Below the pieces are notes generated by a model. It did not search any database, was not told the DNA's origin, and saw nothing but the letters and a program-made list of their open reading frames with translations. Shown piece by piece: positions 1-57,216 of a DNA stretch of 57,216 nt (position 1 is its first letter; each line of letters starts with the position of its first letter). The stretch lies in the NCBI GenBank assembly GCA_938049385.1, contig CALIBQ010000056.1, positions 1-57,216 of the forward strand, given 5' to 3'. This DNA comes from an uncultured Anaerolineae bacterium. Its GTDB lineage: Bacteria > Chloroflexota > Anaerolineae > JACIWP01. Position numbers and translations under genes: made by a program.

Positions 1-2
1 TC

Positions 3-377
3 ATCTGCGCCGAGGAATGTACCGTTCACCCGGAGTACAAACGCCGCATCATCGAGGCCGGCGACCGCAGTACCATGGTCTCCGGCGCCGCGCTGGGGCA
101 CCCCGTCCGCTCCCTGCGCAACCCCCTCTCCCGCAAGTTCATCGAACTGGAGCAGAAAGGTGCCAGCGAGGCGGAAATCATTGCCTTCGGCACAGGAGCA
201 CTGCGGCGGGCGGCGCGCGAGGGCGATTGGGAAAACGGCACCTTTATGGCCGGCCAAAGCGCCGGGTTAGTAAATGACATCAAGCCGGCCCGCCAGATCA
301 TCGAGGACATCATCGCCGAGGCGGAACAGGTCCTCCGCCAATGTGTCAGCCTGATTCAGGACAACCAGGGTGCATGA
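3..377 (+). CDS. FabK-type enoyl-ACP reductase / nitronate monooxygenase family, C-terminal part
   Basis: The open frame runs in from the window edge and stops at 377, giving the last 124 codons of a protein of about 310-330 residues. The opening residues ICAEECTVHP followed by YKRRII match the segment after the flavin site in FMN-dependent enoyl-ACP reductases (FabK) and nitronate monooxygenases, and the tail GLVNDI-KPARQIIEDI is also typical. fabD begins 4 bases downstream and fabG follows, so the fatty-acid elongation role (reducing enoyl-ACP) is favoured over nitronate oxidation. The flavin-binding and catalytic part lies outside the window, so the choice between the two family members rests on context. 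Confidence 0.8.
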   Translation: MCAEECTVHPEYKRRIIEAGDRSTMVSGAALGHPVRSLRNPLSRKFIELEQKGASEAEIIAFGTGALRRAAREGDWENGTFMAGQSAGLVNDIKPARQIIEDIIAEAEQVLRQCVSLIQDNQGA

Positions 378-380
378 CCG

Positions 381-1337
381 ATGAGTGCCCTGGCCTATAT
401 CTTCCCCGGACAGGGTTCCCAGCGTGTGGGGATGGGGCGCGCCCTATATGAGTCATCGCCGGCGGTGCGCTCCTTCTTCCAGCGTGCCGAAGCCCTGCTG
501 GACTTCCCGCTGATCCCGCTCTGCTTCGAAGGGCCGGAGGAGGCACTGACCGAGACGCGGCATGCCCAGCCGGCCCTTCTGGTGACCAGCCTGGCCTTCT
601 GGGAATGGGCGCGCTCCCAAGGAGCGCCGGCCCCGACCTATCTCGCCGGCCACAGCCTGGGCCACTTCAGCGCCCTGGTCGCCGCCGGCGCACTAGACTT
701 CGAGGATGCCCTGCGGCTGGTGCGGGCGCGCGCTGAGGCAATGCAGCGTGCCGCCGTCCAGCAGGCCGGCGGCATGGCCGCCGTCATCCGCCTGGCGCGC
801 CCAGAGCTGGAAAGGGTCTGTCAGCGGGCTTCTGCGGAAACCGGCGCGTACGTCGGCATTGCCAACGACAATTCCCCCGATCAGCTCGTCATCTCCGGGG
901 AGCGTCGGGCGCTGGAACGGGCGATGGAGCTGGCCAAAGATGCCGGCGCACGCCGGGTTGTGCCGTTGGCCGTCAGCGGCGCCTTCCATTCACCCCTGAC
1001 GCGGTCCGCGGCGGAGGAATTTCGCGCTGCCGCTGATGCGGTGCCCATCCGCCCGCCGGCGGTCCCTGTCATCTCCAACGTCACCGCCCGCCCCCTACTG
1101 GACGCGGCAGAGATTCGCGCCGATATGGTCCGCCAGCTCACCAGCCCGGTGCGCTGGACCGAATCCGTGCGGTTCATGGTGGAGGCCGGCGTGCACTGCT
1201 TTGTGGAAACGGGGCCTGGCAGTGTATTGAGCGGCTTGGTCTCCCGTATCGCCCCAGAAGCCCAATCCTGGAGCCTGGACAGCCCCGAGGGAATCTCCCG
1301 CCTGCTTGCTTTGTCTTCTGCGGACGCTTCAGTATAA
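381..1337 (+). CDS. fabD: Malonyl-CoA:ACP transacylase FabD
   Basis: 318 residues, the normal family length. It transfers malonyl from CoA to acyl carrier protein in the cytoplasm, supplying the extender unit for fatty-acid synthesis. The N-terminal FPGQGSQ motif (residues 8-14), the nucleophile elbow GHSLG (90-94, Ser92) and the partner histidine in AFHSP (His203) are all present. The ATG is 4 bases after the stop of the FabK-type gene with only a weak ribosome site, so translation is probably coupled. fabG follows 35 bases later. No acyl carrier protein gene is visible in the window. Confidence 0.97.
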   Translation: MSALAYIFPGQGSQRVGMGRALYESSPAVRSFFQRAEALLDFPLIPLCFEGPEEALTETRHAQPALLVTSLAFWEWARSQGAPAPTYLAGHSLGHFSALVAAGALDFEDALRLVRARAEAMQRAAVQQAGGMAAVIRLARPELERVCQRASAETGAYVGIANDNSPDQLVISGERRALERAMELAKDAGARRVVPLAVSGAFHSPLTRSAAEEFRAAADAVPIRPPAVPVISNVTARPLLDAAEIRADMVRQLTSPVRWTESVRFMVEAGVHCFVETGPGSVLSGLVSRIAPEAQSWSLDSPEGISRLLALSSADASV

Positions 1338-1372
1338 TAGCATGCAGTGTTTCGAATGGAGGAAGGCGCGGC

Positions 1373-2119
1373 ATGTTTGACCTGCATGGCAGAGTAGCGG
1401 TGGTCACCGGCAGTTCGCGCGGCATCGGCCGTGCCATCGCCAAAGCGCTGGCCGCCCAGGGCGCCAACGTGGTTGTGAACTATGTCTCCAACGCCGGCGC
1501 GGCCCAGGAAGTCGTCGAGGAAATCCGCACCGCCGGCGGCGAGGCCATCGCCGTCCAGGCGGATGTCAGCCGTATGGAGGATGCCCAGCGGCTGATTGAC
1601 GCCGCGCTGGAGGCATTCGGCCGGCTCGATATCTTGGTCAACAACGCCGGTATCACCCGGGACAACCTGCTGGTGCGCATGTCCGAAGAGGAATGGGATG
1701 CCGTGCTGGACACCAACCTCAAGGGCGCCTTCCACGCTATGAAGGCCGCCGCCAGGCCGATGATGCGCCAGCGCTACGGCCGCATCATCAGCATCTCCTC
1801 GGTGTCCGGCCTGGCAGGGAACGCCGGCCAGGCCAATTACTCGGCGGCTAAGGCTGGCATCCATGGGCTGACCAAAGCGGTGGCGCGCGAGCTGGCCTCG
1901 CGCAACATTACCGTCAACGCGGTGGCGCCTGGCTTTGTCGAGACCGATTTGACCGCCGGCCTGCCCGAGGAGCTGAAGGCCAAGGCCATCGAATACACCC
2001 TGCTGGGCCGTATGGGCAAGCCGGAGGATATTGCCGCGGCGGTCGTTTTCCTGGCCTCGGACGAGGCCGGCTTCATCACCGGCCAGGTGCTGGCGGTGGA
2101 CGGAGGGCTGGCGCTGTAA
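1373..2119 (+). CDS. fabG: 3-oxoacyl-ACP reductase FabG
   Basis: 248-residue short-chain dehydrogenase that reduces 3-oxoacyl-ACP with NADPH. Visible features are the cofactor loop TGSSRGIG (12-19), NNAG (90-93), the catalytic Ser143, Tyr156 and Lys160 (YSAAK), and the C-terminal DGG. Ser and Tyr are 13 residues apart as in E. coli FabG. A strong ribosome site (GGAGGAAGG) precedes the ATG. Its place directly after fabD supports the fatty-acid role over the many other SDR functions. Confidence 0.96.
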   Translation: MFDLHGRVAVVTGSSRGIGRAIAKALAAQGANVVVNYVSNAGAAQEVVEEIRTAGGEAIAVQADVSRMEDAQRLIDAALEAFGRLDILVNNAGITRDNLLVRMSEEEWDAVLDTNLKGAFHAMKAAARPMMRQRYGRIISISSVSGLAGNAGQANYSAAKAGIHGLTKAVARELASRNITVNAVAPGFVETDLTAGLPEELKAKAIEYTLLGRMGKPEDIAAAVVFLASDEAGFITGQVLAVDGGLAL

Positions 2120-2142
2120 GGCGCTCTTTTCAGGAGGAACAG

Positions 2143-2502
2143 ATGGAAGCGGATAAAAAGCTGGGCAAGGTCACGCTGGCTCCGGAAGTACTGCTCACCA
2201 TCGTGGAACAGGTCGTGCTGGAGACCGACGGCGTCACCCGCCTGTACGGCAAGTGGCCGGAGAACATCGGCAAACTGCTGGGAATCGGGACGGCGAAAGA
2301 GGGCATCGCCGTACGCATAGACAACGATCAATTGGTCATTGATGTGCACGTTGTGGTGCGCCCGGATGTGCAGATGCTTCAGCTTGGCAAGGCCTTGCAA
2401 ACCGCGATCGCACGTGCTATAGAGGATTTGGCCGGCCTGGCCGTCAAAGAGGTCAACGTCCACATCGAGGATGTGGAGCTGGAAGAAGAGCCGGCCCACT
2501 AA
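2143..2502 (+). CDS. Asp23/Gls24 family protein (DUF322)
   Basis: 119 residues. The pattern KVTLAPEVLLTIVEQ, then EGIAVRIDND, then VIDVHVVV and a C-terminal VKEVNVHIEDV is that of the Asp23/Gls24 alkaline-shock family, soluble cytoplasmic proteins without a known enzymatic activity. In Firmicutes they sit near fatty-acid or envelope genes and some associate with the membrane through partners. Here it follows fabG by 23 bases with a good ribosome site (AGGAGG), so it is in the same operon. Family assignment is firm; the function in this organism is unknown. Confidence 0.88.
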   Translation: MEADKKLGKVTLAPEVLLTIVEQVVLETDGVTRLYGKWPENIGKLLGIGTAKEGIAVRIDNDQLVIDVHVVVRPDVQMLQLGKALQTAIARAIEDLAGLAVKEVNVHIEDVELEEEPAH

Positions 2503-2532
2503 TTCTGATATCCCTACCATGGAGGAAGCGAT

Positions 2533-2778
2533 ATGATCACCATCAAAGTACTAGGCATTGGCTGTCCAAAGTGCAAGCGGCTGGAAGAACTTGCGCGTCA
2601 AGCGGTTGCCGAAGCCGGCGTCCTGGCAGAGGTCATCAAGGTGCAGGACATCGACGAGATCATGAAGTACCCTATCGCCAGCACCCCCGGGCTGGTCATC
2701 AACGAGAAGGTGGTTTCCTACGGCCGGCTCCCCCGCAAGGAAGAGATCATCGCCTGGCTGAAGAACGGCGCAAAGTAA
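2533..2778 (+). CDS. Small thioredoxin-like CxxC protein (redox-active disulfide protein 2 type)
   Basis: 81 residues with one thioredoxin-fold unit. The motif GIGCPKCKR places the redox cysteines at 11 and 14, right after the first beta strand, as in the family called small redox-active disulfide protein 2. The conserved cis-proline region is seen as STPGLVINEKVV. It lacks a signal peptide and is probably cytoplasmic. A GGAGG ribosome site precedes the ATG. It is the last gene before a strong terminator and so the end of the fab operon. Confidence 0.9.
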   Translation: MITIKVLGIGCPKCKRLEELARQAVAEAGVLAEVIKVQDIDEIMKYPIASTPGLVINEKVVSYGRLPRKEEIIAWLKNGAK

Positions 2779-2802
2779 CCGCCTCCCTGCACCGCGATTC
2801 AT

Positions 2803-2836
2803 ACCCCCATGGGCAAATGTGCCCATGGGGGTTTTT
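2803..2836 (+). terminator. Rho-independent terminator of the fab operon
   Basis: A perfect 13-bp inverted repeat (2803-2815 and 2820-2832, arm ACCCCCATGGGCA) with a 4-base loop is followed by a T run. It lies 24 bases after the redox protein and overlaps the stop codon of the convergent UbiB-family gene. The T tract favours termination of plus-strand transcripts. Confidence 0.93.
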
Positions 2837-4524
2837 CAGCGCCGGCCAGCCCTCCACAAAGACCACAACAGCCACAGGCTAGCCCCCACCGCCAGGGAAA
2901 AGCCCAGCGCGACCATGACCGTGCCCACCCATGCCGGCCAGCGGCTTGCCGCAGTGGGGAAAATCAGCCCAATGCCCACAATGAGGGCAGAGATGATAAG
3001 GGAGATGCTGATGCGGTTGACCATGCGGTCCCAGCGCGCCAGGGCGCGCTCCTGGTCCCGCTGAATATGCGATAGGGTAAATTCCCCCTTCTGCAGTTGG
3101 TCCAGCAGTCGCGGCAGGTACTGCGGAAGCTCCTGCCACAGCTCCTCCCAATCGCGCAGTGTATTCCCCAGCCGGCGCGCCCACGCCGCCGGCGCGCTCA
3201 TCTCCCGCAGGGCTTGCTCCGCGTACGGCCGCGCCAGCGCAAAGATATCCAGCTCGGGGTACAGCACCATCCCGGTGCCTTCCATCATCACCAGGGTCTT
3301 GGCCAACAGCCACAGGTTGGAGGGCAGGCGCAGGCGGTGGCGGAAGGCGACAGGCAGGAAATCCTCGAACAAGTCGCGCAGGCGCAGGTCTTTGAGCGGC
3401 GCGCCCCAATAGCGCTCCAGGAAGCGGCCCAGGTCGCGCCCCAGCCGGCGGTGGTCCACGCTGGCCCCCACCATGTCCATGCGCACCAGCTCGCCGACAA
3501 TCTGGTCCGGATCGCGCGAGATCACTGCCAGAAAAAGCCGCAGGAGCTGTTCCTTCGTGCGCTTGTCGAGATACCCCACCATGCCGAAATCCATCGCTCC
3601 AATGACGTTATCTTCCATAACGAAGAAATTGCCCGGGTGGGGATCGGCATGGAAAAAGCCGTCCACAAAAGTCTCCTGCATGATGAGATCCACGGCATTC
3701 AGGGCGACGGTGCGGGGATCCAGGCCGGCCGCCCGCAGGCCCTCCACATTGTCAATCTTCACCCCGCGGATGCGCTCCAGGGTCAGCACATCGTGGGTGG
3801 TGTACTCCCAGTAGACGCGCGGGATGTAGACCTCCGGCCGGCCGGCGAAATTGCGGCGGAAGCGCTCCGCGTTGCGCGCCTCCCGCACATAGTCCATCTC
3901 AGCCCGCAGGGTAGCGGCAAACTCGTCCGCCAGCTCCGTGAAAGCGTACATCCTGCCGAAGGCCGTGCGTTCCTCCGCCAGCCGCGCCATGTCGTACAGG
4001 ATATCCAGGTCCACTTCCACGATCTGGCGGATGTTGGGGCGCAGTACCTTGACCACCACTTCACTGCCATCCGGCAAGACGGCGCCGTGCACCTGCCCCA
4101 GTGACGCGGCCGCCAGGACATCGTCATCGAAAGAGCGGAACAACTGGCTGATGGACGCGCCCAGCTCCGCCTCCACAATGGCGCGCGCTTGCTCCGAGGG
4201 GAATGGGGGGACTTCATCGCGAAGTTTGGACAATTCGCGCAGGTACGCCGGCGGGAGCAGGTCCGGGCGCGTGGAAAGCACCTGTCCCAGTTTCACGAAG
4301 GTCGGGCCCAGCTCCTCAATGGCCAGGCGAAGGTGCTCCGCCGGCGTCAGCGGCGCGACGGGACGCACCCGCTCCGAAACCCGCCACGGCAGTGCCAGCC
4401 GGGTCAGCAGACCAAGCTGTTCCACCACATTGTCAAAGCCGTGACGGATCAGGACACGCGCGATCTGCTGATAGCGGCGCAGATGCTGGACATGCCGGCC
4501 GAATGGGGGCAGACCAGGAAGCAC
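2836..4524 (-). CDS. ABC1/AarF-UbiB family protein kinase-like protein
   Basis: 562 residues, the usual length. Members are atypical kinases or ATPases that support quinone or lipid metabolism at the membrane. Visible family marks are the KxGQ motif in FVKLGQ followed by STRPDLLP, the Ala-rich nucleotide loop AAASLGQVH, the lysine in VVVKVLRP, the catalytic DPHPGN and the metal-binding MDFGMVG. Two hydrophobic helices at the C-terminus (from about residue 500) anchor it. The start is a GTG, preceded by GAGAGG; no internal ATG fits better. The substrate is not known. It is the last gene of the minus-strand run that starts near 12.5 kb. Confidence 0.93.
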   Translation of the reverse strand: MLPGLPPFGRHVQHLRRYQQIARVLIRHGFDNVVEQLGLLTRLALPWRVSERVRPVAPLTPAEHLRLAIEELGPTFVKLGQVLSTRPDLLPPAYLRELSKLRDEVPPFPSEQARAIVEAELGASISQLFRSFDDDVLAAASLGQVHGAVLPDGSEVVVKVLRPNIRQIVEVDLDILYDMARLAEERTAFGRMYAFTELADEFAATLRAEMDYVREARNAERFRRNFAGRPEVYIPRVYWEYTTHDVLTLERIRGVKIDNVEGLRAAGLDPRTVALNAVDLIMQETFVDGFFHADPHPGNFFVMEDNVIGAMDFGMVGYLDKRTKEQLLRLFLAVISRDPDQIVGELVRMDMVGASVDHRRLGRDLGRFLERYWGAPLKDLRLRDLFEDFLPVAFRHRLRLPSNLWLLAKTLVMMEGTGMVLYPELDIFALARPYAEQALREMSAPAAWARRLGNTLRDWEELWQELPQYLPRLLDQLQKGEFTLSHIQRDQERALARWDRMVNRISISLIISALIVGIGLIFPTAASRWPAWVGTVMVALGFSLAVGASLWLLWSLWRAGRR

Positions 4525-4535
4525 CTGCCTCTCAC

Positions 4536-4865
4536 CTACTCGCCGCGCAAGAAGGAGATGAGCGCCTGCACCTCGGATTCCGCCAGACGCCCGCGGAAGG
4601 CCGGCATATCCCCGCGGCCGTCCGCGATGACCGTGAACAGCTCCTGCTCGGAAAGCTGGCTGGGCTTGATGGCCGGCCCGCGCCCTCCCTGCCCCTGATC
4701 ACCATGACAGCCGGCGCAGTTCGCGGCGAACACCTGCACGGCCGCCGGCGTGGGGGGCGGCTGATCGCTTTCCTCCTGCTGTGGCACAGCTTTCTGACAG
4801 CCAGCCGGCACCAGCAACAGCGCCAGCAACAGTACCGCTACCATCCACCACCAAGCACGACGCAT
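4536..4865 (-). CDS. Cytochrome c domain lipoprotein
   Basis: 109 residues from the ATG at 4865, which has GAAGGAG 8 bases upstream; a GTG 9 bases earlier is possible but poorly spaced. A hydrophobic signal ends in the lipobox VPAGC (lipidated Cys23), then a Gln/Pro-rich spacer leads to one haem-binding CAGCH (Cys50, Cys53, His54). A likely axial methionine is Met87 in GDMPAF. The domain resembles cytochrome c6/class I mono-haem electron carriers tethered outside the membrane. It lies between the MFS gene and the UbiB-family gene; its redox partner is not obvious, though complex I and a multicopper oxidase are elsewhere in the window. Confidence 0.9.
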   Translation of the reverse strand: MRRAWWWMVAVLLLALLLVPAGCQKAVPQQEESDQPPPTPAAVQVFAANCAGCHGDQGQGGRGPAIKPSQLSEQELFTVIADGRGDMPAFRGRLAESEVQALISFLRGE

Positions 4866-4947
4866 GGCGCACACTCCTTCGGCGTGATGATAGTGCCCAA
4901 CTGCCAGGCCCCAGATTGGCTTGATTATAGCACAGGAGAGGATGCCT

Positions 4948-6223
4948 TCACAAAGAGGGAATCTCCCGGGGTGAAGAGGCTCGTTCCCTGCCCACCCCCC
5001 ACGTGGCCAGCAGGGCGAGGCAGTAGAGCGCCAGGCAGAGGACGTACACCCACTTCAGCTCCAGCAGGTATGCCAGGGCATAGGCCAGGAAGGGGCCGGC
5101 CGCGCTGCCGAAATCCCCGCCGGCGGCATACAGCCCCATCAGCAGACCCTGACGTTCGCGGCGCGACAGGTCCCCCGTCTGCGCCATCGTCGTGGGTGTA
5201 AGAATGCCATCGGCGAAGGCCACCACCATCACGCCGGCGGCGATGACCCCCACCGCACCGTCGAGGGAGAGCAGGGCGAAACCCACGATGCCCAGCAGAA
5301 GCCCCCAACGCATGACCCGCCAGCGCCGGCCGTCCCGGTCCGAGAGCCAGCCGGCCAGCGGGCCGGCGATGATGCCCATGATCGGACCGATGCCCAGCAG
5401 AAGGCCGGCCAGCGTCGGGACGCCGACGACCCGCCCCCCCCATTGGGACCGCCTCCCCATAGCGCAGGCGCAGGAGCAGTCCCACGGTTGACATTACCAC
5501 GCCGTTGCCGGCCAGATTGGTCAGCGCATACAGGGCGATGGAAATCAGGATGGGGAACGACAGCTCTCTCCGCAGGCCGTCCCGCAGTCGGCCCCAGCTC
5601 CGCCGTCCCAATATCGTTGGGAGAGCCTGTCGGGGAAGACCTGGCGGCGCGGTCTCCGGCAGGGCAAGGATCGCGAACAGCAGTCCCAGCCCGGTGACGC
5701 CGGCTCCCAGGAACAGCGTTTGCCGGAACCCCAGCGCATCCACCAGCGCGCCGCCGCTGACCGCCATGATGGAGAGGCCCATGAGCACCGAGATTTGATA
5801 CAGGCCGGCAGTGCGGCCGCGGTCCGCCGGCGTGGTCACATCCATCACCATCGTCATGGCGGTCACGTTGATCAGCATCCAGGCAGTACCCCACAAGGCA
5901 CGTGCCAGCAGGAGCGGCCAGAACCCCACCGCCAGGCCGCACAGTGCCGTAGAGAGCGTGCCCAACAACATGCCGGTGATGAACGGGCGCCGCCGGCCGA
6001 AGCGGTCCACCAGCCATCCGCCCAGGGGATTGCCGGGAATGCGTACCAGACGGTTCACGCCCAGCATGACCCCCACTGCCGCCATACTGATGCGCACCAC
6101 GTCGGTCTGTGTGGCCAGGGACGCGTACATCGTCTGGTCCCCGGTCAGTGAAAGGATGACGGCCGCGCCCAGGGGCACCAACAGCCGGGGGATGGGAATA
6201 GAAGAGGCCGGCGCGCTGCTCAT
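4948..6223 (-). pseudogene. MFS transporter, frame broken at a G8 run
   Basis: Two overlapping frames together make a complete 12-helix major facilitator. The first (from 6223) has helices 1-7 and motif A (DRFGRRRPF); after the sequence GEAVPMGG it becomes meaningless. The second frame carries on with GRVVGVPTLAGLLLG, a second motif A (LSDRDGRR) and helices 8-12, ending at 4948. The switch lies in a run of eight G on the minus strand (C run 5434-5441). Seven G would join the frames cleanly. The ATG overlaps the stop of the upstream redox gene (ATGA). Either a homopolymer sequencing error or a recent mutation is likely. The substrate is unknown. Confidence 0.85.
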
Positions 6224-6648
6224 GCGCCCTCCAGCAGGTGCAACAGCATACGCGCAGTTTCCTCCCCTACAAAGGCGCAGGAGCCGGGGCCGCCGGGGGC
6301 GTATATCTGCTCCCGCAGGGGCGCGCAGTCCAGGGTCTTCCAGCGCAGGAGAAAGCGCAGGCGGAAGGCACGTGCACGGGCATAGGCCGGCAGGTCATCC
6401 TCGTCGGGCGAGAGCCGGCCGTAGTGGGCACTGATCAGCATGATGCCGGCGGAAAACGCGCCGCACAATTCCTCTCGCGTGCCGCCGATGCCGCCGCTGA
6501 AGGCGGTCGCCGACCGCAGGAAGCGCTCGTCCAGCTCCCCCCACCAGTGCTCGCCGACGGCGCGCAGGACGGATTCCGTTCAGTGATAGCCCTGCCGCAT
6601 CAGATCGCCGGCGCGCCGTGCAATCTCCTCGCGCTCTCGCTGGTCCAT
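6220..6648 (-). CDS. C_GCAxxG_C_C family redox protein, probable selenoprotein (in-frame TGA at codon 23)
   Basis: From the ATG at 6648 the frame gives 22 residues ending MRQGYH, a TGA (6582-6580), then 119 more residues in the same frame to 6220. The whole reads as one 142-residue member of the putative redox family C_GCAxxG_C_C. The usual first cysteine of the GYNCAESV-like motif is the TGA (GYH-TGA-TESV). The other three positions are intact: LCGAFSAG, LDCAPL and GSCAFV. A hairpin 13 bases after the TGA fits the bacterial SECIS pattern. Without Sec insertion only a 22-residue peptide would be made. It is 13 bases after the C69 peptidase and overlaps the MFS start. A nonsense mutation of a Cys codon is the alternative. 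Confidence 0.8.
6548..6566 (-). promoter_or_regulatory. bSECIS-like hairpin
   Basis: On the minus strand the RNA TGCGCGCC-GTC-GGCGAGCA can fold with three outer pairs, one G-A mismatch and four inner pairs, leaving the loop GUC. The loop begins 21 bases after the TGA, and its first base is G. Known bacterial SECIS elements lie within the coding region with a G in the first two loop positions and a UGA-to-loop distance of about 16-37 bases, so this fits. No SelB-binding data can be inferred. Confidence 0.6.
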
Positions 6649-6661
6649 ATCTCGCGTTTCC

Positions 6662-7984
6662 TCAGGTGAGCGCCGGCATGTTCGCGGCGCGGTTTTGCGC
6701 CTCCCAGTAGCGGCGGTACAGCAGTCCGGGCCGGCGGCGCACTGGGGCCGATTGCACGCGCCGCGTCCATTCCGCCTCGGCGGCATCCGCCCGGGCGAAG
6801 CACTCCTCCATGAACTCCGGGCTGTCCCCGCCGGCGAAAAACTCCGCCTCCAGCGCATCACGTTCGTCGCGATAAAGGCCAATGCGCGTCGGATAATCCA
6901 GCAGTACAGCACGGTGCAGAAGCTCGTGCCGCCACCAGCGCACCCGCTCGTCATATGTCGCGCCCGGTTCCGGGCCGAAGACCACCGGCAGGCGCCCGCC
7001 GGCGGCAAAGCTGACCGGTTTGAAGATGCCGGTGCAGGGCGCCGCTGTACCCGTGAACCAGAAGGCGGCCCCGTCCGGCCGGAGCTGTGCGATCATGGAG
7101 CCGGCGGTCTGGGCGCCGCCCCCGCGAATCGGCCCCCAGGAGGCATGCGCGCAGACCTGCATCAGCAGGCCCTGCTCCGGCCGCCAATCGGGGGACTGGC
7201 CGTGCCGGCCGTGGTCGCGCAGGACGCGCGCCATATCCTGCGGGGTCAGCCGGCCCTTGCGCTCCTGCAGAAAAGTGCTGGTACAGGCATGCCGCTGGAA
7301 GCTGGCGCTGAAATAGGTATATATCGGCTCGCGGTAACAGCGGGCGAAGTGGAACTCGGACTTGGAGCGGCACCATCCCCGCTGGACGGCGTATTCCACC
7401 AGCCCCGGCGAGGCGTCGTCCCATTCGCTCCCGATGGACAGCCCGTTGGAGATGCTCCGCACATCGCGCACCTTTTCCACCACCCAGTGGGGGCCGGCGG
7501 TCTCCAGCACATAGGCCTCTTTGGCATCGGCGATGATGAAGGCGTTATGATACTTGATGGTATGCCGGTAGCCGCCCAGCGCGCACTGGCCGTACCTGCC
7601 CATCAGCTCAATGATCGTGTAGAGCGCCTTATGGGCGGTGTCGGCACGTTCCAGGGCCAGGCGCATGAGGTCCATGCCGGTCAGCCCAGTCGTCTCATAG
7701 GGCAGTTTGGTGAAGACCGCCTCGTTGCCCATGACGACGCCGGCCTCGTTGGCCCCCATCTCGCACCCGAACATCCAGAAGGGTTTGGAAAGGATGACCC
7801 CCAGGGTCTCGCGCGCCTGGGGGATCTCGATAAAGGTGCATTTCACCGTCTCGTCGGAGCGGTGCACGGCAGGCGGGAAGTACACCAGCCCCTGCGCCTC
7901 GTTCGCCTCCCGGTCCGAATTCTTGGCGAACAGCACACTGCCGTCCGCCGTGCTGTTTCCCAGGGCCACCAGTGTGTCGCACAT
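6662..7984 (-). CDS. Secernin-like C69 family peptidase
   Basis: 440 residues. The N-terminus MCDTLVALG followed by LFAKNSDRE and VYFPPAVH is characteristic of secernins and related N-terminal-nucleophile peptidases of family C69. Cys2 would be exposed as the nucleophile once Met1 is removed, and Asn and Asp in KNSDR complete the usual site. No signal peptide, so probably cytoplasmic, acting on small peptides. A strong AGGAGG site precedes the ATG. It starts 30 bases after the glycosidase-like gene and is followed within 13 bases by the probable selenoprotein gene. Physiological substrate unknown. Confidence 0.9.
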   Translation of the reverse strand: MCDTLVALGNSTADGSVLFAKNSDREANEAQGLVYFPPAVHRSDETVKCTFIEIPQARETLGVILSKPFWMFGCEMGANEAGVVMGNEAVFTKLPYETTGLTGMDLMRLALERADTAHKALYTIIELMGRYGQCALGGYRHTIKYHNAFIIADAKEAYVLETAGPHWVVEKVRDVRSISNGLSIGSEWDDASPGLVEYAVQRGWCRSKSEFHFARCYREPIYTYFSASFQRHACTSTFLQERKGRLTPQDMARVLRDHGRHGQSPDWRPEQGLLMQVCAHASWGPIRGGGAQTAGSMIAQLRPDGAAFWFTGTAAPCTGIFKPVSFAAGGRLPVVFGPEPGATYDERVRWWRHELLHRAVLLDYPTRIGLYRDERDALEAEFFAGGDSPEFMEECFARADAAEAEWTRRVQSAPVRRRPGLLYRRYWEAQNRAANMPALT

Positions 7985-8014
7985 CGGGACACCTCCTTGT
8001 GCCAGGTGGGCGGC

Positions 8015-9421
8015 CTATTTGGGCATCTCCTTCAGCATGACGTAGGCCGGCCGCAGTTTCAATTCGGGATATGCCGGCTCAATGATGGACCACCAGTACT
8101 CCTCTTTCTCCGGCGTCCAATCCACATTCTGGAGATAGATCAGGCTCATGATGCCGATCCAAGGCGACCAGTGCGTCTTAGCGTACTGGTACGCCCGCAC
8201 CAGGTATTCCCCCTGTTCAAAGGGGGTAACCGCATGCCAGTGATACGGGGATTCGGGACGCGGGTCAATGGTCCAGCCGAACTCCAGCAGGGCGATCTGC
8301 TTGTCGGCGTCCCCGTTCTCCACCATCACCTGCCGGATGTCCTCCACGTGGCGGAAGCAGTAGATGCGCTTCAGGTTTTCCGGGCTGGGGTCGTTATTGT
8401 TATAGACCGGATTGCGCGCCACCTCGGCGGGGTCCATTTCCGGCGGCGCCTTATAGCCGGCGCCGTGCGCGCCCAGCATGTCGAAGTAGGGTTTGGCGCC
8501 GGCGGCATACATGCCGCGGATGAACTCCAGATCGGGCATGGCCACATCGTCCCAGCGCGTGGTGGGGGCCAGGCCGGCGGAGATGACAACGGCATTCGGG
8601 TCTACAGCCTTGATAGCGCGGTAGGCCACCTTCAACATTTCGGTATATTCTGCCGGGTTGGGCGGCCGGCCGCCCCACTCGCTCCGCCCGGGCACGTTCA
8701 GGTTAGGCTCGTTCCATATCTGGTAGGCGTGGATGCGGCCCTTATAGCGCACTGCCAGCGCCGTCAGGAAATCGGCGAAATCCTGCAGGTTGTCCGGCGG
8801 GCCGTTCTCCGGATATCCGCCGCCGGCCCAGGCCGGCTGAGAATCTATCCGCGCCAGCAGTTTCAGGCCGTACTGCTCCACCTGCTGGACAATGCGGTCG
8901 GTGCGCGACCAGTCGAACTGTCCCTTGCCGGCGCCCTCGATGTCCCGCCAGGCAAAGGTCTGCTTGACCCACTGGAAGCCGGCGTCCCGTACCAACTGCA
9001 GATCGCGGTCCGCCACTTCCGGCCGCCACCACAGGAAAACGTGCATGCCGTATTCCGGCGAATTCAACCAGCGCGCCCCCGTGGACGATTTCCTGCCAGA
9101 CGCTGAAGGGGTTGAGGTTGTCGCGGCCGGCGTCGAGGCAGCCGGCGTATTGGCCGGCGCGGATGTGGTGGCCTCCGACGTGTCCTGCCCCTGGTTGGTC
9201 ACGATCGGCAGAACGACCTTCGGCGTCTCGGTCGGCGAGGGGATCGGGGTTGGCGTAGGAGAAGGCACAGGAGTAGCCGTAGCCGTGGGTTCAGGGGTGG
9301 GCATAGGTGTGCTTCGGTTCCCACAGCCGGCCAGCCCTCCCGCGGAGATCGCAAGCATGACGAGGATCACTGTCCAGACCAGCACACTGTGCCGGGACAT
9401 GTTCTTCTGGAATGTGGGCAT
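8015..9421 (-). CDS. Clan GH-A glycoside-hydrolase-like lipoprotein
   Basis: 468 residues from the ATG at 9421, chosen because AAGGAGG lies 5 bases upstream; the open frame extends 22 codons further. A signal sequence ends in LAGC, then comes a Pro/Thr-rich spacer (about residues 35-75) and a TIM-barrel domain. The barrel carries WNEP (Glu238, probable acid/base) and LLEFGW (Glu380, probable nucleophile), the two glutamates of clan GH-A enzymes such as families 5 and 39. The barrel is clearly related to the C-terminal domain of the upstream gene. It is predicted to be tethered outside the membrane and to act on a polysaccharide or glycan, but substrate and family number cannot be fixed from sequence alone. 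Confidence 0.85.
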   Translation of the reverse strand: MPTFQKNMSRHSVLVWTVILVMLAISAGGLAGCGNRSTPMPTPEPTATATPVPSPTPTPIPSPTETPKVVLPIVTNQGQDTSEATTSAPANTPAASTPAATTSTPSASGRKSSTGARWLNSPEYGMHVFLWWRPEVADRDLQLVRDAGFQWVKQTFAWRDIEGAGKGQFDWSRTDRIVQQVEQYGLKLLARIDSQPAWAGGGYPENGPPDNLQDFADFLTALAVRYKGRIHAYQIWNEPNLNVPGRSEWGGRPPNPAEYTEMLKVAYRAIKAVDPNAVVISAGLAPTTRWDDVAMPDLEFIRGMYAAGAKPYFDMLGAHGAGYKAPPEMDPAEVARNPVYNNNDPSPENLKRIYCFRHVEDIRQVMVENGDADKQIALLEFGWTIDPRPESPYHWHAVTPFEQGEYLVRAYQYAKTHWSPWIGIMSLIYLQNVDWTPEKEEYWWSIIEPAYPELKLRPAYVMLKEMPK

Positions 9422-9462
9422 CCATGCCTCCTTACACTTTCTGTCAGCGCGAGATAACACGC

Positions 9463-9510
9463 AAAGGCGGCGCCTCCTGCCCGACATGCCGGCTTCAGAG
9501 ACGCCGCCTT
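9463..9510 (-). terminator. Possible weak terminator or attenuator between the two glycosidase-like genes
   Basis: Arms AAGGCGGCG and CGCCGCCTT (about 9464-9472 and 9502-9510) enclose a 29-base loop, and the minus-strand transcript continues with TTT. The long loop and short T run make it weak; it may only reduce read-through to the downstream gene. Confidence 0.4.
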
Positions 9511-9529
9511 CCCCATTACCGCTCAGGTA

Positions 9530-12493
9530 TTACTTGGGCATGTTGGCCAGGGCGACAAAGGCCGGCCGCTGGCTCCAGTCCGATCGCACGATGCCGAAGG
9601 CCGCCTTTTCATCCTGTGGGCCGGCGATCGGGGCGTAGTTCAGGTTCCAAAGGAACATCACGCCGACCCAGCCCCAATTGCGGCCCATCTCGTAAGCGCG
9701 GCGGATGTACTCCGCCTGCTCCGCCTCCGTGTTGTTGGCGGCGTATTCATAGCCAGGAGCCGGCGACGGCGCCAGGTTCTCGATGGACGCCCAGCCGAAT
9801 TCCGTGACCCAGATCTTCTTGCCGCTGTCGCCGTACTTGACCATGACGTTGCGGTAGCGCTCCATAGTATCGCGGAAGAAGAAGCTGGGATGGTTCTTGA
9901 AGGCCGGCTCGACCGGGTCGTTGTAGCCGAACTTGGCGTCCGGCGGGTTGTTGTAGCCCGAAGGATGGGCGCCGATGGCATCCGAGTAGTTCTTCAGCCC
10001 GTTCTGATACATCTGCTCCAGGTAAATCACGTCGTCAATGGCCGTCCGGCCGTCGTTCACGCCTGTGGGCGTGAGGGCGCCGCTGACCACGATGGCATTG
10101 GGGTCCACCGCTTTGATGGCGCGGTAGGCGGCTTTCAGCAGTTCCATGTACTGCGCCGCGTTGATGGGCTGATTGCCCCATTCATAGTGCAGGTTCTGCT
10201 CGTTCCATATCTCGTAGGCCTGCACCTTGCCCTTATAGCGGGCGGCCATGGCGCTGAGGAAATCGGCGAAGTCCTGTGGGTTGGCCGGCGGGCCTTCCAC
10301 GCGCAAGTCAGCTCCAGGCGGCCGCGCCCAGGACGGTGCCTTCACCACGCTCAACAGCAGGTTGATGCCGTTGGCGCTACAGCTTTCCACAATACGGTCC
10401 AGCTCGCCCCAGTTGTACTGCCCCTTGCCGCCCGACTCGACGGCCTTCCACTCGACCTGCTGTTTGGTCCAGTTGAAGCCCAGCGCCTTGATATGGTTCA
10501 CAAGCTGGGCATGGTCGGTGTAGTACCAGTGCGCCTGGATGCCGTAGCCAAAGCTGGTACTGCGCGGCGCCGGCGCCGGGCTGGCGCTCTCGCCGGCGGA
10601 TGCCTGTGCTTTCGGCGTGGCAGTCGCCTTTGGCTTCGGGGTCGCGGTCGGCGCCGGCGTAGGCGTGGCCGTCGGCGTCGGGGTCATGGTCGGTGTCGGT
10701 GTGGGTGATGCCACGATCATGGCAATCGGTGTGCCGGCCGCCAATGTCTTCCCGTCACTGCCGGCGATGGCCACTTCCACGACATATTCGCCCGGCTCCT
10801 GCGGCGCGACCCAGTCGTAGACCGGCTGGTCCAGCGGCCGGGATTCGGTAACCAGCGGTTCGCCGCTGGATTTGCGCACCGTCCAGGTGGCGATCAGCGG
10901 ATTGGCGCCCGGTTTGGCACCCGGCGCGGCGGCATACTGCTGGAGCACCGGCCAGATGAGCTCGTCGTTCTGCTCGCCGGCCAGATGCTGTACAGCGACG
11001 CCGCGCAGATTGTAGCCGGCCAGGAGGCTGGTCTTATGCGCCAGGCTGGCGGCGTTCTCCAGATAGACGGTCCGGCGCTGGCCGGCGGCGTCGGTATAGT
11101 TGAACACATAGGTGCCCAGCGCTTCATCGAACTTCACCCCGCCGGACTCCTGTGCCGCCTTCAGGGCAAAGGCCACGTGCTGGCCGGGATTGATGACGTT
11201 GGACCCGTTCACCTCCACTTGCGTGAAAGCCGCCAACGCCCGGGAATAGGGAATAGCGGTGTAGGTATTCCCCACCTGCTCGACACTGTAGGCAGACAGG
11301 ACGGGCTGAAGCTTGAAGCGGTCCACCTGCCCCACCGCCCAGCGCAGGAACTGCTCCATCTGGCCGCCGGCGCGCCAGGCCTCCGGGTTCGGAAGGCCTT
11401 CCACGCGGAAGATATCGGCCGCCATACCCAGCGCCACCCAGTCATAGGCGCCGGTCTCCCAGCGGTCCTCAGCAATTTGCACCGGCGGGTCCAACCGCAC
11501 TGACAGCAGTTTGCCGTTCGTGTGCAGGCTGTCGGACAGCGTCTGGATGAAGTCGCGGAACTCGGCCCGCAGGTCAGGGCTGACGCCGCGATAATACACC
11601 TCGACGCCGGCGAAGTCATGGTTGACCGCCAGGCTGACCAGCGCCTGCACATGGGCCTGCCGCGCCTCTTCGGAGATGAGCATGTTGTCAGTCAGGTCAC
11701 TGCGCACTACGCCGTCGGGGCCCCAGTTGCGCACGGTGGGGATGATGCGCACGCCGGCCTGACGCGCGGCATCCACCGACGCCGGCAGATCACCTACCAC
11801 GCTCCCATCATCGGCCGTATAGAGGCCCTGCGGGAAGACCTCGCTGGCCGAGTTCAGCATGTTGGCCGGTAGAGCCGCCTCCCCTTCCAGGTCTACGCCT
11901 ACCGCTGGCGCGCGGGCATCCGTTTGGAAGACGGCGAAGGCCCCGGGCAGCCAGCCTACATGCGACTCGATGATATCATCTTCGGCGATGATGTTGTGCG
12001 GGAGCCAGGTCCAGACCCCATCCTGCCAGGCATAGATGTCCAAGGTAGAATAGGGTTCGGAGTCATTGGGGATGGGAATGGTCAGGACAGCCTGAGAGGG
12101 CATGCTCCCCCGCAGGGCTACTTGGTAGAGCGGACTGCGCATGACGAGATATTCCGGGATGCTTTCGGCGGCTTTGCGCAGGGCGCGGCCGGCGGAACCT
12201 TCCAGGAACTCCAGCCTTGGAATAGATGTGAGCTGAATGCGGACCGGTGCTTGAAGCCCCTCGGCCGGCAGTGTCACCTGCGTGCCGTCCGGGTCCACCA
12301 CCGAACCGCCGCCCATGTCGATGGGGGCAAAGCCGGCCTCGAACAGACGCTCGCGCAGGGAAATCGGCGGGAGAAGCAGACTGGCCGCCAGCAGTGCCGG
12401 AATGACCACCAGATTGATGACCCATCCAGCCCATTTGCTTTCCAGGAGCTGTTCCAGAATGTCTCCCAGACCGCGGGATTGCGTGCTATCCAT
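9530..12493 (-). CDS. Membrane-anchored GH18-like plus GH-A-like two-barrel protein
   Basis: 987 residues from the second of two adjacent ATGs (5 bases after AGGAGG). Order seen: a membrane helix at about 20-45, a beta-rich region to about 190, a GH18/YaaH-like barrel (about 210-510), a beta-sandwich, a Pro/Thr/Ala/Lys linker (about 600-650) and a clan GH-A barrel to the end. In the GH18-like part the usual DxxDxDxE motif is replaced by DFAGVEVYYRG, so the catalytic Glu seems lost and it may only bind glycan. The GH-A part keeps WNEQN (Glu near 765) and VTEFGW (Glu near 898). The GH-A part is a paralogue of the next gene's barrel. Predicted to act at the cell surface. Confidence 0.85.
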   Translation of the reverse strand: MDSTQSRGLGDILEQLLESKWAGWVINLVVIPALLAASLLLPPISLRERLFEAGFAPIDMGGGSVVDPDGTQVTLPAEGLQAPVRIQLTSIPRLEFLEGSAGRALRKAAESIPEYLVMRSPLYQVALRGSMPSQAVLTIPIPNDSEPYSTLDIYAWQDGVWTWLPHNIIAEDDIIESHVGWLPGAFAVFQTDARAPAVGVDLEGEAALPANMLNSASEVFPQGLYTADDGSVVGDLPASVDAARQAGVRIIPTVRNWGPDGVVRSDLTDNMLISEEARQAHVQALVSLAVNHDFAGVEVYYRGVSPDLRAEFRDFIQTLSDSLHTNGKLLSVRLDPPVQIAEDRWETGAYDWVALGMAADIFRVEGLPNPEAWRAGGQMEQFLRWAVGQVDRFKLQPVLSAYSVEQVGNTYTAIPYSRALAAFTQVEVNGSNVINPGQHVAFALKAAQESGGVKFDEALGTYVFNYTDAAGQRRTVYLENAASLAHKTSLLAGYNLRGVAVQHLAGEQNDELIWPVLQQYAAAPGAKPGANPLIATWTVRKSSGEPLVTESRPLDQPVYDWVAPQEPGEYVVEVAIAGSDGKTLAAGTPIAMIVASPTPTPTMTPTPTATPTPAPTATPKPKATATPKAQASAGESASPAPAPRSTSFGYGIQAHWYYTDHAQLVNHIKALGFNWTKQQVEWKAVESGGKGQYNWGELDRIVESCSANGINLLLSVVKAPSWARPPGADLRVEGPPANPQDFADFLSAMAARYKGKVQAYEIWNEQNLHYEWGNQPINAAQYMELLKAAYRAIKAVDPNAIVVSGALTPTGVNDGRTAIDDVIYLEQMYQNGLKNYSDAIGAHPSGYNNPPDAKFGYNDPVEPAFKNHPSFFFRDTMERYRNVMVKYGDSGKKIWVTEFGWASIENLAPSPAPGYEYAANNTEAEQAEYIRRAYEMGRNWGWVGVMFLWNLNYAPIAGPQDEKAAFGIVRSDWSQRPAFVALANMPK

Positions 12494-12799
12494 CATAACC
12501 TCCTGATGCGTTCATCCTAGTTGTAGCTCACCGCGTGCCGGCGCGCGGTCAGTGACTGCGCCGATGGACGCGATAGCAGAGGGGCATGGGGCACCCCGTG
12601 CCGCGCGCAGGCGCAATCAGAGGGGGAGAGAAATGCCGGCCGGAAAGGGGATTGGGATGCGTAGAATTGGTGTGAAAGGCCATCCAGAGACCCGGCGGGA
12701 ACCGGACCGTCGGGAGAGTGATGCCCTGGTATATTCACGATGTACGCCCAACCTCCAAAGTTGGCATGAAAGCGATGGCTCCTTCCACTCACGGGCGGT

Positions 12800-12828
12800 A
12801 TTCTAGCATATCCCCCACCTTTTGACAA
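12800..12828 (-). promoter_or_regulatory. Promoter for the glycosidase-C69-selenoprotein operon
   Basis: Reading the minus strand: TTGTCA (-35), 17 bases, TAGAAT (-10), with TGC immediately before the -10 (extended -10). It points toward the gene starting at 12493, leaving a leader of about 300 bases. The repeat element begins 17 bp upstream of the -35. Confidence 0.65.
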
Positions 12829-12845
12829 ATGTCCACACTTTGAGA

Positions 12846-13020
12846 GTGTTGAAAAAGTCCAAACATACAATCTGTGGAAGCGGCCTAGCGGCTGAAGCCG
12901 CGGCAACAACTGCGAAGCCTGCTTGCGCAGGCTTCGCGAAGTCGGTGCCGGCCGACTTCGCAGGCACACAGCCGTAGTTTCAACTGCTAGGCGATGAGCC
13001 AATACCCGCTTTTTCAACAC
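12846..13020. mobile_element. MITE-like 175-bp element, copy 1, with 12-bp terminal inverted repeats
   Basis: The ends are perfect inverted repeats GTGTTGAAAAAG and CTTTTTCAACAC. Inside are several hairpins, including GCGAAGCCTGC/GCAGGCTTCGC and CGAAGTCGG/CCGACTTCG, and a long-range stem GCCTAGC (12883-12889) with GCTAGGC (12986-12992). No coding potential and no clear target-site duplication. A second, right-truncated copy lies at 57033-57190. Confidence 0.8.
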
Positions 13021-13089
13021 CTCCATACCGAGGGTTCGCACAGCGGGCCGCCGGCCGATAGCATAAATCCGCACCTTCGTGAGGAACGC

Positions 13090-13118
13090 TTGTCGCGCCG
13101 GCCGGCCTGTGGTACAAT
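13090..13118 (+). promoter_or_regulatory. Promoter for the adenosine-specific kinase operon
   Basis: TTGTCG, 17-base spacer, TACAAT, placed about 57 bases before the ATG at 13175. Confidence 0.6.
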
Positions 13119-13174
13119 GCGCAGGACAGCATCCCCAGAGCATACCATTCATCCCATGAAAGGAGGCGTCAGAC

Positions 13175-13660
13175 ATGGAGCTGAGGCTGGTGACCATCGA
13201 AAAGCCCGATGACATTAACTTCATCCTGGGCCAGTCGCACTTCATCAAAACGGTGGAAGACCTGCATGAAGCACTGGTAACCGCCGTGCCGGGCATCCAG
13301 TTCGGCCTGGCGTTCTGCGAATCCTCCGGGCCGGCGCTGGTGCGCTACAGCGGCACGGACGCGGAGATGATCGAACTGGCGAAGAAGAACGCCCTGGCCC
13401 TTTCCGCCGGCCACTGCTTCATCATCTTCCTGCGCAACGCCTATCCTATCAACGTGCTGAACGCGGTCAAAATGGTGCCGGAGGTGTGCCGCATCTTCTG
13501 CGCCACCGCCAACCCGGTGCAGGTAGTCATCGCCGAGACGGAGCAAGGGCGCGGCATCCTGGGCGTCGTTGACGGCGTGAAGAGCAAGGGGATCGAGGGC
13601 GAGGAGGATATCGCCTGGCGCAAGCAGTTCCTGCGCAAAATCGGCTATAAACTGGGATAA
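13175..13660 (+). CDS. Adenosine-specific kinase family protein (DUF355/PF04008)
   Basis: 161 residues, full family length. The sequence from VTIEKPDDINFILGQSHFIK through GIQFGLAFCESSG, RYSGTD and the C-terminal EDIAWRKQFLRKIGYKLG is the pattern of the small archaeal/bacterial family described as adenosine-specific kinase. A strong AAAGGAGG site precedes the ATG. It starts an operon with the phosphatase-superfamily enzyme 7 bases downstream. The name follows the family; a real substrate in this organism is not shown. Confidence 0.88.
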   Translation: MELRLVTIEKPDDINFILGQSHFIKTVEDLHEALVTAVPGIQFGLAFCESSGPALVRYSGTDAEMIELAKKNALALSAGHCFIIFLRNAYPINVLNAVKMVPEVCRIFCATANPVQVVIAETEQGRGILGVVDGVKSKGIEGEEDIAWRKQFLRKIGYKLG

Positions 13661-13666
13661 TGGGCT

Positions 13667-14575
13667 TTGGCAGTCCTGTTCGTCTTCCTGGATGGATTCG
13701 GCCTGGGCCGGCCGGATGACAGCAACCCCTTCTGGCGCTATCGGGCGCCCTTCCTGGAGGGTCTGCTGGGCCAGCGGCTGACCCAGGCCCTCGGCGCGGA
13801 ACGGCCGGGGCTTCTGGCGCGCGGCGTGGACGCCGGCCTGGGGGTGCCGGGCGTGCCGCAGAGCGCCACCGGCCAGACGGCGCTGTTCACGGGCGTGAAC
13901 GCGCCGGCCCTGTTGGGCACCCACATCACAGGCTACCCCAACGGCCGGCTCCAGGAAATCATTGCCGAACACAGCATCCTGAAGCGGGCGGTGCAGGCCG
14001 GCTGGCGTGCTGTCTTCGCCAATGCCTACACCGATGTCTACTGGCAGTTGGTGCAGGAAGGGAAGCGCCGGCACAGCGCCACCACCCTGACCAACCTGGC
14101 CGCCGGCCTGCCCTTCCGCGATTTCCGTGACCTGGCGCACGGCCAAGCGGTCTACTGGGATTTCACCCATTCCATTTTCCCGCGCTATTTCGGCATCCGC
14201 GGCGCGTACCGCCGGCCGGCGGAGGCCGGCCGCAATCTGGCACTGCTGGGCCGGGAATATGACCTGGTGCTGTACGAGAGCTTCCTCCCCGATATGATCG
14301 GCCATCGGCGCCTGCCGCATACGCCGCGCTGGCTGGTGTGGGCGCTGGACGCCTTCCTGCAGGGCGTGGTGGAAGCCATGCGGCCGGCGGACAGCCTGGT
14401 GCTGTGCAGTGACCACGGCAATTTCGAGGACCTGGAGACCAAACTGCACACGGAGAACCCCGTGCCCCTGCTGGTGGTGGGGCCGGCGGCAGAGCGGTTC
14501 CACGCGGCCCGCGCCATCACCGACGTGGCGCCGGCGGTACTGCGGGCGCTCGATGTATCGGCCGGGGGAACATGA
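13667..14575 (+). CDS. Alkaline-phosphatase-superfamily metalloenzyme
   Basis: 302 residues starting with a TTG, the first possible start after an in-frame stop. VFLDGFGLG (metal-binding Asp near 8), PQSATGQTALFTG (the nucleophile Ser/Thr region) and LCSDHGNFED (metal-binding Asp-His) are the marks of the superfamily containing phosphopentomutase and phosphoglycerate mutase. It is shorter than phosphopentomutase and lacks an obvious cap of that kind. Next to a putative adenosine kinase-family gene it may act on a nucleotide or sugar phosphate, but this is inference. Its end overlaps the next gene's first possible ATG by 4 bases. Confidence 0.82.
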   Translation: MAVLFVFLDGFGLGRPDDSNPFWRYRAPFLEGLLGQRLTQALGAERPGLLARGVDAGLGVPGVPQSATGQTALFTGVNAPALLGTHITGYPNGRLQEIIAEHSILKRAVQAGWRAVFANAYTDVYWQLVQEGKRRHSATTLTNLAAGLPFRDFRDLAHGQAVYWDFTHSIFPRYFGIRGAYRRPAEAGRNLALLGREYDLVLYESFLPDMIGHRRLPHTPRWLVWALDAFLQGVVEAMRPADSLVLCSDHGNFEDLETKLHTENPVPLLVVGPAAERFHAARAITDVAPAVLRALDVSAGGT

Positions 14576-14610
14576 CGGCCGGCCTGAGCGTCTCATTCCC
14601 AGGGGGCAGT

Positions 14611-16329
14611 ATGCGGACACACTGTACCGGTGCCATCCGGGCCGTCATTGTCATATGGCTGGTGCTCATGCTGGGTGCCGTATGCGCCGGCCGGGTGCTG
14701 GCAGGGCCGCCGGCACAGGGTGCCGTGCACATCGTTCAGCCCGGCGAAACGCTCACCCTTATCGCCGGGCGTTATGGGGTCAGCGTGGAAGACCTGGTGC
14801 GCTGGAACGGGCTGGCCAATCCCGATTGGATCGAAGTGGGCCAGCGCCTGCTGGTTTACCTGCCGGCTTCCCCGCTTGCCGGCCCCCTCGCCTCACCCTT
14901 TGTGCGCGTGAACCTGTCCCCCTGGCCGGCCGTGCAAGGCGAGACGGTCACCTGCGAGATAGTAACCGAGCGGCCGATGCGCTTGACGGCCATATACAAG
15001 GGGAACGAGATACCCTTCGTCCAGGAGGGTCTGCGCTCCTGGGCCTTACTGCCAGTGCATGCGATGCAGGAGCCGGGCATATACCCCGTGGAACTGCGCG
15101 CCTATCCGGCTTCCGGCCGGAGGGACTCCCAGCCCATCGGCCGGCTGTCGGTCCATCTCTACGTGGTGGCCGGCACATTCGAGACGTATGACATCGTGAT
15201 CCCACCCTCCAGCGATAAGGCCGGCTTGCTGAATGCCGAGCTGATTCGCGCCGAATGGGCGCGCCTGGCTGGCATCTTCTCCCAGCGCACCCCGGAGAAG
15301 CTGTGGTCCGGGCCGTTCCGCTATCCGCTGGAGGCCGACGTGCGCAGAATCACCTCTGCCTTCGGCGAACGCCGCTCCTACAACGGCGGGCCGGTCTCCA
15401 GCTATCATGAGGGGTTGGATTTCGGCGCGCCGGAGGGCACGCCGGTGTATGCGCCGGCGGCCGGCCGCATTGCCCTGGCGGAGCCGCTGACAGTGCGGGG
15501 CAGAGCGGTCGTTATTGATCATGGGCTGGGGGTCTATTCCGGGTTCTGGCACCTTGCGGAAATCTTGACCACCGCCGGCCAGCCCGTGAAACCCGGTGAT
15601 CTCATCGGCCGGGTGGGGAACACCGGCCTTTCCACCGGCAGTCATCTGCATTGGGAGATACGGGTAAATGCCACAGCGGTGAACCCGATGCAGTGGACGC
15701 GGAGTGAGATGCCGGCGTCCTCGGCCGGCGCACCGGAAGCCCGCACGCCTGCCGCACTGGCCGAGGCGTATCCGCTGGCGGTAGGGAACCAGTGGGTGTA
15801 TCAAGTGGACACTGCTCAGCGGGTGGAGGGCTGGTGGCTGAGGATAGCAACAGTGGTGACCGAAACGGTGACGGCGGTGGCGGAGCAGGAGGAAGCAGGG
15901 TTCATCTCGCTGAAGAGGGATGGCGTGGAAGGGCCGGCCGCGCGCTGGATGGATACTGTCTATCACTTGCTCGTGCTCGATGGCCGGCTGATGCGCTTGC
16001 CGGCAGGCTACACCACTGATGACCTGTTGGCATCGGATGAACTCCAGACACGGTTCCTGCGCTGTATCTGGCCCCTGCAGGTGGGGGACCGCTGGGGGCA
16101 GGCCGGCCCTGAGCGGATGGAATGGGAGGTGCGTTCCAGCGGCACAGTGGAGACGCCGGCCGGCCGTTTCTCCGGGAGCTATCTCCTCGTGGGCACAGGG
16201 CCAGAGGAAATCCAGCGGGTGGTGTTCTGCGCCGGCGCCGGGGAGGTCTTCCGCGAGCGCTATCGGCTTCACGAGTCCTATCGCGAGCGTTGGGAGCTGG
16301 TGGCATGGACGCCGGCCGGCGGGCAGTAA
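14611..16329 (+). CDS. LysM domain M23 family metallopeptidase, secreted
   Basis: 572 residues from the ATG at 14611, which has AGGGGG 5 bases upstream; an earlier ATG at 14572 overlaps the previous stop and gives 585. A signal helix (VIVIWLVLMLGAV) is followed by one LysM (from VHIVQPGETL to GQRLLVYL), a beta-rich stretch and an M23 lysostaphin-like domain. Zinc ligands are the His and Asp of YHEGLDFG (His266, Asp270) and the His of SHLHW (His347). The last 190 residues form an unassigned beta domain. It should cleave peptidoglycan cross-links or peptides outside the membrane. The adjacent LysM protein suggests a shared wall-related role. Confidence 0.92.
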   Translation: MRTHCTGAIRAVIVIWLVLMLGAVCAGRVLAGPPAQGAVHIVQPGETLTLIAGRYGVSVEDLVRWNGLANPDWIEVGQRLLVYLPASPLAGPLASPFVRVNLSPWPAVQGETVTCEIVTERPMRLTAIYKGNEIPFVQEGLRSWALLPVHAMQEPGIYPVELRAYPASGRRDSQPIGRLSVHLYVVAGTFETYDIVIPPSSDKAGLLNAELIRAEWARLAGIFSQRTPEKLWSGPFRYPLEADVRRITSAFGERRSYNGGPVSSYHEGLDFGAPEGTPVYAPAAGRIALAEPLTVRGRAVVIDHGLGVYSGFWHLAEILTTAGQPVKPGDLIGRVGNTGLSTGSHLHWEIRVNATAVNPMQWTRSEMPASSAGAPEARTPAALAEAYPLAVGNQWVYQVDTAQRVEGWWLRIATVVTETVTAVAEQEEAGFISLKRDGVEGPAARWMDTVYHLLVLDGRLMRLPAGYTTDDLLASDELQTRFLRCIWPLQVGDRWGQAGPERMEWEVRSSGTVETPAGRFSGSYLLVGTGPEEIQRVVFCAGAGEVFRERYRLHESYRERWELVAWTPAGGQ

Positions 16330-16368
16330 CCCGGCGCGGTTTCTTTACGTTTATTTTCTGCAGACCCC

Positions 16369-16397
16369 TTGACACGGTCCCTGGCCTAGTGTAAGAT
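16369..16397 (+). promoter_or_regulatory. Promoter for the four-LysM protein
   Basis: TTGACA, 17-base spacer, TAAGAT. It lies 40 bases after the M23 gene and about 75 bases before the ATG at 16473, so this gene can be transcribed on its own. Confidence 0.8.
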
Positions 16398-16472
16398 TAT
16401 GTTAGGTTTTACGCCGCCGCAGTCTGCCGGCCGGTTCCGCGCCGGCCTTGACGCTTATGAGGAGGAAAACCC

Positions 16473-17654
16473 ATGACATATCGTGCGGGCAGGTTCATCA
16501 TCCTGGTCTCAGTGCTTGCTCTCCTGTTCGGGATGGTGGTGCCGGTACAGGGTGCGCCGGCGGCCAGCGGCCAGGTGGTGCACGTGGTGCGCTGGGGCGA
16601 GACGCTGGAGGGCATTGCGGCGCGCTACGGGGTCAGCGTGTGGGCCATCGTGCAGGCCAACGGGCTGGCCAACCCGAATTATATTTACGTGGGTCAGACC
16701 TTGGTAATTCCGGTGGCCGGCACGCCGGCGCCGGCCGGCGGCACCACTTACGTGGTGCAATGGGGGGATTCCCTGAGCAGTATCGCCTACCGCTTCGGCA
16801 CGACCGTCGAAGCGATTATGCAGGCCAACGGGCTCAGCAATCCCAACTTCATTTACGCCGGCCAGGTGCTGACCATCCCAGGCACCGCCGGCACCCCGCC
16901 CACGTCGCCTCCGCCCCCGCCAGCTCCCACTACGCGCTACGTCGTGCAGTGGGGGGATACGCTGAGCGCCATCGCCTACCGCTTCGGCACGACGGTGGAG
17001 GCCATCATGCGGGCCAATAACCTGGCCAATTCGTGGTACATTTACGCTGGCCAGGTACTGCTCATCCCGAGCGGCACGGCCTTGCCGCCCAGCATGCCGG
17101 CGGCCACCTACTACGTGGTCCAGCCGGGAGACACGCTGGCGCGCATCGCCCTGCGCTACCGCACCACGGTCTGGGCGCTGGCGCAGGCCAACAACCTGCC
17201 CAATCCATCGCTGATTTACCCCGGTCAAGTGCTGGTGATTCCGGGACAGGTCTATCCGCCGACGCCGCGCCCGCCCACCTGGCCGCCCTATCCGACACCG
17301 ACGCCGGTCTCCACCCCAGGCGCGCCGGTGGTGACGCGGCAGTGGGTCGGCCGCATCACCAGCAGTAACTGCACCAACCAGGATACCTGGGAGTTCCGCT
17401 CGGTCCTGCGCGTCTCGGTCATCGGCAAGAAGGGCCTGCCGGTGCGGGTCTCCACGGAAGGATGGCAGACGGTCGGGCTGACCGGCACCAAGCCGGAGTA
17501 CGGCGAGTATGCGGTGGAGTTCGCGCCGTTCAATCAGGGAGTGTATACGGTGACGCCGGAGGGGCTGGGCACCAGCATTCAGGTGCGGCTGGACGGCCGC
17601 TGTACGGCCTATGTGGAGTTTGCGCCGGTGGATGTGACGACCACGAACCCATAA
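16473..17654 (+). CDS. Secreted protein with four LysM domains
   Basis: 393 residues; ATG preceded by GAGGAGG. After a signal peptide ending near VQGAPA come four LysM repeats, each of the form VVQWGDTLSAIAYRFGT...A.NNL..P..IY.GQ.L.IP, at about residues 32-77, 90-137, 150-195 and 210-255. Pro-rich linkers separate the last ones. The C-terminal 110 residues are a beta-rich domain with two Cys that could form a disulfide. LysM domains bind N-acetylglucosamine polymers, so it probably sits on cell-wall glycan. No catalytic domain is seen. Repeats 2 and 3 are very similar even in DNA, indicating recent duplication. Confidence 0.93.
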   Translation: MTYRAGRFIILVSVLALLFGMVVPVQGAPAASGQVVHVVRWGETLEGIAARYGVSVWAIVQANGLANPNYIYVGQTLVIPVAGTPAPAGGTTYVVQWGDSLSSIAYRFGTTVEAIMQANGLSNPNFIYAGQVLTIPGTAGTPPTSPPPPPAPTTRYVVQWGDTLSAIAYRFGTTVEAIMRANNLANSWYIYAGQVLLIPSGTALPPSMPAATYYVVQPGDTLARIALRYRTTVWALAQANNLPNPSLIYPGQVLVIPGQVYPPTPRPPTWPPYPTPTPVSTPGAPVVTRQWVGRITSSNCTNQDTWEFRSVLRVSVIGKKGLPVRVSTEGWQTVGLTGTKPEYGEYAVEFAPFNQGVYTVTPEGLGTSIQVRLDGRCTAYVEFAPVDVTTTNP

Positions 17655-17682
17655 TCGGGGCGCTGGGTTCGTGGGAAGCTGC

Positions 17683-17726
17683 GTGCCTCCCGCCGGCCTT
17701 GGGCCGGCGGGAGGCACTTCATTTTT
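17683..17726 (+). terminator. Rho-independent terminator after the four-LysM gene
   Basis: A perfect 16-bp stem (17683-17698 with 17702-17717) with a 3-base loop is followed by TTCATTTTT. It overlaps the stop codon of the convergent Hint-DUF559 gene. Confidence 0.93.
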
Positions 17727-18852
17727 CGTACCCTGATTGCCGAGAAAGCCCCTGGATCGCGCGCACTTCGGTCAGGAAAGCGTTGATACCCTCGACTTCC
17801 AAATCATAAACCTCTTCCTTGACAACAGCTCTCTCCACAGACACAAGCTTCACTCCCTGTGAATGCGCATTAAAGAAAACGAGATCACCTGGCCGCAGTT
17901 CATCGGCGGGCAACCACACTGCGCTCTGTAAGCTGAACTGCTCCCTACAAGCCTCTCGAAGCCAGGCAAAAACACCCTCTATGTTGTGCAGAACCTCTGT
18001 TGCCGGCACATGGACGACTCGGAGTCCCAGAGATTCCAGATAGGAATCGCGAGCGGCATCATGTGCCTGGGCTTCTTCCCCATCGTGGGCGGCGGCGCCG
18101 TCCACTTCCACAACCAAGCGAGCCTCGCGCGAGTAAAAGTCGGCAATATACCGACCAATGGGATGTTGGCGCCGAAATGCCACCTGCAGATTATTCCTGC
18201 GCAAAACGCACCACAGCTTTCGTTCTGGTGGAGTCATATCACGACGGAGTAAGCGACTCCGACCGCGCAGAGGTCTAGGGATGCCCGACCAATCGGCATG
18301 ACCACCAAGTGAACGCGGAGTTGGCACCACCAGGACATTGTGGCCAGGAGTGAGCCATAACGTCCTATCAGAGTAGGCGTGCTTCAATCCGATAACAGTC
18401 CCCTGATAAGTGTGCCGAAAGATACAAACCACGTGATAAGCGTTTCCGTCAGGTGCGAGAACGTGATCATTCAGACAAATGTCCTCAATTGGGACGAGGG
18501 ACAGCCCCTCCCTAACCCTCCCCGCAAGCGGGGAGGGAAATACGCTTTCCTCTTTCCACGCAACCTGCGATTGATCAGAATTTGGTCCCCTCGCGTGCAG
18601 GGGGACCACAGGGGGCTGTCTACTCGCCAAACCCGCGTACCTCGACAAATACAATCGAAGCCCATTCTTGTTCCCCATTCGGACACACTGGATTGCGTGT
18701 CTGGCAGTGTCAAGGGAATAATACAGGAGGTTGCATTTCTCATACGAATAGCATCCTGGAGCCTCGTGAAAATAAGCCGGCGATTCAATACAGAAACGCT
18801 TTACGTCCTGGTAACCTGTATAGGATATATCATTTTCACTGCCGGCCGACAA
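17719..18852 (-). pseudogene. Hint (intein-like) domain with embedded DUF559 endonuclease, disrupted
   Basis: The main frame (17719-18852) contains a Hint core starting at PIEDICLNDHVLAPDG and LWLTPGHNVLV, then a DUF559/Vsr-like nuclease (MTPPERKLW, RRQHPIGRYIADFY, VVEVDG, RVVHVPATEV), then the Hint end (ELRPGDLVFF, VYDLEVEGINAFLTE). The Hint N-terminus lies in another frame: C-I-C-R-G-T-R-V at 18653-18630. Between them is a 119-bp inverted-repeat element. Removing 18501-18619 restores one frame of 271 residues from that Cys. The usual C-terminal His-Asn is not seen, so splicing is doubtful. No host protein is identified upstream. GC content is clearly lower than around it. Confidence 0.78.
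18501..18619. mobile_element. 119-bp inverted-repeat (MITE/REP-like) insertion in the Hint gene
   Basis: Ends are ACAGCCCC and GGGGCTGT. Inside are a stem CCCTCCCCGC/GCGGGGAGGG with an AA loop and a second stem GGTCCCC/GGGGACC. The length is 2 modulo 3, which matches the frame change seen in the host gene. No coding potential beyond in-frame read-through. Confidence 0.72.
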
Positions 18853-18911
18853 CGGAGCCAGAAACCAAGCCCACCAATCTCTCAGAGACGCCCAACACCA
18901 TCCCTTTTCTT

Positions 18912-18940
18912 TTGCACGAACCCACCGGCCGTGCTATAGT
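18912..18940 (+). promoter_or_regulatory. Promoter for the GalT-like gene
   Basis: TTGCAC, 17 bases, TATAGT with TGC before the -10 (extended -10), about 45 bases before the ATG at 18986. Confidence 0.7.
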
Positions 18941-18985
18941 CTCGCCCAGCCTCGAACATCGAGGGGTTTTGCGAACGGAGGGTCT

Positions 18986-20068
18986 ATGGGAGGCACCGCA
19001 GTTCCTCATATCACAGAATTGACCGACCTGATCGCACGGCTCCCGGCGGAGGAGCGGGAGCGCGTCGAGCGCATCTTCCTGGTCAGCAAGTCGGTGGGCC
19101 GGCTCCACGTCCCGCCGGCCATGCGGGATTGGGTGGAGGCCAACTTCGGTTCGCTGGAAGCAGTGCAAGAGCAGACCATCGTGCGGGTAACCAACCGCAT
19201 CACTCTGGAGGGGACCTTGTTCAACCCTCTGCGCGGGCGCCGGCCCCTGCCGATGGGCCCCGCCAGGCTGGAGGAGGATATCATCGCAACACAGGGCGAT
19301 ATGTTCTGCGACCCCGAGAACCAGACGCCGGCCGATATCTTCGGCCGGGTGCGCGGGAAGCATGCCCTGACCGCCAGCAATGTGGCCAAATGCGACGCGC
19401 TCCACGGCGTGGTCGTTTTCCATGAGCACCATCCTTTGCGCTTCAGCGAGGAGCAGGTGATAGACTATTTCGACGTGGCACTGCGCTGGGCGAAAGAGGC
19501 GCACAATGCCGACCGCGGCGCGCGCTACTTCTTTTTCCTGTGGAACTGCTTGTGGAAGGCCGGCGCTTCCATCCTTCACGGCCACGCCCAGATGACACTG
19601 ACCAGGGACATGCACTATCCGAAGGTGGAGCACTGGCGCCGCTCTGCCCAGCTCTATCAATTAGGACATGGGACGAACTATTTCGACGACCTCATTGCCG
19701 TGCACCGTGCGCTGGGGCTGACCGTTGATATGCCCGGCGCGGTCATCCTGGCCCATCTGACCCCTATCAAAGAGAAGGAGATGCTGATCATCGGCGAGCG
19801 GCCGGATATCCCCTTCCGCCAGGCGGTCTACCGGGCGCTGGAGACGTTGGTTGGCCGGCTGGACAGCCAGAGCTTCAGCCTGGCGCTGTACTGGCGCCCA
19901 GTTGACGGCGTAAGCGAGGACTGGGAGGGCTTCCCTACCATCGTGCGCCTGGTGGATCGCGGCCCGCTGTACAGCCGCACCGCCGACGTTGGCTCCATGG
20001 AGCTGTACGCCGCCAGCGTCGTGAGCAGTGATCCCTTTGACGTGGCACGCGCACTGCGCGCAGCATGA
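18986..20068 (+). CDS. HIT-superfamily, galactose-1-phosphate uridylyltransferase-like protein
   Basis: 360 residues; the ATG follows GGAGGG. The catalytic-type motif LHGHAQM (His198, His200, Gln202) resembles the nucleotidyl-transfer histidine region of GalT in the HIT superfamily, and ASNVAKCDALHGVVVFHEHHP fits the first half of a GalT-like fold. The two Zn-binding Cys of classical GalT are not evident. It could transfer or hydrolyse a nucleotidyl group on a sugar phosphate, but the substrate is open. It has its own promoter; the next gene has its own too. Confidence 0.78.
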   Translation: MGGTAVPHITELTDLIARLPAEERERVERIFLVSKSVGRLHVPPAMRDWVEANFGSLEAVQEQTIVRVTNRITLEGTLFNPLRGRRPLPMGPARLEEDIIATQGDMFCDPENQTPADIFGRVRGKHALTASNVAKCDALHGVVVFHEHHPLRFSEEQVIDYFDVALRWAKEAHNADRGARYFFFLWNCLWKAGASILHGHAQMTLTRDMHYPKVEHWRRSAQLYQLGHGTNYFDDLIAVHRALGLTVDMPGAVILAHLTPIKEKEMLIIGERPDIPFRQAVYRALETLVGRLDSQSFSLALYWRPVDGVSEDWEGFPTIVRLVDRGPLYSRTADVGSMELYAASVVSSDPFDVARALRAA

Positions 20069-20161
20069 GCCGAGAAAGGATGCTGTCACCTGATGGGCAT
20101 AGGAGATAAAGCCTGCCAACAGGCGGTGATTTCCGCCTGTTTCGCCGGCTGGCCAAAATTA

Positions 20162-20170
20162 TGTTATAAT
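20162..20170 (+). promoter_or_regulatory. Extended -10 promoter for the thioredoxin-CcdA fusion
   Basis: TGT followed by TATAAT (20165-20170). The -35 region is weak. Its position means that start codons at or before 20170 cannot be used, which supports the TTG at 20227. Confidence 0.65.
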
Positions 20171-20226
20171 TGGTCGTACTGCGGAGAGGGGGGACAACCA
20201 CATTATATTCAAGGAGGGTGACCGCA

Positions 20227-22212
20227 TTGACTCAGCGCCATCATCTCTGGTTCGGGTTGCTGGCCGGCATACTGCTGGCCGCTGTGCTCTTTTCTGTCCT
20301 CGTCACGGCGCAGGCACCGGTGGTGCAAATGTATCTGTTCCACTCACCGGACTGCCCGGACTGTCAGGAAGTAGTGAGCTTCCTGCCAGCGCTACAGGAG
20401 AAGTTCGGTGCCTCGCTGGAAGTGCGGCTGATGGATATTAATGATGCCGGCACGTACCAGTTCCTGCAAGCCCTGGAAAGCACCTACGGCATCGGCGCCG
20501 ACAGGGCCACCATCCCGGAGGCTTTCCTGGGCGATACAGTGCTCCTGGGCAGGGAGGAGATTGAGACGAAGCTCGAAAGCACGGTCCAGCGGCTTCTGGA
20601 GGCCGGTGGGGCAGCGTTCCCCACGCCTGCGCCAACCCCTACCCCCGCGGCACCGACTGCCCGTCCGACCAAGCCGTTCATCCCCACTGTCACTCCGCAC
20701 CCTGCCGGCAGTGTGCCCGGCGCAGTGCACATCATGCTTTTCTTCTCGCCGACCTGCCCGCACTGCGAGCACATCCGCGCCGATGTGATGCCCAAGATTT
20801 ACGAGAAGTACGGCGAGAAGGTCGTGGTGCGGGAGTTCGACGTCACCAACCCCTACTATTTCGCGCTGGAGCTGGCCATTGAGGAAAAGGCCGGCATGCC
20901 GGAGAACCAGCGCGGCTATATCCCGCTGATGATCATCGGACGCTACCTCCTCCCCGACGCCAACGTCATCGAGACCTCCCTGGAAGGACTGATTGACGAA
21001 TATTTGGCCCAGGGCGGTGCGCCGTGGCCGATAGACCCGATGTACTTCGAGCCGCCGCAGGGCACCATCACGCCGCCGGCGCCATCAGCCGCCAGCACTG
21101 CCCAACCGACCGGCACACCTGCGCCGGCCGGCGCATCCGGCAAGACCGTCCACATGGCCTATTTCTCCAAGGCCGGCTGTCAGGAATGCGACCGCGCCCA
21201 GTACGAGATCAATTACCTGAAAAGCAAGTATCCCAACCTTGATGTCTCGCTGTTCGATGTCAATGAGTACGCCGCGCTCAACGAGTGGTTGTGCACGAAG
21301 TACAATGTGCCGGAGCGCTTCCGGTTGACCGCGCCGGCCATCTTCGTCGGCCAGGATTACCTCGTGGGCACTGATGTCAGCACCGCCAAAATCGAGGCGC
21401 TCATCCAGAAGTATCAGGCCACCGGTGCCGAGGTAACCTGGGAGAACTGGGAGCAGGAGGCGCCCAACGCACAGTCGCGCATCATCGAGCGCTTCAAGTC
21501 CTTCGGCGCGCTGACGGTGGCGGCCGCCGGCCTCATTGACGGGCTGAACCCGTGTGCCTTCGCCACCCTGGTCTTTTTCATCTCGTACCTGGCCTTTGTC
21601 GGGCGCAGGGGGCGCGACATCCTGATGGTCGGTGCCAGCTTTGCCCTGGGCGTCTTCCTGACCTACTTGTTGGTGGGTGTGGGGCTGTACCAGGTGCTGA
21701 CGCGCCTCCCCTTCCTGACCACGCTGGGCAAATGGGTGTACGGCATCACAGCGGCGCTGTGTCTCTTGCTCGCGGTGCTGAGCTTCCTGGATTATCTTCA
21801 GGCGCGGCGCGGCAAACATGAGAAAATGACGTTGAGACTGCCTATGCAGTTGCGCCGGCGCATCAACCAGGTCATCCGCGAGAGCGCTTCCGCCCAGGCC
21901 ATCGCCGGCGTAGCTTTCGTCACCGGCTTCGTCATCTCGCTCATCGAGCTGGCCTGCACCGGCCAGGTCTATCTGCCTACCATCCTGTTCGTCATGGGCG
22001 TGCCGGAGATGCGGGCGAAGGCATTCCTGTATCTCCTGCTCTATAACCTGCTCTTCATCACCCCGCTGATCGTGGTATTCGTGCTGGCCTATCTCGGCAC
22101 CACGTCGGAGCAGTTGGGGCGCTTCGTGAACACCAACACCGCGCGCATCAAGCTGGCGACGGCCCTGCTCTTCATTGTACTGGGCGCTTGGCTGGTCACC
22201 CTGCTGGTGTGA
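20227..22212 (+). CDS. Triple thioredoxin-like domain fused to a CcdA/DsbD-type membrane domain
   Basis: 661 residues from a TTG that has AAGGAGG 9 bases upstream. Order: membrane helix (about 7-28), three thioredoxin-like domains with CPDC (43-46), CPHC (177-180) and CQEC (318-321), Pro/Thr-rich linkers between them, then about six membrane helices with the two cysteines of CcdA-type transporters (Cys443 in GLNPCAFAT, Cys577 in ELACTGQVYLP). This should carry electrons from cytoplasmic thioredoxin across the membrane to thiols outside. It is a DsbD-like relay with all periplasmic domains placed before the membrane domain. The AlaX-like gene follows after 14 bases. Confidence 0.9.
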   Translation: MTQRHHLWFGLLAGILLAAVLFSVLVTAQAPVVQMYLFHSPDCPDCQEVVSFLPALQEKFGASLEVRLMDINDAGTYQFLQALESTYGIGADRATIPEAFLGDTVLLGREEIETKLESTVQRLLEAGGAAFPTPAPTPTPAAPTARPTKPFIPTVTPHPAGSVPGAVHIMLFFSPTCPHCEHIRADVMPKIYEKYGEKVVVREFDVTNPYYFALELAIEEKAGMPENQRGYIPLMIIGRYLLPDANVIETSLEGLIDEYLAQGGAPWPIDPMYFEPPQGTITPPAPSAASTAQPTGTPAPAGASGKTVHMAYFSKAGCQECDRAQYEINYLKSKYPNLDVSLFDVNEYAALNEWLCTKYNVPERFRLTAPAIFVGQDYLVGTDVSTAKIEALIQKYQATGAEVTWENWEQEAPNAQSRIIERFKSFGALTVAAAGLIDGLNPCAFATLVFFISYLAFVGRRGRDILMVGASFALGVFLTYLLVGVGLYQVLTRLPFLTTLGKWVYGITAALCLLLAVLSFLDYLQARRGKHEKMTLRLPMQLRRRINQVIRESASAQAIAGVAFVTGFVISLIELACTGQVYLPTILFVMGVPEMRAKAFLYLLLYNLLFITPLIVVFVLAYLGTTSEQLGRFVNTNTARIKLATALLFIVLGAWLVTLLV

Positions 22213-22226
22213 GCTGGGATGGCGTT

Positions 22227-23441
22227 ATGACCGTGAAGCTGTATTACGAGGACCCCTACCTGACGGAGTTCGAGGCCCGGGTGGTGCGCCGGCGGGAAAT
22301 GGACGGCCGGCCAGCGGTGGTGCTGGAGCGCACCGCCTTTTACCCGACCGGCGGCGGCCAGCCCCATGATGCGGGCTGGCTGAACGACGTGCCGGTGCTG
22401 GATGTCCTGCTGGATGAGGAAACGGATGAAGTAGTGCACGTCCTGGCCGGCCCGCTGGACGCTCCTGCGGTTACAGGCCGGCTGAACTGGGAGCGCCGGC
22501 ACGATCACATGCAGCAGCACACCGGTCAGCACATCCTTTCCGAGGCATTCATGCGCGTGAACGGGGCCCAGACGGTCTCCTTCCATCTGGGCGAGGATGC
22601 CAGCACCATTGACCTGGACCGGGCACCGATCACCGCAGAGGAACTGCACGCCGCGGAGGAGCTGGCCAATCGCATCGTCTTCGAGAACCGGCCAGTGGTC
22701 GCGCGCTTTCTGACGCCGGCGGAGGTGCCGCAGGTGCCCTTCCGCAAGCCGCCGGCGGTGTCGGAAAACGTCCGCCTGGTGGAGGTAACCGGTTTCGACT
22801 GGTCGGCCTGCGGCGGCACCCACTGCCGGAGCACGGGCGAGGTCGGCCTCATCCATATCGCCGGCGTCGAACGCCGTGGGCGCGAGACACGCGTGACCTT
22901 CCTGTGCGGCCGGCGCGCTTTGGAGGATTACCGCCGCAAGGAAGCGGTGCTCCAGGATGTGTGCACCTTCCTGACCACGGGCTGGCAGGTCCTGCCGGAT
23001 ATCGTCCGCAAGATGGACGAGGAGCGCCGCTCCGCCCAGCGGCAGTTGCAGAAAGCGCGGGAGGAGCTGGCCGGCCTGGAAGCGGCCGCTCTGCTCGCCG
23101 GCGCGGAGCAGGTTGGGGCCTTTCGGGTGGTGCGCAGGGTGTTTGCCGATCGCGAGCCGGCGGCGGTCAAGCAGTTAGCTAGCCGGCTTTCGGAGCATGC
23201 CGGCGTGGTAGCACTGCTGGGCTGGCAGGGGCCGGATAAAGGGCAGTTGTTCCTTGGCCGCTCCGCCGATGTGCCGGCCGACATGCAGGCACTCCTGCGG
23301 CAGGTGTGTGCACAGGTAGGCGGCGGGGGCGGCGGCCGGCCCGATTTCGCCCAGGGAGGCGGTATGCCGGCCAGCCGTGTGGCGGAGGCGCTTGAGCTGG
23401 CAGTAGCGTACTTGGCCGGCGGCGCAGGGTCCAGCGCATGA
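22227..23441 (+). CDS. Alanyl-tRNA editing-type protein (AlaX-like with DHHA1 region)
   Basis: 404 residues from the ATG at 22227 (an in-frame ATG at 22188 lies inside the previous gene). N-terminal FYPTGGGQ, then QQHTGQHIL (His98, His102) and CGGTHC (Cys195, His199) give the four zinc ligands of the AlaRS editing domain. The second half has a coiled-coil (about 255-285) and a DHHA1-like end with GGGGGGRPDFAQGGG. It probably hydrolyses mischarged Ser- or Gly-tRNA(Ala) in the cytoplasm. There is no aminoacylation domain, so it is a stand-alone editor, not AlaRS. Confidence 0.88.
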   Translation: MTVKLYYEDPYLTEFEARVVRRREMDGRPAVVLERTAFYPTGGGQPHDAGWLNDVPVLDVLLDEETDEVVHVLAGPLDAPAVTGRLNWERRHDHMQQHTGQHILSEAFMRVNGAQTVSFHLGEDASTIDLDRAPITAEELHAAEELANRIVFENRPVVARFLTPAEVPQVPFRKPPAVSENVRLVEVTGFDWSACGGTHCRSTGEVGLIHIAGVERRGRETRVTFLCGRRALEDYRRKEAVLQDVCTFLTTGWQVLPDIVRKMDEERRSAQRQLQKAREELAGLEAAALLAGAEQVGAFRVVRRVFADREPAAVKQLASRLSEHAGVVALLGWQGPDKGQLFLGRSADVPADMQALLRQVCAQVGGGGGGRPDFAQGGGMPASRVAEALELAVAYLAGGAGSSA

Positions 23442-23464
23442 ACCCATCGAACAGGAGGGCGGCA

Positions 23465-24349
23465 ATGGAACCGGGAATGCGGGAGGTCGCTCCAGGGATA
23501 TTGGTAAAGCGGGACAGCCGGGGCACAAACCTGGGCGCCATTGTCACCAGTTACGGCATCGTGGTGGTGGACACGCCCCTGATTCCCCGGGAAGCGCGCG
23601 CCTGGCGTGCAGAGCTGGAGGCCGTGACCGGCAAGAAGCCCATCTACGTCATCAACACCGATCACCACAAAGGGCATGCCCTGGGCAACGTCTTTTTCGA
23701 CGCGCCGGCTGTCGCCCACATGGTGGCCTGGAAGCATATGCGCGGCTACGGCGACAATTTCAAACAGCGGCTGGCAGACCGCTATCGGGATAAGGACCCA
23801 GAGACCGCCCGCGAGTTGCTCCATCTGGACATTCAACTGCCGGAGCTGACTTTCGAGGAACGGATGACCCTCTACTTGGGGGATACAGTAGTGGATATCA
23901 TGTACGCCGGCGGACATACGCCGGCCTCGTCCATCGTCTATGTCCCTCGGGCTCGGGTGGCTTTTGCCGGCGACCTGGTGGTGTGCAACATGCATCCCTT
24001 CATGGCCCAGGGAAGCTCTGCCGAATGGGTGCGCGCCTTGGAACAACTCAAGGGCATGCCCATTGACGTGCTGGTGCCGGGACATGGGGAGGTGTGCGAT
24101 AAGCAGGTCCTCGAACCCCTGCTGGACTACCTGCGGGTAGCGCGGGAGCTGATCCGGCAGGAGTACCTCGCCGGCCATTCGAAGTCCGAGGCAGCGCGCA
24201 ATGTGCTGACCAAAATTATCGGGTTCTTCCCCCGCAAACCGTCCGCCGGCGTCAAGCTGGAGGCCAAAATCAAATCCGGGCTGGGACACGTCTACGACGA
24301 AATCCGCCGCGAAGAAGAACAGAAAGCGGCTAGCCGCGCCACGGCTTGA
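23465..24349 (+). CDS. Metallo-beta-lactamase-fold protein with altered metal motif
   Basis: 294 residues from the ATG at 23465, which follows AGGAGG; an ATG at 23438 overlaps the AlaX-like stop. The fold is clear from GIVVVDTPL, YAGGHTPASSIVY, VAFAGDLV and LVPGHGEV. The first motif reads NTDHHKGH in place of NTHxHxDH: the first His is Asp66 and the usual Asp is Gly70, while His68 and His71 remain. Metal binding may be partial or different. Function unknown. It converges with the LuxR-Kelch gene, leaving only 3 bases between stops. Confidence 0.82.
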   Translation: MEPGMREVAPGILVKRDSRGTNLGAIVTSYGIVVVDTPLIPREARAWRAELEAVTGKKPIYVINTDHHKGHALGNVFFDAPAVAHMVAWKHMRGYGDNFKQRLADRYRDKDPETARELLHLDIQLPELTFEERMTLYLGDTVVDIMYAGGHTPASSIVYVPRARVAFAGDLVVCNMHPFMAQGSSAEWVRALEQLKGMPIDVLVPGHGEVCDKQVLEPLLDYLRVARELIRQEYLAGHSKSEAARNVLTKIIGFFPRKPSAGVKLEAKIKSGLGHVYDEIRREEEQKAASRATA

Positions 24350-24352
24350 CGC

Positions 24353-25681
24353 TTACGGCGTGATGGGCAGGAAGATAGTAACAATCGCCTGATACGTCCA
24401 GAACGCGTCCAGGTACTGACCGTTCCATCCGCCCAACACATATACCGTTTTGCCGTCGCTGACGGCGGTTAGATTGCGCCATTCCCCCTCGATGGGGGTA
24501 TCGAAGCGCGTCCATTCCCCCTTTTCGACGTCATACTGCTCGTTATACGCCATATAGCTCTGCCATCCCCCGCCGATGGCGTACAGTGTCTTGCCGGCGG
24601 CGGCCAGGCCCAGCCCGCCGCGCGCCAGGGAAAGGGGAGGGCAGTCCTCCCAGGGATCCTGGCCGGCGTCGAAGGCGGCCGGCGAGAAGACTTGGCACGC
24701 GTTCAGCTCCCGCTGACCGTCAAATCCTCCCACCACATAGATGCGCTCATCCAGCACCGCCGCGCCGGCAAACGCCCGCGGCGAGGACAGGGGCGGCAGA
24801 GGCTCCCACTCGCCTTTCTCAGGGTCCAGCCGCAGGGCCGCACGGGTATACCCTTGTTCGTTGGCCCCGCCGAACAGATAGACCTTGCCGCCCCAGGCGG
24901 CCAGCGCGTAGCCGCACAGCGGCTCCGGAAGGGCCGGCCCCCGTTCCCATTGCCCCGTATCCAGGTTGTAGGTCTCGACCTCGGCGGTGATGCGGCCGTC
25001 GGGGAGAAAGCCGCCCGGTACCCAGATGCGGCCGGCGGCCACCGCCGCGGCGGCGTTGCTGACCGGCGTAGGCTTATAGGCCAGGGCGCTCCACTGCCGG
25101 CTGGCCGTGTCATAGATATCCGCGGCACCGGTGATACCGTCGTTGGTGTCGCCGGCGATGATGTAGATTTTGCCGGCGTGCCAGACGGCGGCGTGCCGGC
25201 CGCGTGCCAGGGGCATGGCCGGCTGCTGCGACCAGCGGCTGGCAGACGTATTGGTGGGAAGCAGGGGAGAGGTGATGGAGCGCTCGGCGAAGGGGCTGGC
25301 AGGCCGGCCGGCGCTGGGATAGGCACGGGAGGGAATCAGGAAGGCGATCGCCAGCACCACCACCAGGCTCGCCAGCAGGAAGATGCGCTGAGGCAGGGAG
25401 ATAGGGGCCGGGGGCGGAACCGCTGGCGCTTCCGGCGCGGCCGGCGCCGGGCCGGGCATACCCTCCAACTGTATCCAGCCCTCGCGCACCGCCAGCATGG
25501 CCGCCTCCGTGCGCGACTCCACGCCCAGCTTGTCGAAGATGTTGCGCAGATGGACTTTGACCGTGTTGACGCTGATGAACAGCTCCCGGGCGATCTGCTG
25601 GTTGCTGGCCCCTTTGGCGACCAGCGTCAGCAGTTCCAGCTCCCGTTCGCTGAGCGGTGAAGGCGAAGCGCGCTCTTCCAT
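24353..25681 (-). CDS. LuxR-type DNA-binding domain, membrane helix and Kelch propeller
   Basis: 442 residues from the ATG at 25681; an ATG at 25726 would add 15 residues and neither has a clear ribosome site. Residues 8-70 are a LuxR/GerE helix-turn-helix (LSERELELLTLVAKG, NQQIARELFISVNTVKVHL, KLGV). A Pro/Ala spacer leads to one membrane helix (98-117), then about six Kelch repeats, each with a GG turn (VYLFGGANEQGYT, IYVVGGFDGQREL, VYVLGGWNGQYLD). The likely layout is a cytoplasmic DNA-binding head and an outside propeller, that is a one-protein membrane sensor-regulator. Target genes are unknown; the divergent YYY gene is the nearest candidate. Confidence 0.88.
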   Translation of the reverse strand: MEERASPSPLSERELELLTLVAKGASNQQIARELFISVNTVKVHLRNIFDKLGVESRTEAAMLAVREGWIQLEGMPGPAPAAPEAPAVPPPAPISLPQRIFLLASLVVVLAIAFLIPSRAYPSAGRPASPFAERSITSPLLPTNTSASRWSQQPAMPLARGRHAAVWHAGKIYIIAGDTNDGITGAADIYDTASRQWSALAYKPTPVSNAAAAVAAGRIWVPGGFLPDGRITAEVETYNLDTGQWERGPALPEPLCGYALAAWGGKVYLFGGANEQGYTRAALRLDPEKGEWEPLPPLSSPRAFAGAAVLDERIYVVGGFDGQRELNACQVFSPAAFDAGQDPWEDCPPLSLARGGLGLAAAGKTLYAIGGGWQSYMAYNEQYDVEKGEWTRFDTPIEGEWRNLTAVSDGKTVYVLGGWNGQYLDAFWTYQAIVTIFLPITP

Positions 25682-25778
25682 ACCAGAATTGTCTCTTAAG
25701 TGGTATAAGGGCTTTCTCACCCACATTATCGCACGGGCAGTTCAGCGGGGCAAATTGCCCCATGCGGCGCCGGCCGAT

Positions 25779-25807
25779 TTGACCCGCTCCTATCCATCAT
25801 CTACAAT
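25779..25807 (+). promoter_or_regulatory. Promoter for the YYY membrane protein
   Basis: TTGACC, 17 bases, TACAAT, about 52 bases before the first ATG at 25859 and within the 177-base divergent region shared with the LuxR-Kelch gene. Confidence 0.7.
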
Positions 25808-25858
25808 ACGCAGGACGGCCGGCCCGGATACGGCTCGCCGGCGAAACGCTCTCTGGGC

Positions 25859-28800
25859 ATGGAGATTCACGGCATGGGGCGATACATGCACCGCTACGGT
25901 TACATCTTGCTCTTGGTGCTGGTACTGCTGGCCGCCGCCGGCTTCCGCTTCTATGAACTGCAGTGGGACCGGGAGATGGATGCCTTCCCCCACCCCGACG
26001 AACGTCATCTCGCCAATACCATGTCCCATGTGTCCCTCTCCTGGCCGCCGGACTGGCGCAACCTGCTGGACCCCGACCACAGCACGCTGAATCCCCGGCG
26101 CCTCAATCCCGAAGACCCCGCCGGCGGCCACTACGACCTGGCCTACGGTACCCTGCCGGTGTACCTCTACCGCCTCTTAGCCGTGATATTCCCCGGCGAA
26201 GGGGGACAGTACCGGCAGTTTTTCGTGGTGGGGCGCATCACCACAGCCCTACTGTCAGTGCTGACGGTCCTGCTGGTCTATCTGCTGGGGCACACCTTCT
26301 GGGGCCGGCGCGAGGGCCTGCTGGGCGAGGGCCTGCTGGGCGCGGCCCTGCTGGCGCTCAGCGTGACGCATATTCAGCTCTCCCATTTTATGACGGTGGA
26401 CATCGCCCTGACGGCGTTCGGGACGGCGGCAGTATATGCCGGCGCGCGGCTGACAGCGCGCGGCGGCTGGTGGCGCGCCCTGCTCATGGGGCTGATGGTC
26501 GGGTGCGCGGCCGCCTGCAAGGTCAGCGGCTTCACCTATGGGGCGGTCATCGCCGCCGCCGGCCTGCTGGTCCTCTTTCGTTCTGGTGACGAGCGGTTCA
26601 GCCAGCGCCTGGCAAGGGCGCTGGGGTATATGGCGATGGCCGGCCTGGGCGCGGTGCTTGCCTTCGGCACTTTCGAGTTGTATGCTTTGCTGGACCCTCA
26701 CACGTATCTGGAGGCCATCGGCCGCCAGGCCGAGATGGTGCGCGGCCAGGTGGACTGGCCGTACACCCGCCAGTACGTCAACACCCCGCCCTATCTGTAT
26801 CACCTGGAGAACCTACTGCGCTGGGGGCTGGGCTGGGCGTTGGGCACCGCCGGCCTGGCCGGCGTGCTGGCCGCAGTGGTCTATCTGGCATGGGCGATTC
26901 TACGCCGGCCGACAAGCGCGGCGAACGGCATCTGGGAAAGGGTCCAAGCGGTGACGGGACAGCCGGCGCGCTGGGGGCTGTTCTTGGTGCTGGCCTGGGC
27001 ACTGCCCTATTTCTTCCAGGTGGGCGGCTATGAGGTCAAGTTCGTGCGCTATATGGTGCCGTTGGTACCGTTCCTCTGCCTGCTGGCCGGCTGGCTGGTC
27101 GTGAGGCTGGCGGACGCGTCCGGCCGGCTGGCCGAACGTCTGCCGACGACGGCCTGGGGCCGCGCCCATCTGCCTCGGCTGGGCGCAGGATGGGCACTGG
27201 ATGGCCGGCGCTGGAGCGCTATCGCCGGCGGTCTGATCATCGCCCTGGTGCTGGTGCCCACACTGCTCTGGGCACTGGCCTTCATGAGCGTGTACGCTTA
27301 TCCTCATACCTGGTACCAAGCTTCGCGCTGGATCTATGCCAATGTGCCGGATGGGTCTGTTCTCAGCGAGGAAATCTGGGATGACTCCCTGCCGGTGAGC
27401 CTGCCGGCGGAGAAGGAAAGCCCTGGCCGGCACGGCTACCGCCATGTGGCGATGAACATGTACCATGACATGCCGCCGGAGGAGAAGCTTCAGCACATCG
27501 CCGGCGTGCTTCGCCAGGTGGACTACGTGGTGCTGGCGACGCCGCGCTTGTACGGCTCCATCCGCCGGCTCCCCTGGCGTTATCCGGTGGAAATCCGCTA
27601 TTACGAACTGCTCTTCCAGGGCCGGCTGGGTTTTGAGCTGGCCTATTCCGCCATGTCCTACCCGCGGCTGTGGGGGAAAGGGTTCCCCGACGATGCCGCC
27701 GACGAGAGCTTCAGCGTCTACGACCATCCCAAAGTGCTGATCTTCCGCAAGGTGCGCGACCTGAGCGAGGAGGAGTTCCGCTCCCTTTTTGCCGGCGCAC
27801 TGGGGTCTACCCCGCTGGTGCGGCGAGATGTGAAGGAACCACCGATCGAACTGCCGATGCCGGCGTACCGCAAATCCTTGATGCTGGACCAGCCGGTGGA
27901 TGAACTGCCGGCGGTGCATGATTGGGCGTGGAACCCGCTGGCCAATGCCGGCACCCTGCCGGCGGTGCTGGTCTGGCTGGTCATGCTGATGCTGGTGGGG
28001 CTGGCCGGCTGGCCGCTGGCGGCCCTGCTCTTCCCCGATATGCCCGGGCGGGGATACGGCCTGGCGCGGGTACTGGGCCTGTTGGTGGCGGCGTACCTGT
28101 GCTGGTTGGCCGCCAGCCTGCGGCTGTGGAAGTACACGGCCGGTTCTGCCTGGCTTGCGCTGGCCTTGGTATTCGCCCTCGGATGGGCGCTTTTCCGTTG
28201 GCGCCGGCTGGACGTGCGGGAGCTGTGGCGCCGGCACCGGCGGGAGGTGCTCTTCAACGAGGCCGCTTTCCTGGCCGGCTTCGGCGCGTTCCTGCTCCTG
28301 CGCCTGCTCAATCCCGACCTGTGGCATCCCCTGCGGGGCGGCGAGAAGCCGATGGAGTTCGGCTTCCTGAACGCCATCCTGCGCAGTGCCTGGATGCCGC
28401 CGTATGACCCCTTCTTTTCCGACGGCTACATCAACTATTACTATTACGGCCTGTTCGCTGTCTCGACGCTCATCAAGCTGGCCGGCGTGCGCTCCTCCAT
28501 CGGGTTCAACCTGCTCATCCCCACGCTGGCCGGCCTGACGACCAGCGGGGCCTTCGTGCTGGGGTGGACGCTGACGGGCCGGCGGCGTTTCGGCGCCGCC
28601 GCGGCCGGCTTTGTCGCCTTCATCGGCAACCTGGCCGGCGCTTTCCCCATCCGCGGCTACGGCGGCCTGCCAGAAGTGGCCCAGGCCCTGCGGAGCCTGG
28701 CGGATGTGCAACGGCAGGGGAACCTGGCCGGCATCCTGCAGGGATTGGGCCGCTGGATCGCCGGCACGCCTCTGCCACTGCGCACCGACTGGTTCTGGGA

Positions 28801-31093
28801 TGCCTCGCGCGCCCACGGAGCTTATGAGAACACTATCACGGAGTTCCCCTTCTTCAGCTTTCTGTTTGCGGACCTGCACCCGCATGTCATCAGCCTGCCC
28901 TTTGCCATCCTTCTCATCGCCTTGCTGGTGAGCCTGGTGCGCTCGATCAGGAAGGAGGGGACGGATGAGCGGCCGCCGCTGGTGCTGGCACTGCCGGCCG
29001 CGGCCTGGGCGCTGGGCACTATGGCGGTCAACAACGCTTGGGATTTCCCGGTCTATCTGGCGCTGACCGCCGGCGCTTTATTGCTGGCGCACTGGGCCGC
29101 TGACGCGCGCTTCGCCGGCCGGCGCCTCCCCGCGGCCATTCTCGCATCCGCGCTGGGTGCCGGCCTGCTGGGAGCGGCGGGCCTGGCCTGTTACGCGCCC
29201 TTTTTCACTTATTTCCAGGCCTTTGTGCACGGCCTGGGGCAGGTGACGTATCCCACCGAGGTCAATTACTACCTCGGCATGTTCGGTTTCTTCCTGTATC
29301 CGTTGGCGGCGCTGGCCGCCGGCACGGCGGCGCGGCTTTGGCGCTGGTGGCAGGCGGAGGGACGCCAGCGCGCGCGTGCTGTTGCGGCCCTGCCGGCGGA
29401 GAGCGTCATCGGCCACGGGGCGCTGTACCTGGAGGAGGAGCTGGACGAGTTCTATGAGGCGGTCTCGAACGGCCGGCTGACCCCCGCCAGCCAGGGACTG
29501 GCGGAACCCCCGGAGCCGGAGGGGCGCTGGCCGGCGTTCCGCTTCTCTGGGTGGTGGATTGCCGCGCTGGCGGTGCCGGTGATATCGGCCGCGATTCTGC
29601 CGCTCGTGTACGGCCGGCTGAACGAACTGCAGGTCCTCACCTTTATCATCATCGGCGAGCTGGCACTGGGCGCCTTGTGGTTGTCAGCGCGGCATGATCT
29701 GCTCACCGAGGAGCGGATGTCGGCCCTGCTGATGCTGATGGGTCTGCTCATCTCGCTGGGGGTGGAATTCGTGTATGTCCGAGACCATCTGGGCGGCACC
29801 TGGTACCGCATGAACACCATCTTCAAGTTCTACATCCAGGCCTGGGTGCTGTTCGCCGTCGGCGCGGCGGGCCTGCTGGCAGTGGTGGTGCGCCGGCTGG
29901 CCGGCCGTGCCTCGTTCCTGCAAGGGGTATGGTGGGCCGGCTTCGGCTTCCTCCTGGCGCTTTCCCTGGTCTATCCCGTTTTCGGCGCCTATACCCGGGT
30001 GCATGACCGCTTCCCGGTCTCTCCGCCCATCGGCACGCTGGACGGCCAGGCCTATATGCAGACGGCGGAGTACGTTTGGGAAGGGCATCCCATCTTTATG
30101 GCGCCAGATTATGATGCCATCCGCTGGCTGGAGGAGCATGTCGAGGGCACGCCAGTGATCCTGCAGGCGCCGTGGGAGTTTTACCGCGCCAACGGCGTGC
30201 GCATCGCCTGGAACACCGGCTTTCCGACGGTCATCAATCCCCTGCATGAGAACGAACAGCGCTACCCGGAGCTGATTCCCGAGCGGGAGCGGGATGTGCA
30301 CCGCATCTACAGCGAGAGGGACCCGAATGCCATCCTGCCCCTGCTGGGCAAATATCATGTGGGGTACATTTATGTCGGTCCCTTTGAGCGGGCGGTGTAT
30401 CCCGCGGAAGGGCTGGCCAAGTTCGCCGGCCTGGTCGGCTCCGTGCTCGATCTGGTCTATGACAGCGGCGAGGTGCAGATGTACGCGGTGCGCCGGCAGG
30501 AGCTGGGGATGGGAGCGCCGGCCGCCGTCCCCCTGGCCCTGCCCACAGTCTCGCCGGCGCAGGAAGAGCGGCGCGTCCAGGCGGAGCTGGAGCGTCTGCG
30601 CCGGCTGGCCGATGCCAACCCATCGGATGCCGGCCTGCAGTTCGAGTTGGGCAACCGCCTGCGCCAGCTCGGCCGGTATGACGAGGCGGTGCAGGTCTTC
30701 CGGCGTTCGCTTCAACATCATCCTGAAGATGTGGCCATGTACCACACCCTGGGGGACACGTATCAGGAGATGGGCCGGCCGGACGAGGCCCTTCAGCAGT
30801 ACCAGGCCGCGGTGGCCGCCGCGCCGCAAAACCCGGCGGCCCACAACAAGCTGGGCATGGCCTTGCGCGACCGGGGGCGCTACGAAGAGGCGGAGGCGGC
30901 CTTCCGCCAGGCTATCGCAGTGGCCCCCGAGTTTGCCGAAGCCTATTATCACCTGGGAGAAGTGCTGGAAGACATGGGGCGCAGGGAGGAGGCCGGCGAT
31001 ATGTACCGCCGGCTGTTGGAGCTGGCGCCCAACAGCGATTGGGGCTTGCGTGCCGCGGAGAGGCTGCGCGCTCTGGGGCAGGCCGGCCAATAG
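25859..31093 (+). CDS. Giant membrane protein: glycosyltransferase-39-like, YYY/DUF2298 and TPR domains
   Basis: 1744 residues. The first 650 resemble lipid-carrier-dependent glycosyltransferases of the PMT/ArnT type: a first helix, then an acidic loop (PHPDERH) and many helices. From about 690 to 1530 is a DUF2298 domain, the Chloroflexi/Archaea YYY family; the naming motif is NYYYYG (860-863 are four Tyr). From about 1565 to 1744 are four TPR repeats. Function of the YYY domain is unknown; the fusion suggests transfer of a sugar outside the membrane with a TPR docking end. The first ATG is used; internal ATGs at codons 6 and 10 are possible. Confidence 0.88.
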   Translation: MEIHGMGRYMHRYGYILLLVLVLLAAAGFRFYELQWDREMDAFPHPDERHLANTMSHVSLSWPPDWRNLLDPDHSTLNPRRLNPEDPAGGHYDLAYGTLPVYLYRLLAVIFPGEGGQYRQFFVVGRITTALLSVLTVLLVYLLGHTFWGRREGLLGEGLLGAALLALSVTHIQLSHFMTVDIALTAFGTAAVYAGARLTARGGWWRALLMGLMVGCAAACKVSGFTYGAVIAAAGLLVLFRSGDERFSQRLARALGYMAMAGLGAVLAFGTFELYALLDPHTYLEAIGRQAEMVRGQVDWPYTRQYVNTPPYLYHLENLLRWGLGWALGTAGLAGVLAAVVYLAWAILRRPTSAANGIWERVQAVTGQPARWGLFLVLAWALPYFFQVGGYEVKFVRYMVPLVPFLCLLAGWLVVRLADASGRLAERLPTTAWGRAHLPRLGAGWALDGRRWSAIAGGLIIALVLVPTLLWALAFMSVYAYPHTWYQASRWIYANVPDGSVLSEEIWDDSLPVSLPAEKESPGRHGYRHVAMNMYHDMPPEEKLQHIAGVLRQVDYVVLATPRLYGSIRRLPWRYPVEIRYYELLFQGRLGFELAYSAMSYPRLWGKGFPDDAADESFSVYDHPKVLIFRKVRDLSEEEFRSLFAGALGSTPLVRRDVKEPPIELPMPAYRKSLMLDQPVDELPAVHDWAWNPLANAGTLPAVLVWLVMLMLVGLAGWPLAALLFPDMPGRGYGLARVLGLLVAAYLCWLAASLRLWKYTAGSAWLALALVFALGWALFRWRRLDVRELWRRHRREVLFNEAAFLAGFGAFLLLRLLNPDLWHPLRGGEKPMEFGFLNAILRSAWMPPYDPFFSDGYINYYYYGLFAVSTLIKLAGVRSSIGFNLLIPTLAGLTTSGAFVLGWTLTGRRRFGAAAAGFVAFIGNLAGAFPIRGYGGLPEVAQALRSLADVQRQGNLAGILQGLGRWIAGTPLPLRTDWFWDASRAHGAYENTITEFPFFSFLFADLHPHVISLPFAILLIALLVSLVRSIRKEGTDERPPLVLALPAAAWALGTMAVNNAWDFPVYLALTAGALLLAHWAADARFAGRRLPAAILASALGAGLLGAAGLACYAPFFTYFQAFVHGLGQVTYPTEVNYYLGMFGFFLYPLAALAAGTAARLWRWWQAEGRQRARAVAALPAESVIGHGALYLEEELDEFYEAVSNGRLTPASQGLAEPPEPEGRWPAFRFSGWWIAALAVPVISAAILPLVYGRLNELQVLTFIIIGELALGALWLSARHDLLTEERMSALLMLMGLLISLGVEFVYVRDHLGGTWYRMNTIFKFYIQAWVLFAVGAAGLLAVVVRRLAGRASFLQGVWWAGFGFLLALSLVYPVFGAYTRVHDRFPVSPPIGTLDGQAYMQTAEYVWEGHPIFMAPDYDAIRWLEEHVEGTPVILQAPWEFYRANGVRIAWNTGFPTVINPLHENEQRYPELIPERERDVHRIYSERDPNAILPLLGKYHVGYIYVGPFERAVYPAEGLAKFAGLVGSVLDLVYDSGEVQMYAVRRQELGMGAPAAVPLALPTVSPAQEERRVQAELERLRRLADANPSDAGLQFELGNRLRQLGRYDEAVQVFRRSLQHHPEDVAMYHTLGDTYQEMGRPDEALQQYQAAVAAAPQNPAAHNKLGMALRDRGRYEEAEAAFRQAIAVAPEFAEAYYHLGEVLEDMGRREEAGDMYRRLLELAPNSDWGLRAAERLRALGQAGQ

Positions 31094-31120
31094 AACTACC
31101 GGGGCGGCGAGGAGAACGTT

Positions 31121-31852
31121 ATGAGGTGGTCCGCGTTCAGTGCATGGTTGGAGATCACGGCCCGAATATTCGAGGGCTTTGATGTGCGGGAAGATTTTGC
31201 GCCGGCATGGATGCAGAACCCGTATACCGGCCGGCGGCTGAAGCTTGACCGCTATTACCCGGAGCTGGGCATCGCCCTGCGCTTCGTCGGAGGCATGCGC
31301 ACCCAGAACCGGCGCATCAGCGATGAGGAAGCGGAAGAGGAGGAGAACCGCGACGCGGTGCGCGAGTGGCTGTGCCGGCGGCAGGGAGTAACGCTGGTAC
31401 GGATTGACCCGGAACACCCCGACCCGCGCCAGCAGGTAGGTTATCTGCGTGCTGCGCTCAGCCGCACCTCGCGCGTTCTGGCGCAAAGTGATATGCCGCT
31501 GGAGTACAAGCAGGGGCTGGCGCCGCGCATTGCGGAGGCACGCCGGCGCTGTGATGAGATCGCCCGCCGGCTGTCCCAGCCGGAGGACCTGCAGATGTTC
31601 GCCGAGCTGTGGCAGGACCGGCAGTACGCGGCGCTGGCCGCTTCCACGGCGGAGCCGGCGCGGGCGGAGGCGGCTGATATCGCGGCGCAGTACACGGCCG
31701 GCATGGCGGTGCACCACACTGTCTTCGGGCCTGGGGTGGTGGAGAAAATACTGCCGGAGAAAGGCGATGTGCGGGTGGTGGTGCGCTTCGATGATGGACA
31801 GGTGCGGCAGTTCCTGGCCAGCCTGGTGGGCGACAAGCTCCTGCCGGCGTGA
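31121..31852 (+). CDS. Nuclease-fold-like protein with C-terminal Tudor-like domain
   Basis: 243 residues; not a recognised family. Residues 30-95 resemble restriction-endonuclease-fold proteins: LKLDRYYPELGIALRFVGG, then RDAVREWLCRRQGVTLVRID. The usual acidic residue after the second strand is replaced (ALRF instead of AIEF), so activity is doubtful. The last 55 residues (MAVHHTVFGPGVVEKI, VVVRFDDGQVRQFLASLVGDKL) match the Tudor-like tail of UvrD/PcrA helicases, which contacts RNA polymerase or nucleic acid. It starts 27 bases after the YYY gene and probably shares its transcript. Confidence 0.65.
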   Translation: MRWSAFSAWLEITARIFEGFDVREDFAPAWMQNPYTGRRLKLDRYYPELGIALRFVGGMRTQNRRISDEEAEEEENRDAVREWLCRRQGVTLVRIDPEHPDPRQQVGYLRAALSRTSRVLAQSDMPLEYKQGLAPRIAEARRRCDEIARRLSQPEDLQMFAELWQDRQYAALAASTAEPARAEAADIAAQYTAGMAVHHTVFGPGVVEKILPEKGDVRVVVRFDDGQVRQFLASLVGDKLLPA

Positions 31853-31954
31853 GCGGAATCGGACCGAGGAGATGTTCTCTTCACGATTGGAAAAGTTAAG
31901 CAGACAAGCCAGGGTCCTATATAGCGGATTTTTTCACTATTTGCGGCGCCCATT

Positions 31955-31983
31955 TTGACAAGAAACGCGAGGGGGGCTATAAT
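31955..31983 (+). promoter_or_regulatory. Consensus promoter of the nuo operon
   Basis: TTGACA, exactly 17 bases, TATAAT: a full match to the housekeeping sigma consensus, about 70 bases before nuoA. No other strong promoter was seen before the end of nuoN. Confidence 0.9.
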
Positions 31984-32052
31984 CGTCCGTGTCTTGTTCT
32001 ATCCACAGGGAAGGCACGCGATAGCGACGGATTCCCGTTCAGGAGCGTCGTC

Positions 32053-32412
32053 ATGCCGATCGATTACCTGCCGATTCTCATTCTGGTTATCTTCGCCACA
32101 GGATTTGCCGCCATTGCGCTGATTGTCCCGATGTTTATTGGCCCGCGCAAGCCGGCGAAGAACAAGCTGTACACCTATGAGGCCGGCAAAATACCCTTCG
32201 TCAGTCCATGGGAAAAGCGCATCTCCATCAAGTACTACGTTACCGCTGTGCTGTTCCTCCTCTTCGACGTAGAGGTGTTGTTCCTATATCCCTGGGCGGT
32301 GGTGCTCAAGCAGTTAAAGCTCTTCGGCCTGATTGAGATGGCCGTTTTCCTCCTTATTCTCCTGGTAGGCTACATCTACGTGTGGCGTAAGGGGGCATTT
32401 GAATGGGAATAG
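32053..32412 (+). CDS. nuoA: NADH-quinone oxidoreductase subunit A
   Basis: 119 residues with three membrane helices and the conserved loop [13 protein letters not shown], where most homologues have YECG; the Cys is an Ala here. It belongs to the membrane arm of complex I next to the quinone tunnel. First gene of the nuo operon; the end overlaps nuoB by 10 bases. Confidence 0.96.
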
Positions 32413-32882
32413 AGACGAAGCTCGGCGATACGGTCATCGCAACCTCGCTGGAATGGCTGGTCAACTGGGCGCGCAAGTATTCGGTGTGGCCGCTGACCGC
32501 CGGCCTGGCCTGCTGTGCCATTGAAATGATGGCCGCCGGCGGCCCCCGCTTCGATATCAGCCGCTTCGGTGCAGAGGTCTTCCGACCCTCCCCCCGCCAA
32601 CCTGACCTGCTCATTGTCTCGGGCCGTGTCTCCCAGAAAATGGCCCCGGTGGTCAAGCGCCTCTACGAACACCTGGCTGAACCCAAATGGGTCATCGCCA
32701 TGGGCGCCTGCGCCAGCAGCGGCGGCATGTTCAACAATTACGCCGTCATCCAGGGCGTGGATAAGATCATCCCGGTGGATGTCTACATCCCAGGCTGTCC
32801 ACCGCGTCCGGAGGCTCTGCTCTACGGCCTGACCCTGCTCCAGAAAAAGATCGAGAAAGATCGCTTCAAGGATTACGCGTAA
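32403..32882 (+). CDS. nuoB: NADH-quinone oxidoreductase subunit B
   Basis: 159 residues. It carries the terminal [4Fe-4S] cluster N2 that reduces quinone. All four ligands are visible: the tandem Cys37-Cys38 ([10 protein letters not shown]), Cys103 (MGACASSGG) and Cys132 (IPGCPPRPE). Peripheral arm of complex I, membrane-side. Translation is coupled to nuoA by overlap. Confidence 0.98.
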
Positions 32883-32943
32883 TCGGTTGCCGCCATTGGC
32901 ATGTTTGTCCGTTCACCATCACAGCGGTCGGTAAGGAATGGGC

Positions 32944-34689
32944 ATGATCGAAGGGAACCTGACTCTCGATAAGCTACAGGCGCAGTTCCCCGGGGCCGTC
33001 CTGGACGCCGTGGACTGCAAGGGCGATGTCACCATCACGGTGGCGGTGGACCGTCTGCTGGACATCTGCCGCTTTCTGCGGGATGATCCGGACCTGCGGT
33101 ACGACCTGCTGTCCTTCGTCACAGCGGTGGATCGGCTGAACCTGGGGATTCAGCCCCGCTTCGCCACCATATATAACTTGTACTCGCTGACCCACCGCCG
33201 GCGCATCATGTTGAAGGTCCCGCTGGAAGGCGACCCGCCCCACTGCCCCAGCGTCACCTCCATCTGGCCGGGCGCCGACTGGCACGAGCGGGAAACCTAT
33301 GACCTGATGGGCGTCATCTTCGACGGCCATCCGCATCTCTGCCGCATCATGCTGCCGGACGACTGGAAGGGGCACCCCCTGCGCAAGGACTATCCCCTAG
33401 GCGGCGAGCCAGCGGCCTTTTCGGAGAACGCCGATGACCCGGCGCTGGCCGGCCTGGGCACCCAGGTCATGGAAGCACCTTCCACTCCACCGTTAATGCC
33501 GCCCGGCTGGGTGGATGACCCAGGTATGCTGGTGGTCAACTTCGGCCCTCAGCACCCCGCCACCCACGGTGTCATGCGCTTCGTCCTCCAGCTCGACGGC
33601 GAGAAGATCGTGCGGTGCTGGCCGGACCCCGGGCACCTGCATTCCGGCATCGAGAAGACGGTCGAGTACAAGACGTACATGCAGGCCATCCCCTACACGG
33701 ACCGCATGGATTACGTCTCGGCCATGAACAACAACCTGGGACTCATCCTGGCCATCGAGAAACTGCTCGACATCGAGCCGCCGCCGCGCGCCCAGGTCCT
33801 GCGGGTGATTTTGTGCGAGCTACAGCGTCTGGCGGCGCACTGTATCTGGATCGGCACCAGTTGTCTGGACCTCTCAGGGACGATCCATGCTTTACTCCTG
33901 TACGCCTTCCAGCAACGCGAATATATCCTGAACATCTTCGAGATGGTCGCCGGCGCGCGCCTGACCCCGACCTACTTCTGCGTGGGCGGCGTGCGCTGGG
34001 ATGTGCCGGAAGGTTTTGTGCCGGCGGTGCGCTCCTTCCTGGATGGCTTCGTCAAGGCGCTGGACGAATGGGAGACCATGCTGACGAACAACCCCATCTG
34101 GCTCTCCCGCACCAAAGGCATCGGGTATCTGCCCCTCGATCAGGCCATTGCCATGGGGGTAACCGGGCCGTGTCTGCGCGGCAGTGGGCTGGCCTACGAC
34201 GTGCGCAAGTACGCCCCCTATGCCGCCTATGACCAGTTCGAGTTCGACATCCCGACCCAGAAGGAAGGGGACTGTTACGCCCGCTACTTGGTGCGCGTGG
34301 CGGAGATGCGCCAGAGCGTGCGCATCATTCGGCAGGCGCTGGACAAACTGCCGGCCGGCCCCGTCAAGGCGGACGACCGCAAGGTGGTCCTGCCGCCGCG
34401 GCCGGAGCTGGAGACCAGTATGGAAGCGCTTATCCACCACTTCAAGCTGGTGACGGAGGGGTTCAACGTGCCGGCCGGCGAGGTGTACGCCGCGGTAGAG
34501 GCACCCAAGGGCGAGCTGGGCTTTTACCTCGTCTCCGACGGCGGCCCCAAGCCTTACCGCCTGAAAATCCGCGGCCCCTCCTTCTCCAACATCGCCGCCT
34601 CCCCCATCATGGCGGAAGGCGCTTGGCTAGCCGATATGGTGGCCATCATCGGCTCTGTGGATATCACCATGGGCGAGGTTGACCGCTGA
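32944..34689 (+). CDS. nuoCD: NADH-quinone oxidoreductase fused subunits C and D
   Basis: 581 residues from the ATG at 32944, 6 bases after AAGGA; an ATG at 32938 directly abuts that site. The N-terminal 165 residues are the 30-kDa subunit C (ERETYDLMGVIFDGHP, LRKDYPLGG). After a Pro-rich linker comes the 49-kDa subunit D (VNFGPQHPATHGVMRF, HSGIEKTVEYKTY, RMDYVSAMNNN), ending in the conserved MGEVDR. Subunit D with NuoB forms the quinone site. Fusion of C and D occurs in several bacteria including E. coli. Confidence 0.97.
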   Translation: MIEGNLTLDKLQAQFPGAVLDAVDCKGDVTITVAVDRLLDICRFLRDDPDLRYDLLSFVTAVDRLNLGIQPRFATIYNLYSLTHRRRIMLKVPLEGDPPHCPSVTSIWPGADWHERETYDLMGVIFDGHPHLCRIMLPDDWKGHPLRKDYPLGGEPAAFSENADDPALAGLGTQVMEAPSTPPLMPPGWVDDPGMLVVNFGPQHPATHGVMRFVLQLDGEKIVRCWPDPGHLHSGIEKTVEYKTYMQAIPYTDRMDYVSAMNNNLGLILAIEKLLDIEPPPRAQVLRVILCELQRLAAHCIWIGTSCLDLSGTIHALLLYAFQQREYILNIFEMVAGARLTPTYFCVGGVRWDVPEGFVPAVRSFLDGFVKALDEWETMLTNNPIWLSRTKGIGYLPLDQAIAMGVTGPCLRGSGLAYDVRKYAPYAAYDQFEFDIPTQKEGDCYARYLVRVAEMRQSVRIIRQALDKLPAGPVKADDRKVVLPPRPELETSMEALIHHFKLVTEGFNVPAGEVYAAVEAPKGELGFYLVSDGGPKPYRLKIRGPSFSNIAASPIMAEGAWLADMVAIIGSVDITMGEVDR

Positions 34690-34709
34690 GTGCGGGCGGG
34701 AGGAAAGCC

Positions 34710-35183
34710 TTGATCCTGTCAGAAACAGCGAGAGCAGAGATTCGCGCGGCGATGAAGAAGTACCCGCAGGCACGTTCGGCATTACTGCCGGCGCTGGAGA
34801 TCGCCCAGCGGGAAGCCGGCTACCTTTCCCCCCAAGTCCTGCGGGAAGTGGCACTGCTGATGGACCTGCCGCCGGTAGAAGTGGCCTCGGTCGCCAGCTT
34901 TTACACCATGCTGTACCGCCGGCCGGTGGGGAAACATGTCATCCAGGTCTGTACCAATATCTCCTGCTCCCTGATGGGCGCGGAGCACATCGTGGATGTC
35001 CTGCGCAAGAAGCTCGGCATTGAGGTGGGGGAGACCACACCCGATGGGCGGTTCACCCTCCTGACCGTGGAATGTCTCGGCTCATGCGGCACGGCGCCCA
35101 TGATGCAGGTAGATGACACATATTACGAGAACCTGACCGAGGAGCGGCTGGACGCCATCCTGGCCGAGCTGTCCAGGGATTGA
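34710..35183 (+). CDS. nuoE: NADH-quinone oxidoreductase subunit E
   Basis: 157 residues from a TTG preceded by GGGAGG. It is the thioredoxin-like 24-kDa subunit of the NADH-binding module with a [2Fe-2S] cluster (N1a). Ligands are Cys81 and Cys86 (CTNISC) and Cys122 and Cys126 (CLGSC). Its stop overlaps a possible TTG start of nuoF. Confidence 0.96.
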
Positions 35184-35230
35184 GCCGGCGGTTCCCGGGC
35201 GACGCTGAACAGGTGTTGAAGGACGAGCGA

Positions 35231-36496
35231 ATGGCTGAGAAGATTCTACTGCGCAATGTCGGGGTGCCCAATTCGCATACGATTGAGGTGTACCTACAGC
35301 GCGGGGGCTATCAGGCGCTGGCCAAGGCGCTGAAGGAATATACGCCTCAGCAGTTGGTGGAGCTGGTGAAGGCCTCCGGCCTGCGGGGACGCGGCGGCGC
35401 CGGCTTCCCCGCCGGCGTCAAATGGGGCTTCCTGCCGGCGGACGTCTTCCCCCGCTACCTGGTCTGCAACGCCGACGAGGGCGAACCGGGCACCTTCAAG
35501 GACCGCGTGCTGATCGAGCATGACCCGCACGGCCTCATCGAAGGCATCATCATCTCCTCCTACGCCTGCCAGGTCGAGCACGCGTTCATCTACATCCGTG
35601 GGGAATATGCCTTCGGCGCCCGGCGCTTACAGCAGGCCATTGACGAGGCCTATGCCCACGGCTATCTGGGCAAGAACATCCTGGGGAGCGGGTACAACCT
35701 GGAACTGACCCTGCACAAGGGCGCCGGCGCCTATGTCTGCGGCGAGGAAACCGCACTGCTCACCTCTCTGGAAGGCGACCGCGGCCACCCGAAGCTGAAG
35801 CCCCCCTTCCCGGCCCAAAGCGGCCTGTACCGCAAGCCCACCATCATCAACAACGTGGAGACGCTCTTCAACGTGCCCTTTATCGTGGAGCGCGGCGCGG
35901 AATGGTACCGCTCCTTCGGGACAGAGAAAAGCCCCGGCATCAAGCTGTTCTGCATCAGCGGGCATGTGGAGCGGCCGGGCGTGTACGAACTGCCGCTGGG
36001 GACACACCTGCGCACGCTGATTTACGACTACGCCGGCGGCCCCTTGGGCGGGCGTCCCATCAAGGCCATCATCCCGGGCGGCTCCTCCACACCGATGCTG
36101 GGAGCGGACAAGATTGATGTCCCGCTGGATTACGAGTCGGTGGCGGCCGCCGGCTCCATGCTCGGCTCCGGCGCCGTCATCGTCATCGGTGAGAACACCT
36201 GCATCGTGTCCATCACGGAGCGCCTGGCGGAATTTTACCGCCATGAGTCCTGCGGCAAGTGCATTCCCTGCCGCGAGGGCACCGACTGGATGTACCAGAT
36301 CCTGCACCGCATCGAGCACGGCCGCGGGCGAGAAGAGGACCTGGACCTTTTGCTGGATATCTGCGACAACATTGCCGGCAAGAGCTTCTGCCCGCTGGGC
36401 GATGCCGCGCTGGGGCCGGTGCGTTCCAGCATTGCGCTGTTCCGCGAGGAGTACCTGGAGCATATCCGCTTGGGCCGCTGTCCGAAGCACGCCTGA
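35231..36496 (+). CDS. nuoF: NADH-quinone oxidoreductase subunit F
   Basis: 421 residues from the ATG at 35231, with AAGGA 7 bases upstream; a TTG at 35180 overlapping nuoE would add 17 residues unlike homologues. It binds NADH and [11 protein letters not shown] (53-60) and the downstream [12 protein letters not shown] and [14 protein letters not shown]. The N3 cluster ligands are Cys341, Cys344, Cys347 (SCGKCIPC) and Cys387 (FCPLG). Cytoplasmic tip of complex I. Confidence 0.97.
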
Positions 36497-36547
36497 CGGC
36501 CTGGCGAGGACCATGTCGACGCGAGAAAGTTGGGGCAGGGTAGAGCT

Positions 36548-38719
36548 GTGACGAACGAAAACACGTTCCTGGACAATATGATCAGCGTCATCATTGACGG
36601 GAGAGAGGTGACGGTGCCGGCGCGCAGCACGGTGCTGGATGCGGCGCGCAAGCTGGGCATCCCCATCCCCACCTTCTGCTACTACGCCAAACTCATCTCG
36701 GTGGGCGCCTGCCGCATGTGCCTGGTGGAAGTGGAGAAGATGCGCGGTCTGCAGACCGCCTGCACCACCGAGGTGCGCCCGGGCATGGTCGTGCGCACCG
36801 ATACCCCGGAAATCCGTAAGGCGCGCGCCGCGAACCTGGAATTCCTGCTCACCAATCACCCGCTGGACTGCCCGGTGTGCGACAAAGGCGGGGAGTGTGA
36901 GCTTCAGGACCAGACCTTTATCTACGGCCCGGGAAAGAGCCGCTTCATCGAGGAGAAGCGCCGCAAGGCCAAGGCGCGGGTGCTGGGACCGTATATCATC
37001 ATGGACCAGGAGCGCTGTGTGCTCTGCCGGCGCTGTATCCGCTTCCTCGAGGAATGGGCGGATGACGTGCAGTTGGGCCTGTTCGAGCGCGGCCGGCTGA
37101 CCTATGTAGACACCTTCAACGGCGAGCCCTTCGACACCCCCTTCTCGGGCAACACGGTGCACCTCTGCCCGGTGGGGGCGCTGACCAGCCGCGTCTTCCG
37201 CTTCTCCGCACGGAGCTGGGAGCTGAAGCACACCCCATCCGTGTGCTTGGACTGCGCGGTGGGGTGCAACATCTCGCTCCATACCAAATACAACCGGCTG
37301 AAACGCATCGTCTCCCGCGAGCACCCCGATGTCAACGACGAATGGCTGTGCGACCGCGGCCAGTTCGACCATCGGCCGGCGGATGCCTCCCTGCGTGTCC
37401 TTCAGCCGCTGGTGCGGGAAGATGGGGAGCTGAAGCCGGCCTCCTGGGAAGAGGCGCTGGAGCGCGCCGCCAAGGCCCTGCGGGAAGCCGCGCAGGCGCG
37501 TGGGACGGCCGGCGCCGCCCTCCTCGGCTCACCCATATTCAGCAACGAGGCCAATTACCTGCTTCAGCGGCTGGCGCGCGGCGCGCTGGGAACCAACAAC
37601 CTGGATATGGCAGCCGAAGTGCCGGCGCGCCCGCGGCTCCTGCCAACCACCCGCAAACTCGAACAGTCCGACCTGGTGCTGATTGCCGGCATGGACCTGT
37701 TGGATGTCGCGCCGATGCTGGAGCTGTTCGCACGGCATGCCGGCGTGATGGGGTGCACCCGCTTCATCATGGTGGGCACGGAACGCTCCCGCCTGGCGCG
37801 CTATGGGCGCTGGCTGGAATGCCGGCCGGGCACAGAAACCGCTGTGATCAACGGCCTGGTGCACGCCATCCTACGGAGCGGGAAGGCGCGGCCGGCCCCC
37901 GGCATGGAGCGCCTGCAGGCCTGGATGGAACCTTATACCCCGGCGGCGGTCGCCCATGCTTCAGGGGCGCCGGAGGCGGAGCTGAGGGCCGCGGCCGGCG
38001 AGCTGGCGGCCGCTCAACGTCTGACCATTTTGTACGGCGGGGCACGCGCCGGCGATGCGACCTTGCGCGGCGCGCTGGACAATCTGGCCCTGGTATGCGG
38101 TGCAGAAGGGCCGGCCCTGGTGCCGGCGCAGGCCAACGCCATCGGCGCGCTGGACATGGGCGTTTCACCCGCCTTCCTGCCCGGCTATCAGCCGTACTCG
38201 GACCAGAAGGTGCTGGATCGGTATCATCAAATATGGGGACGCAGAGTGCCAGCGGAACCTGGGCCGGGCCGGAGGGCATGGTTCGGGCAGACACTGCCGG
38301 CGGCCATTGTGCTGGGAGCAGTGCCAGCCGGCCTGCGGGCCGATTCCCTGGTGGTCATCACCTCCTGGAAGGAGGACTTCCCGGCGGACGCGGATGTGGT
38401 ACTGCCGGCCTGCACTTTCGCCGAATGCGACGGCACGTACACCAACCTGACCGGTCGGGTGCAGTGGGCGCGGGCGGCCCTGCGCCCCACGGGGGAGAGC
38501 CGGCCGGCCTGGTGGATACTGGCGCAGTTGGGCCTGCGGCTTGGGGAGGCGGACAAGTGGCGGTTCTCCTCGGCGGAAGAGGTCTTCGCCGAGATCGCCC
38601 GCTGTGTGCCGGGCTATGAGGGCCTGTCCTACGCGGTGTTGGGGGAGGCCGGTGCCGTGCGAGACATCGCGCCGGATAAGCTGGCGGTGCAGGAAGTGCA
38701 TGTCAGCCTGGCCGGCTGA
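36548..38719 (+). CDS. nuoG: NADH-quinone oxidoreductase subunit G
   Basis: 723 residues from the GTG at 36548; the ATG at 36578 (MISVIIDGREV) is an equally good start by homology, while ribosome sites are poor for both. N-terminal [2Fe-2S] ferredoxin domain (FCYYAKL, GACRMC), then the His/Cys ligands around HPLDCPVCDKGGECELQ, the CVLCRRC cluster and the CLDCAVGC cluster with the molybdopterin-oxidoreductase-like fold behind it. The C-terminal half is divergent, as is common. Electron wire of the peripheral arm. Confidence 0.94.
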   Translation: MTNENTFLDNMISVIIDGREVTVPARSTVLDAARKLGIPIPTFCYYAKLISVGACRMCLVEVEKMRGLQTACTTEVRPGMVVRTDTPEIRKARAANLEFLLTNHPLDCPVCDKGGECELQDQTFIYGPGKSRFIEEKRRKAKARVLGPYIIMDQERCVLCRRCIRFLEEWADDVQLGLFERGRLTYVDTFNGEPFDTPFSGNTVHLCPVGALTSRVFRFSARSWELKHTPSVCLDCAVGCNISLHTKYNRLKRIVSREHPDVNDEWLCDRGQFDHRPADASLRVLQPLVREDGELKPASWEEALERAAKALREAAQARGTAGAALLGSPIFSNEANYLLQRLARGALGTNNLDMAAEVPARPRLLPTTRKLEQSDLVLIAGMDLLDVAPMLELFARHAGVMGCTRFIMVGTERSRLARYGRWLECRPGTETAVINGLVHAILRSGKARPAPGMERLQAWMEPYTPAAVAHASGAPEAELRAAAGELAAAQRLTILYGGARAGDATLRGALDNLALVCGAEGPALVPAQANAIGALDMGVSPAFLPGYQPYSDQKVLDRYHQIWGRRVPAEPGPGRRAWFGQTLPAAIVLGAVPAGLRADSLVVITSWKEDFPADADVVLPACTFAECDGTYTNLTGRVQWARAALRPTGESRPAWWILAQLGLRLGEADKWRFSSAEEVFAEIARCVPGYEGLSYAVLGEAGAVRDIAPDKLAVQEVHVSLAG

Positions 38720-38757
38720 GACGCGCAGTTGCGATTCCGGAAGAACAGGGGAAACCT

Positions 38758-39762
38758 ATGGATTGGATTGATGCCCTGCTGATTCCTGCCATCAAGAGCC
38801 TGGTGGTCATTGTCGTCCTGTTGCTGGCGTTCGCCTACATGACCTATGTCGAGCGCAAGCTGGTGGGACGTTTTGTGCGGCGCTACGGGCCCAACCGCGC
38901 CGGCCCCTTCGGCCTACTCCAGCCCATCGCCGACGCCTTTAAGGCCATTTTCAAAGAGGAAGTCATCCCCACTGAGGTGGACAAGTGGCTGTACGTCATT
39001 TGTCCGGGCATTGCGGTGGCCGGCTCCCTCATCGTCTTCGGCGTGATCCCTGTGGGCGACAGCTTCATGGCCTGGGGCCGCAAGATCACCATGGTGGTGG
39101 CCGATGTGAATGTCGGCGTGCTGTACGTCGTGGCGATGGCCGGCCTGGGGCTGTACGGCATCTTCCTGGGCGGTTGGGCGTCCAACAATAACTTCTCCCT
39201 GCTGGGCGCACTGCGCAGTACTGCCCAGGTCATCACCTATGAACTTCCGATGGGCCTGGCGATCGCCAGCATCGCCACTATCACCGGCTCCCTGCGCTTC
39301 GGCGACATCATCGCCGCGCAGAAAACCCTGCCGCTCATTATCCTCCAGCCGGTGGGCTTCCTGGTATACTTTATCAGCGGCATGGCGGAGATCAACCGCT
39401 CTCCCTTTGACATGCCCGAGACGGAGAACGAGCTGGTCTCCGGCTACTCGACGGAGTACGGCGGCATCAAGTTCGCCATTTACTTCATGGCCGAATACAT
39501 CAACATGATCGTGATGAGCATCCTGGTGGCGACGCTGTTCCTGGGCGGCTGGCAGGGGCCTTTTGCCCATCTCAGCCCGCTGCTGCAACTGGTGTGGCTG
39601 GTCGTGAAGGCGGCGGTGGTGCTCTTTGTGTTCATCTGGGTGCGCGCCAGCATCCCGCGCGTGCGCTACGATAAGTGGATGAAGTTCGGGTGGAAGTTCC
39701 TGGTGCCGCTGGGGCTGGCCAACCTGGCGGTGACGGCGGTCGTGGTGGCACTGGTGGCCTGA
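38758..39762 (+). CDS. nuoH: NADH-quinone oxidoreductase subunit H
   Basis: 334 residues, about eight membrane helices. Conserved loops are [19 protein letters not shown], the helix-linking [17 protein letters not shown] and [13 protein letters not shown]. It links the peripheral and membrane arms and forms the entry of the quinone channel. ATG preceded by AGGGGA. Confidence 0.97.
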
Positions 39763-39784
39763 GCGATTTTTCCTGCAGGGGTGG

Positions 39785-40264
39785 ATGTGCATGTCAGCAC
39801 TGGTGAATGCTGTCAAAGGTCTGATCCAACATTTGCGGGCCATGGGAATCACCCTCCGGTACCTGTTTATGAAGCCGGTGACGGTGCAGTATCCCGAACA
39901 GCCCCCGGAGATATATCCGCGATTCCGCGGCCGGCATGAGCTCCAGCGCTACGAGAACGGGCTGGAGAAATGTGTGGCCTGCGGCCTCTGCGCGGCGGTG
40001 TGCCCCTCCGGCGCCATCTACGTCGAAGCGGCGGAGAATGACCCCGAGCATCCCGTGTCGCTGGGCGAGCGGTACGCCAAGCGCTATGAGATTAACATGA
40101 CGCGCTGTATTTTCTGCGGCTACTGCGAGGAAGCCTGTCCGAAGGGTGCCATCGTCATGGGACATGAGTTCGCCCTGGCGGATTTCGGCCGGCATGAGCT
40201 GGTGTATTCCAAAGAGCAACTGCTGGAGCCGGCCCGCCCCCATGTCATCGTGAAGCAAGTCTGA
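39785..40264 (+). CDS. nuoI: NADH-quinone oxidoreductase subunit I
   Basis: 159 residues with two ferredoxin-type motifs [12 protein letters not shown] and [16 protein letters not shown] that hold the N6a and N6b [4Fe-4S] clusters. A short amphipathic N-terminal helix lies on the membrane. A second ATG 6 bases downstream is also possible. Confidence 0.97.
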
Positions 40265-40278
40265 TCGGGATAACGCCT

Positions 40279-40821
40279 ATGACCGCAACCCCATTGGAAA
40301 CGGTATTATTCATCGCTTTCGGCGCTGTCGCCATCGCCGGCGCGCTGAGCGTCATCCTGGCGCGGCACGCGGTGTACAGTGCCCTGGGCATGCTGGTCAA
40401 CTTCGTCGCCTTGGCGGCCATGTACATCATGCTGAGCGCCGAGTTCCTGGGCATCGCGCAGTTGATCGTCTACGCCGGCGCCATCGTCGTGCTCTTCCTG
40501 TTCGCGCTGATGCTCATCGGCGGCCGGCGGCCGGCGGAGCAGGGACGGCTGACCGGCGGCCTCGCCGCGGCCGGCAGCGCGCTCGTGGTGGTCTTCCTGG
40601 CGGAAATCGCTTACCTGGTGATGCGCCTGACGGGCACTGCCGGCGCCAAAGGGACGGTCACCCCGGACGTCATCGCGCAGTTGGGACATATCCAGCTCCT
40701 GGGTGCGACGCTCCTGCTGGAGTACATCCTGCCCTTTGAGCTAGCTTCTGTGCTCCTGCTGGTGGGTATTGTGGGCGCGGTGATGCTGGCGCGAGCACGC
40801 CGGCAGTCCCGGCAAGAATAA
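40279..40821 (+). CDS. nuoJ: NADH-quinone oxidoreductase subunit J
   Basis: 180 residues, five membrane helices. The pattern HAVYSALGMLVNFVALAAMYI, then AEFLGIAQLIVYAGAIVVLFLF, is diagnostic of NuoJ. The C-terminal end VGAVMLARARR is basic and cytoplasmic. Ribosome site weak, suggesting coupling with nuoI. Confidence 0.97.
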   Translation: MTATPLETVLFIAFGAVAIAGALSVILARHAVYSALGMLVNFVALAAMYIMLSAEFLGIAQLIVYAGAIVVLFLFALMLIGGRRPAEQGRLTGGLAAAGSALVVVFLAEIAYLVMRLTGTAGAKGTVTPDVIAQLGHIQLLGATLLLEYILPFELASVLLLVGIVGAVMLARARRQSRQE

Positions 40822-40839
40822 CGCGGGGAGGTTGAGGCA

Positions 40840-41142
40840 GTGGATGCCATCCGCTACTTGCTGATATTGAGCGCGGTGCTGTTCTCCATCGGGGCGGCCG
40901 GCGTGCTGATACGGCGCAACGCCCTGGTCATCTTCATGTGCATCGAGATCATGCTCAACGCCGTCAACCTGACCTTCATCGCCCTCTCCCGCCAGCTCCA
41001 GTCGTTGGACGGCCAGATTTTCGTCTTTATGGTGATGGCGGTGGCAGCGGCCGAGGTGGCCATCGGCCTGGGTATCATCGTCTCCATCTTCCGCCACAAG
41101 CCCACCACGGATGTGGACGACGTCTCGCTGTTGAAAGGATAG
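40840..41142 (+). CDS. nuoK: NADH-quinone oxidoreductase subunit K
   Basis: 100 residues, three membrane helices, starting with GTG after GGGGAGG. The conserved Glu of the second helix lies in [12 protein letters not shown] and a second in [11 protein letters not shown]; both are proton-path residues in the family. Confidence 0.97.
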
Positions 41143-41183
41143 GGCCGGCACGTCTGCCGCCTTGTACGGTTGAGGAGGACTGG

Positions 41184-43052
41184 ATGCTAGCGTACGCATG
41201 GCTGATGCTGTTATTCCCCCTGCTGGGCGTGCTCATCAACGCCTTTTTCGGCCGGCGCATCGGCAAGCGAGCCGTGAGCTGGGTCGCCTGCAGTGCCATC
41301 GGCCTCTCGTTCCTGGTCGCGCTGGGGGTGCTGATGGGCACCGCCGGCAGTACGGGGGTTGAACAACCGCTGTTCACCTGGATCAGCGCCGGCAGTTTCC
41401 ATGTGGAGTTCAGCCTACTGCTGGACCCGCTGTCCGCCCTCATGGCGGCGGTGGTGACCGGCGTGAGCTTCCTCATTCACATTTACTCCATCGGTTACAT
41501 GGCGGAGGACCCTCGCTACGCCCGCTACTTCACTTACCTGAACCTCTTCGTCTTCGCCATGCTCATCCTGGTGCTGGCGAACAACTACCTGATGATGTAT
41601 GTGGGCTGGGAGGGTGTCGGCCTGTGTTCGTACCTGCTCATCGGCTTCTGGTTCGAGCGCAAAGCGGCGGCGGACGCCGGCAAGAAGGCGTTCATCGTCA
41701 ACCGCGTCGGTGATATGGGCTTTGCCCTGGGCATTATGCTCATCTTCGCCATGTTCGGCACGCTTCAGTTCAGCGAGGTCTTCCGGCGGGCCCCCGGCAT
41801 ACTGGGGCCGGCGGCCGTGACCGCCATTACCCTCCTGCTCTTCGTGGGCGCCACGGGCAAATCGGCGCAGATACCGCTCTACATCTGGCTGCCGGACGCC
41901 ATGGAAGGCCCCACGCCGGTCTCGGCCCTCATCCATGCGGCGACCATGGTAACCGCCGGCGTCTACATGGTGGCGCGCAATCATGTGCTCTTTGACATGG
42001 CGCCGACCACCGCTGCCGTGGTGGCGTCCATCGGCGCGGCGACGGCATTCTTCGCCGCCACGATGGCGCTGGTGGAGAAAGACCTGAAGCGCATCCTGGC
42101 CTATTCCACCATCAGCCAGTTGGGCTACATGTTCCTGGCGGTAGGCGTCGGGGCATATGCCGCCGGCATGTTTCACCTGACGACCCACGCCTTCTTCAAG
42201 GCGCTCTTGTTCCTGGCCGCCGGCAGTGTCATGCACGCCATGGCCGGCGAGATCAACATCCAGAAGCTGGGCGGCCTGCGGGAAAAGCTCCCCCGGACCT
42301 ATGCGGTCTTCGCCGTCGGCGCCGCGGCGCTGGCCGGCGTGCCCCTCTTCTCCGGCTTCTTCAGCAAGGATGAGATTCTCTGGCGCGCCTTCCTCCACTC
42401 GCCAGTGCTGTGGCTGGTGGGGCTGGGAACTGCCTTTCTGACCGCAGTGTACATTTTCCGGGCGCTTTTCGTGACCTTCTGGGGGGAAACCCGGGCCGAG
42501 AAGAAGCTGTGGGAGCATGCCCACGAGGCGCCGGCGGTGATGTCCATCCCGATGCTCATCCTGGCGGTGCTAGCGGTGATCGGTGGATACATCGGCCTGC
42601 CGCGGCTCTCGCTGGTGGAAGGTTATCTGGAGCCGGTCCTGCACGCGGAACATGCCGCAGAGGCCGGCGCGACCGAATGGGTGCTCCTGGCCGTCTCCGC
42701 GCTGATCGCGCTGGGCGGCATTGCGCTGGCGTATTACCTGTACGTCGTGCGGCCGGCCGTGCCGGCGAACCTGAGCAAACAGTTCGCCCCGCTCTATACC
42801 CTGCTGAGCCGCAAATATTACGTGGACGAGTTCTACATGGCGGTGGTGGTAGAGCCTTTGCGGCAGGTGGGCCGCTTCATTGCCGAGCTGTTCGACCCAC
42901 GGGTCGTGGACGGCGCGGTGAACGGGCTGGCGCGCCTGGCCGGCGTGTGCGGCGAAGGGCTTGGAACACTGCAGAACGGCCGGGTGCGCTCGTACGCCCT
43001 GAGCATCCTGGTGGGCGTCGTCATCATCCTGGGCTATTTTCTTCTGCGGTAA
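41184..43052 (+). CDS. nuoL: NADH-quinone oxidoreductase subunit L
   Basis: 622 residues from the ATG at 41184, preceded by GAGGAGG; the open frame extends upstream without a homologous start. Antiporter-like membrane subunit. Seen: VGWEGVGLCSYLLIGFW, the helix-7 region TGKSAQIPLYIWLPDAMEGPTPVSALIHAATMV, and DLKRILAYSTISQLG. The long C-terminal part supplies the lateral helix and final anchor. Proton-pumping unit at the far end of complex I. Confidence 0.97.
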   Translation: MLAYAWLMLLFPLLGVLINAFFGRRIGKRAVSWVACSAIGLSFLVALGVLMGTAGSTGVEQPLFTWISAGSFHVEFSLLLDPLSALMAAVVTGVSFLIHIYSIGYMAEDPRYARYFTYLNLFVFAMLILVLANNYLMMYVGWEGVGLCSYLLIGFWFERKAAADAGKKAFIVNRVGDMGFALGIMLIFAMFGTLQFSEVFRRAPGILGPAAVTAITLLLFVGATGKSAQIPLYIWLPDAMEGPTPVSALIHAATMVTAGVYMVARNHVLFDMAPTTAAVVASIGAATAFFAATMALVEKDLKRILAYSTISQLGYMFLAVGVGAYAAGMFHLTTHAFFKALLFLAAGSVMHAMAGEINIQKLGGLREKLPRTYAVFAVGAAALAGVPLFSGFFSKDEILWRAFLHSPVLWLVGLGTAFLTAVYIFRALFVTFWGETRAEKKLWEHAHEAPAVMSIPMLILAVLAVIGGYIGLPRLSLVEGYLEPVLHAEHAAEAGATEWVLLAVSALIALGGIALAYYLYVVRPAVPANLSKQFAPLYTLLSRKYYVDEFYMAVVVEPLRQVGRFIAELFDPRVVDGAVNGLARLAGVCGEGLGTLQNGRVRSYALSILVGVVIILGYFLLR

Positions 43053-43076
43053 TCGGTACATGGGAGTTTGGGCCTG

Positions 43077-44597
43077 ATGAACTCAACCGGCTTTCCATTA
43101 TTGAGCCTCATCGTGTTTCTGCCGCTCCTGGGAGCGGTGCTGGTGCTGTTACTGGGCCGGCGGTCGCACGCCGGCATCCGGGCGGTCGCGCTGGCGGTGA
43201 CCCTGATCGTGCTGGGGCTGTCGTTGGCGGCGGCGGCGCTGTTCCGGCCGGCGGAAGCCGGCATACAGTTGGCTGAACAGGCGCCCTGGATACCCTCATT
43301 GGGCATTTCGTACCGCCTGGGGGTGGATGGCTTCTCGCTGTTCCTCCTGCCCCTCACGGCACTGCTCTTCGTCATCGCGGTGCTGGCATCGTGGAAACCG
43401 GTGGGGAGCGACGAGGCCAGCCGCTCCGCCGTGCAAAGCTATTTCTTCTGGTTACTGCTGTTGGAGACCGGGGTGTTGGGCGTCTTTGCGGCGCTGGACC
43501 TGGTGCTCTTCTACGTGTTCTGGGAAGCCATGCTGATCCCCATGTATTTCCTCATCGGGCGATGGGGCGGGGAGCGGCGGGCCTATGCCACGATGAAGTT
43601 CTTCATCTATACGATGGCCGGCAGTGCCCTGATGCTGGTCGCCATCCTGGCACTGGGCTATTTCGCCTATCAGAGCACCGGGGCATGGACCTTTGACTGG
43701 CAGACCCTGCGCGAGCTGAAGCTGGCCTGGCCGGCGCCGCTGTGGCTTTTCGCCATGTTCGGCCTGGCCTTTGCCGTCAAGGTACCGGTCTTCCCCTTCC
43801 ACACCTGGCTGCCGGACGCCTACGTGGAAGCGCCTACGCCGGTGACGGTCCTGCTGGCCGGCGTGCTCTCCAAAATGGGCGTGTACGGTTTTGTGCGCTT
43901 CGGCCTTCAGCTTTTCCCGGAAGGTCTGCGCGCCGCGGCTCCCTGGCTGGCCGTGCTGGCCATTATCGGCATCCTGTACGCCTCCCTTTCCGCACTGATG
44001 CAGAAGGACGTCAAGCGGGTCATCGCATACTCCAGCGTCGCCCACCTATCGCTGGTGGTGCTCGGAGTGGTGGTGGCTAACGCCCAGTCGCTGGCCGGCG
44101 TGGTGATGCAGATGGTCAGCCACGGCATTTACGTGGCGGCGCTGTTCCTCATCGTGGGGATGCTGGAGGAGCGCCGCGGCACCCGCCTTATTGCCGAGTT
44201 CGGCGGCCTGTGGAAGCCGGCGCCGCTCCTGGGGGTCTGCTTCCTCATTGCCATGCTGGGCGCAGTGGGTCTGCCCGGCCTAAACGGCTTCGTGGGGGAG
44301 TTCCTGATCCTCGTGGGCGTGTTCCAGGGGGTGCGGGTGTATGCCGTGCTAGCCGCGCTGGGCATGATCCTGGGCGCCTGGTATATGCTGTGGACCTTCC
44401 AGCGCATCATGCAGGGGCCGGTGGAGGCGCGCAGTGCCGGCGCGGCGGACATGCGCGGCATGGACCTGCTGGTGATGGTGCCGCTCCTGGTGCTGATCAT
44501 TGTGCTGGGCGTGTTCCCCAATCTGATCCTGGTGCCGGCCGGCGCGACGATCAACGCGCTGGTGAGCCAGGCGGCCGCCGTGGCCTGGCTTCCCTGA
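43077..44597 (+). CDS. nuoM: NADH-quinone oxidoreductase subunit M
   Basis: 506 residues from the ATG at 43077 (GGGAG 10 bases upstream); a TTG at 43068 is too close to that site. Antiporter-like subunit with FYVFWEAMLIPMYFLIG (the charged Glu), KVPVFPFHTWLPDAYVEAPTP and DVKRVIAYSSVAHLS. About 14 membrane helices; pumps protons. Confidence 0.97.
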   Translation: MNSTGFPLLSLIVFLPLLGAVLVLLLGRRSHAGIRAVALAVTLIVLGLSLAAAALFRPAEAGIQLAEQAPWIPSLGISYRLGVDGFSLFLLPLTALLFVIAVLASWKPVGSDEASRSAVQSYFFWLLLLETGVLGVFAALDLVLFYVFWEAMLIPMYFLIGRWGGERRAYATMKFFIYTMAGSALMLVAILALGYFAYQSTGAWTFDWQTLRELKLAWPAPLWLFAMFGLAFAVKVPVFPFHTWLPDAYVEAPTPVTVLLAGVLSKMGVYGFVRFGLQLFPEGLRAAAPWLAVLAIIGILYASLSALMQKDVKRVIAYSSVAHLSLVVLGVVVANAQSLAGVVMQMVSHGIYVAALFLIVGMLEERRGTRLIAEFGGLWKPAPLLGVCFLIAMLGAVGLPGLNGFVGEFLILVGVFQGVRVYAVLAALGMILGAWYMLWTFQRIMQGPVEARSAGAADMRGMDLLVMVPLLVLIIVLGVFPNLILVPAGATINALVSQAAAVAWLP

Positions 44598-44656
44598 CGC
44601 GGGTGCTTCATTCACTGATGCTGGCAGTGTGCTGAAGCTGGATTTGAGGAGAGGAC

Positions 44657-46102
44657 ATGAACATCGCGGATGTGCAGATAGTGAGCATTTTGCCCCAGAC
44701 GCTGTTGCTGGCGGCCGCGCTGGTGGTTTTCCTGGCAGACCTGGTCTGGAAGGACAGGAAGGGCATTGGACTGCTGGCGCTGGCCGGCGTGCTGGCCACC
44801 TTTGTCGCCACGGTCGTCATGCTGGCCGGCCCGGGCGTGCCGACCTTCCAGCACATGGCCGCCGCGGACCGCTTCGCCCTGGTCATCAGCTTGGTGATGA
44901 GCGCGGCCGCAGTGCTGGCGGTGCTGGTTTCCCTGGATTATATCGTACGTGTGGACCTGCCGGCGGGCGAATATTACGGCCTGCTCCTGCTGGCAGCCAG
45001 CGGGATGATGTTCCTGGGGGCCGCCACCCATCTGATGACCTTGTTCCTCTCGCTGGAAATCCTCTCCATCGCGCTCTACGCGCTGGCCGGCATTCGCACG
45101 ACCGACATCCGCGCCGGCGAGGCGGCGCTGAAGTACTTCCTGCTGGGCGCCTTCGCCTCCGCCTTCCTGCTGTACGGTATGGCCTTGCTCTACGGCGCGA
45201 CGGGGACGACCTCTTTGGCCGGCATCGCCGCGGCGGTACCCAGCGTCCAGACCGACCCGATGCTCATCGCCGGCCTGGCGCTCCTGCTGATCGGTTTCGC
45301 CTTTAAGGTCGCCGCTGTCCCGTTCCATATGTGGACGCCTGATGTGTATCAGGGCGCGCCCTCCTCCGTGACCGCCTTTATGTCGGTAGGGGCCAAGGCG
45401 GCCGGCTTCGCCGCACTGGTGCGCGTGTTGGTGGCAGTCTTCCCGACGCTGTACGCCTGGTGGGTGTGGCCGGTGGGAGTTTTGGCGGTGCTGACCATGA
45501 CCTGGGGCAACCTGGCGGCATTGGCGCAGGGGAACGTGAAACGCATGCTGGCCTATTCCAGCATTGCCCACGCCGGCTACATCCTGGTGGGCGTGGCCGC
45601 CGGCGAGGCCGGCGTCAGCGGCGTGCTCTTTTACCTGATGGCCTATGCGCTGATGAACATCGGGGCTTTCGCGGTGCTGATCGCGCTGGAGCGCGCCGAG
45701 GAGGACGCCGCCGGCGTGGAGCTGGAGCGCATGCGCGGCTTGTTCCACCGCCGGCCGTGGCTGGCGGCCGCTATGACCGTATTCATGTTCTCCCTGGCGG
45801 GGATGCCGCCGCTGGCCGGCTTCTTCGGCAAGCTGTACGTCTTCAGTGCCGCGGTGCGGAGCGGACTGCTGGTCCTGGCCATTATCGGCGTTATCAACAG
45901 CGTGATCTCGGCCTATTATTACCTGCGGGTGGTGGCGCGCATGGCGCTGGCGGCGCCGGCGGAAGAGGCAGAGCCGGCGCGCTGTCCCGCCCTGACCATC
46001 GGCACCGGTATTGCGGCGGTGGGGACGGTCCTGCTGGGCATATATCCCACCTGGCTGTTGAACCTGGTGCAGGGCACGCTGGCCGTGCTGTTCGGCGGGT
46101 GA
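44657..46102 (+). CDS. nuoN: NADH-quinone oxidoreductase subunit N
   Basis: 481 residues, ATG after GAGGAG. Third antiporter-like subunit: KVAAVPFHMWTPDVYQGAPSSV, GNVKRMLAYSSIAHAGYIL and SLAGMPPLAGFFGK are typical. Last gene of the operon, followed by a terminator. Confidence 0.97.
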   Translation: MNIADVQIVSILPQTLLLAAALVVFLADLVWKDRKGIGLLALAGVLATFVATVVMLAGPGVPTFQHMAAADRFALVISLVMSAAAVLAVLVSLDYIVRVDLPAGEYYGLLLLAASGMMFLGAATHLMTLFLSLEILSIALYALAGIRTTDIRAGEAALKYFLLGAFASAFLLYGMALLYGATGTTSLAGIAAAVPSVQTDPMLIAGLALLLIGFAFKVAAVPFHMWTPDVYQGAPSSVTAFMSVGAKAAGFAALVRVLVAVFPTLYAWWVWPVGVLAVLTMTWGNLAALAQGNVKRMLAYSSIAHAGYILVGVAAGEAGVSGVLFYLMAYALMNIGAFAVLIALERAEEDAAGVELERMRGLFHRRPWLAAAMTVFMFSLAGMPPLAGFFGKLYVFSAAVRSGLLVLAIIGVINSVISAYYYLRVVARMALAAPAEEAEPARCPALTIGTGIAAVGTVLLGIYPTWLLNLVQGTLAVLFGG

Positions 46103-46134
46103 GCCTGGTTCTGCAATCCTTCTCGCTGAGATTT

Positions 46135-46163
46135 GGCCCCGGGGAGTGCACCCTGGGGCCTTT
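46135..46163 (+). terminator. Terminator of the nuo operon
   Basis: Arms GGCCCCGGGG (46135-46144) and CCCTGGGGCC (46151-46160) pair over 10 bp with one G-U pair and a 6-base loop, followed by TTTGTGTT. It lies 33 bases after nuoN. Confidence 0.85.
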
Positions 46164-46299
46164 GTGTTCCTCACAAGTTTGGCGGCCGGCCCCTCTCCAC
46201 TGCCCGGCAAGTATGGCGAAAGTTGGATCAACTCTGTTCATTGTTCTGAACAATTTTCTCTTGCCTCTTGCATGACAAAAATTTTAACAAATTAGCGTA

Positions 46300-46328
46300 T
46301 TGACTTTTCGAAAAAAACATTGTATGAT
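46300..46328 (+). promoter_or_regulatory. Promoter for the multicopper oxidase
   Basis: TTGACT, 17 bases, TATGAT. TG directly precedes the -10. Confidence 0.75.
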
Positions 46329-46626
46329 TCATTTAGAATATTGCTGATCGCATCAATTCTACCCTTCGCTTTCCGCGATCGCTTTGGTCCAAACTGCCTT
46401 CACGAAGCTATGCCTCTACAACCCAATGCCCAGAGGGTATTTTGTGTCTGGTAAATGTTTATTTTATTCTAAACTATTATGCGCAATTGTCAGCGGGGTT
46501 CATATCCTGGGTGGGCTACCAGCGTGAAAAAATCAGAAAGGGGGATAAAAGGGGTTCAGGAATGATACGACGCTGACGCGCGACAAGGTGGGTAAATCTA
46601 ACAGATTTTCAACAGGAGCTTGGAAA

Positions 46627-48729
46627 ATGATCACGAGGCGCAAATTCTTTCAAATTGGAATGACGGCAACCGCCGCGGCTCTACTGGCGCGGGGATTTCG
46701 GCCTGAAGAGATTCTGGCAAGCATGCAGCAACCCCAAATTCCGTTGAATCCGAAGAACATCAAAAAATTTGTGGATCCCTTGCCGCATTTTGCCAATGCG
46801 AGGGTGCAGGCGGGTGATGTTCTCACTATCTCGATGGAGAATCATGTCCAGAAGATTCTACCGGCTGCCATGTATCCTGCCGGCGTGGCCGGCACGAAAG
46901 TCTGGGCGTACAAAATCACCAAACCGGATGGCACCACCTATGGCCCTCTCTACCCCGCTTTCACCATTGAGGCCGTGCGAGGCGCCGGCCTGACTGTCAA
47001 TTACATCAACAATCTCACCAACGAACTGTACCGATTGCTGACCGTGGATCAGACACTCCACTGGGCGGACCCGCTGGGGAATGGACACAATCCTGGGGTA
47101 ATGTGTCCACTGCCTCCCGCTGTGCCGGGCCCTAATGATCCGGCCTGGTGCCAGTATTACACTGGGCCTGTGCCAGCCGTGCCCCACCTGCATGGGGGCG
47201 AAGTGCCTTCCTGGTCAGATGGCGGCCCAGATGCCTGGTTCACGCCGGGCATGGCGTATGTCGGGCCGGCTTGGAACAACGGCGTCAGCGATCACTACTG
47301 GTATCCGAACACACAAGAAGCGGCGACGCTGTGGTTTCATGACCATGCCCTCGGGGTAACGCGTTTGAACGTGTATGCCGGCCTTGCAGGTTTTTACTTG
47401 TTGCGCGATGGTTGGGATACCGGCATTCCGGGGACAGGTGCAAACTTCCCGGCCGGCAAATATGAGATCGAGCTGGCGATCCAGGACCGCATGTTTGACG
47501 TGAATGGCCAATTATTGTTCCCTGATATTGGCCTGAATCCAGAACATCCCTTCTGGGTTCCTGAGTTCGTTGGTGATACCATTGTGGTCAATGGCAAAAC
47601 CTGGCCGTATTTGCGGGTCGAGCCGCGTCGCTACCGCTTCCGCATCCTCAACGGATCCAACGCTCGCTTTTATGAGCTGTTTCTGATCAATCCCACTACC
47701 AAGGTGATGGGACCCACTATCTATCAGATCGGGACGGACGGGGGCCTTCTGGCCACGCCGGTACCCATCGATCCTAATGTGGGACCGCTGAAGAAGCTCG
47801 TACTGGGACCGGGCGAGCGCGCGGATGTGATCATCGACTTTGCCAATTACGCTGGCCAGACCCTCATCCTGCGCAACACTGGCAACACCCCATACCCCAA
47901 AGGCGCTCCACCCAATGGTTCCACCGTCGGGCAGATCATGCAGTTCCGCGTCAATCTGCCTCTCTCTGGCCCGGATACCAGTTACAATCCTGCCACGGCG
48001 CAGACACCGCGCAGTTCGCCCATTGTCTTCCTAACCAATAAGGCCGGCGCGCTGGCGCCGGGGGTCGTGCCGGATGCCCGCCGACTGTTGACCCTGAACG
48101 AGGTAATGGGAATGGGCGGTCCGCTGGAGGTACTGGTCAATAACACGAAGTGGAGCGGTATGCGCATGACTCCCGCTGGCATGGAACCTATACCTGGGGC
48201 AGTGCCCGATGGGCAGGGAAATTACGTGACTGAAATGCCCCGCGTTGGTTCTACAGAGGTGTGGCAGATCGTCAACCTTACTGCCGATGCCCATCCAATG
48301 CACTTCCATTTGGTACAGTTCCAGCTTGTAAGCCGGCAGAACTTCAATGTGAACAACTACACTGCTGTCTACAACGCTGCCTTCCCTGGAGGGATGTTCA
48401 TGGGTGGATATGGGCCGCCGCTTGACTACTTCACTGGCAACCCCAACGCGCTCGGCGGAAACCCTGATATTACGCCTTTCCTGCAGGGGCCAGTGCGCCG
48501 GCCGAATGCCAATGAGCTGGGGTGGAAGGATACGGTAATCATGTACCCGGGTCAGGTAACAACCGTAGTGGTGCGTTGGGCGCCGACAGACATCCCGGTG
48601 GGAGCCACTGCTCCGGGAGTGAATCAATTCGCCTTCGACCCCACAGAAGGCCCCGGGTACGTGTGGCACTGTCATATTGTTGATCATGAGGATAACGAGA
48701 TGATGCGGCCACAAAAGGTTATCCCATGA
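46627..48729 (+). CDS. Tat-exported multicopper oxidase (CotA/bilirubin-oxidase-like)
   Basis: 700 residues from the ATG at 46627, 8 bases after AGGAG. The N-terminus ITRRKFFQIG is a twin-arginine signal. Three cupredoxin domains follow. Copper motifs: HLHG (His187, His189), WFHDH (His238, His240), HPMHFH (His556, His559, His561) and HCHIVDHEDNEM (His681, Cys682, His683, His687, Met692), so type 1, 2 and 3 copper sites are complete. It oxidises phenols, bilirubin-like compounds or metals and reduces oxygen to water outside the membrane; the true substrate is open. The gene has lower GC and fewer GCCGGC words than its neighbours, suggesting transfer. Confidence 0.94.
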   Translation: MITRRKFFQIGMTATAAALLARGFRPEEILASMQQPQIPLNPKNIKKFVDPLPHFANARVQAGDVLTISMENHVQKILPAAMYPAGVAGTKVWAYKITKPDGTTYGPLYPAFTIEAVRGAGLTVNYINNLTNELYRLLTVDQTLHWADPLGNGHNPGVMCPLPPAVPGPNDPAWCQYYTGPVPAVPHLHGGEVPSWSDGGPDAWFTPGMAYVGPAWNNGVSDHYWYPNTQEAATLWFHDHALGVTRLNVYAGLAGFYLLRDGWDTGIPGTGANFPAGKYEIELAIQDRMFDVNGQLLFPDIGLNPEHPFWVPEFVGDTIVVNGKTWPYLRVEPRRYRFRILNGSNARFYELFLINPTTKVMGPTIYQIGTDGGLLATPVPIDPNVGPLKKLVLGPGERADVIIDFANYAGQTLILRNTGNTPYPKGAPPNGSTVGQIMQFRVNLPLSGPDTSYNPATAQTPRSSPIVFLTNKAGALAPGVVPDARRLLTLNEVMGMGGPLEVLVNNTKWSGMRMTPAGMEPIPGAVPDGQGNYVTEMPRVGSTEVWQIVNLTADAHPMHFHLVQFQLVSRQNFNVNNYTAVYNAAFPGGMFMGGYGPPLDYFTGNPNALGGNPDITPFLQGPVRRPNANELGWKDTVIMYPGQVTTVVVRWAPTDIPVGATAPGVNQFAFDPTEGPGYVWHCHIVDHEDNEMMRPQKVIP

Positions 48730-48789
48730 GATGTGAAGGGAAATAAGACGGCTCGCCTATAACCTTCTGCACTTCAGGGCCCAAGAGCA

Positions 48790-48836
48790 ACACGAGCTGT
48801 GGGATCGCCTAGTCAGGGCGCTCCCACAGCTCGTGT
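48790..48836. repeat. 15-bp perfect hairpin after the multicopper oxidase
   Basis: Arms ACACGAGCTGTGGGA (48790-48804) and its exact complement (48822-48836) with a 17-base loop. It lies 60 bases after the stop. There is no T run, so it may be a factor-assisted terminator or an mRNA end-protecting stem. Confidence 0.6.
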
Positions 48837-48879
48837 ATGGGATCTTAAGTTGAACGCTATATCGGTAAACAGCGGGCAA

Positions 48880-48901
48880 AAAGCCTGCACAGGCAGGCTT
48901 T
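48880..48901. repeat. 9-bp hairpin resembling the core of the 175-bp element
   Basis: AAAGCCTGC, loop ACAG, GCAGGCTTT. The GCCTGC/GCAGGC core is shared with a hairpin of the MITE-like element, but nothing else of that element is present. Confidence 0.4.
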
Positions 48902-48954
48902 GTAGAATTGCCGAGTCTTCCTGTCGCCAAGCAGTTTGACACCCTCATTTGACG

Positions 48955-48983
48955 TTGACTTTTCCTGCGAATTTGGCTATAAT
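48955..48983 (+). promoter_or_regulatory. Promoter for the dockerin subtilase
   Basis: TTGACT, 17 bases, TATAAT with TGGC just upstream. About 340 bases before the chosen start, so the mRNA has a long leader. Confidence 0.8.
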
Positions 48984-49243
48984 AACAACTGAAAATATCC
49001 CTTTCCCCTTTCTACCCTGCACCGGAAGTGCAGTCGTAGCGTCCCGCGCGAATACGGGAGGTGGGATTCTCGACAATACACTGTCCGCAGTGGTTCACGT
49101 TTGTGCATATTCCGGAGCTATTTTGTGCCTTTTTCCGTCCCTTTTGTGGGGCGCTGTGGGTTTCCTGACGCATTGACCCAATCACAAGTTGAGGAGCCGA
49201 TGATTGTCTCTCATGCTTTTCCCCGCAACCTGGAAAGGAGGTG

Positions 49244-49327
49244 ATGTGGAAAGTTGAAACGCGTCCGCTGTCTGTTCCCCCAGATTCCCTGCATTGTCCA
49301 TGCATGAAAGGAGCAGGAACGACATGA
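49244..49327 (+). CDS. Possible 27-codon leader peptide overlapping the subtilase start
   Basis: ATG at 49244 opens a frame beginning MWKVETRPL and ending at a TGA that overlaps the subtilase ATG (ATGA). The sequence AAAGGAGGTG directly precedes it, an almost full match to the 16S rRNA tail, though only 2 bases from the ATG. A TTG at 49253 with better spacing opens a different 17-codon frame. Either would be a leader peptide; neither has recognisable homology. Confidence 0.4.
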   Translation: MWKVETRPLSVPPDSLHCPCMKGAGTT

Positions 49328-52300
49328 GACGAAGTGTGTGGCGATTGTTATGCATTCTGGCGCTGTTCGCACTGCTGATTCCTCTATCCGCTGTCCCCTC
49401 TGCGGCAGGGCCGGCATCCGCGCCGGCGGCGAGCGATGGTGCGGTGAGTGCAGTCAGCGCATCGGACGCCGGCATGGCCAAAGTCCATCCCAAACTGCGT
49501 GCGCGCCTGGCCACTGCCGCGGCCGATGAGGAGTTCCATATCATCCTGCGGGTCAAGAACGGCGTCGACATCACCCGCTACCTGCGTGAACCCCTCATCC
49601 GCCCCTTCTCCGATGACGGCTTCACCACCGTGTACGGCTACGTCAAGGCCGGCGTGCTCCCCAAACTGGCCAACAACCCGGCGGTGAACGTCATCCTCCC
49701 GTTTGAGCCGGTGGTAGAGCCGCCGATTTACCGCGACCCGGATGCGCCGGCCAAGCCGCTGGGGCGCGAGGCGGTGCAGGCCAAACTGGCGGAGATCGCC
49801 GCCGGCAAGACCCAGGCCAAGCCGGAGGGCAGTGGCGTGGGCGCGGCCGGCTGGCACGACATCCTGGACAACCACAAATCCAAGGCCGCTTGGGAGAAGG
49901 GATTCACCGGCGAGGGCATCCGCGTGGCCGTGGTGGACTCCGGCATTGACTTCGCCCACCCGGACCTGATGGACACCTGGGCCGTTCAGCCGTTCGGCGA
50001 CTACGAGGGCTGGCCCATCATGATTGACACCTACTCCCTCCTCCTCAAGGCCTACGATTACTACCTGGGCTATGATTTCGTCGCCAGCGGCATGACCTGG
50101 TACGTGGACACCACCACGGTCATCACCGAGACAGACCCCACCTATCAACCCATTGGCGCCGATGCACCGCACACCTATACCCTGACCGGCACCAGCCTGA
50201 GCGGGGAGTACCGCATCGGCTCGCACCCGGATGATTCCCTGCGCCAGTGGTGGTGGGGCGAGCGGGTGGCCGTCCTGCTGGTGGACGAGCACGAGGCCGG
50301 CGTCTACGACACGGTGTACGTGGACCTCGACGACGACTACGACTTCACCGATGAGAAGCCGTGCACCAAGGAAGACCCGGTCTCGTACCATGACCTGGAC
50401 GGCGATGGCTTTGCGGATATCTCCGGCGGCCTCATCTACTGGATCGCCGACGGCGAGCACTCGGTGCCCTTCGGCTGGCTGTGGGGCTTCCCGCCTGACC
50501 CGGCCGGCAGTCTGGTAGCCTTCTTCCTGAATGACCCCACCCTTGGTGGAGGCGACCACGGCACGCTGTGCGCCTCGGCGGTAGCTGGCCAGGGTGTGAT
50601 CGACGGCGGTGCACCTCCCTACAAGCCGGCCGGCGACGGCACGCCCTTCACCGGCATGGTGGTGGGCGGCGGCCGCGATGTGGCACTGGTGGGCGCCGGC
50701 GACTTTTACACCTACGGCGACGCTACCTACGACATGTATCTGTGCATGGTCTACGGCCTGGATGGCAGGGTACGCACCGGCGACGAAGTGCATATCGCCA
50801 GCAACAGTTGGGGTAGCTCCGCCACCGACAACGACGGCTGGGATTACGAATCCCGCATGATGTCCACCCGCCAGCGCCTCTATAACCCCACCATGAGCGT
50901 GCTGGTGGCGACGGGCAACGGCGCACCTGGCTACGGTACCATCACATCGCCCGAGGATGACTCCTTCATCGGTGTCGGTGCTTCCACCCAGATGGGCTCT
51001 ACCGGCTGGGACTCGGCCACCACGATGGACCAGATCACCTACGGTGATGTCACACCGTGGTCCGGCCGTGGTCCATCTGCCCAGGGCAACGTGGGCGTCA
51101 AGGTGGTGGCCAGCGGCGCCTATGCCTCCGGCGATATCCCACTGAACGAGTGGGGCGAAGGATGGACGGCCTGGGAGACCTGGGGTGGCACAAGCCGGGC
51201 GACACCGATTGCCGCCGGCAACCTGGCACTGGTGTACGATGCCTTTCTGCAGACGCACGGGCGTCTGCCGACCTGGGCTGAGGCGCGCGCCATCTTCATG
51301 TCCGGTGCCACCTCGACGGAGAACGACGTGGCGGTGCAGGGCGCCGGCCGCGTGAACGCCGATCGCGCCACCGACCTGGCCGGCGGGCTGTACGGCGTCT
51401 TCGCCACCCCCGACAACTGGACGGTGGGCGATTACCGCGGCGACATCTTCCCCGGCTTCGCCAAGATCGTCTTCCCCGGCAAGAGCTACACGGGCGAGTT
51501 CACCCTGACCAATCCGGGCACAGCCGATGTCCATGCCACTGTCTCGTCCGACACACTGGTCAAGATCGGCCAGATGAGCTTCGAATGGACATCGTCCCCG
51601 ATGAGCCAGGAGGATGCCTACAACTTCAACCGCCCGAACTACCTCCTGCGCGAGCTTAGCGCGGATATCCCCGAGGGCACCGACCTGATGATCATCCGCA
51701 TGGCGATGCCGTGGGATGAGTTCGACCCCGAGGGGGATTACAATGCGCAGACCAACCAGATCTGGCGCATGGTCATCTACGACTGGACCGATGTCAATAG
51801 GGATGGGAACCTCTGGACCGACCTCAACGGTAACGCCACGGTGAACTGTCCGGGCGGTTGGGGCAGTGCCGGCTGTGAGGTGGACGGCGGTGAGTATATG
51901 CGCTTCGCCTACCTGCACAGCGCTTCCCCGACCGAGATGGTGACCATCCATGACCCGCTGGAGCGCATGCATGACGGCATTTGGCTGGGTCTCCAGCACA
52001 GCCGGCGCAACGCCAGCGTGCCGGTCACCCATCTCAAGTTCCGCATCGAGTTCTACCGCCATATGCCCTGGGACGTCCTGGGTCTGGGGGATGAGGGTGC
52101 ACCGGAGATTGAAGTGCATGTGCCTGCCGGCGGCGAGGCGGCATTCACCGCCACCGTGACCATCCCCTCCGATATGCCCGTGGGCTTCTACGAGGGCGCG
52201 ATCCTGGTCTCCGACCCCGGCGATGGCACGCATGAGCCGCATGTCACCACCATCCCGGTGGTCTTCAACGTAGCGGCGCCTTCGCCGAACTTCGTCTTCG

Positions 52301-54240
52301 GCGGTCCGCCGGCATCGGTCCACCCGTATGACAACGGGCGCATCTTCGGCGCCATGGATCAGGGCTGGCGCGCCGAATCCGGCGATTGGCGCTTCTACTT
52401 CTTCGACGTGCCCGACGGCCTGCCGGCCGGCACCAACTTCCTGGTGGACACCCGCTGGGACAACGTGCCTACCGATGTGGACACCATTGTGCTCGGCCCC
52501 GCGCCGGACCGGTTCACATCCGACCCGGAGGATCGCTGGTATCAGCCGGACTACTACGGCCCGTACACGTTGGGCTACACCGGCCGGAGCACGAACACCA
52601 ACATCGGCGCCGGCACCTGGGTGTTCAACACCGCCACCGGCACCCAGCATGAGATCGTCTCAGCGGAGGGCCGCGCCGGCCTGAACGCGGTGCTCCTGCA
52701 CACCGTCATCTTCGCCGGCAAAGACGTCAGCGAGGCTATCGTCGGCCAGGTGGGCACCATCCGCGCTGTCCCGTCGCCCATCGAAATCTTCACCACCCAA
52801 GCGGCCGGCTCCCTGCCCGTCGAGGTCGTCTCCTCGCTGAACCTGGCTGATCTGTCCGTAGACGGCTTCGGCCTGAGCGTGCCGGAGGTGCTGACCGAAC
52901 AGCCCATCAGCCAGGACGATCCGGACGATCCCTGCACCGCCAGCTTCACGTATGACCTGACCATCGAGCACGGCGCCCTGCTGGACGTCTGGACGGAGAA
53001 CACCACGCACGGCAGTGACATTGACCTCTACGTCTACTACGACGCCAACGATGACGGCGTCTTCGAGTGCCCTGGCGAGCGCGTTGGCTCCTCCACCACG
53101 CCCACCGACGAGGAGCGGGTGACCATCAACTTCCCGCCCGACGGCGGATACCGCATCCAGGTGCACGGCTGGGGCATCTCGGGCGACAGCGATGTGTTCG
53201 ATATGACCATCAACGCCGTCCAGGGCAATGACCTGTCCGTGCCGGCCGTGCCCGAAGGCCCATTCCCGGCCGATACACCCATCTCCTTCAACCTGGCCTG
53301 GAACGTGCCCGACATCGAGCCGGGCATGGAGGCCTACGGCATGGTCTTGCTGGGTCCGTCCGTGGCACCGGGTGCGGTCGCCATCCCTGTCACCTTCAAG
53401 ACGCCGGAGACCAGCATGGCGGTGGTGCCGGCGAGCGCGGAGCTCCGCGTCAGCGAGACCCGATCCGTTGACCTGGAGGTTACCGCCGCCGAGAACCTGT
53501 ACGCCGCGGAAGCGCACCTGACCTTCGATCCTCGCGTGGTGCATGTCAAGTCCATCACCCAGGGTGATCTCCTGCCGGCCGGCTCCAGCACGGCCATCCT
53601 GAACTACGACAACTCCCTGGGCAAGATTGACATCGCCATCACACTGCTGGCGCCGGCCACGCCGGTCAGCGGCGATGGCACGCTGGTTACCATCGAGTTC
53701 GAAGGCGTGGGCGTGGGCACCACGGAACTGGCCTTCACCGGCGCCACCTTCTCCGATGCCGAAGGCCATGCACAGCCTGTCTGGCTCCACAACGGCGCCT
53801 TCAACGTGCTCACCAACCTGGGCTCCGTTGCCGGCCGCATCACCCTGCAGGGCCGCAGTGACGCCACCGGTGTGGTCCTGACCATTGACGGCATCACCGC
53901 CGCGGTCACCGACCCCGCCGGCAACTTCGTCATCACCGACGTGCCCATGGGCACCCGCACGCTGACCGCCTCGTTCGACGGCTATCTGGATGCCGCGATC
54001 CAGGTCAACGTCCTGCCCGAACAGCAGGTCACCGTGCCCACTGGCAAACTGCGCGGTGGTGACGTGAACAACGACGGCGTCATCAACGCCCAGGACCTGG
54101 CCATCGTCGGCAGTGCCTTCGGCACGACGCCGCCGAGCGACCCGCGGGCGGATGTGAACGGCGACGGCACGGTCAACATCTTCGACTTGGTGCTGGTGGG
54201 TGCGAACTTCGGCGCCATCTCGCCCACACCATGGCAGTAA
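49324..54240 (+). CDS. Secreted S8 subtilase with PPC-like, cohesin-like, carboxypeptidase-regulatory-like and dockerin modules
   Basis: 1638 residues from the ATG at 49324, 10 bases after AAAGGAG. Signal peptide (RRSVWRLLCILALFALLIPL). The catalytic triad is Asp205 (VVDSGID), His412 (GDHGT) and Ser624 (GGTSRATP); about 200 residues between Asp and His form an unusually long insert. After beta domains come a PPC-like domain (about 1195-1300), a cohesin-like domain (about 1365-1495), a carboxypeptidase-regulatory-like domain (1500-1565) and a type I dockerin (1580-1633) with two calcium loops, DVNNDGVINAQD and DVNGDGTVNIFD. It should be a surface or extracellular protease that can dock to cohesins. 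The next gene encodes a cohesin-like protein. Confidence 0.93.
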   Translation: MRRSVWRLLCILALFALLIPLSAVPSAAGPASAPAASDGAVSAVSASDAGMAKVHPKLRARLATAAADEEFHIILRVKNGVDITRYLREPLIRPFSDDGFTTVYGYVKAGVLPKLANNPAVNVILPFEPVVEPPIYRDPDAPAKPLGREAVQAKLAEIAAGKTQAKPEGSGVGAAGWHDILDNHKSKAAWEKGFTGEGIRVAVVDSGIDFAHPDLMDTWAVQPFGDYEGWPIMIDTYSLLLKAYDYYLGYDFVASGMTWYVDTTTVITETDPTYQPIGADAPHTYTLTGTSLSGEYRIGSHPDDSLRQWWWGERVAVLLVDEHEAGVYDTVYVDLDDDYDFTDEKPCTKEDPVSYHDLDGDGFADISGGLIYWIADGEHSVPFGWLWGFPPDPAGSLVAFFLNDPTLGGGDHGTLCASAVAGQGVIDGGAPPYKPAGDGTPFTGMVVGGGRDVALVGAGDFYTYGDATYDMYLCMVYGLDGRVRTGDEVHIASNSWGSSATDNDGWDYESRMMSTRQRLYNPTMSVLVATGNGAPGYGTITSPEDDSFIGVGASTQMGSTGWDSATTMDQITYGDVTPWSGRGPSAQGNVGVKVVASGAYASGDIPLNEWGEGWTAWETWGGTSRATPIAAGNLALVYDAFLQTHGRLPTWAEARAIFMSGATSTENDVAVQGAGRVNADRATDLAGGLYGVFATPDNWTVGDYRGDIFPGFAKIVFPGKSYTGEFTLTNPGTADVHATVSSDTLVKIGQMSFEWTSSPMSQEDAYNFNRPNYLLRELSADIPEGTDLMIIRMAMPWDEFDPEGDYNAQTNQIWRMVIYDWTDVNRDGNLWTDLNGNATVNCPGGWGSAGCEVDGGEYMRFAYLHSASPTEMVTIHDPLERMHDGIWLGLQHSRRNASVPVTHLKFRIEFYRHMPWDVLGLGDEGAPEIEVHVPAGGEAAFTATVTIPSDMPVGFYEGAILVSDPGDGTHEPHVTTIPVVFNVAAPSPNFVFGGPPASVHPYDNGRIFGAMDQGWRAESGDWRFYFFDVPDGLPAGTNFLVDTRWDNVPTDVDTIVLGPAPDRFTSDPEDRWYQPDYYGPYTLGYTGRSTNTNIGAGTWVFNTATGTQHEIVSAEGRAGLNAVLLHTVIFAGKDVSEAIVGQVGTIRAVPSPIEIFTTQAAGSLPVEVVSSLNLADLSVDGFGLSVPEVLTEQPISQDDPDDPCTASFTYDLTIEHGALLDVWTENTTHGSDIDLYVYYDANDDGVFECPGERVGSSTTPTDEERVTINFPPDGGYRIQVHGWGISGDSDVFDMTINAVQGNDLSVPAVPEGPFPADTPISFNLAWNVPDIEPGMEAYGMVLLGPSVAPGAVAIPVTFKTPETSMAVVPASAELRVSETRSVDLEVTAAENLYAAEAHLTFDPRVVHVKSITQGDLLPAGSSTAILNYDNSLGKIDIAITLLAPATPVSGDGTLVTIEFEGVGVGTTELAFTGATFSDAEGHAQPVWLHNGAFNVLTNLGSVAGRITLQGRSDATGVVLTIDGITAAVTDPAGNFVITDVPMGTRTLTASFDGYLDAAIQVNVLPEQQVTVPTGKLRGGDVNNDGVINAQDLAIVGSAFGTTPPSDPRADVNGDGTVNIFDLVLVGANFGAISPTPWQ

Positions 54241-54247
54241 GACGTTC

Positions 54248-54275
54248 GAGGGGAGGGGAAGCATCCCCTCCCCTC
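54248..54275 (+). terminator. Hairpin after the subtilase gene
   Basis: 12-bp perfect stem GAGGGGAGGGGA/TCCCCTCCCCTC with a 4-base loop, 8 bases after the stop codon. There is no T run, so termination may be partial. Confidence 0.6.
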
Positions 54276-54307
54276 AGCCGGCCGCTGTGGTGTGGTGCGC
54301 CCAGCGC

Positions 54308-54336
54308 TTGACAGGATGTGCATCATCCGCTACATT
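54308..54336 (+). promoter_or_regulatory. Promoter for the cohesin-like gene
   Basis: TTGACA, 17 bases, TACATT, about 65 bases before the GTG at 54401. Confidence 0.7.
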
Positions 54337-54400
54337 TGCTGTGAAGATGTCAGGCGCTGAATGGTTCCATTTCGAGCAATGGGAAAGGAGAGTGAAAGGC

Positions 54401-54979
54401 GTGAAACGAATCAGTCTGGCGATAATTCTGACGATTGCGGTATTGATGGGGATGGTGGCCTACGCCTATGCCCAGGCCGGCGCCGCGGTAGTGGTATCGC
54501 CGGCGTCGCAGAGCGTGGAAATGGGCCAGCCGGCGCAGGTGGCTATCCACATCAACAATGTCATCGGGCTGTACGGGGCCGAGGTCCACATCCGCTTTGA
54601 CCCCACGGTGCTCAAGGTTGCGGCGATCACGCCGGGGACCCTGATGGACCCTGCGCACCGGAGCGTGATTTCGCATCATGACAACACCGTCGGCACCATT
54701 GACTTCGCGGTGACCCTGCTGGCACCCGCGCCGGCGGTCAGCGGCTCCGGCACCCTCTTCACAGTGCGCTTCGACACCCTGAAAGACGGTGTCTCCGCCG
54801 TAGATATCACCAATGCCATCCTGGTCAGCGCCGAAGGTGCCCAGATCCCTGCTACGGTGAGCGACGGCGAGGTGAGCGTGACCCTGCCGCCGGAGATTCC
54901 GGAAGCCGGCACGCTCGCCCTGCTGGCCTCAGGACTGGCCGGCCTGGCCGTCTTTGCCCGGCGGAAATGGGGCAAATAA
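54401..54979 (+). CDS. Cohesin-like surface protein with PEP-CTERM-type tail
   Basis: 192 residues from the GTG at 54401 (AAAGGAG 10 bases upstream). Signal peptide to about residue 25. Residues 28-160 are one cohesin-like domain: VVSPASQSVEMGQPAQVAIHI, LYGAEVHIRFDPTVLKV, IDFAVTLLAPAPAVSGSGTLFTVRF. It closely resembles the internal cohesin-like domain of the subtilase upstream. The tail PEIPEAGTLALLASGLAGLAVFARRK has the order of a PEP-CTERM sorting signal: Pro-Glu-rich, membrane helix, Arg-rich end. It would display a single cohesin at the cell surface. Confidence 0.88.
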   Translation: MKRISLAIILTIAVLMGMVAYAYAQAGAAVVVSPASQSVEMGQPAQVAIHINNVIGLYGAEVHIRFDPTVLKVAAITPGTLMDPAHRSVISHHDNTVGTIDFAVTLLAPAPAVSGSGTLFTVRFDTLKDGVSAVDITNAILVSAEGAQIPATVSDGEVSVTLPPEIPEAGTLALLASGLAGLAVFARRKWGK

Positions 54980-55001
54980 GCGCGGACAAGCCGCGGAAAT
55001 C

Positions 55002-55035
55002 AACAAGGCCAGGGAGCATGCTCCCTGGCCTTGTT
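55002..55035. terminator. Bidirectional terminator between convergent genes
   Basis: A 34-base perfect palindrome (AACAAGGCCAGGGAGCA and its complement) with TTGTT on both strands. It lies between the cohesin-like gene and the convergent lipoprotein gene. Confidence 0.85.
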
Positions 55036-55052
55036 GTTATCCCGTGATGCTG

Positions 55053-55748
55053 TCATTCGCAGAGGACCAGATGGCCGCGGCCGGCGTGATAGTCGTACTG
55101 CTTGCCCTCATACTCCAGGATGAATTGATAGCCCGGGGTAATGACCTGGGCGTACATCATGCCCGGCTGGGGACAGCCCAGGCTGGTATCCGGCCAAAGG
55201 ACCGGCTCCGCTTTGAGCACCTGGATGCGCGCCGGGATGACGCCGAGCTTGCCGGCCAGCTCCTGCCGCGCTTGCTCCAGCATGCGCTGGCCCTGCTCAT
55301 CCAGTGATTTCACCGCTTCCTCTCCTATTGGCTGAGGGGCCGGAACAGCCGCTGACACTTCCCCGCAGAAGACCACCCGTTTGCCGTACCCTCGATACAG
55401 ATAGCGCCGGTCGCCGCTTTTCAGCACGATTTCCTGGCCCATGATTTGGGCCGGCAGGGTCTTATCCAGCTCGCCGGCGCCCGGACAGCGCAGGTCGTCC
55501 GGGGTCAATTCCACCACGCTGGAGGACTCCACCATGATGTCCTCCGCCGAAAGCTGAAGCCGCTTTGCCAGGTCTGCCACTGCCTCTTGCTGGAATTTCA
55601 CCGTTTCCTCGATGGTAGGTGTGCCCGTGCCGGCCGGCGCGGTTTCCAACTGCTTGGTGGGCGGCGCCGCCTGCGGCGCGGCACAGCCGGCCAGGAGCAC
55701 GAGCGCCGCCAGACCAACCATCCACCACCTTATCATCATCTTGCCCAT
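55053..55748 (-). CDS. Lipoprotein with two related domains
   Basis: 231 residues; ATG after GGAGGGG. Lipobox LAGC (Cys22). Two similar units follow: each has an acid/Gln-rich helix (AVADLAKRLQLS, ARQELAGKLGVI), then a V.EL-type strand, a Cys-Pro-Gly (RCPGAGE, GCPQPGM), G..I.L...G..Y.Y, and a final V.FCGE or LVLCE. Paired cysteines in each unit suggest one disulfide per domain. No enzymatic motif; likely an outside-tethered binding protein. Confidence 0.8.
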   Translation of the reverse strand: MGKMMIRWWMVGLAALVLLAGCAAPQAAPPTKQLETAPAGTGTPTIEETVKFQQEAVADLAKRLQLSAEDIMVESSSVVELTPDDLRCPGAGELDKTLPAQIMGQEIVLKSGDRRYLYRGYGKRVVFCGEVSAAVPAPQPIGEEAVKSLDEQGQRMLEQARQELAGKLGVIPARIQVLKAEPVLWPDTSLGCPQPGMMYAQVITPGYQFILEYEGKQYDYHAGRGHLVLCE

Positions 55749-55763
55749 GAGATTCCCCTCCTG

Positions 55764-55784
55764 CTACCAGGTTCTCCCTGGTAG
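55764..55784. repeat. 8-bp hairpin upstream of the lipoprotein gene
   Basis: CTACCAGG, loop TTCTC, CCTGGTAG, between YggT and the lipoprotein gene. Possibly an mRNA-processing or weak terminator stem for the proC-yggT transcript. Confidence 0.4.
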
Positions 55785-55833
55785 ACTGCATAAATGAGAC
55801 GCTGGCGGCGGAAGAGAAGTTCCTGGGCCGGCG

Positions 55834-56100
55834 TTAGAGCACACTGGAGACAATGGAAATCAACAGGTTGCGGAGGAGCTCCAGCAAGATGATGGCAATG
55901 ATCGGACTGATGTCCAGCATGCCGATCAGGGGCACCACCCGCCGGATGGGTGAAAGGATCGGCTCGGTGATCTGATGCAGGAAGCTGACCACCGGGTGGT
56001 CCGGGCGCACGTTGAACCACGAGAGAAGGACCCGAGCAATGATGGCCAGGTTGAGCAGTTCGAAGAGGATGGAGATGAACCTAATCAGAAAGATCGCCAT
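55834..56100 (-). CDS. YggT family membrane protein
   Basis: 88 residues with two membrane helices, each preceded by the family's hydrophobic pattern (LLNLAIIARVLLSWFNV, VPLIGMLDISPIIAIILLELL), and SFLHQITEPILSPIRRVVP between them. It overlaps the end of proC by 20 bases. YggT proteins are small inner-membrane proteins linked to osmotic or division functions in other bacteria. Confidence 0.92.
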   Translation of the reverse strand: MAIFLIRFISILFELLNLAIIARVLLSWFNVRPDHPVVSFLHQITEPILSPIRRVVPLIGMLDISPIIAIILLELLRNLLISIVSSVL

Positions 56101-56926
56101 TTTGCTTCTCGATGAGCTCCCCTAAGTAGCGTGACTTCTGGTAGGCCGCCCAGATAGCCTTGGACAGGACGGTGCGCATGCCGCCCTTCTCAAGCTGGTA
56201 CAGCGCTTCGGCGGTGGTGCCGCCGGGAGAGGTGACGGAATTGCGCAGTTCGACGGGGTGCAGGCCGGTCTGTTTGGCGATCTCCACCGATCCCTCGATG
56301 GTCTTGAGGACCAACTGCTGGGCGATGCGGCGGGAGAAGCCGAGGTGCACGCCGGCATCAATCAGGGCTTCCATAAAGAAAAAGACGTAGGCCGGCCCCG
56401 TGCCGCTGAGGGCAGTGGCCATGTCCAGGTACTCCTCATCCTCCATGAAAATCTCATCGCCCAGGGCGCGCAGGATTTGCCGTGCCTGTTCGACTTGGAG
56501 TTCCGTGGTCTGGGGGGTGGCGGTCCAGACGGTCATGCCCATGCCCACACGCGCCGGCGTGTTAGGCATGGCGCGCACGAGCGCATAGCGATTGAGGCCC
56601 TGGGAGATGACGCGAATTTTGGCGCCGGCCACGATCGAGAGAATGAGCGCATCCTCCCGCGGCTTGTCGCGCAGTTCCTTCAGCACCTTCGGCAGAACCT
56701 GCGGCTTAATGGAAAGGACGACAATATCGGCCTCCCGGACCGCCTCAATGTTATCCGTGGTGGCCTGGATGCCGTAGCGAGAGCGGAGATACTCGCCGCG
56801 CTCAGGGCGAGGTCCGCTGGCAATGATTCGCTCGGGAGCGATGCGGCCCTGGTCGGTCAGGCCCTTGATCATGGCCTCGGCCATGGTGCCACTGCCGACA
56901 AACGCCATAATCGAGTTGCGAAACAT
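56081..56926 (-). CDS. proC: Pyrroline-5-carboxylate reductase
   Basis: 281 residues. Last step of proline synthesis with NAD(P)H in the cytoplasm. Rossmann loop FVGSGTMAEAMIKG, then MPNTPARVGMG and the family signature ALSGTGPAYVFFFMEALIDAGV, SVTSPGGTTAEALYQLE. It overlaps yggT at its 3' end. A promoter and a stem-loop lie upstream. Confidence 0.96.
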   Translation of the reverse strand: MFRNSIMAFVGSGTMAEAMIKGLTDQGRIAPERIIASGPRPERGEYLRSRYGIQATTDNIEAVREADIVVLSIKPQVLPKVLKELRDKPREDALILSIVAGAKIRVISQGLNRYALVRAMPNTPARVGMGMTVWTATPQTTELQVEQARQILRALGDEIFMEDEEYLDMATALSGTGPAYVFFFMEALIDAGVHLGFSRRIAQQLVLKTIEGSVEIAKQTGLHPVELRNSVTSPGGTTAEALYQLEKGGMRTVLSKAIWAAYQKSRYLGELIEKQNGDLSD

Positions 56927-56951
56927 GTCCTATTCCCCCATATGAGCGCTT

Positions 56952-56975
56952 CGCCGGCCGGGTTCCCGGCCGGCG
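56952..56975 (-). repeat. GC-rich hairpin at the 5' end of the proC transcript
   Basis: Arms CGCCGGCCGGG and its complement with a 2-base centre. It starts about 6 bases into the predicted mRNA and may protect it or slow early transcription. Confidence 0.5.
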
Positions 56976-56987
56976 GATGATAAGCAT

Positions 56988-57016
56988 ATCTTAACGCAGA
57001 TTGGTATTTCTGTCAA
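56988..57016 (-). promoter_or_regulatory. Promoter for proC-yggT
   Basis: On the minus strand: TTGACA, 17 bases, TAAGAT. The transcript would begin near 56981 and start with a GC-rich hairpin (56952-56975). Confidence 0.8.
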
Positions 57017-57032
57017 CAGAAGGGGAGAGAGG

Positions 57033-57190
57033 GTGTTGAAAAGCCCAAACATACAATCTGTGGAAGGGCGGCCTGGCGGCTGAAGCCACGGCAACAACTG
57101 CGAAGCCTGCGCAGGCTTCGCGAGGTCGGCGCCGGCAGACTTCGCAGGCACAGCCGCGGTTTCAACTGCCAGGCGATGAGCCAATACCCG
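57033..57190. mobile_element. MITE-like element, copy 2, right end missing
   Basis: It matches copy 1 (12846-13020) from GTGTTGAAAA to GAGCCAATACCCG with small changes and a few deletions, then the sequence leaves the element before the right terminal repeat. It sits 16 bp upstream of the proC -35 box, much as copy 1 sits 17 bp upstream of the glycosidase operon -35. Confidence 0.8.
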
Positions 57191-57216
57191 CAAATCGAGT
57201 GACAATCTTGACCTTC

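Follow-up and report, generated by a model that had tools for sequence, protein, structure and literature searches.

The C-GCAxxG-C-C family has been tabulated among predicted selenoproteins (PMC9312934, Table 1), and it is found as two predicted selenoprotein forms, 1 and 2, in PMC13188914. In the main text of the 2008 marine paper, the family is not named. Among profile models, TIGR01909 bears the name C-GCAxxG-C-C family (seleno)protein in NCBIfam, and NF045501 represents the HUGP/GUXX-star fusion selenoprotein. Here we describe a gene with these affinities in the window, that is, the whole stretch of 57,216 nucleotides analyzed from an uncultured Anaerolineae bacterium. The preliminary description of this DNA had announced a probable new selenoprotein. 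The word "new" can stand for the gene and for its Anaerolineae group; it cannot stand for the family, since the family had already been tabulated in both of the above publications and NCBIfam itself calls TIGR01909 a "(seleno)protein".

The candidate selenoprotein gene occupies positions 6220–6648 on the minus strand. Its frame runs from an ATG at 6648 to a terminal TGA at 6222–6220, giving a protein of 142 residues, and the sole internal stop is a TGA at 6582–6580, which corresponds to residue 23 and falls in the first conserved Cys column of PF09719 (C_GCAxxG_C_C). With U read as C, the protein matches this profile at 54.9 bits against a gathering cut-off of 27, residues 21–135 being aligned with profile positions 1–115. 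The four conserved Cys positions of PF09719 are all present, as residues 23 (predicted Sec here), 62 (codon 6463–6465, the Cys of the CGAxxxG motif), 108 (codon 6325–6327) and 124 (codon 6277–6279), and C62, C108 and C124 are invariant in alignments of 36 and 22 relatives. In these respects (one frame broken only by a TGA, a TGA at the first Cys of the family, and three further Cys positions intact) the preliminary description was accurate. The match to TIGR01909 (window residues 21–115 with profile positions 1–94; E 5e-11) reaches 42.8 bits, below the curated cut-off of 47.4. Likeness to NF045501 is restricted to the N-terminal half, covering window residues 8–82 (E 1e-12; 47.7 bits, far under the cut-off of 325), and the C-terminal fused part of that selenoprotein is absent from the window protein. 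Judging from the sequence evidence presented below, we consider it almost certain that this bacterium reads the UGA at 6582–6580 as selenocysteine; the selenocysteine insertion suggested earlier is supported by the conserved TGA, the Sec/Cys column, the hairpin and the sel genes alike.

The spacing to both neighbouring genes is as tight as had been noted. A C69-peptidase-like gene with a secernin-type N-terminus (MCDTLVAL) is located 13 bases upstream (6662–7984, minus strand), and an MFS transporter gene lies downstream (4925–6223, minus strand), its ATG at 6223 overlapping the stop codon of the selenoprotein gene as ATGA. The MFS frame is displaced by one base in a run of G near 5434, which is either an assembly error or a real mutation; in the congener locus L101 the frame is intact and encodes 422 aa. 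Both neighbours recur within the genus and neither is seen in the loci of other relatives, so the operon says little about function.

In both congeners (other genomes of the genus, assembled separately), TGA is present at the same codon, the proteins being 82–83% identical. Across the class, PF09719 matches were obtained in 135 of 396 genomes. When 36 PF09719 loci, window included, were picked mainly for an internal stop or for a match starting just past the first Cys, TGA was found at the first-Cys codon in 35 of them (34 genomes) and TGC in the remaining one. The TGA is more than a chance occurrence: both congeners keep it, and within the class it stands at that exact codon in 35 loci. Among the matches listed in the 396-genome search, each single internal stop is TGA, with the exception of a decayed copy (G099:C18) containing a TAG and a TAA. 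Elsewhere in the class, many members lack an internal stop, and a Cys codon was observed wherever their first Cys was read. A scan of named genomes revealed further Sec loci in Anaerolineae, Ardenticatenia, Caldilineae, Candidatus Zipacnadia and a Clostridiales MAG, as well as Cys at the Sec23 column in Zixiibacteriota, Desulfovibrio and relatives, Oscillibacter and others. The in-frame UGA column pairs with Cys in homologues, as expected of a SECIS-dependent bacterial selenoprotein, and column 23 is a predicted Sec/Cys pair of the classical type. Such pairs had been proposed as a check in the preliminary description, which had also named a plain Cys codon in close relatives as evidence against its reading; what we found was TGA in the congeners and other close relatives, and Cys in relatives from other lineages.

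Several additional family members deserve mention. On another contig, the window's genome encodes a second C_GCAxxG_C_C protein (L093; G000:C1, 15078–15509, minus strand) with Cys at the first position; this protein has an insertion separating its first Cys from its second and is present in both congeners. The loci L042 and L060 (in G040 and G136, respectively) belong to a further subgroup that has TGA in the first Cys position (FAUSQAV/FAUSQSI) and lies beyond the aligned sequences. A more distant Sec subgroup (YNUAESV-like) includes L061–L065 and L086, whose hairpins are different and are spaced from the UGA by roughly the same length.

The selenocysteine machinery of the window's genome comprises selA (E 5e-179), full-length selB (E 2e-111), a tRNA-Sec with anticodon UCA (69.2 bits, Rfam) and selD (E 1e-108; L027:1500-2440, G000:C46). 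The genome search recommended at the outset hence recovered all four components, selB and tRNA-Sec among them, whose absence had been named as fatal to the proposal. The frame of selD is broken only by a TGA located in the active-site motif CAGUAGK, from which SelD itself appears to be a Sec protein of a well-known kind, and selD would be the second selenoprotein gene of this genome. Within the class, selB was detected in 314 of 396 genomes, and full selB in 32 of the 34 genomes from which a Sec gene had been fetched. The other two (G250 and G027) have no full selB match and yet contain tRNA-Sec, so that a gap or break in the assembly is the likely cause.

A bSECIS-like hairpin, UGCGCGCC-GUC-GGCGAGCA, is located at 6548–6566 on the minus strand. 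The stem begins 13 bases beyond the TGA and the loop is GUC (6558–6556, minus strand), both as previously described, and it is composed of a 4-bp upper stem, one G.A mismatch and a 3-bp lower stem. The published limits for bSECIS elements (PMC13188914, Fig. 2) are a loop of 3–9 nt with a G in its first two positions, an upper stem of 4–16 bp, a distance of 16–37 nt from the UGA and an MFE <= -7.5; with its 3-nt GUC loop, 4-bp upper stem, distance of 21 nt and energy of -8.8 kcal/mol, the window hairpin lies within all of them. In 29 subfamily members a helix occupies precisely this position, with a GU[C/G/U] loop 21 nt from the UGA. In these members, 92% of the cells are paired, compared with 29–49% when the helix is slid, and five of the nine helix pairs show changes on both sides, that is, compensatory changes. 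A total of 240 of 261 pairs are formed versus 187.5 ± 5.4 in protein-preserving synonymous codon shuffles (z about 10), in a test that counts related sequences as independent and uses a helix defined on the same sequences. The 18 Cys controls, one of which (L046) is a wrong-strand read, show no such pairing excess (z 1.3), and the window together with its two congeners alone gives a small excess over synonymous shuffles (z 2.1). The G.A mismatch of the window's own hairpin, and an upper stem with no more than 4 continuous bp, likewise count against it. Mean folding energy was not clearly lower in Sec than in Cys members (p 0.19), and the strong test is only the one at the fixed position. For the folding-energy comparison, Sec loci L042 and L060 were excluded, and some controls had been taken from the wrong strand, of which a motif filter removed most, L046 having stayed via a chance motif. 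On comparative grounds, then, the hairpin is conserved beyond coding needs, and the suggested bSECIS check turned out in favour of the candidate, both by the published limits and by covariation across 29 sequences.

Other explanations of the in-frame TGA can be weighed against these data. A sequencing or assembly error at a true Cys codon (TGC or TGT) might be entertained given that the frame shift in the MFS gene points to an assembly that is not error-free; this explanation is nevertheless refuted by independent genomes, as the TGA is present in both separately assembled congeners and in about 40 other loci, and we give it virtually no chance. The TGA could also be a real stop, either in a decayed gene or between two pieces with a restart downstream, and a TTG-started ORF (6468–6220) that would serve the latter case is present. 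However, all relatives keep the downstream part as far as the last Cys, TAA or TAG never takes the place of TGA at this codon, the hairpin past it appears to be conserved beyond coding needs, and the truly decayed copy looks different, with its TAG and TAA; a real stop is thus very improbable. As for a general reassignment of TGA in this genome, for instance to Trp or Gly, nothing speaks for it besides the in-frame TGA. TGA serves as an ordinary stop at the end of the selenoprotein gene itself, of 6662–7984 and of 2836–4524, the internal TGA aligns with Cys in relatives rather than with Trp or Gly, and the genome possesses tRNA-Sec(UCA) along with the full sel set, all of which make reassignment practically out of the question. 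Selenocysteine insertion is the reading that we adopt. As in the pathway established for bacteria, SelB carrying Sec-tRNA-Sec would bind the hairpin, the UGA at 6582–6580 would be read as Sec, and translation would go on to the 142-residue protein.

With regard to function, the AlphaFold2 model of the 142-residue protein is all-helical (pLDDT 96.4). In a second-look structural aligner, the top alignment was with 1h21 (rmsd 2.4 Å over 129 of 142 residues) at a Z of 13.6, although for mostly helical models Z values up to about 13–14 may reflect a common arrangement; the next entry had a Z of 3.0. The match is credited despite this caution because of the large gap to the next row and because weak profile hits to 1h21 (E 0.1–0.3) agree with it. 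The Foldseek list contained no significant match for the model, a single-sequence search of the PDB returned no match, and the NCBIfam split-Soret model matches 2 of 22 relatives. The 1h21 entry is the split-Soret cytochrome c of Desulfovibrio desulfuricans, the subject of a 2003 paper with the words "a novel iron centre" in its title. Likeness to the window protein lies in the fold of its iron-centre domain, in which the Cys of CGAL and the last Cys align with the window protein, and Ala48 is aligned by sequence with Sec23. The cytochrome has heme CXXCH motifs, whereas none occurs in the 142 residues of the window protein; identity of the latter as a split-Soret cytochrome is ruled out by this absence, and only the iron-centre domain fold is common to the two. 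We take the iron centre of 1h21 to be of the [2Fe-2S] type.

Because the fold matches the split-Soret iron-centre domain, an iron- or Fe-S-linked redox role is proposed for the window protein, to which we give about an even chance. In the proposed arrangement, Sec23 would form a redox or metal site with Cys62, Cys108 and Cys124, probably an iron or Fe-S site as judged from the fold. The more specific idea that, in a relative of the split-Soret domain devoid of heme, Sec23 coordinates an iron or Fe-S centre or lies immediately next to it is unlikely, and a role of Sec at the iron site is putative, given that the aligned residue in 1h21 is Ala48; if the idea is true, a protein widespread in Anaerolineae would carry a natural selenolate at an iron centre. 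In several relatives, the neighbouring genes are related to Fe-S clusters, metals or Mo cofactor (NifU_N, FeS_assembly_P, Nitro_FeMo-Co, MobB+FeS, NUBPL/ferredoxin, and DUF364 for heavy-metal chelation), and others are TrmO, metallo-beta-lactamase, prolidase and galactokinase-like genes. The Fe-S and metal genes among them would agree with an iron-linked function, but as they vary from locus to locus they are no more than suggestive. Sec genes adjoining Fe-S assembly, nitrogenase-cofactor-like and Mo-cofactor genes were seen at L117, L123, L108, L112 and L105.

Selenocysteine may also be inserted into a protein of the thiol/selenol redox type, in which Sec is paired with a Cys and neither iron nor Fe-S takes part. 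Most known Sec residues are redox selenols (PMC9312934), and the Ala at the first-Cys position of 1h21 implies that the residue there need not be an iron ligand, but the fold match to the split-Soret iron-centre domain and the Fe-S, metal or Mo-cofactor genes beside the gene in several relatives argue against it. We regard its chance as slightly short of even. For the iron- or Fe-S-linked role, the fold link would offer the family a concrete hypothesis, namely a selenocysteine near an iron centre.

Standard gene calling ends such genes at the UGA. Since calling is cut there and the score is under the NCBI seleno-family cut-off, Anaerolineae genes of this kind may be missed or truncated. At least 35 Sec loci with a covarying hairpin can be used as they stand to test bSECIS prediction. 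Compared with forms 1 and 2 as given in the published tables (PMC9312934 and PMC13188914; published representatives WP_012158890.1 and MGD8741185.1), the window group has PF09719, an in-frame UGA and Cys homologues in common, and like them it is a predicted selenoprotein group. It differs in its distribution, mainly in Anaerolineae and relatives, in having its predicted Sec at the first Cys, and in its strongly conserved hairpin. As far as we have seen, three things are new: how large the Sec group of the Anaerolineae is, the conservation of its hairpin, and the hypothesis that the fold suggests for its site.
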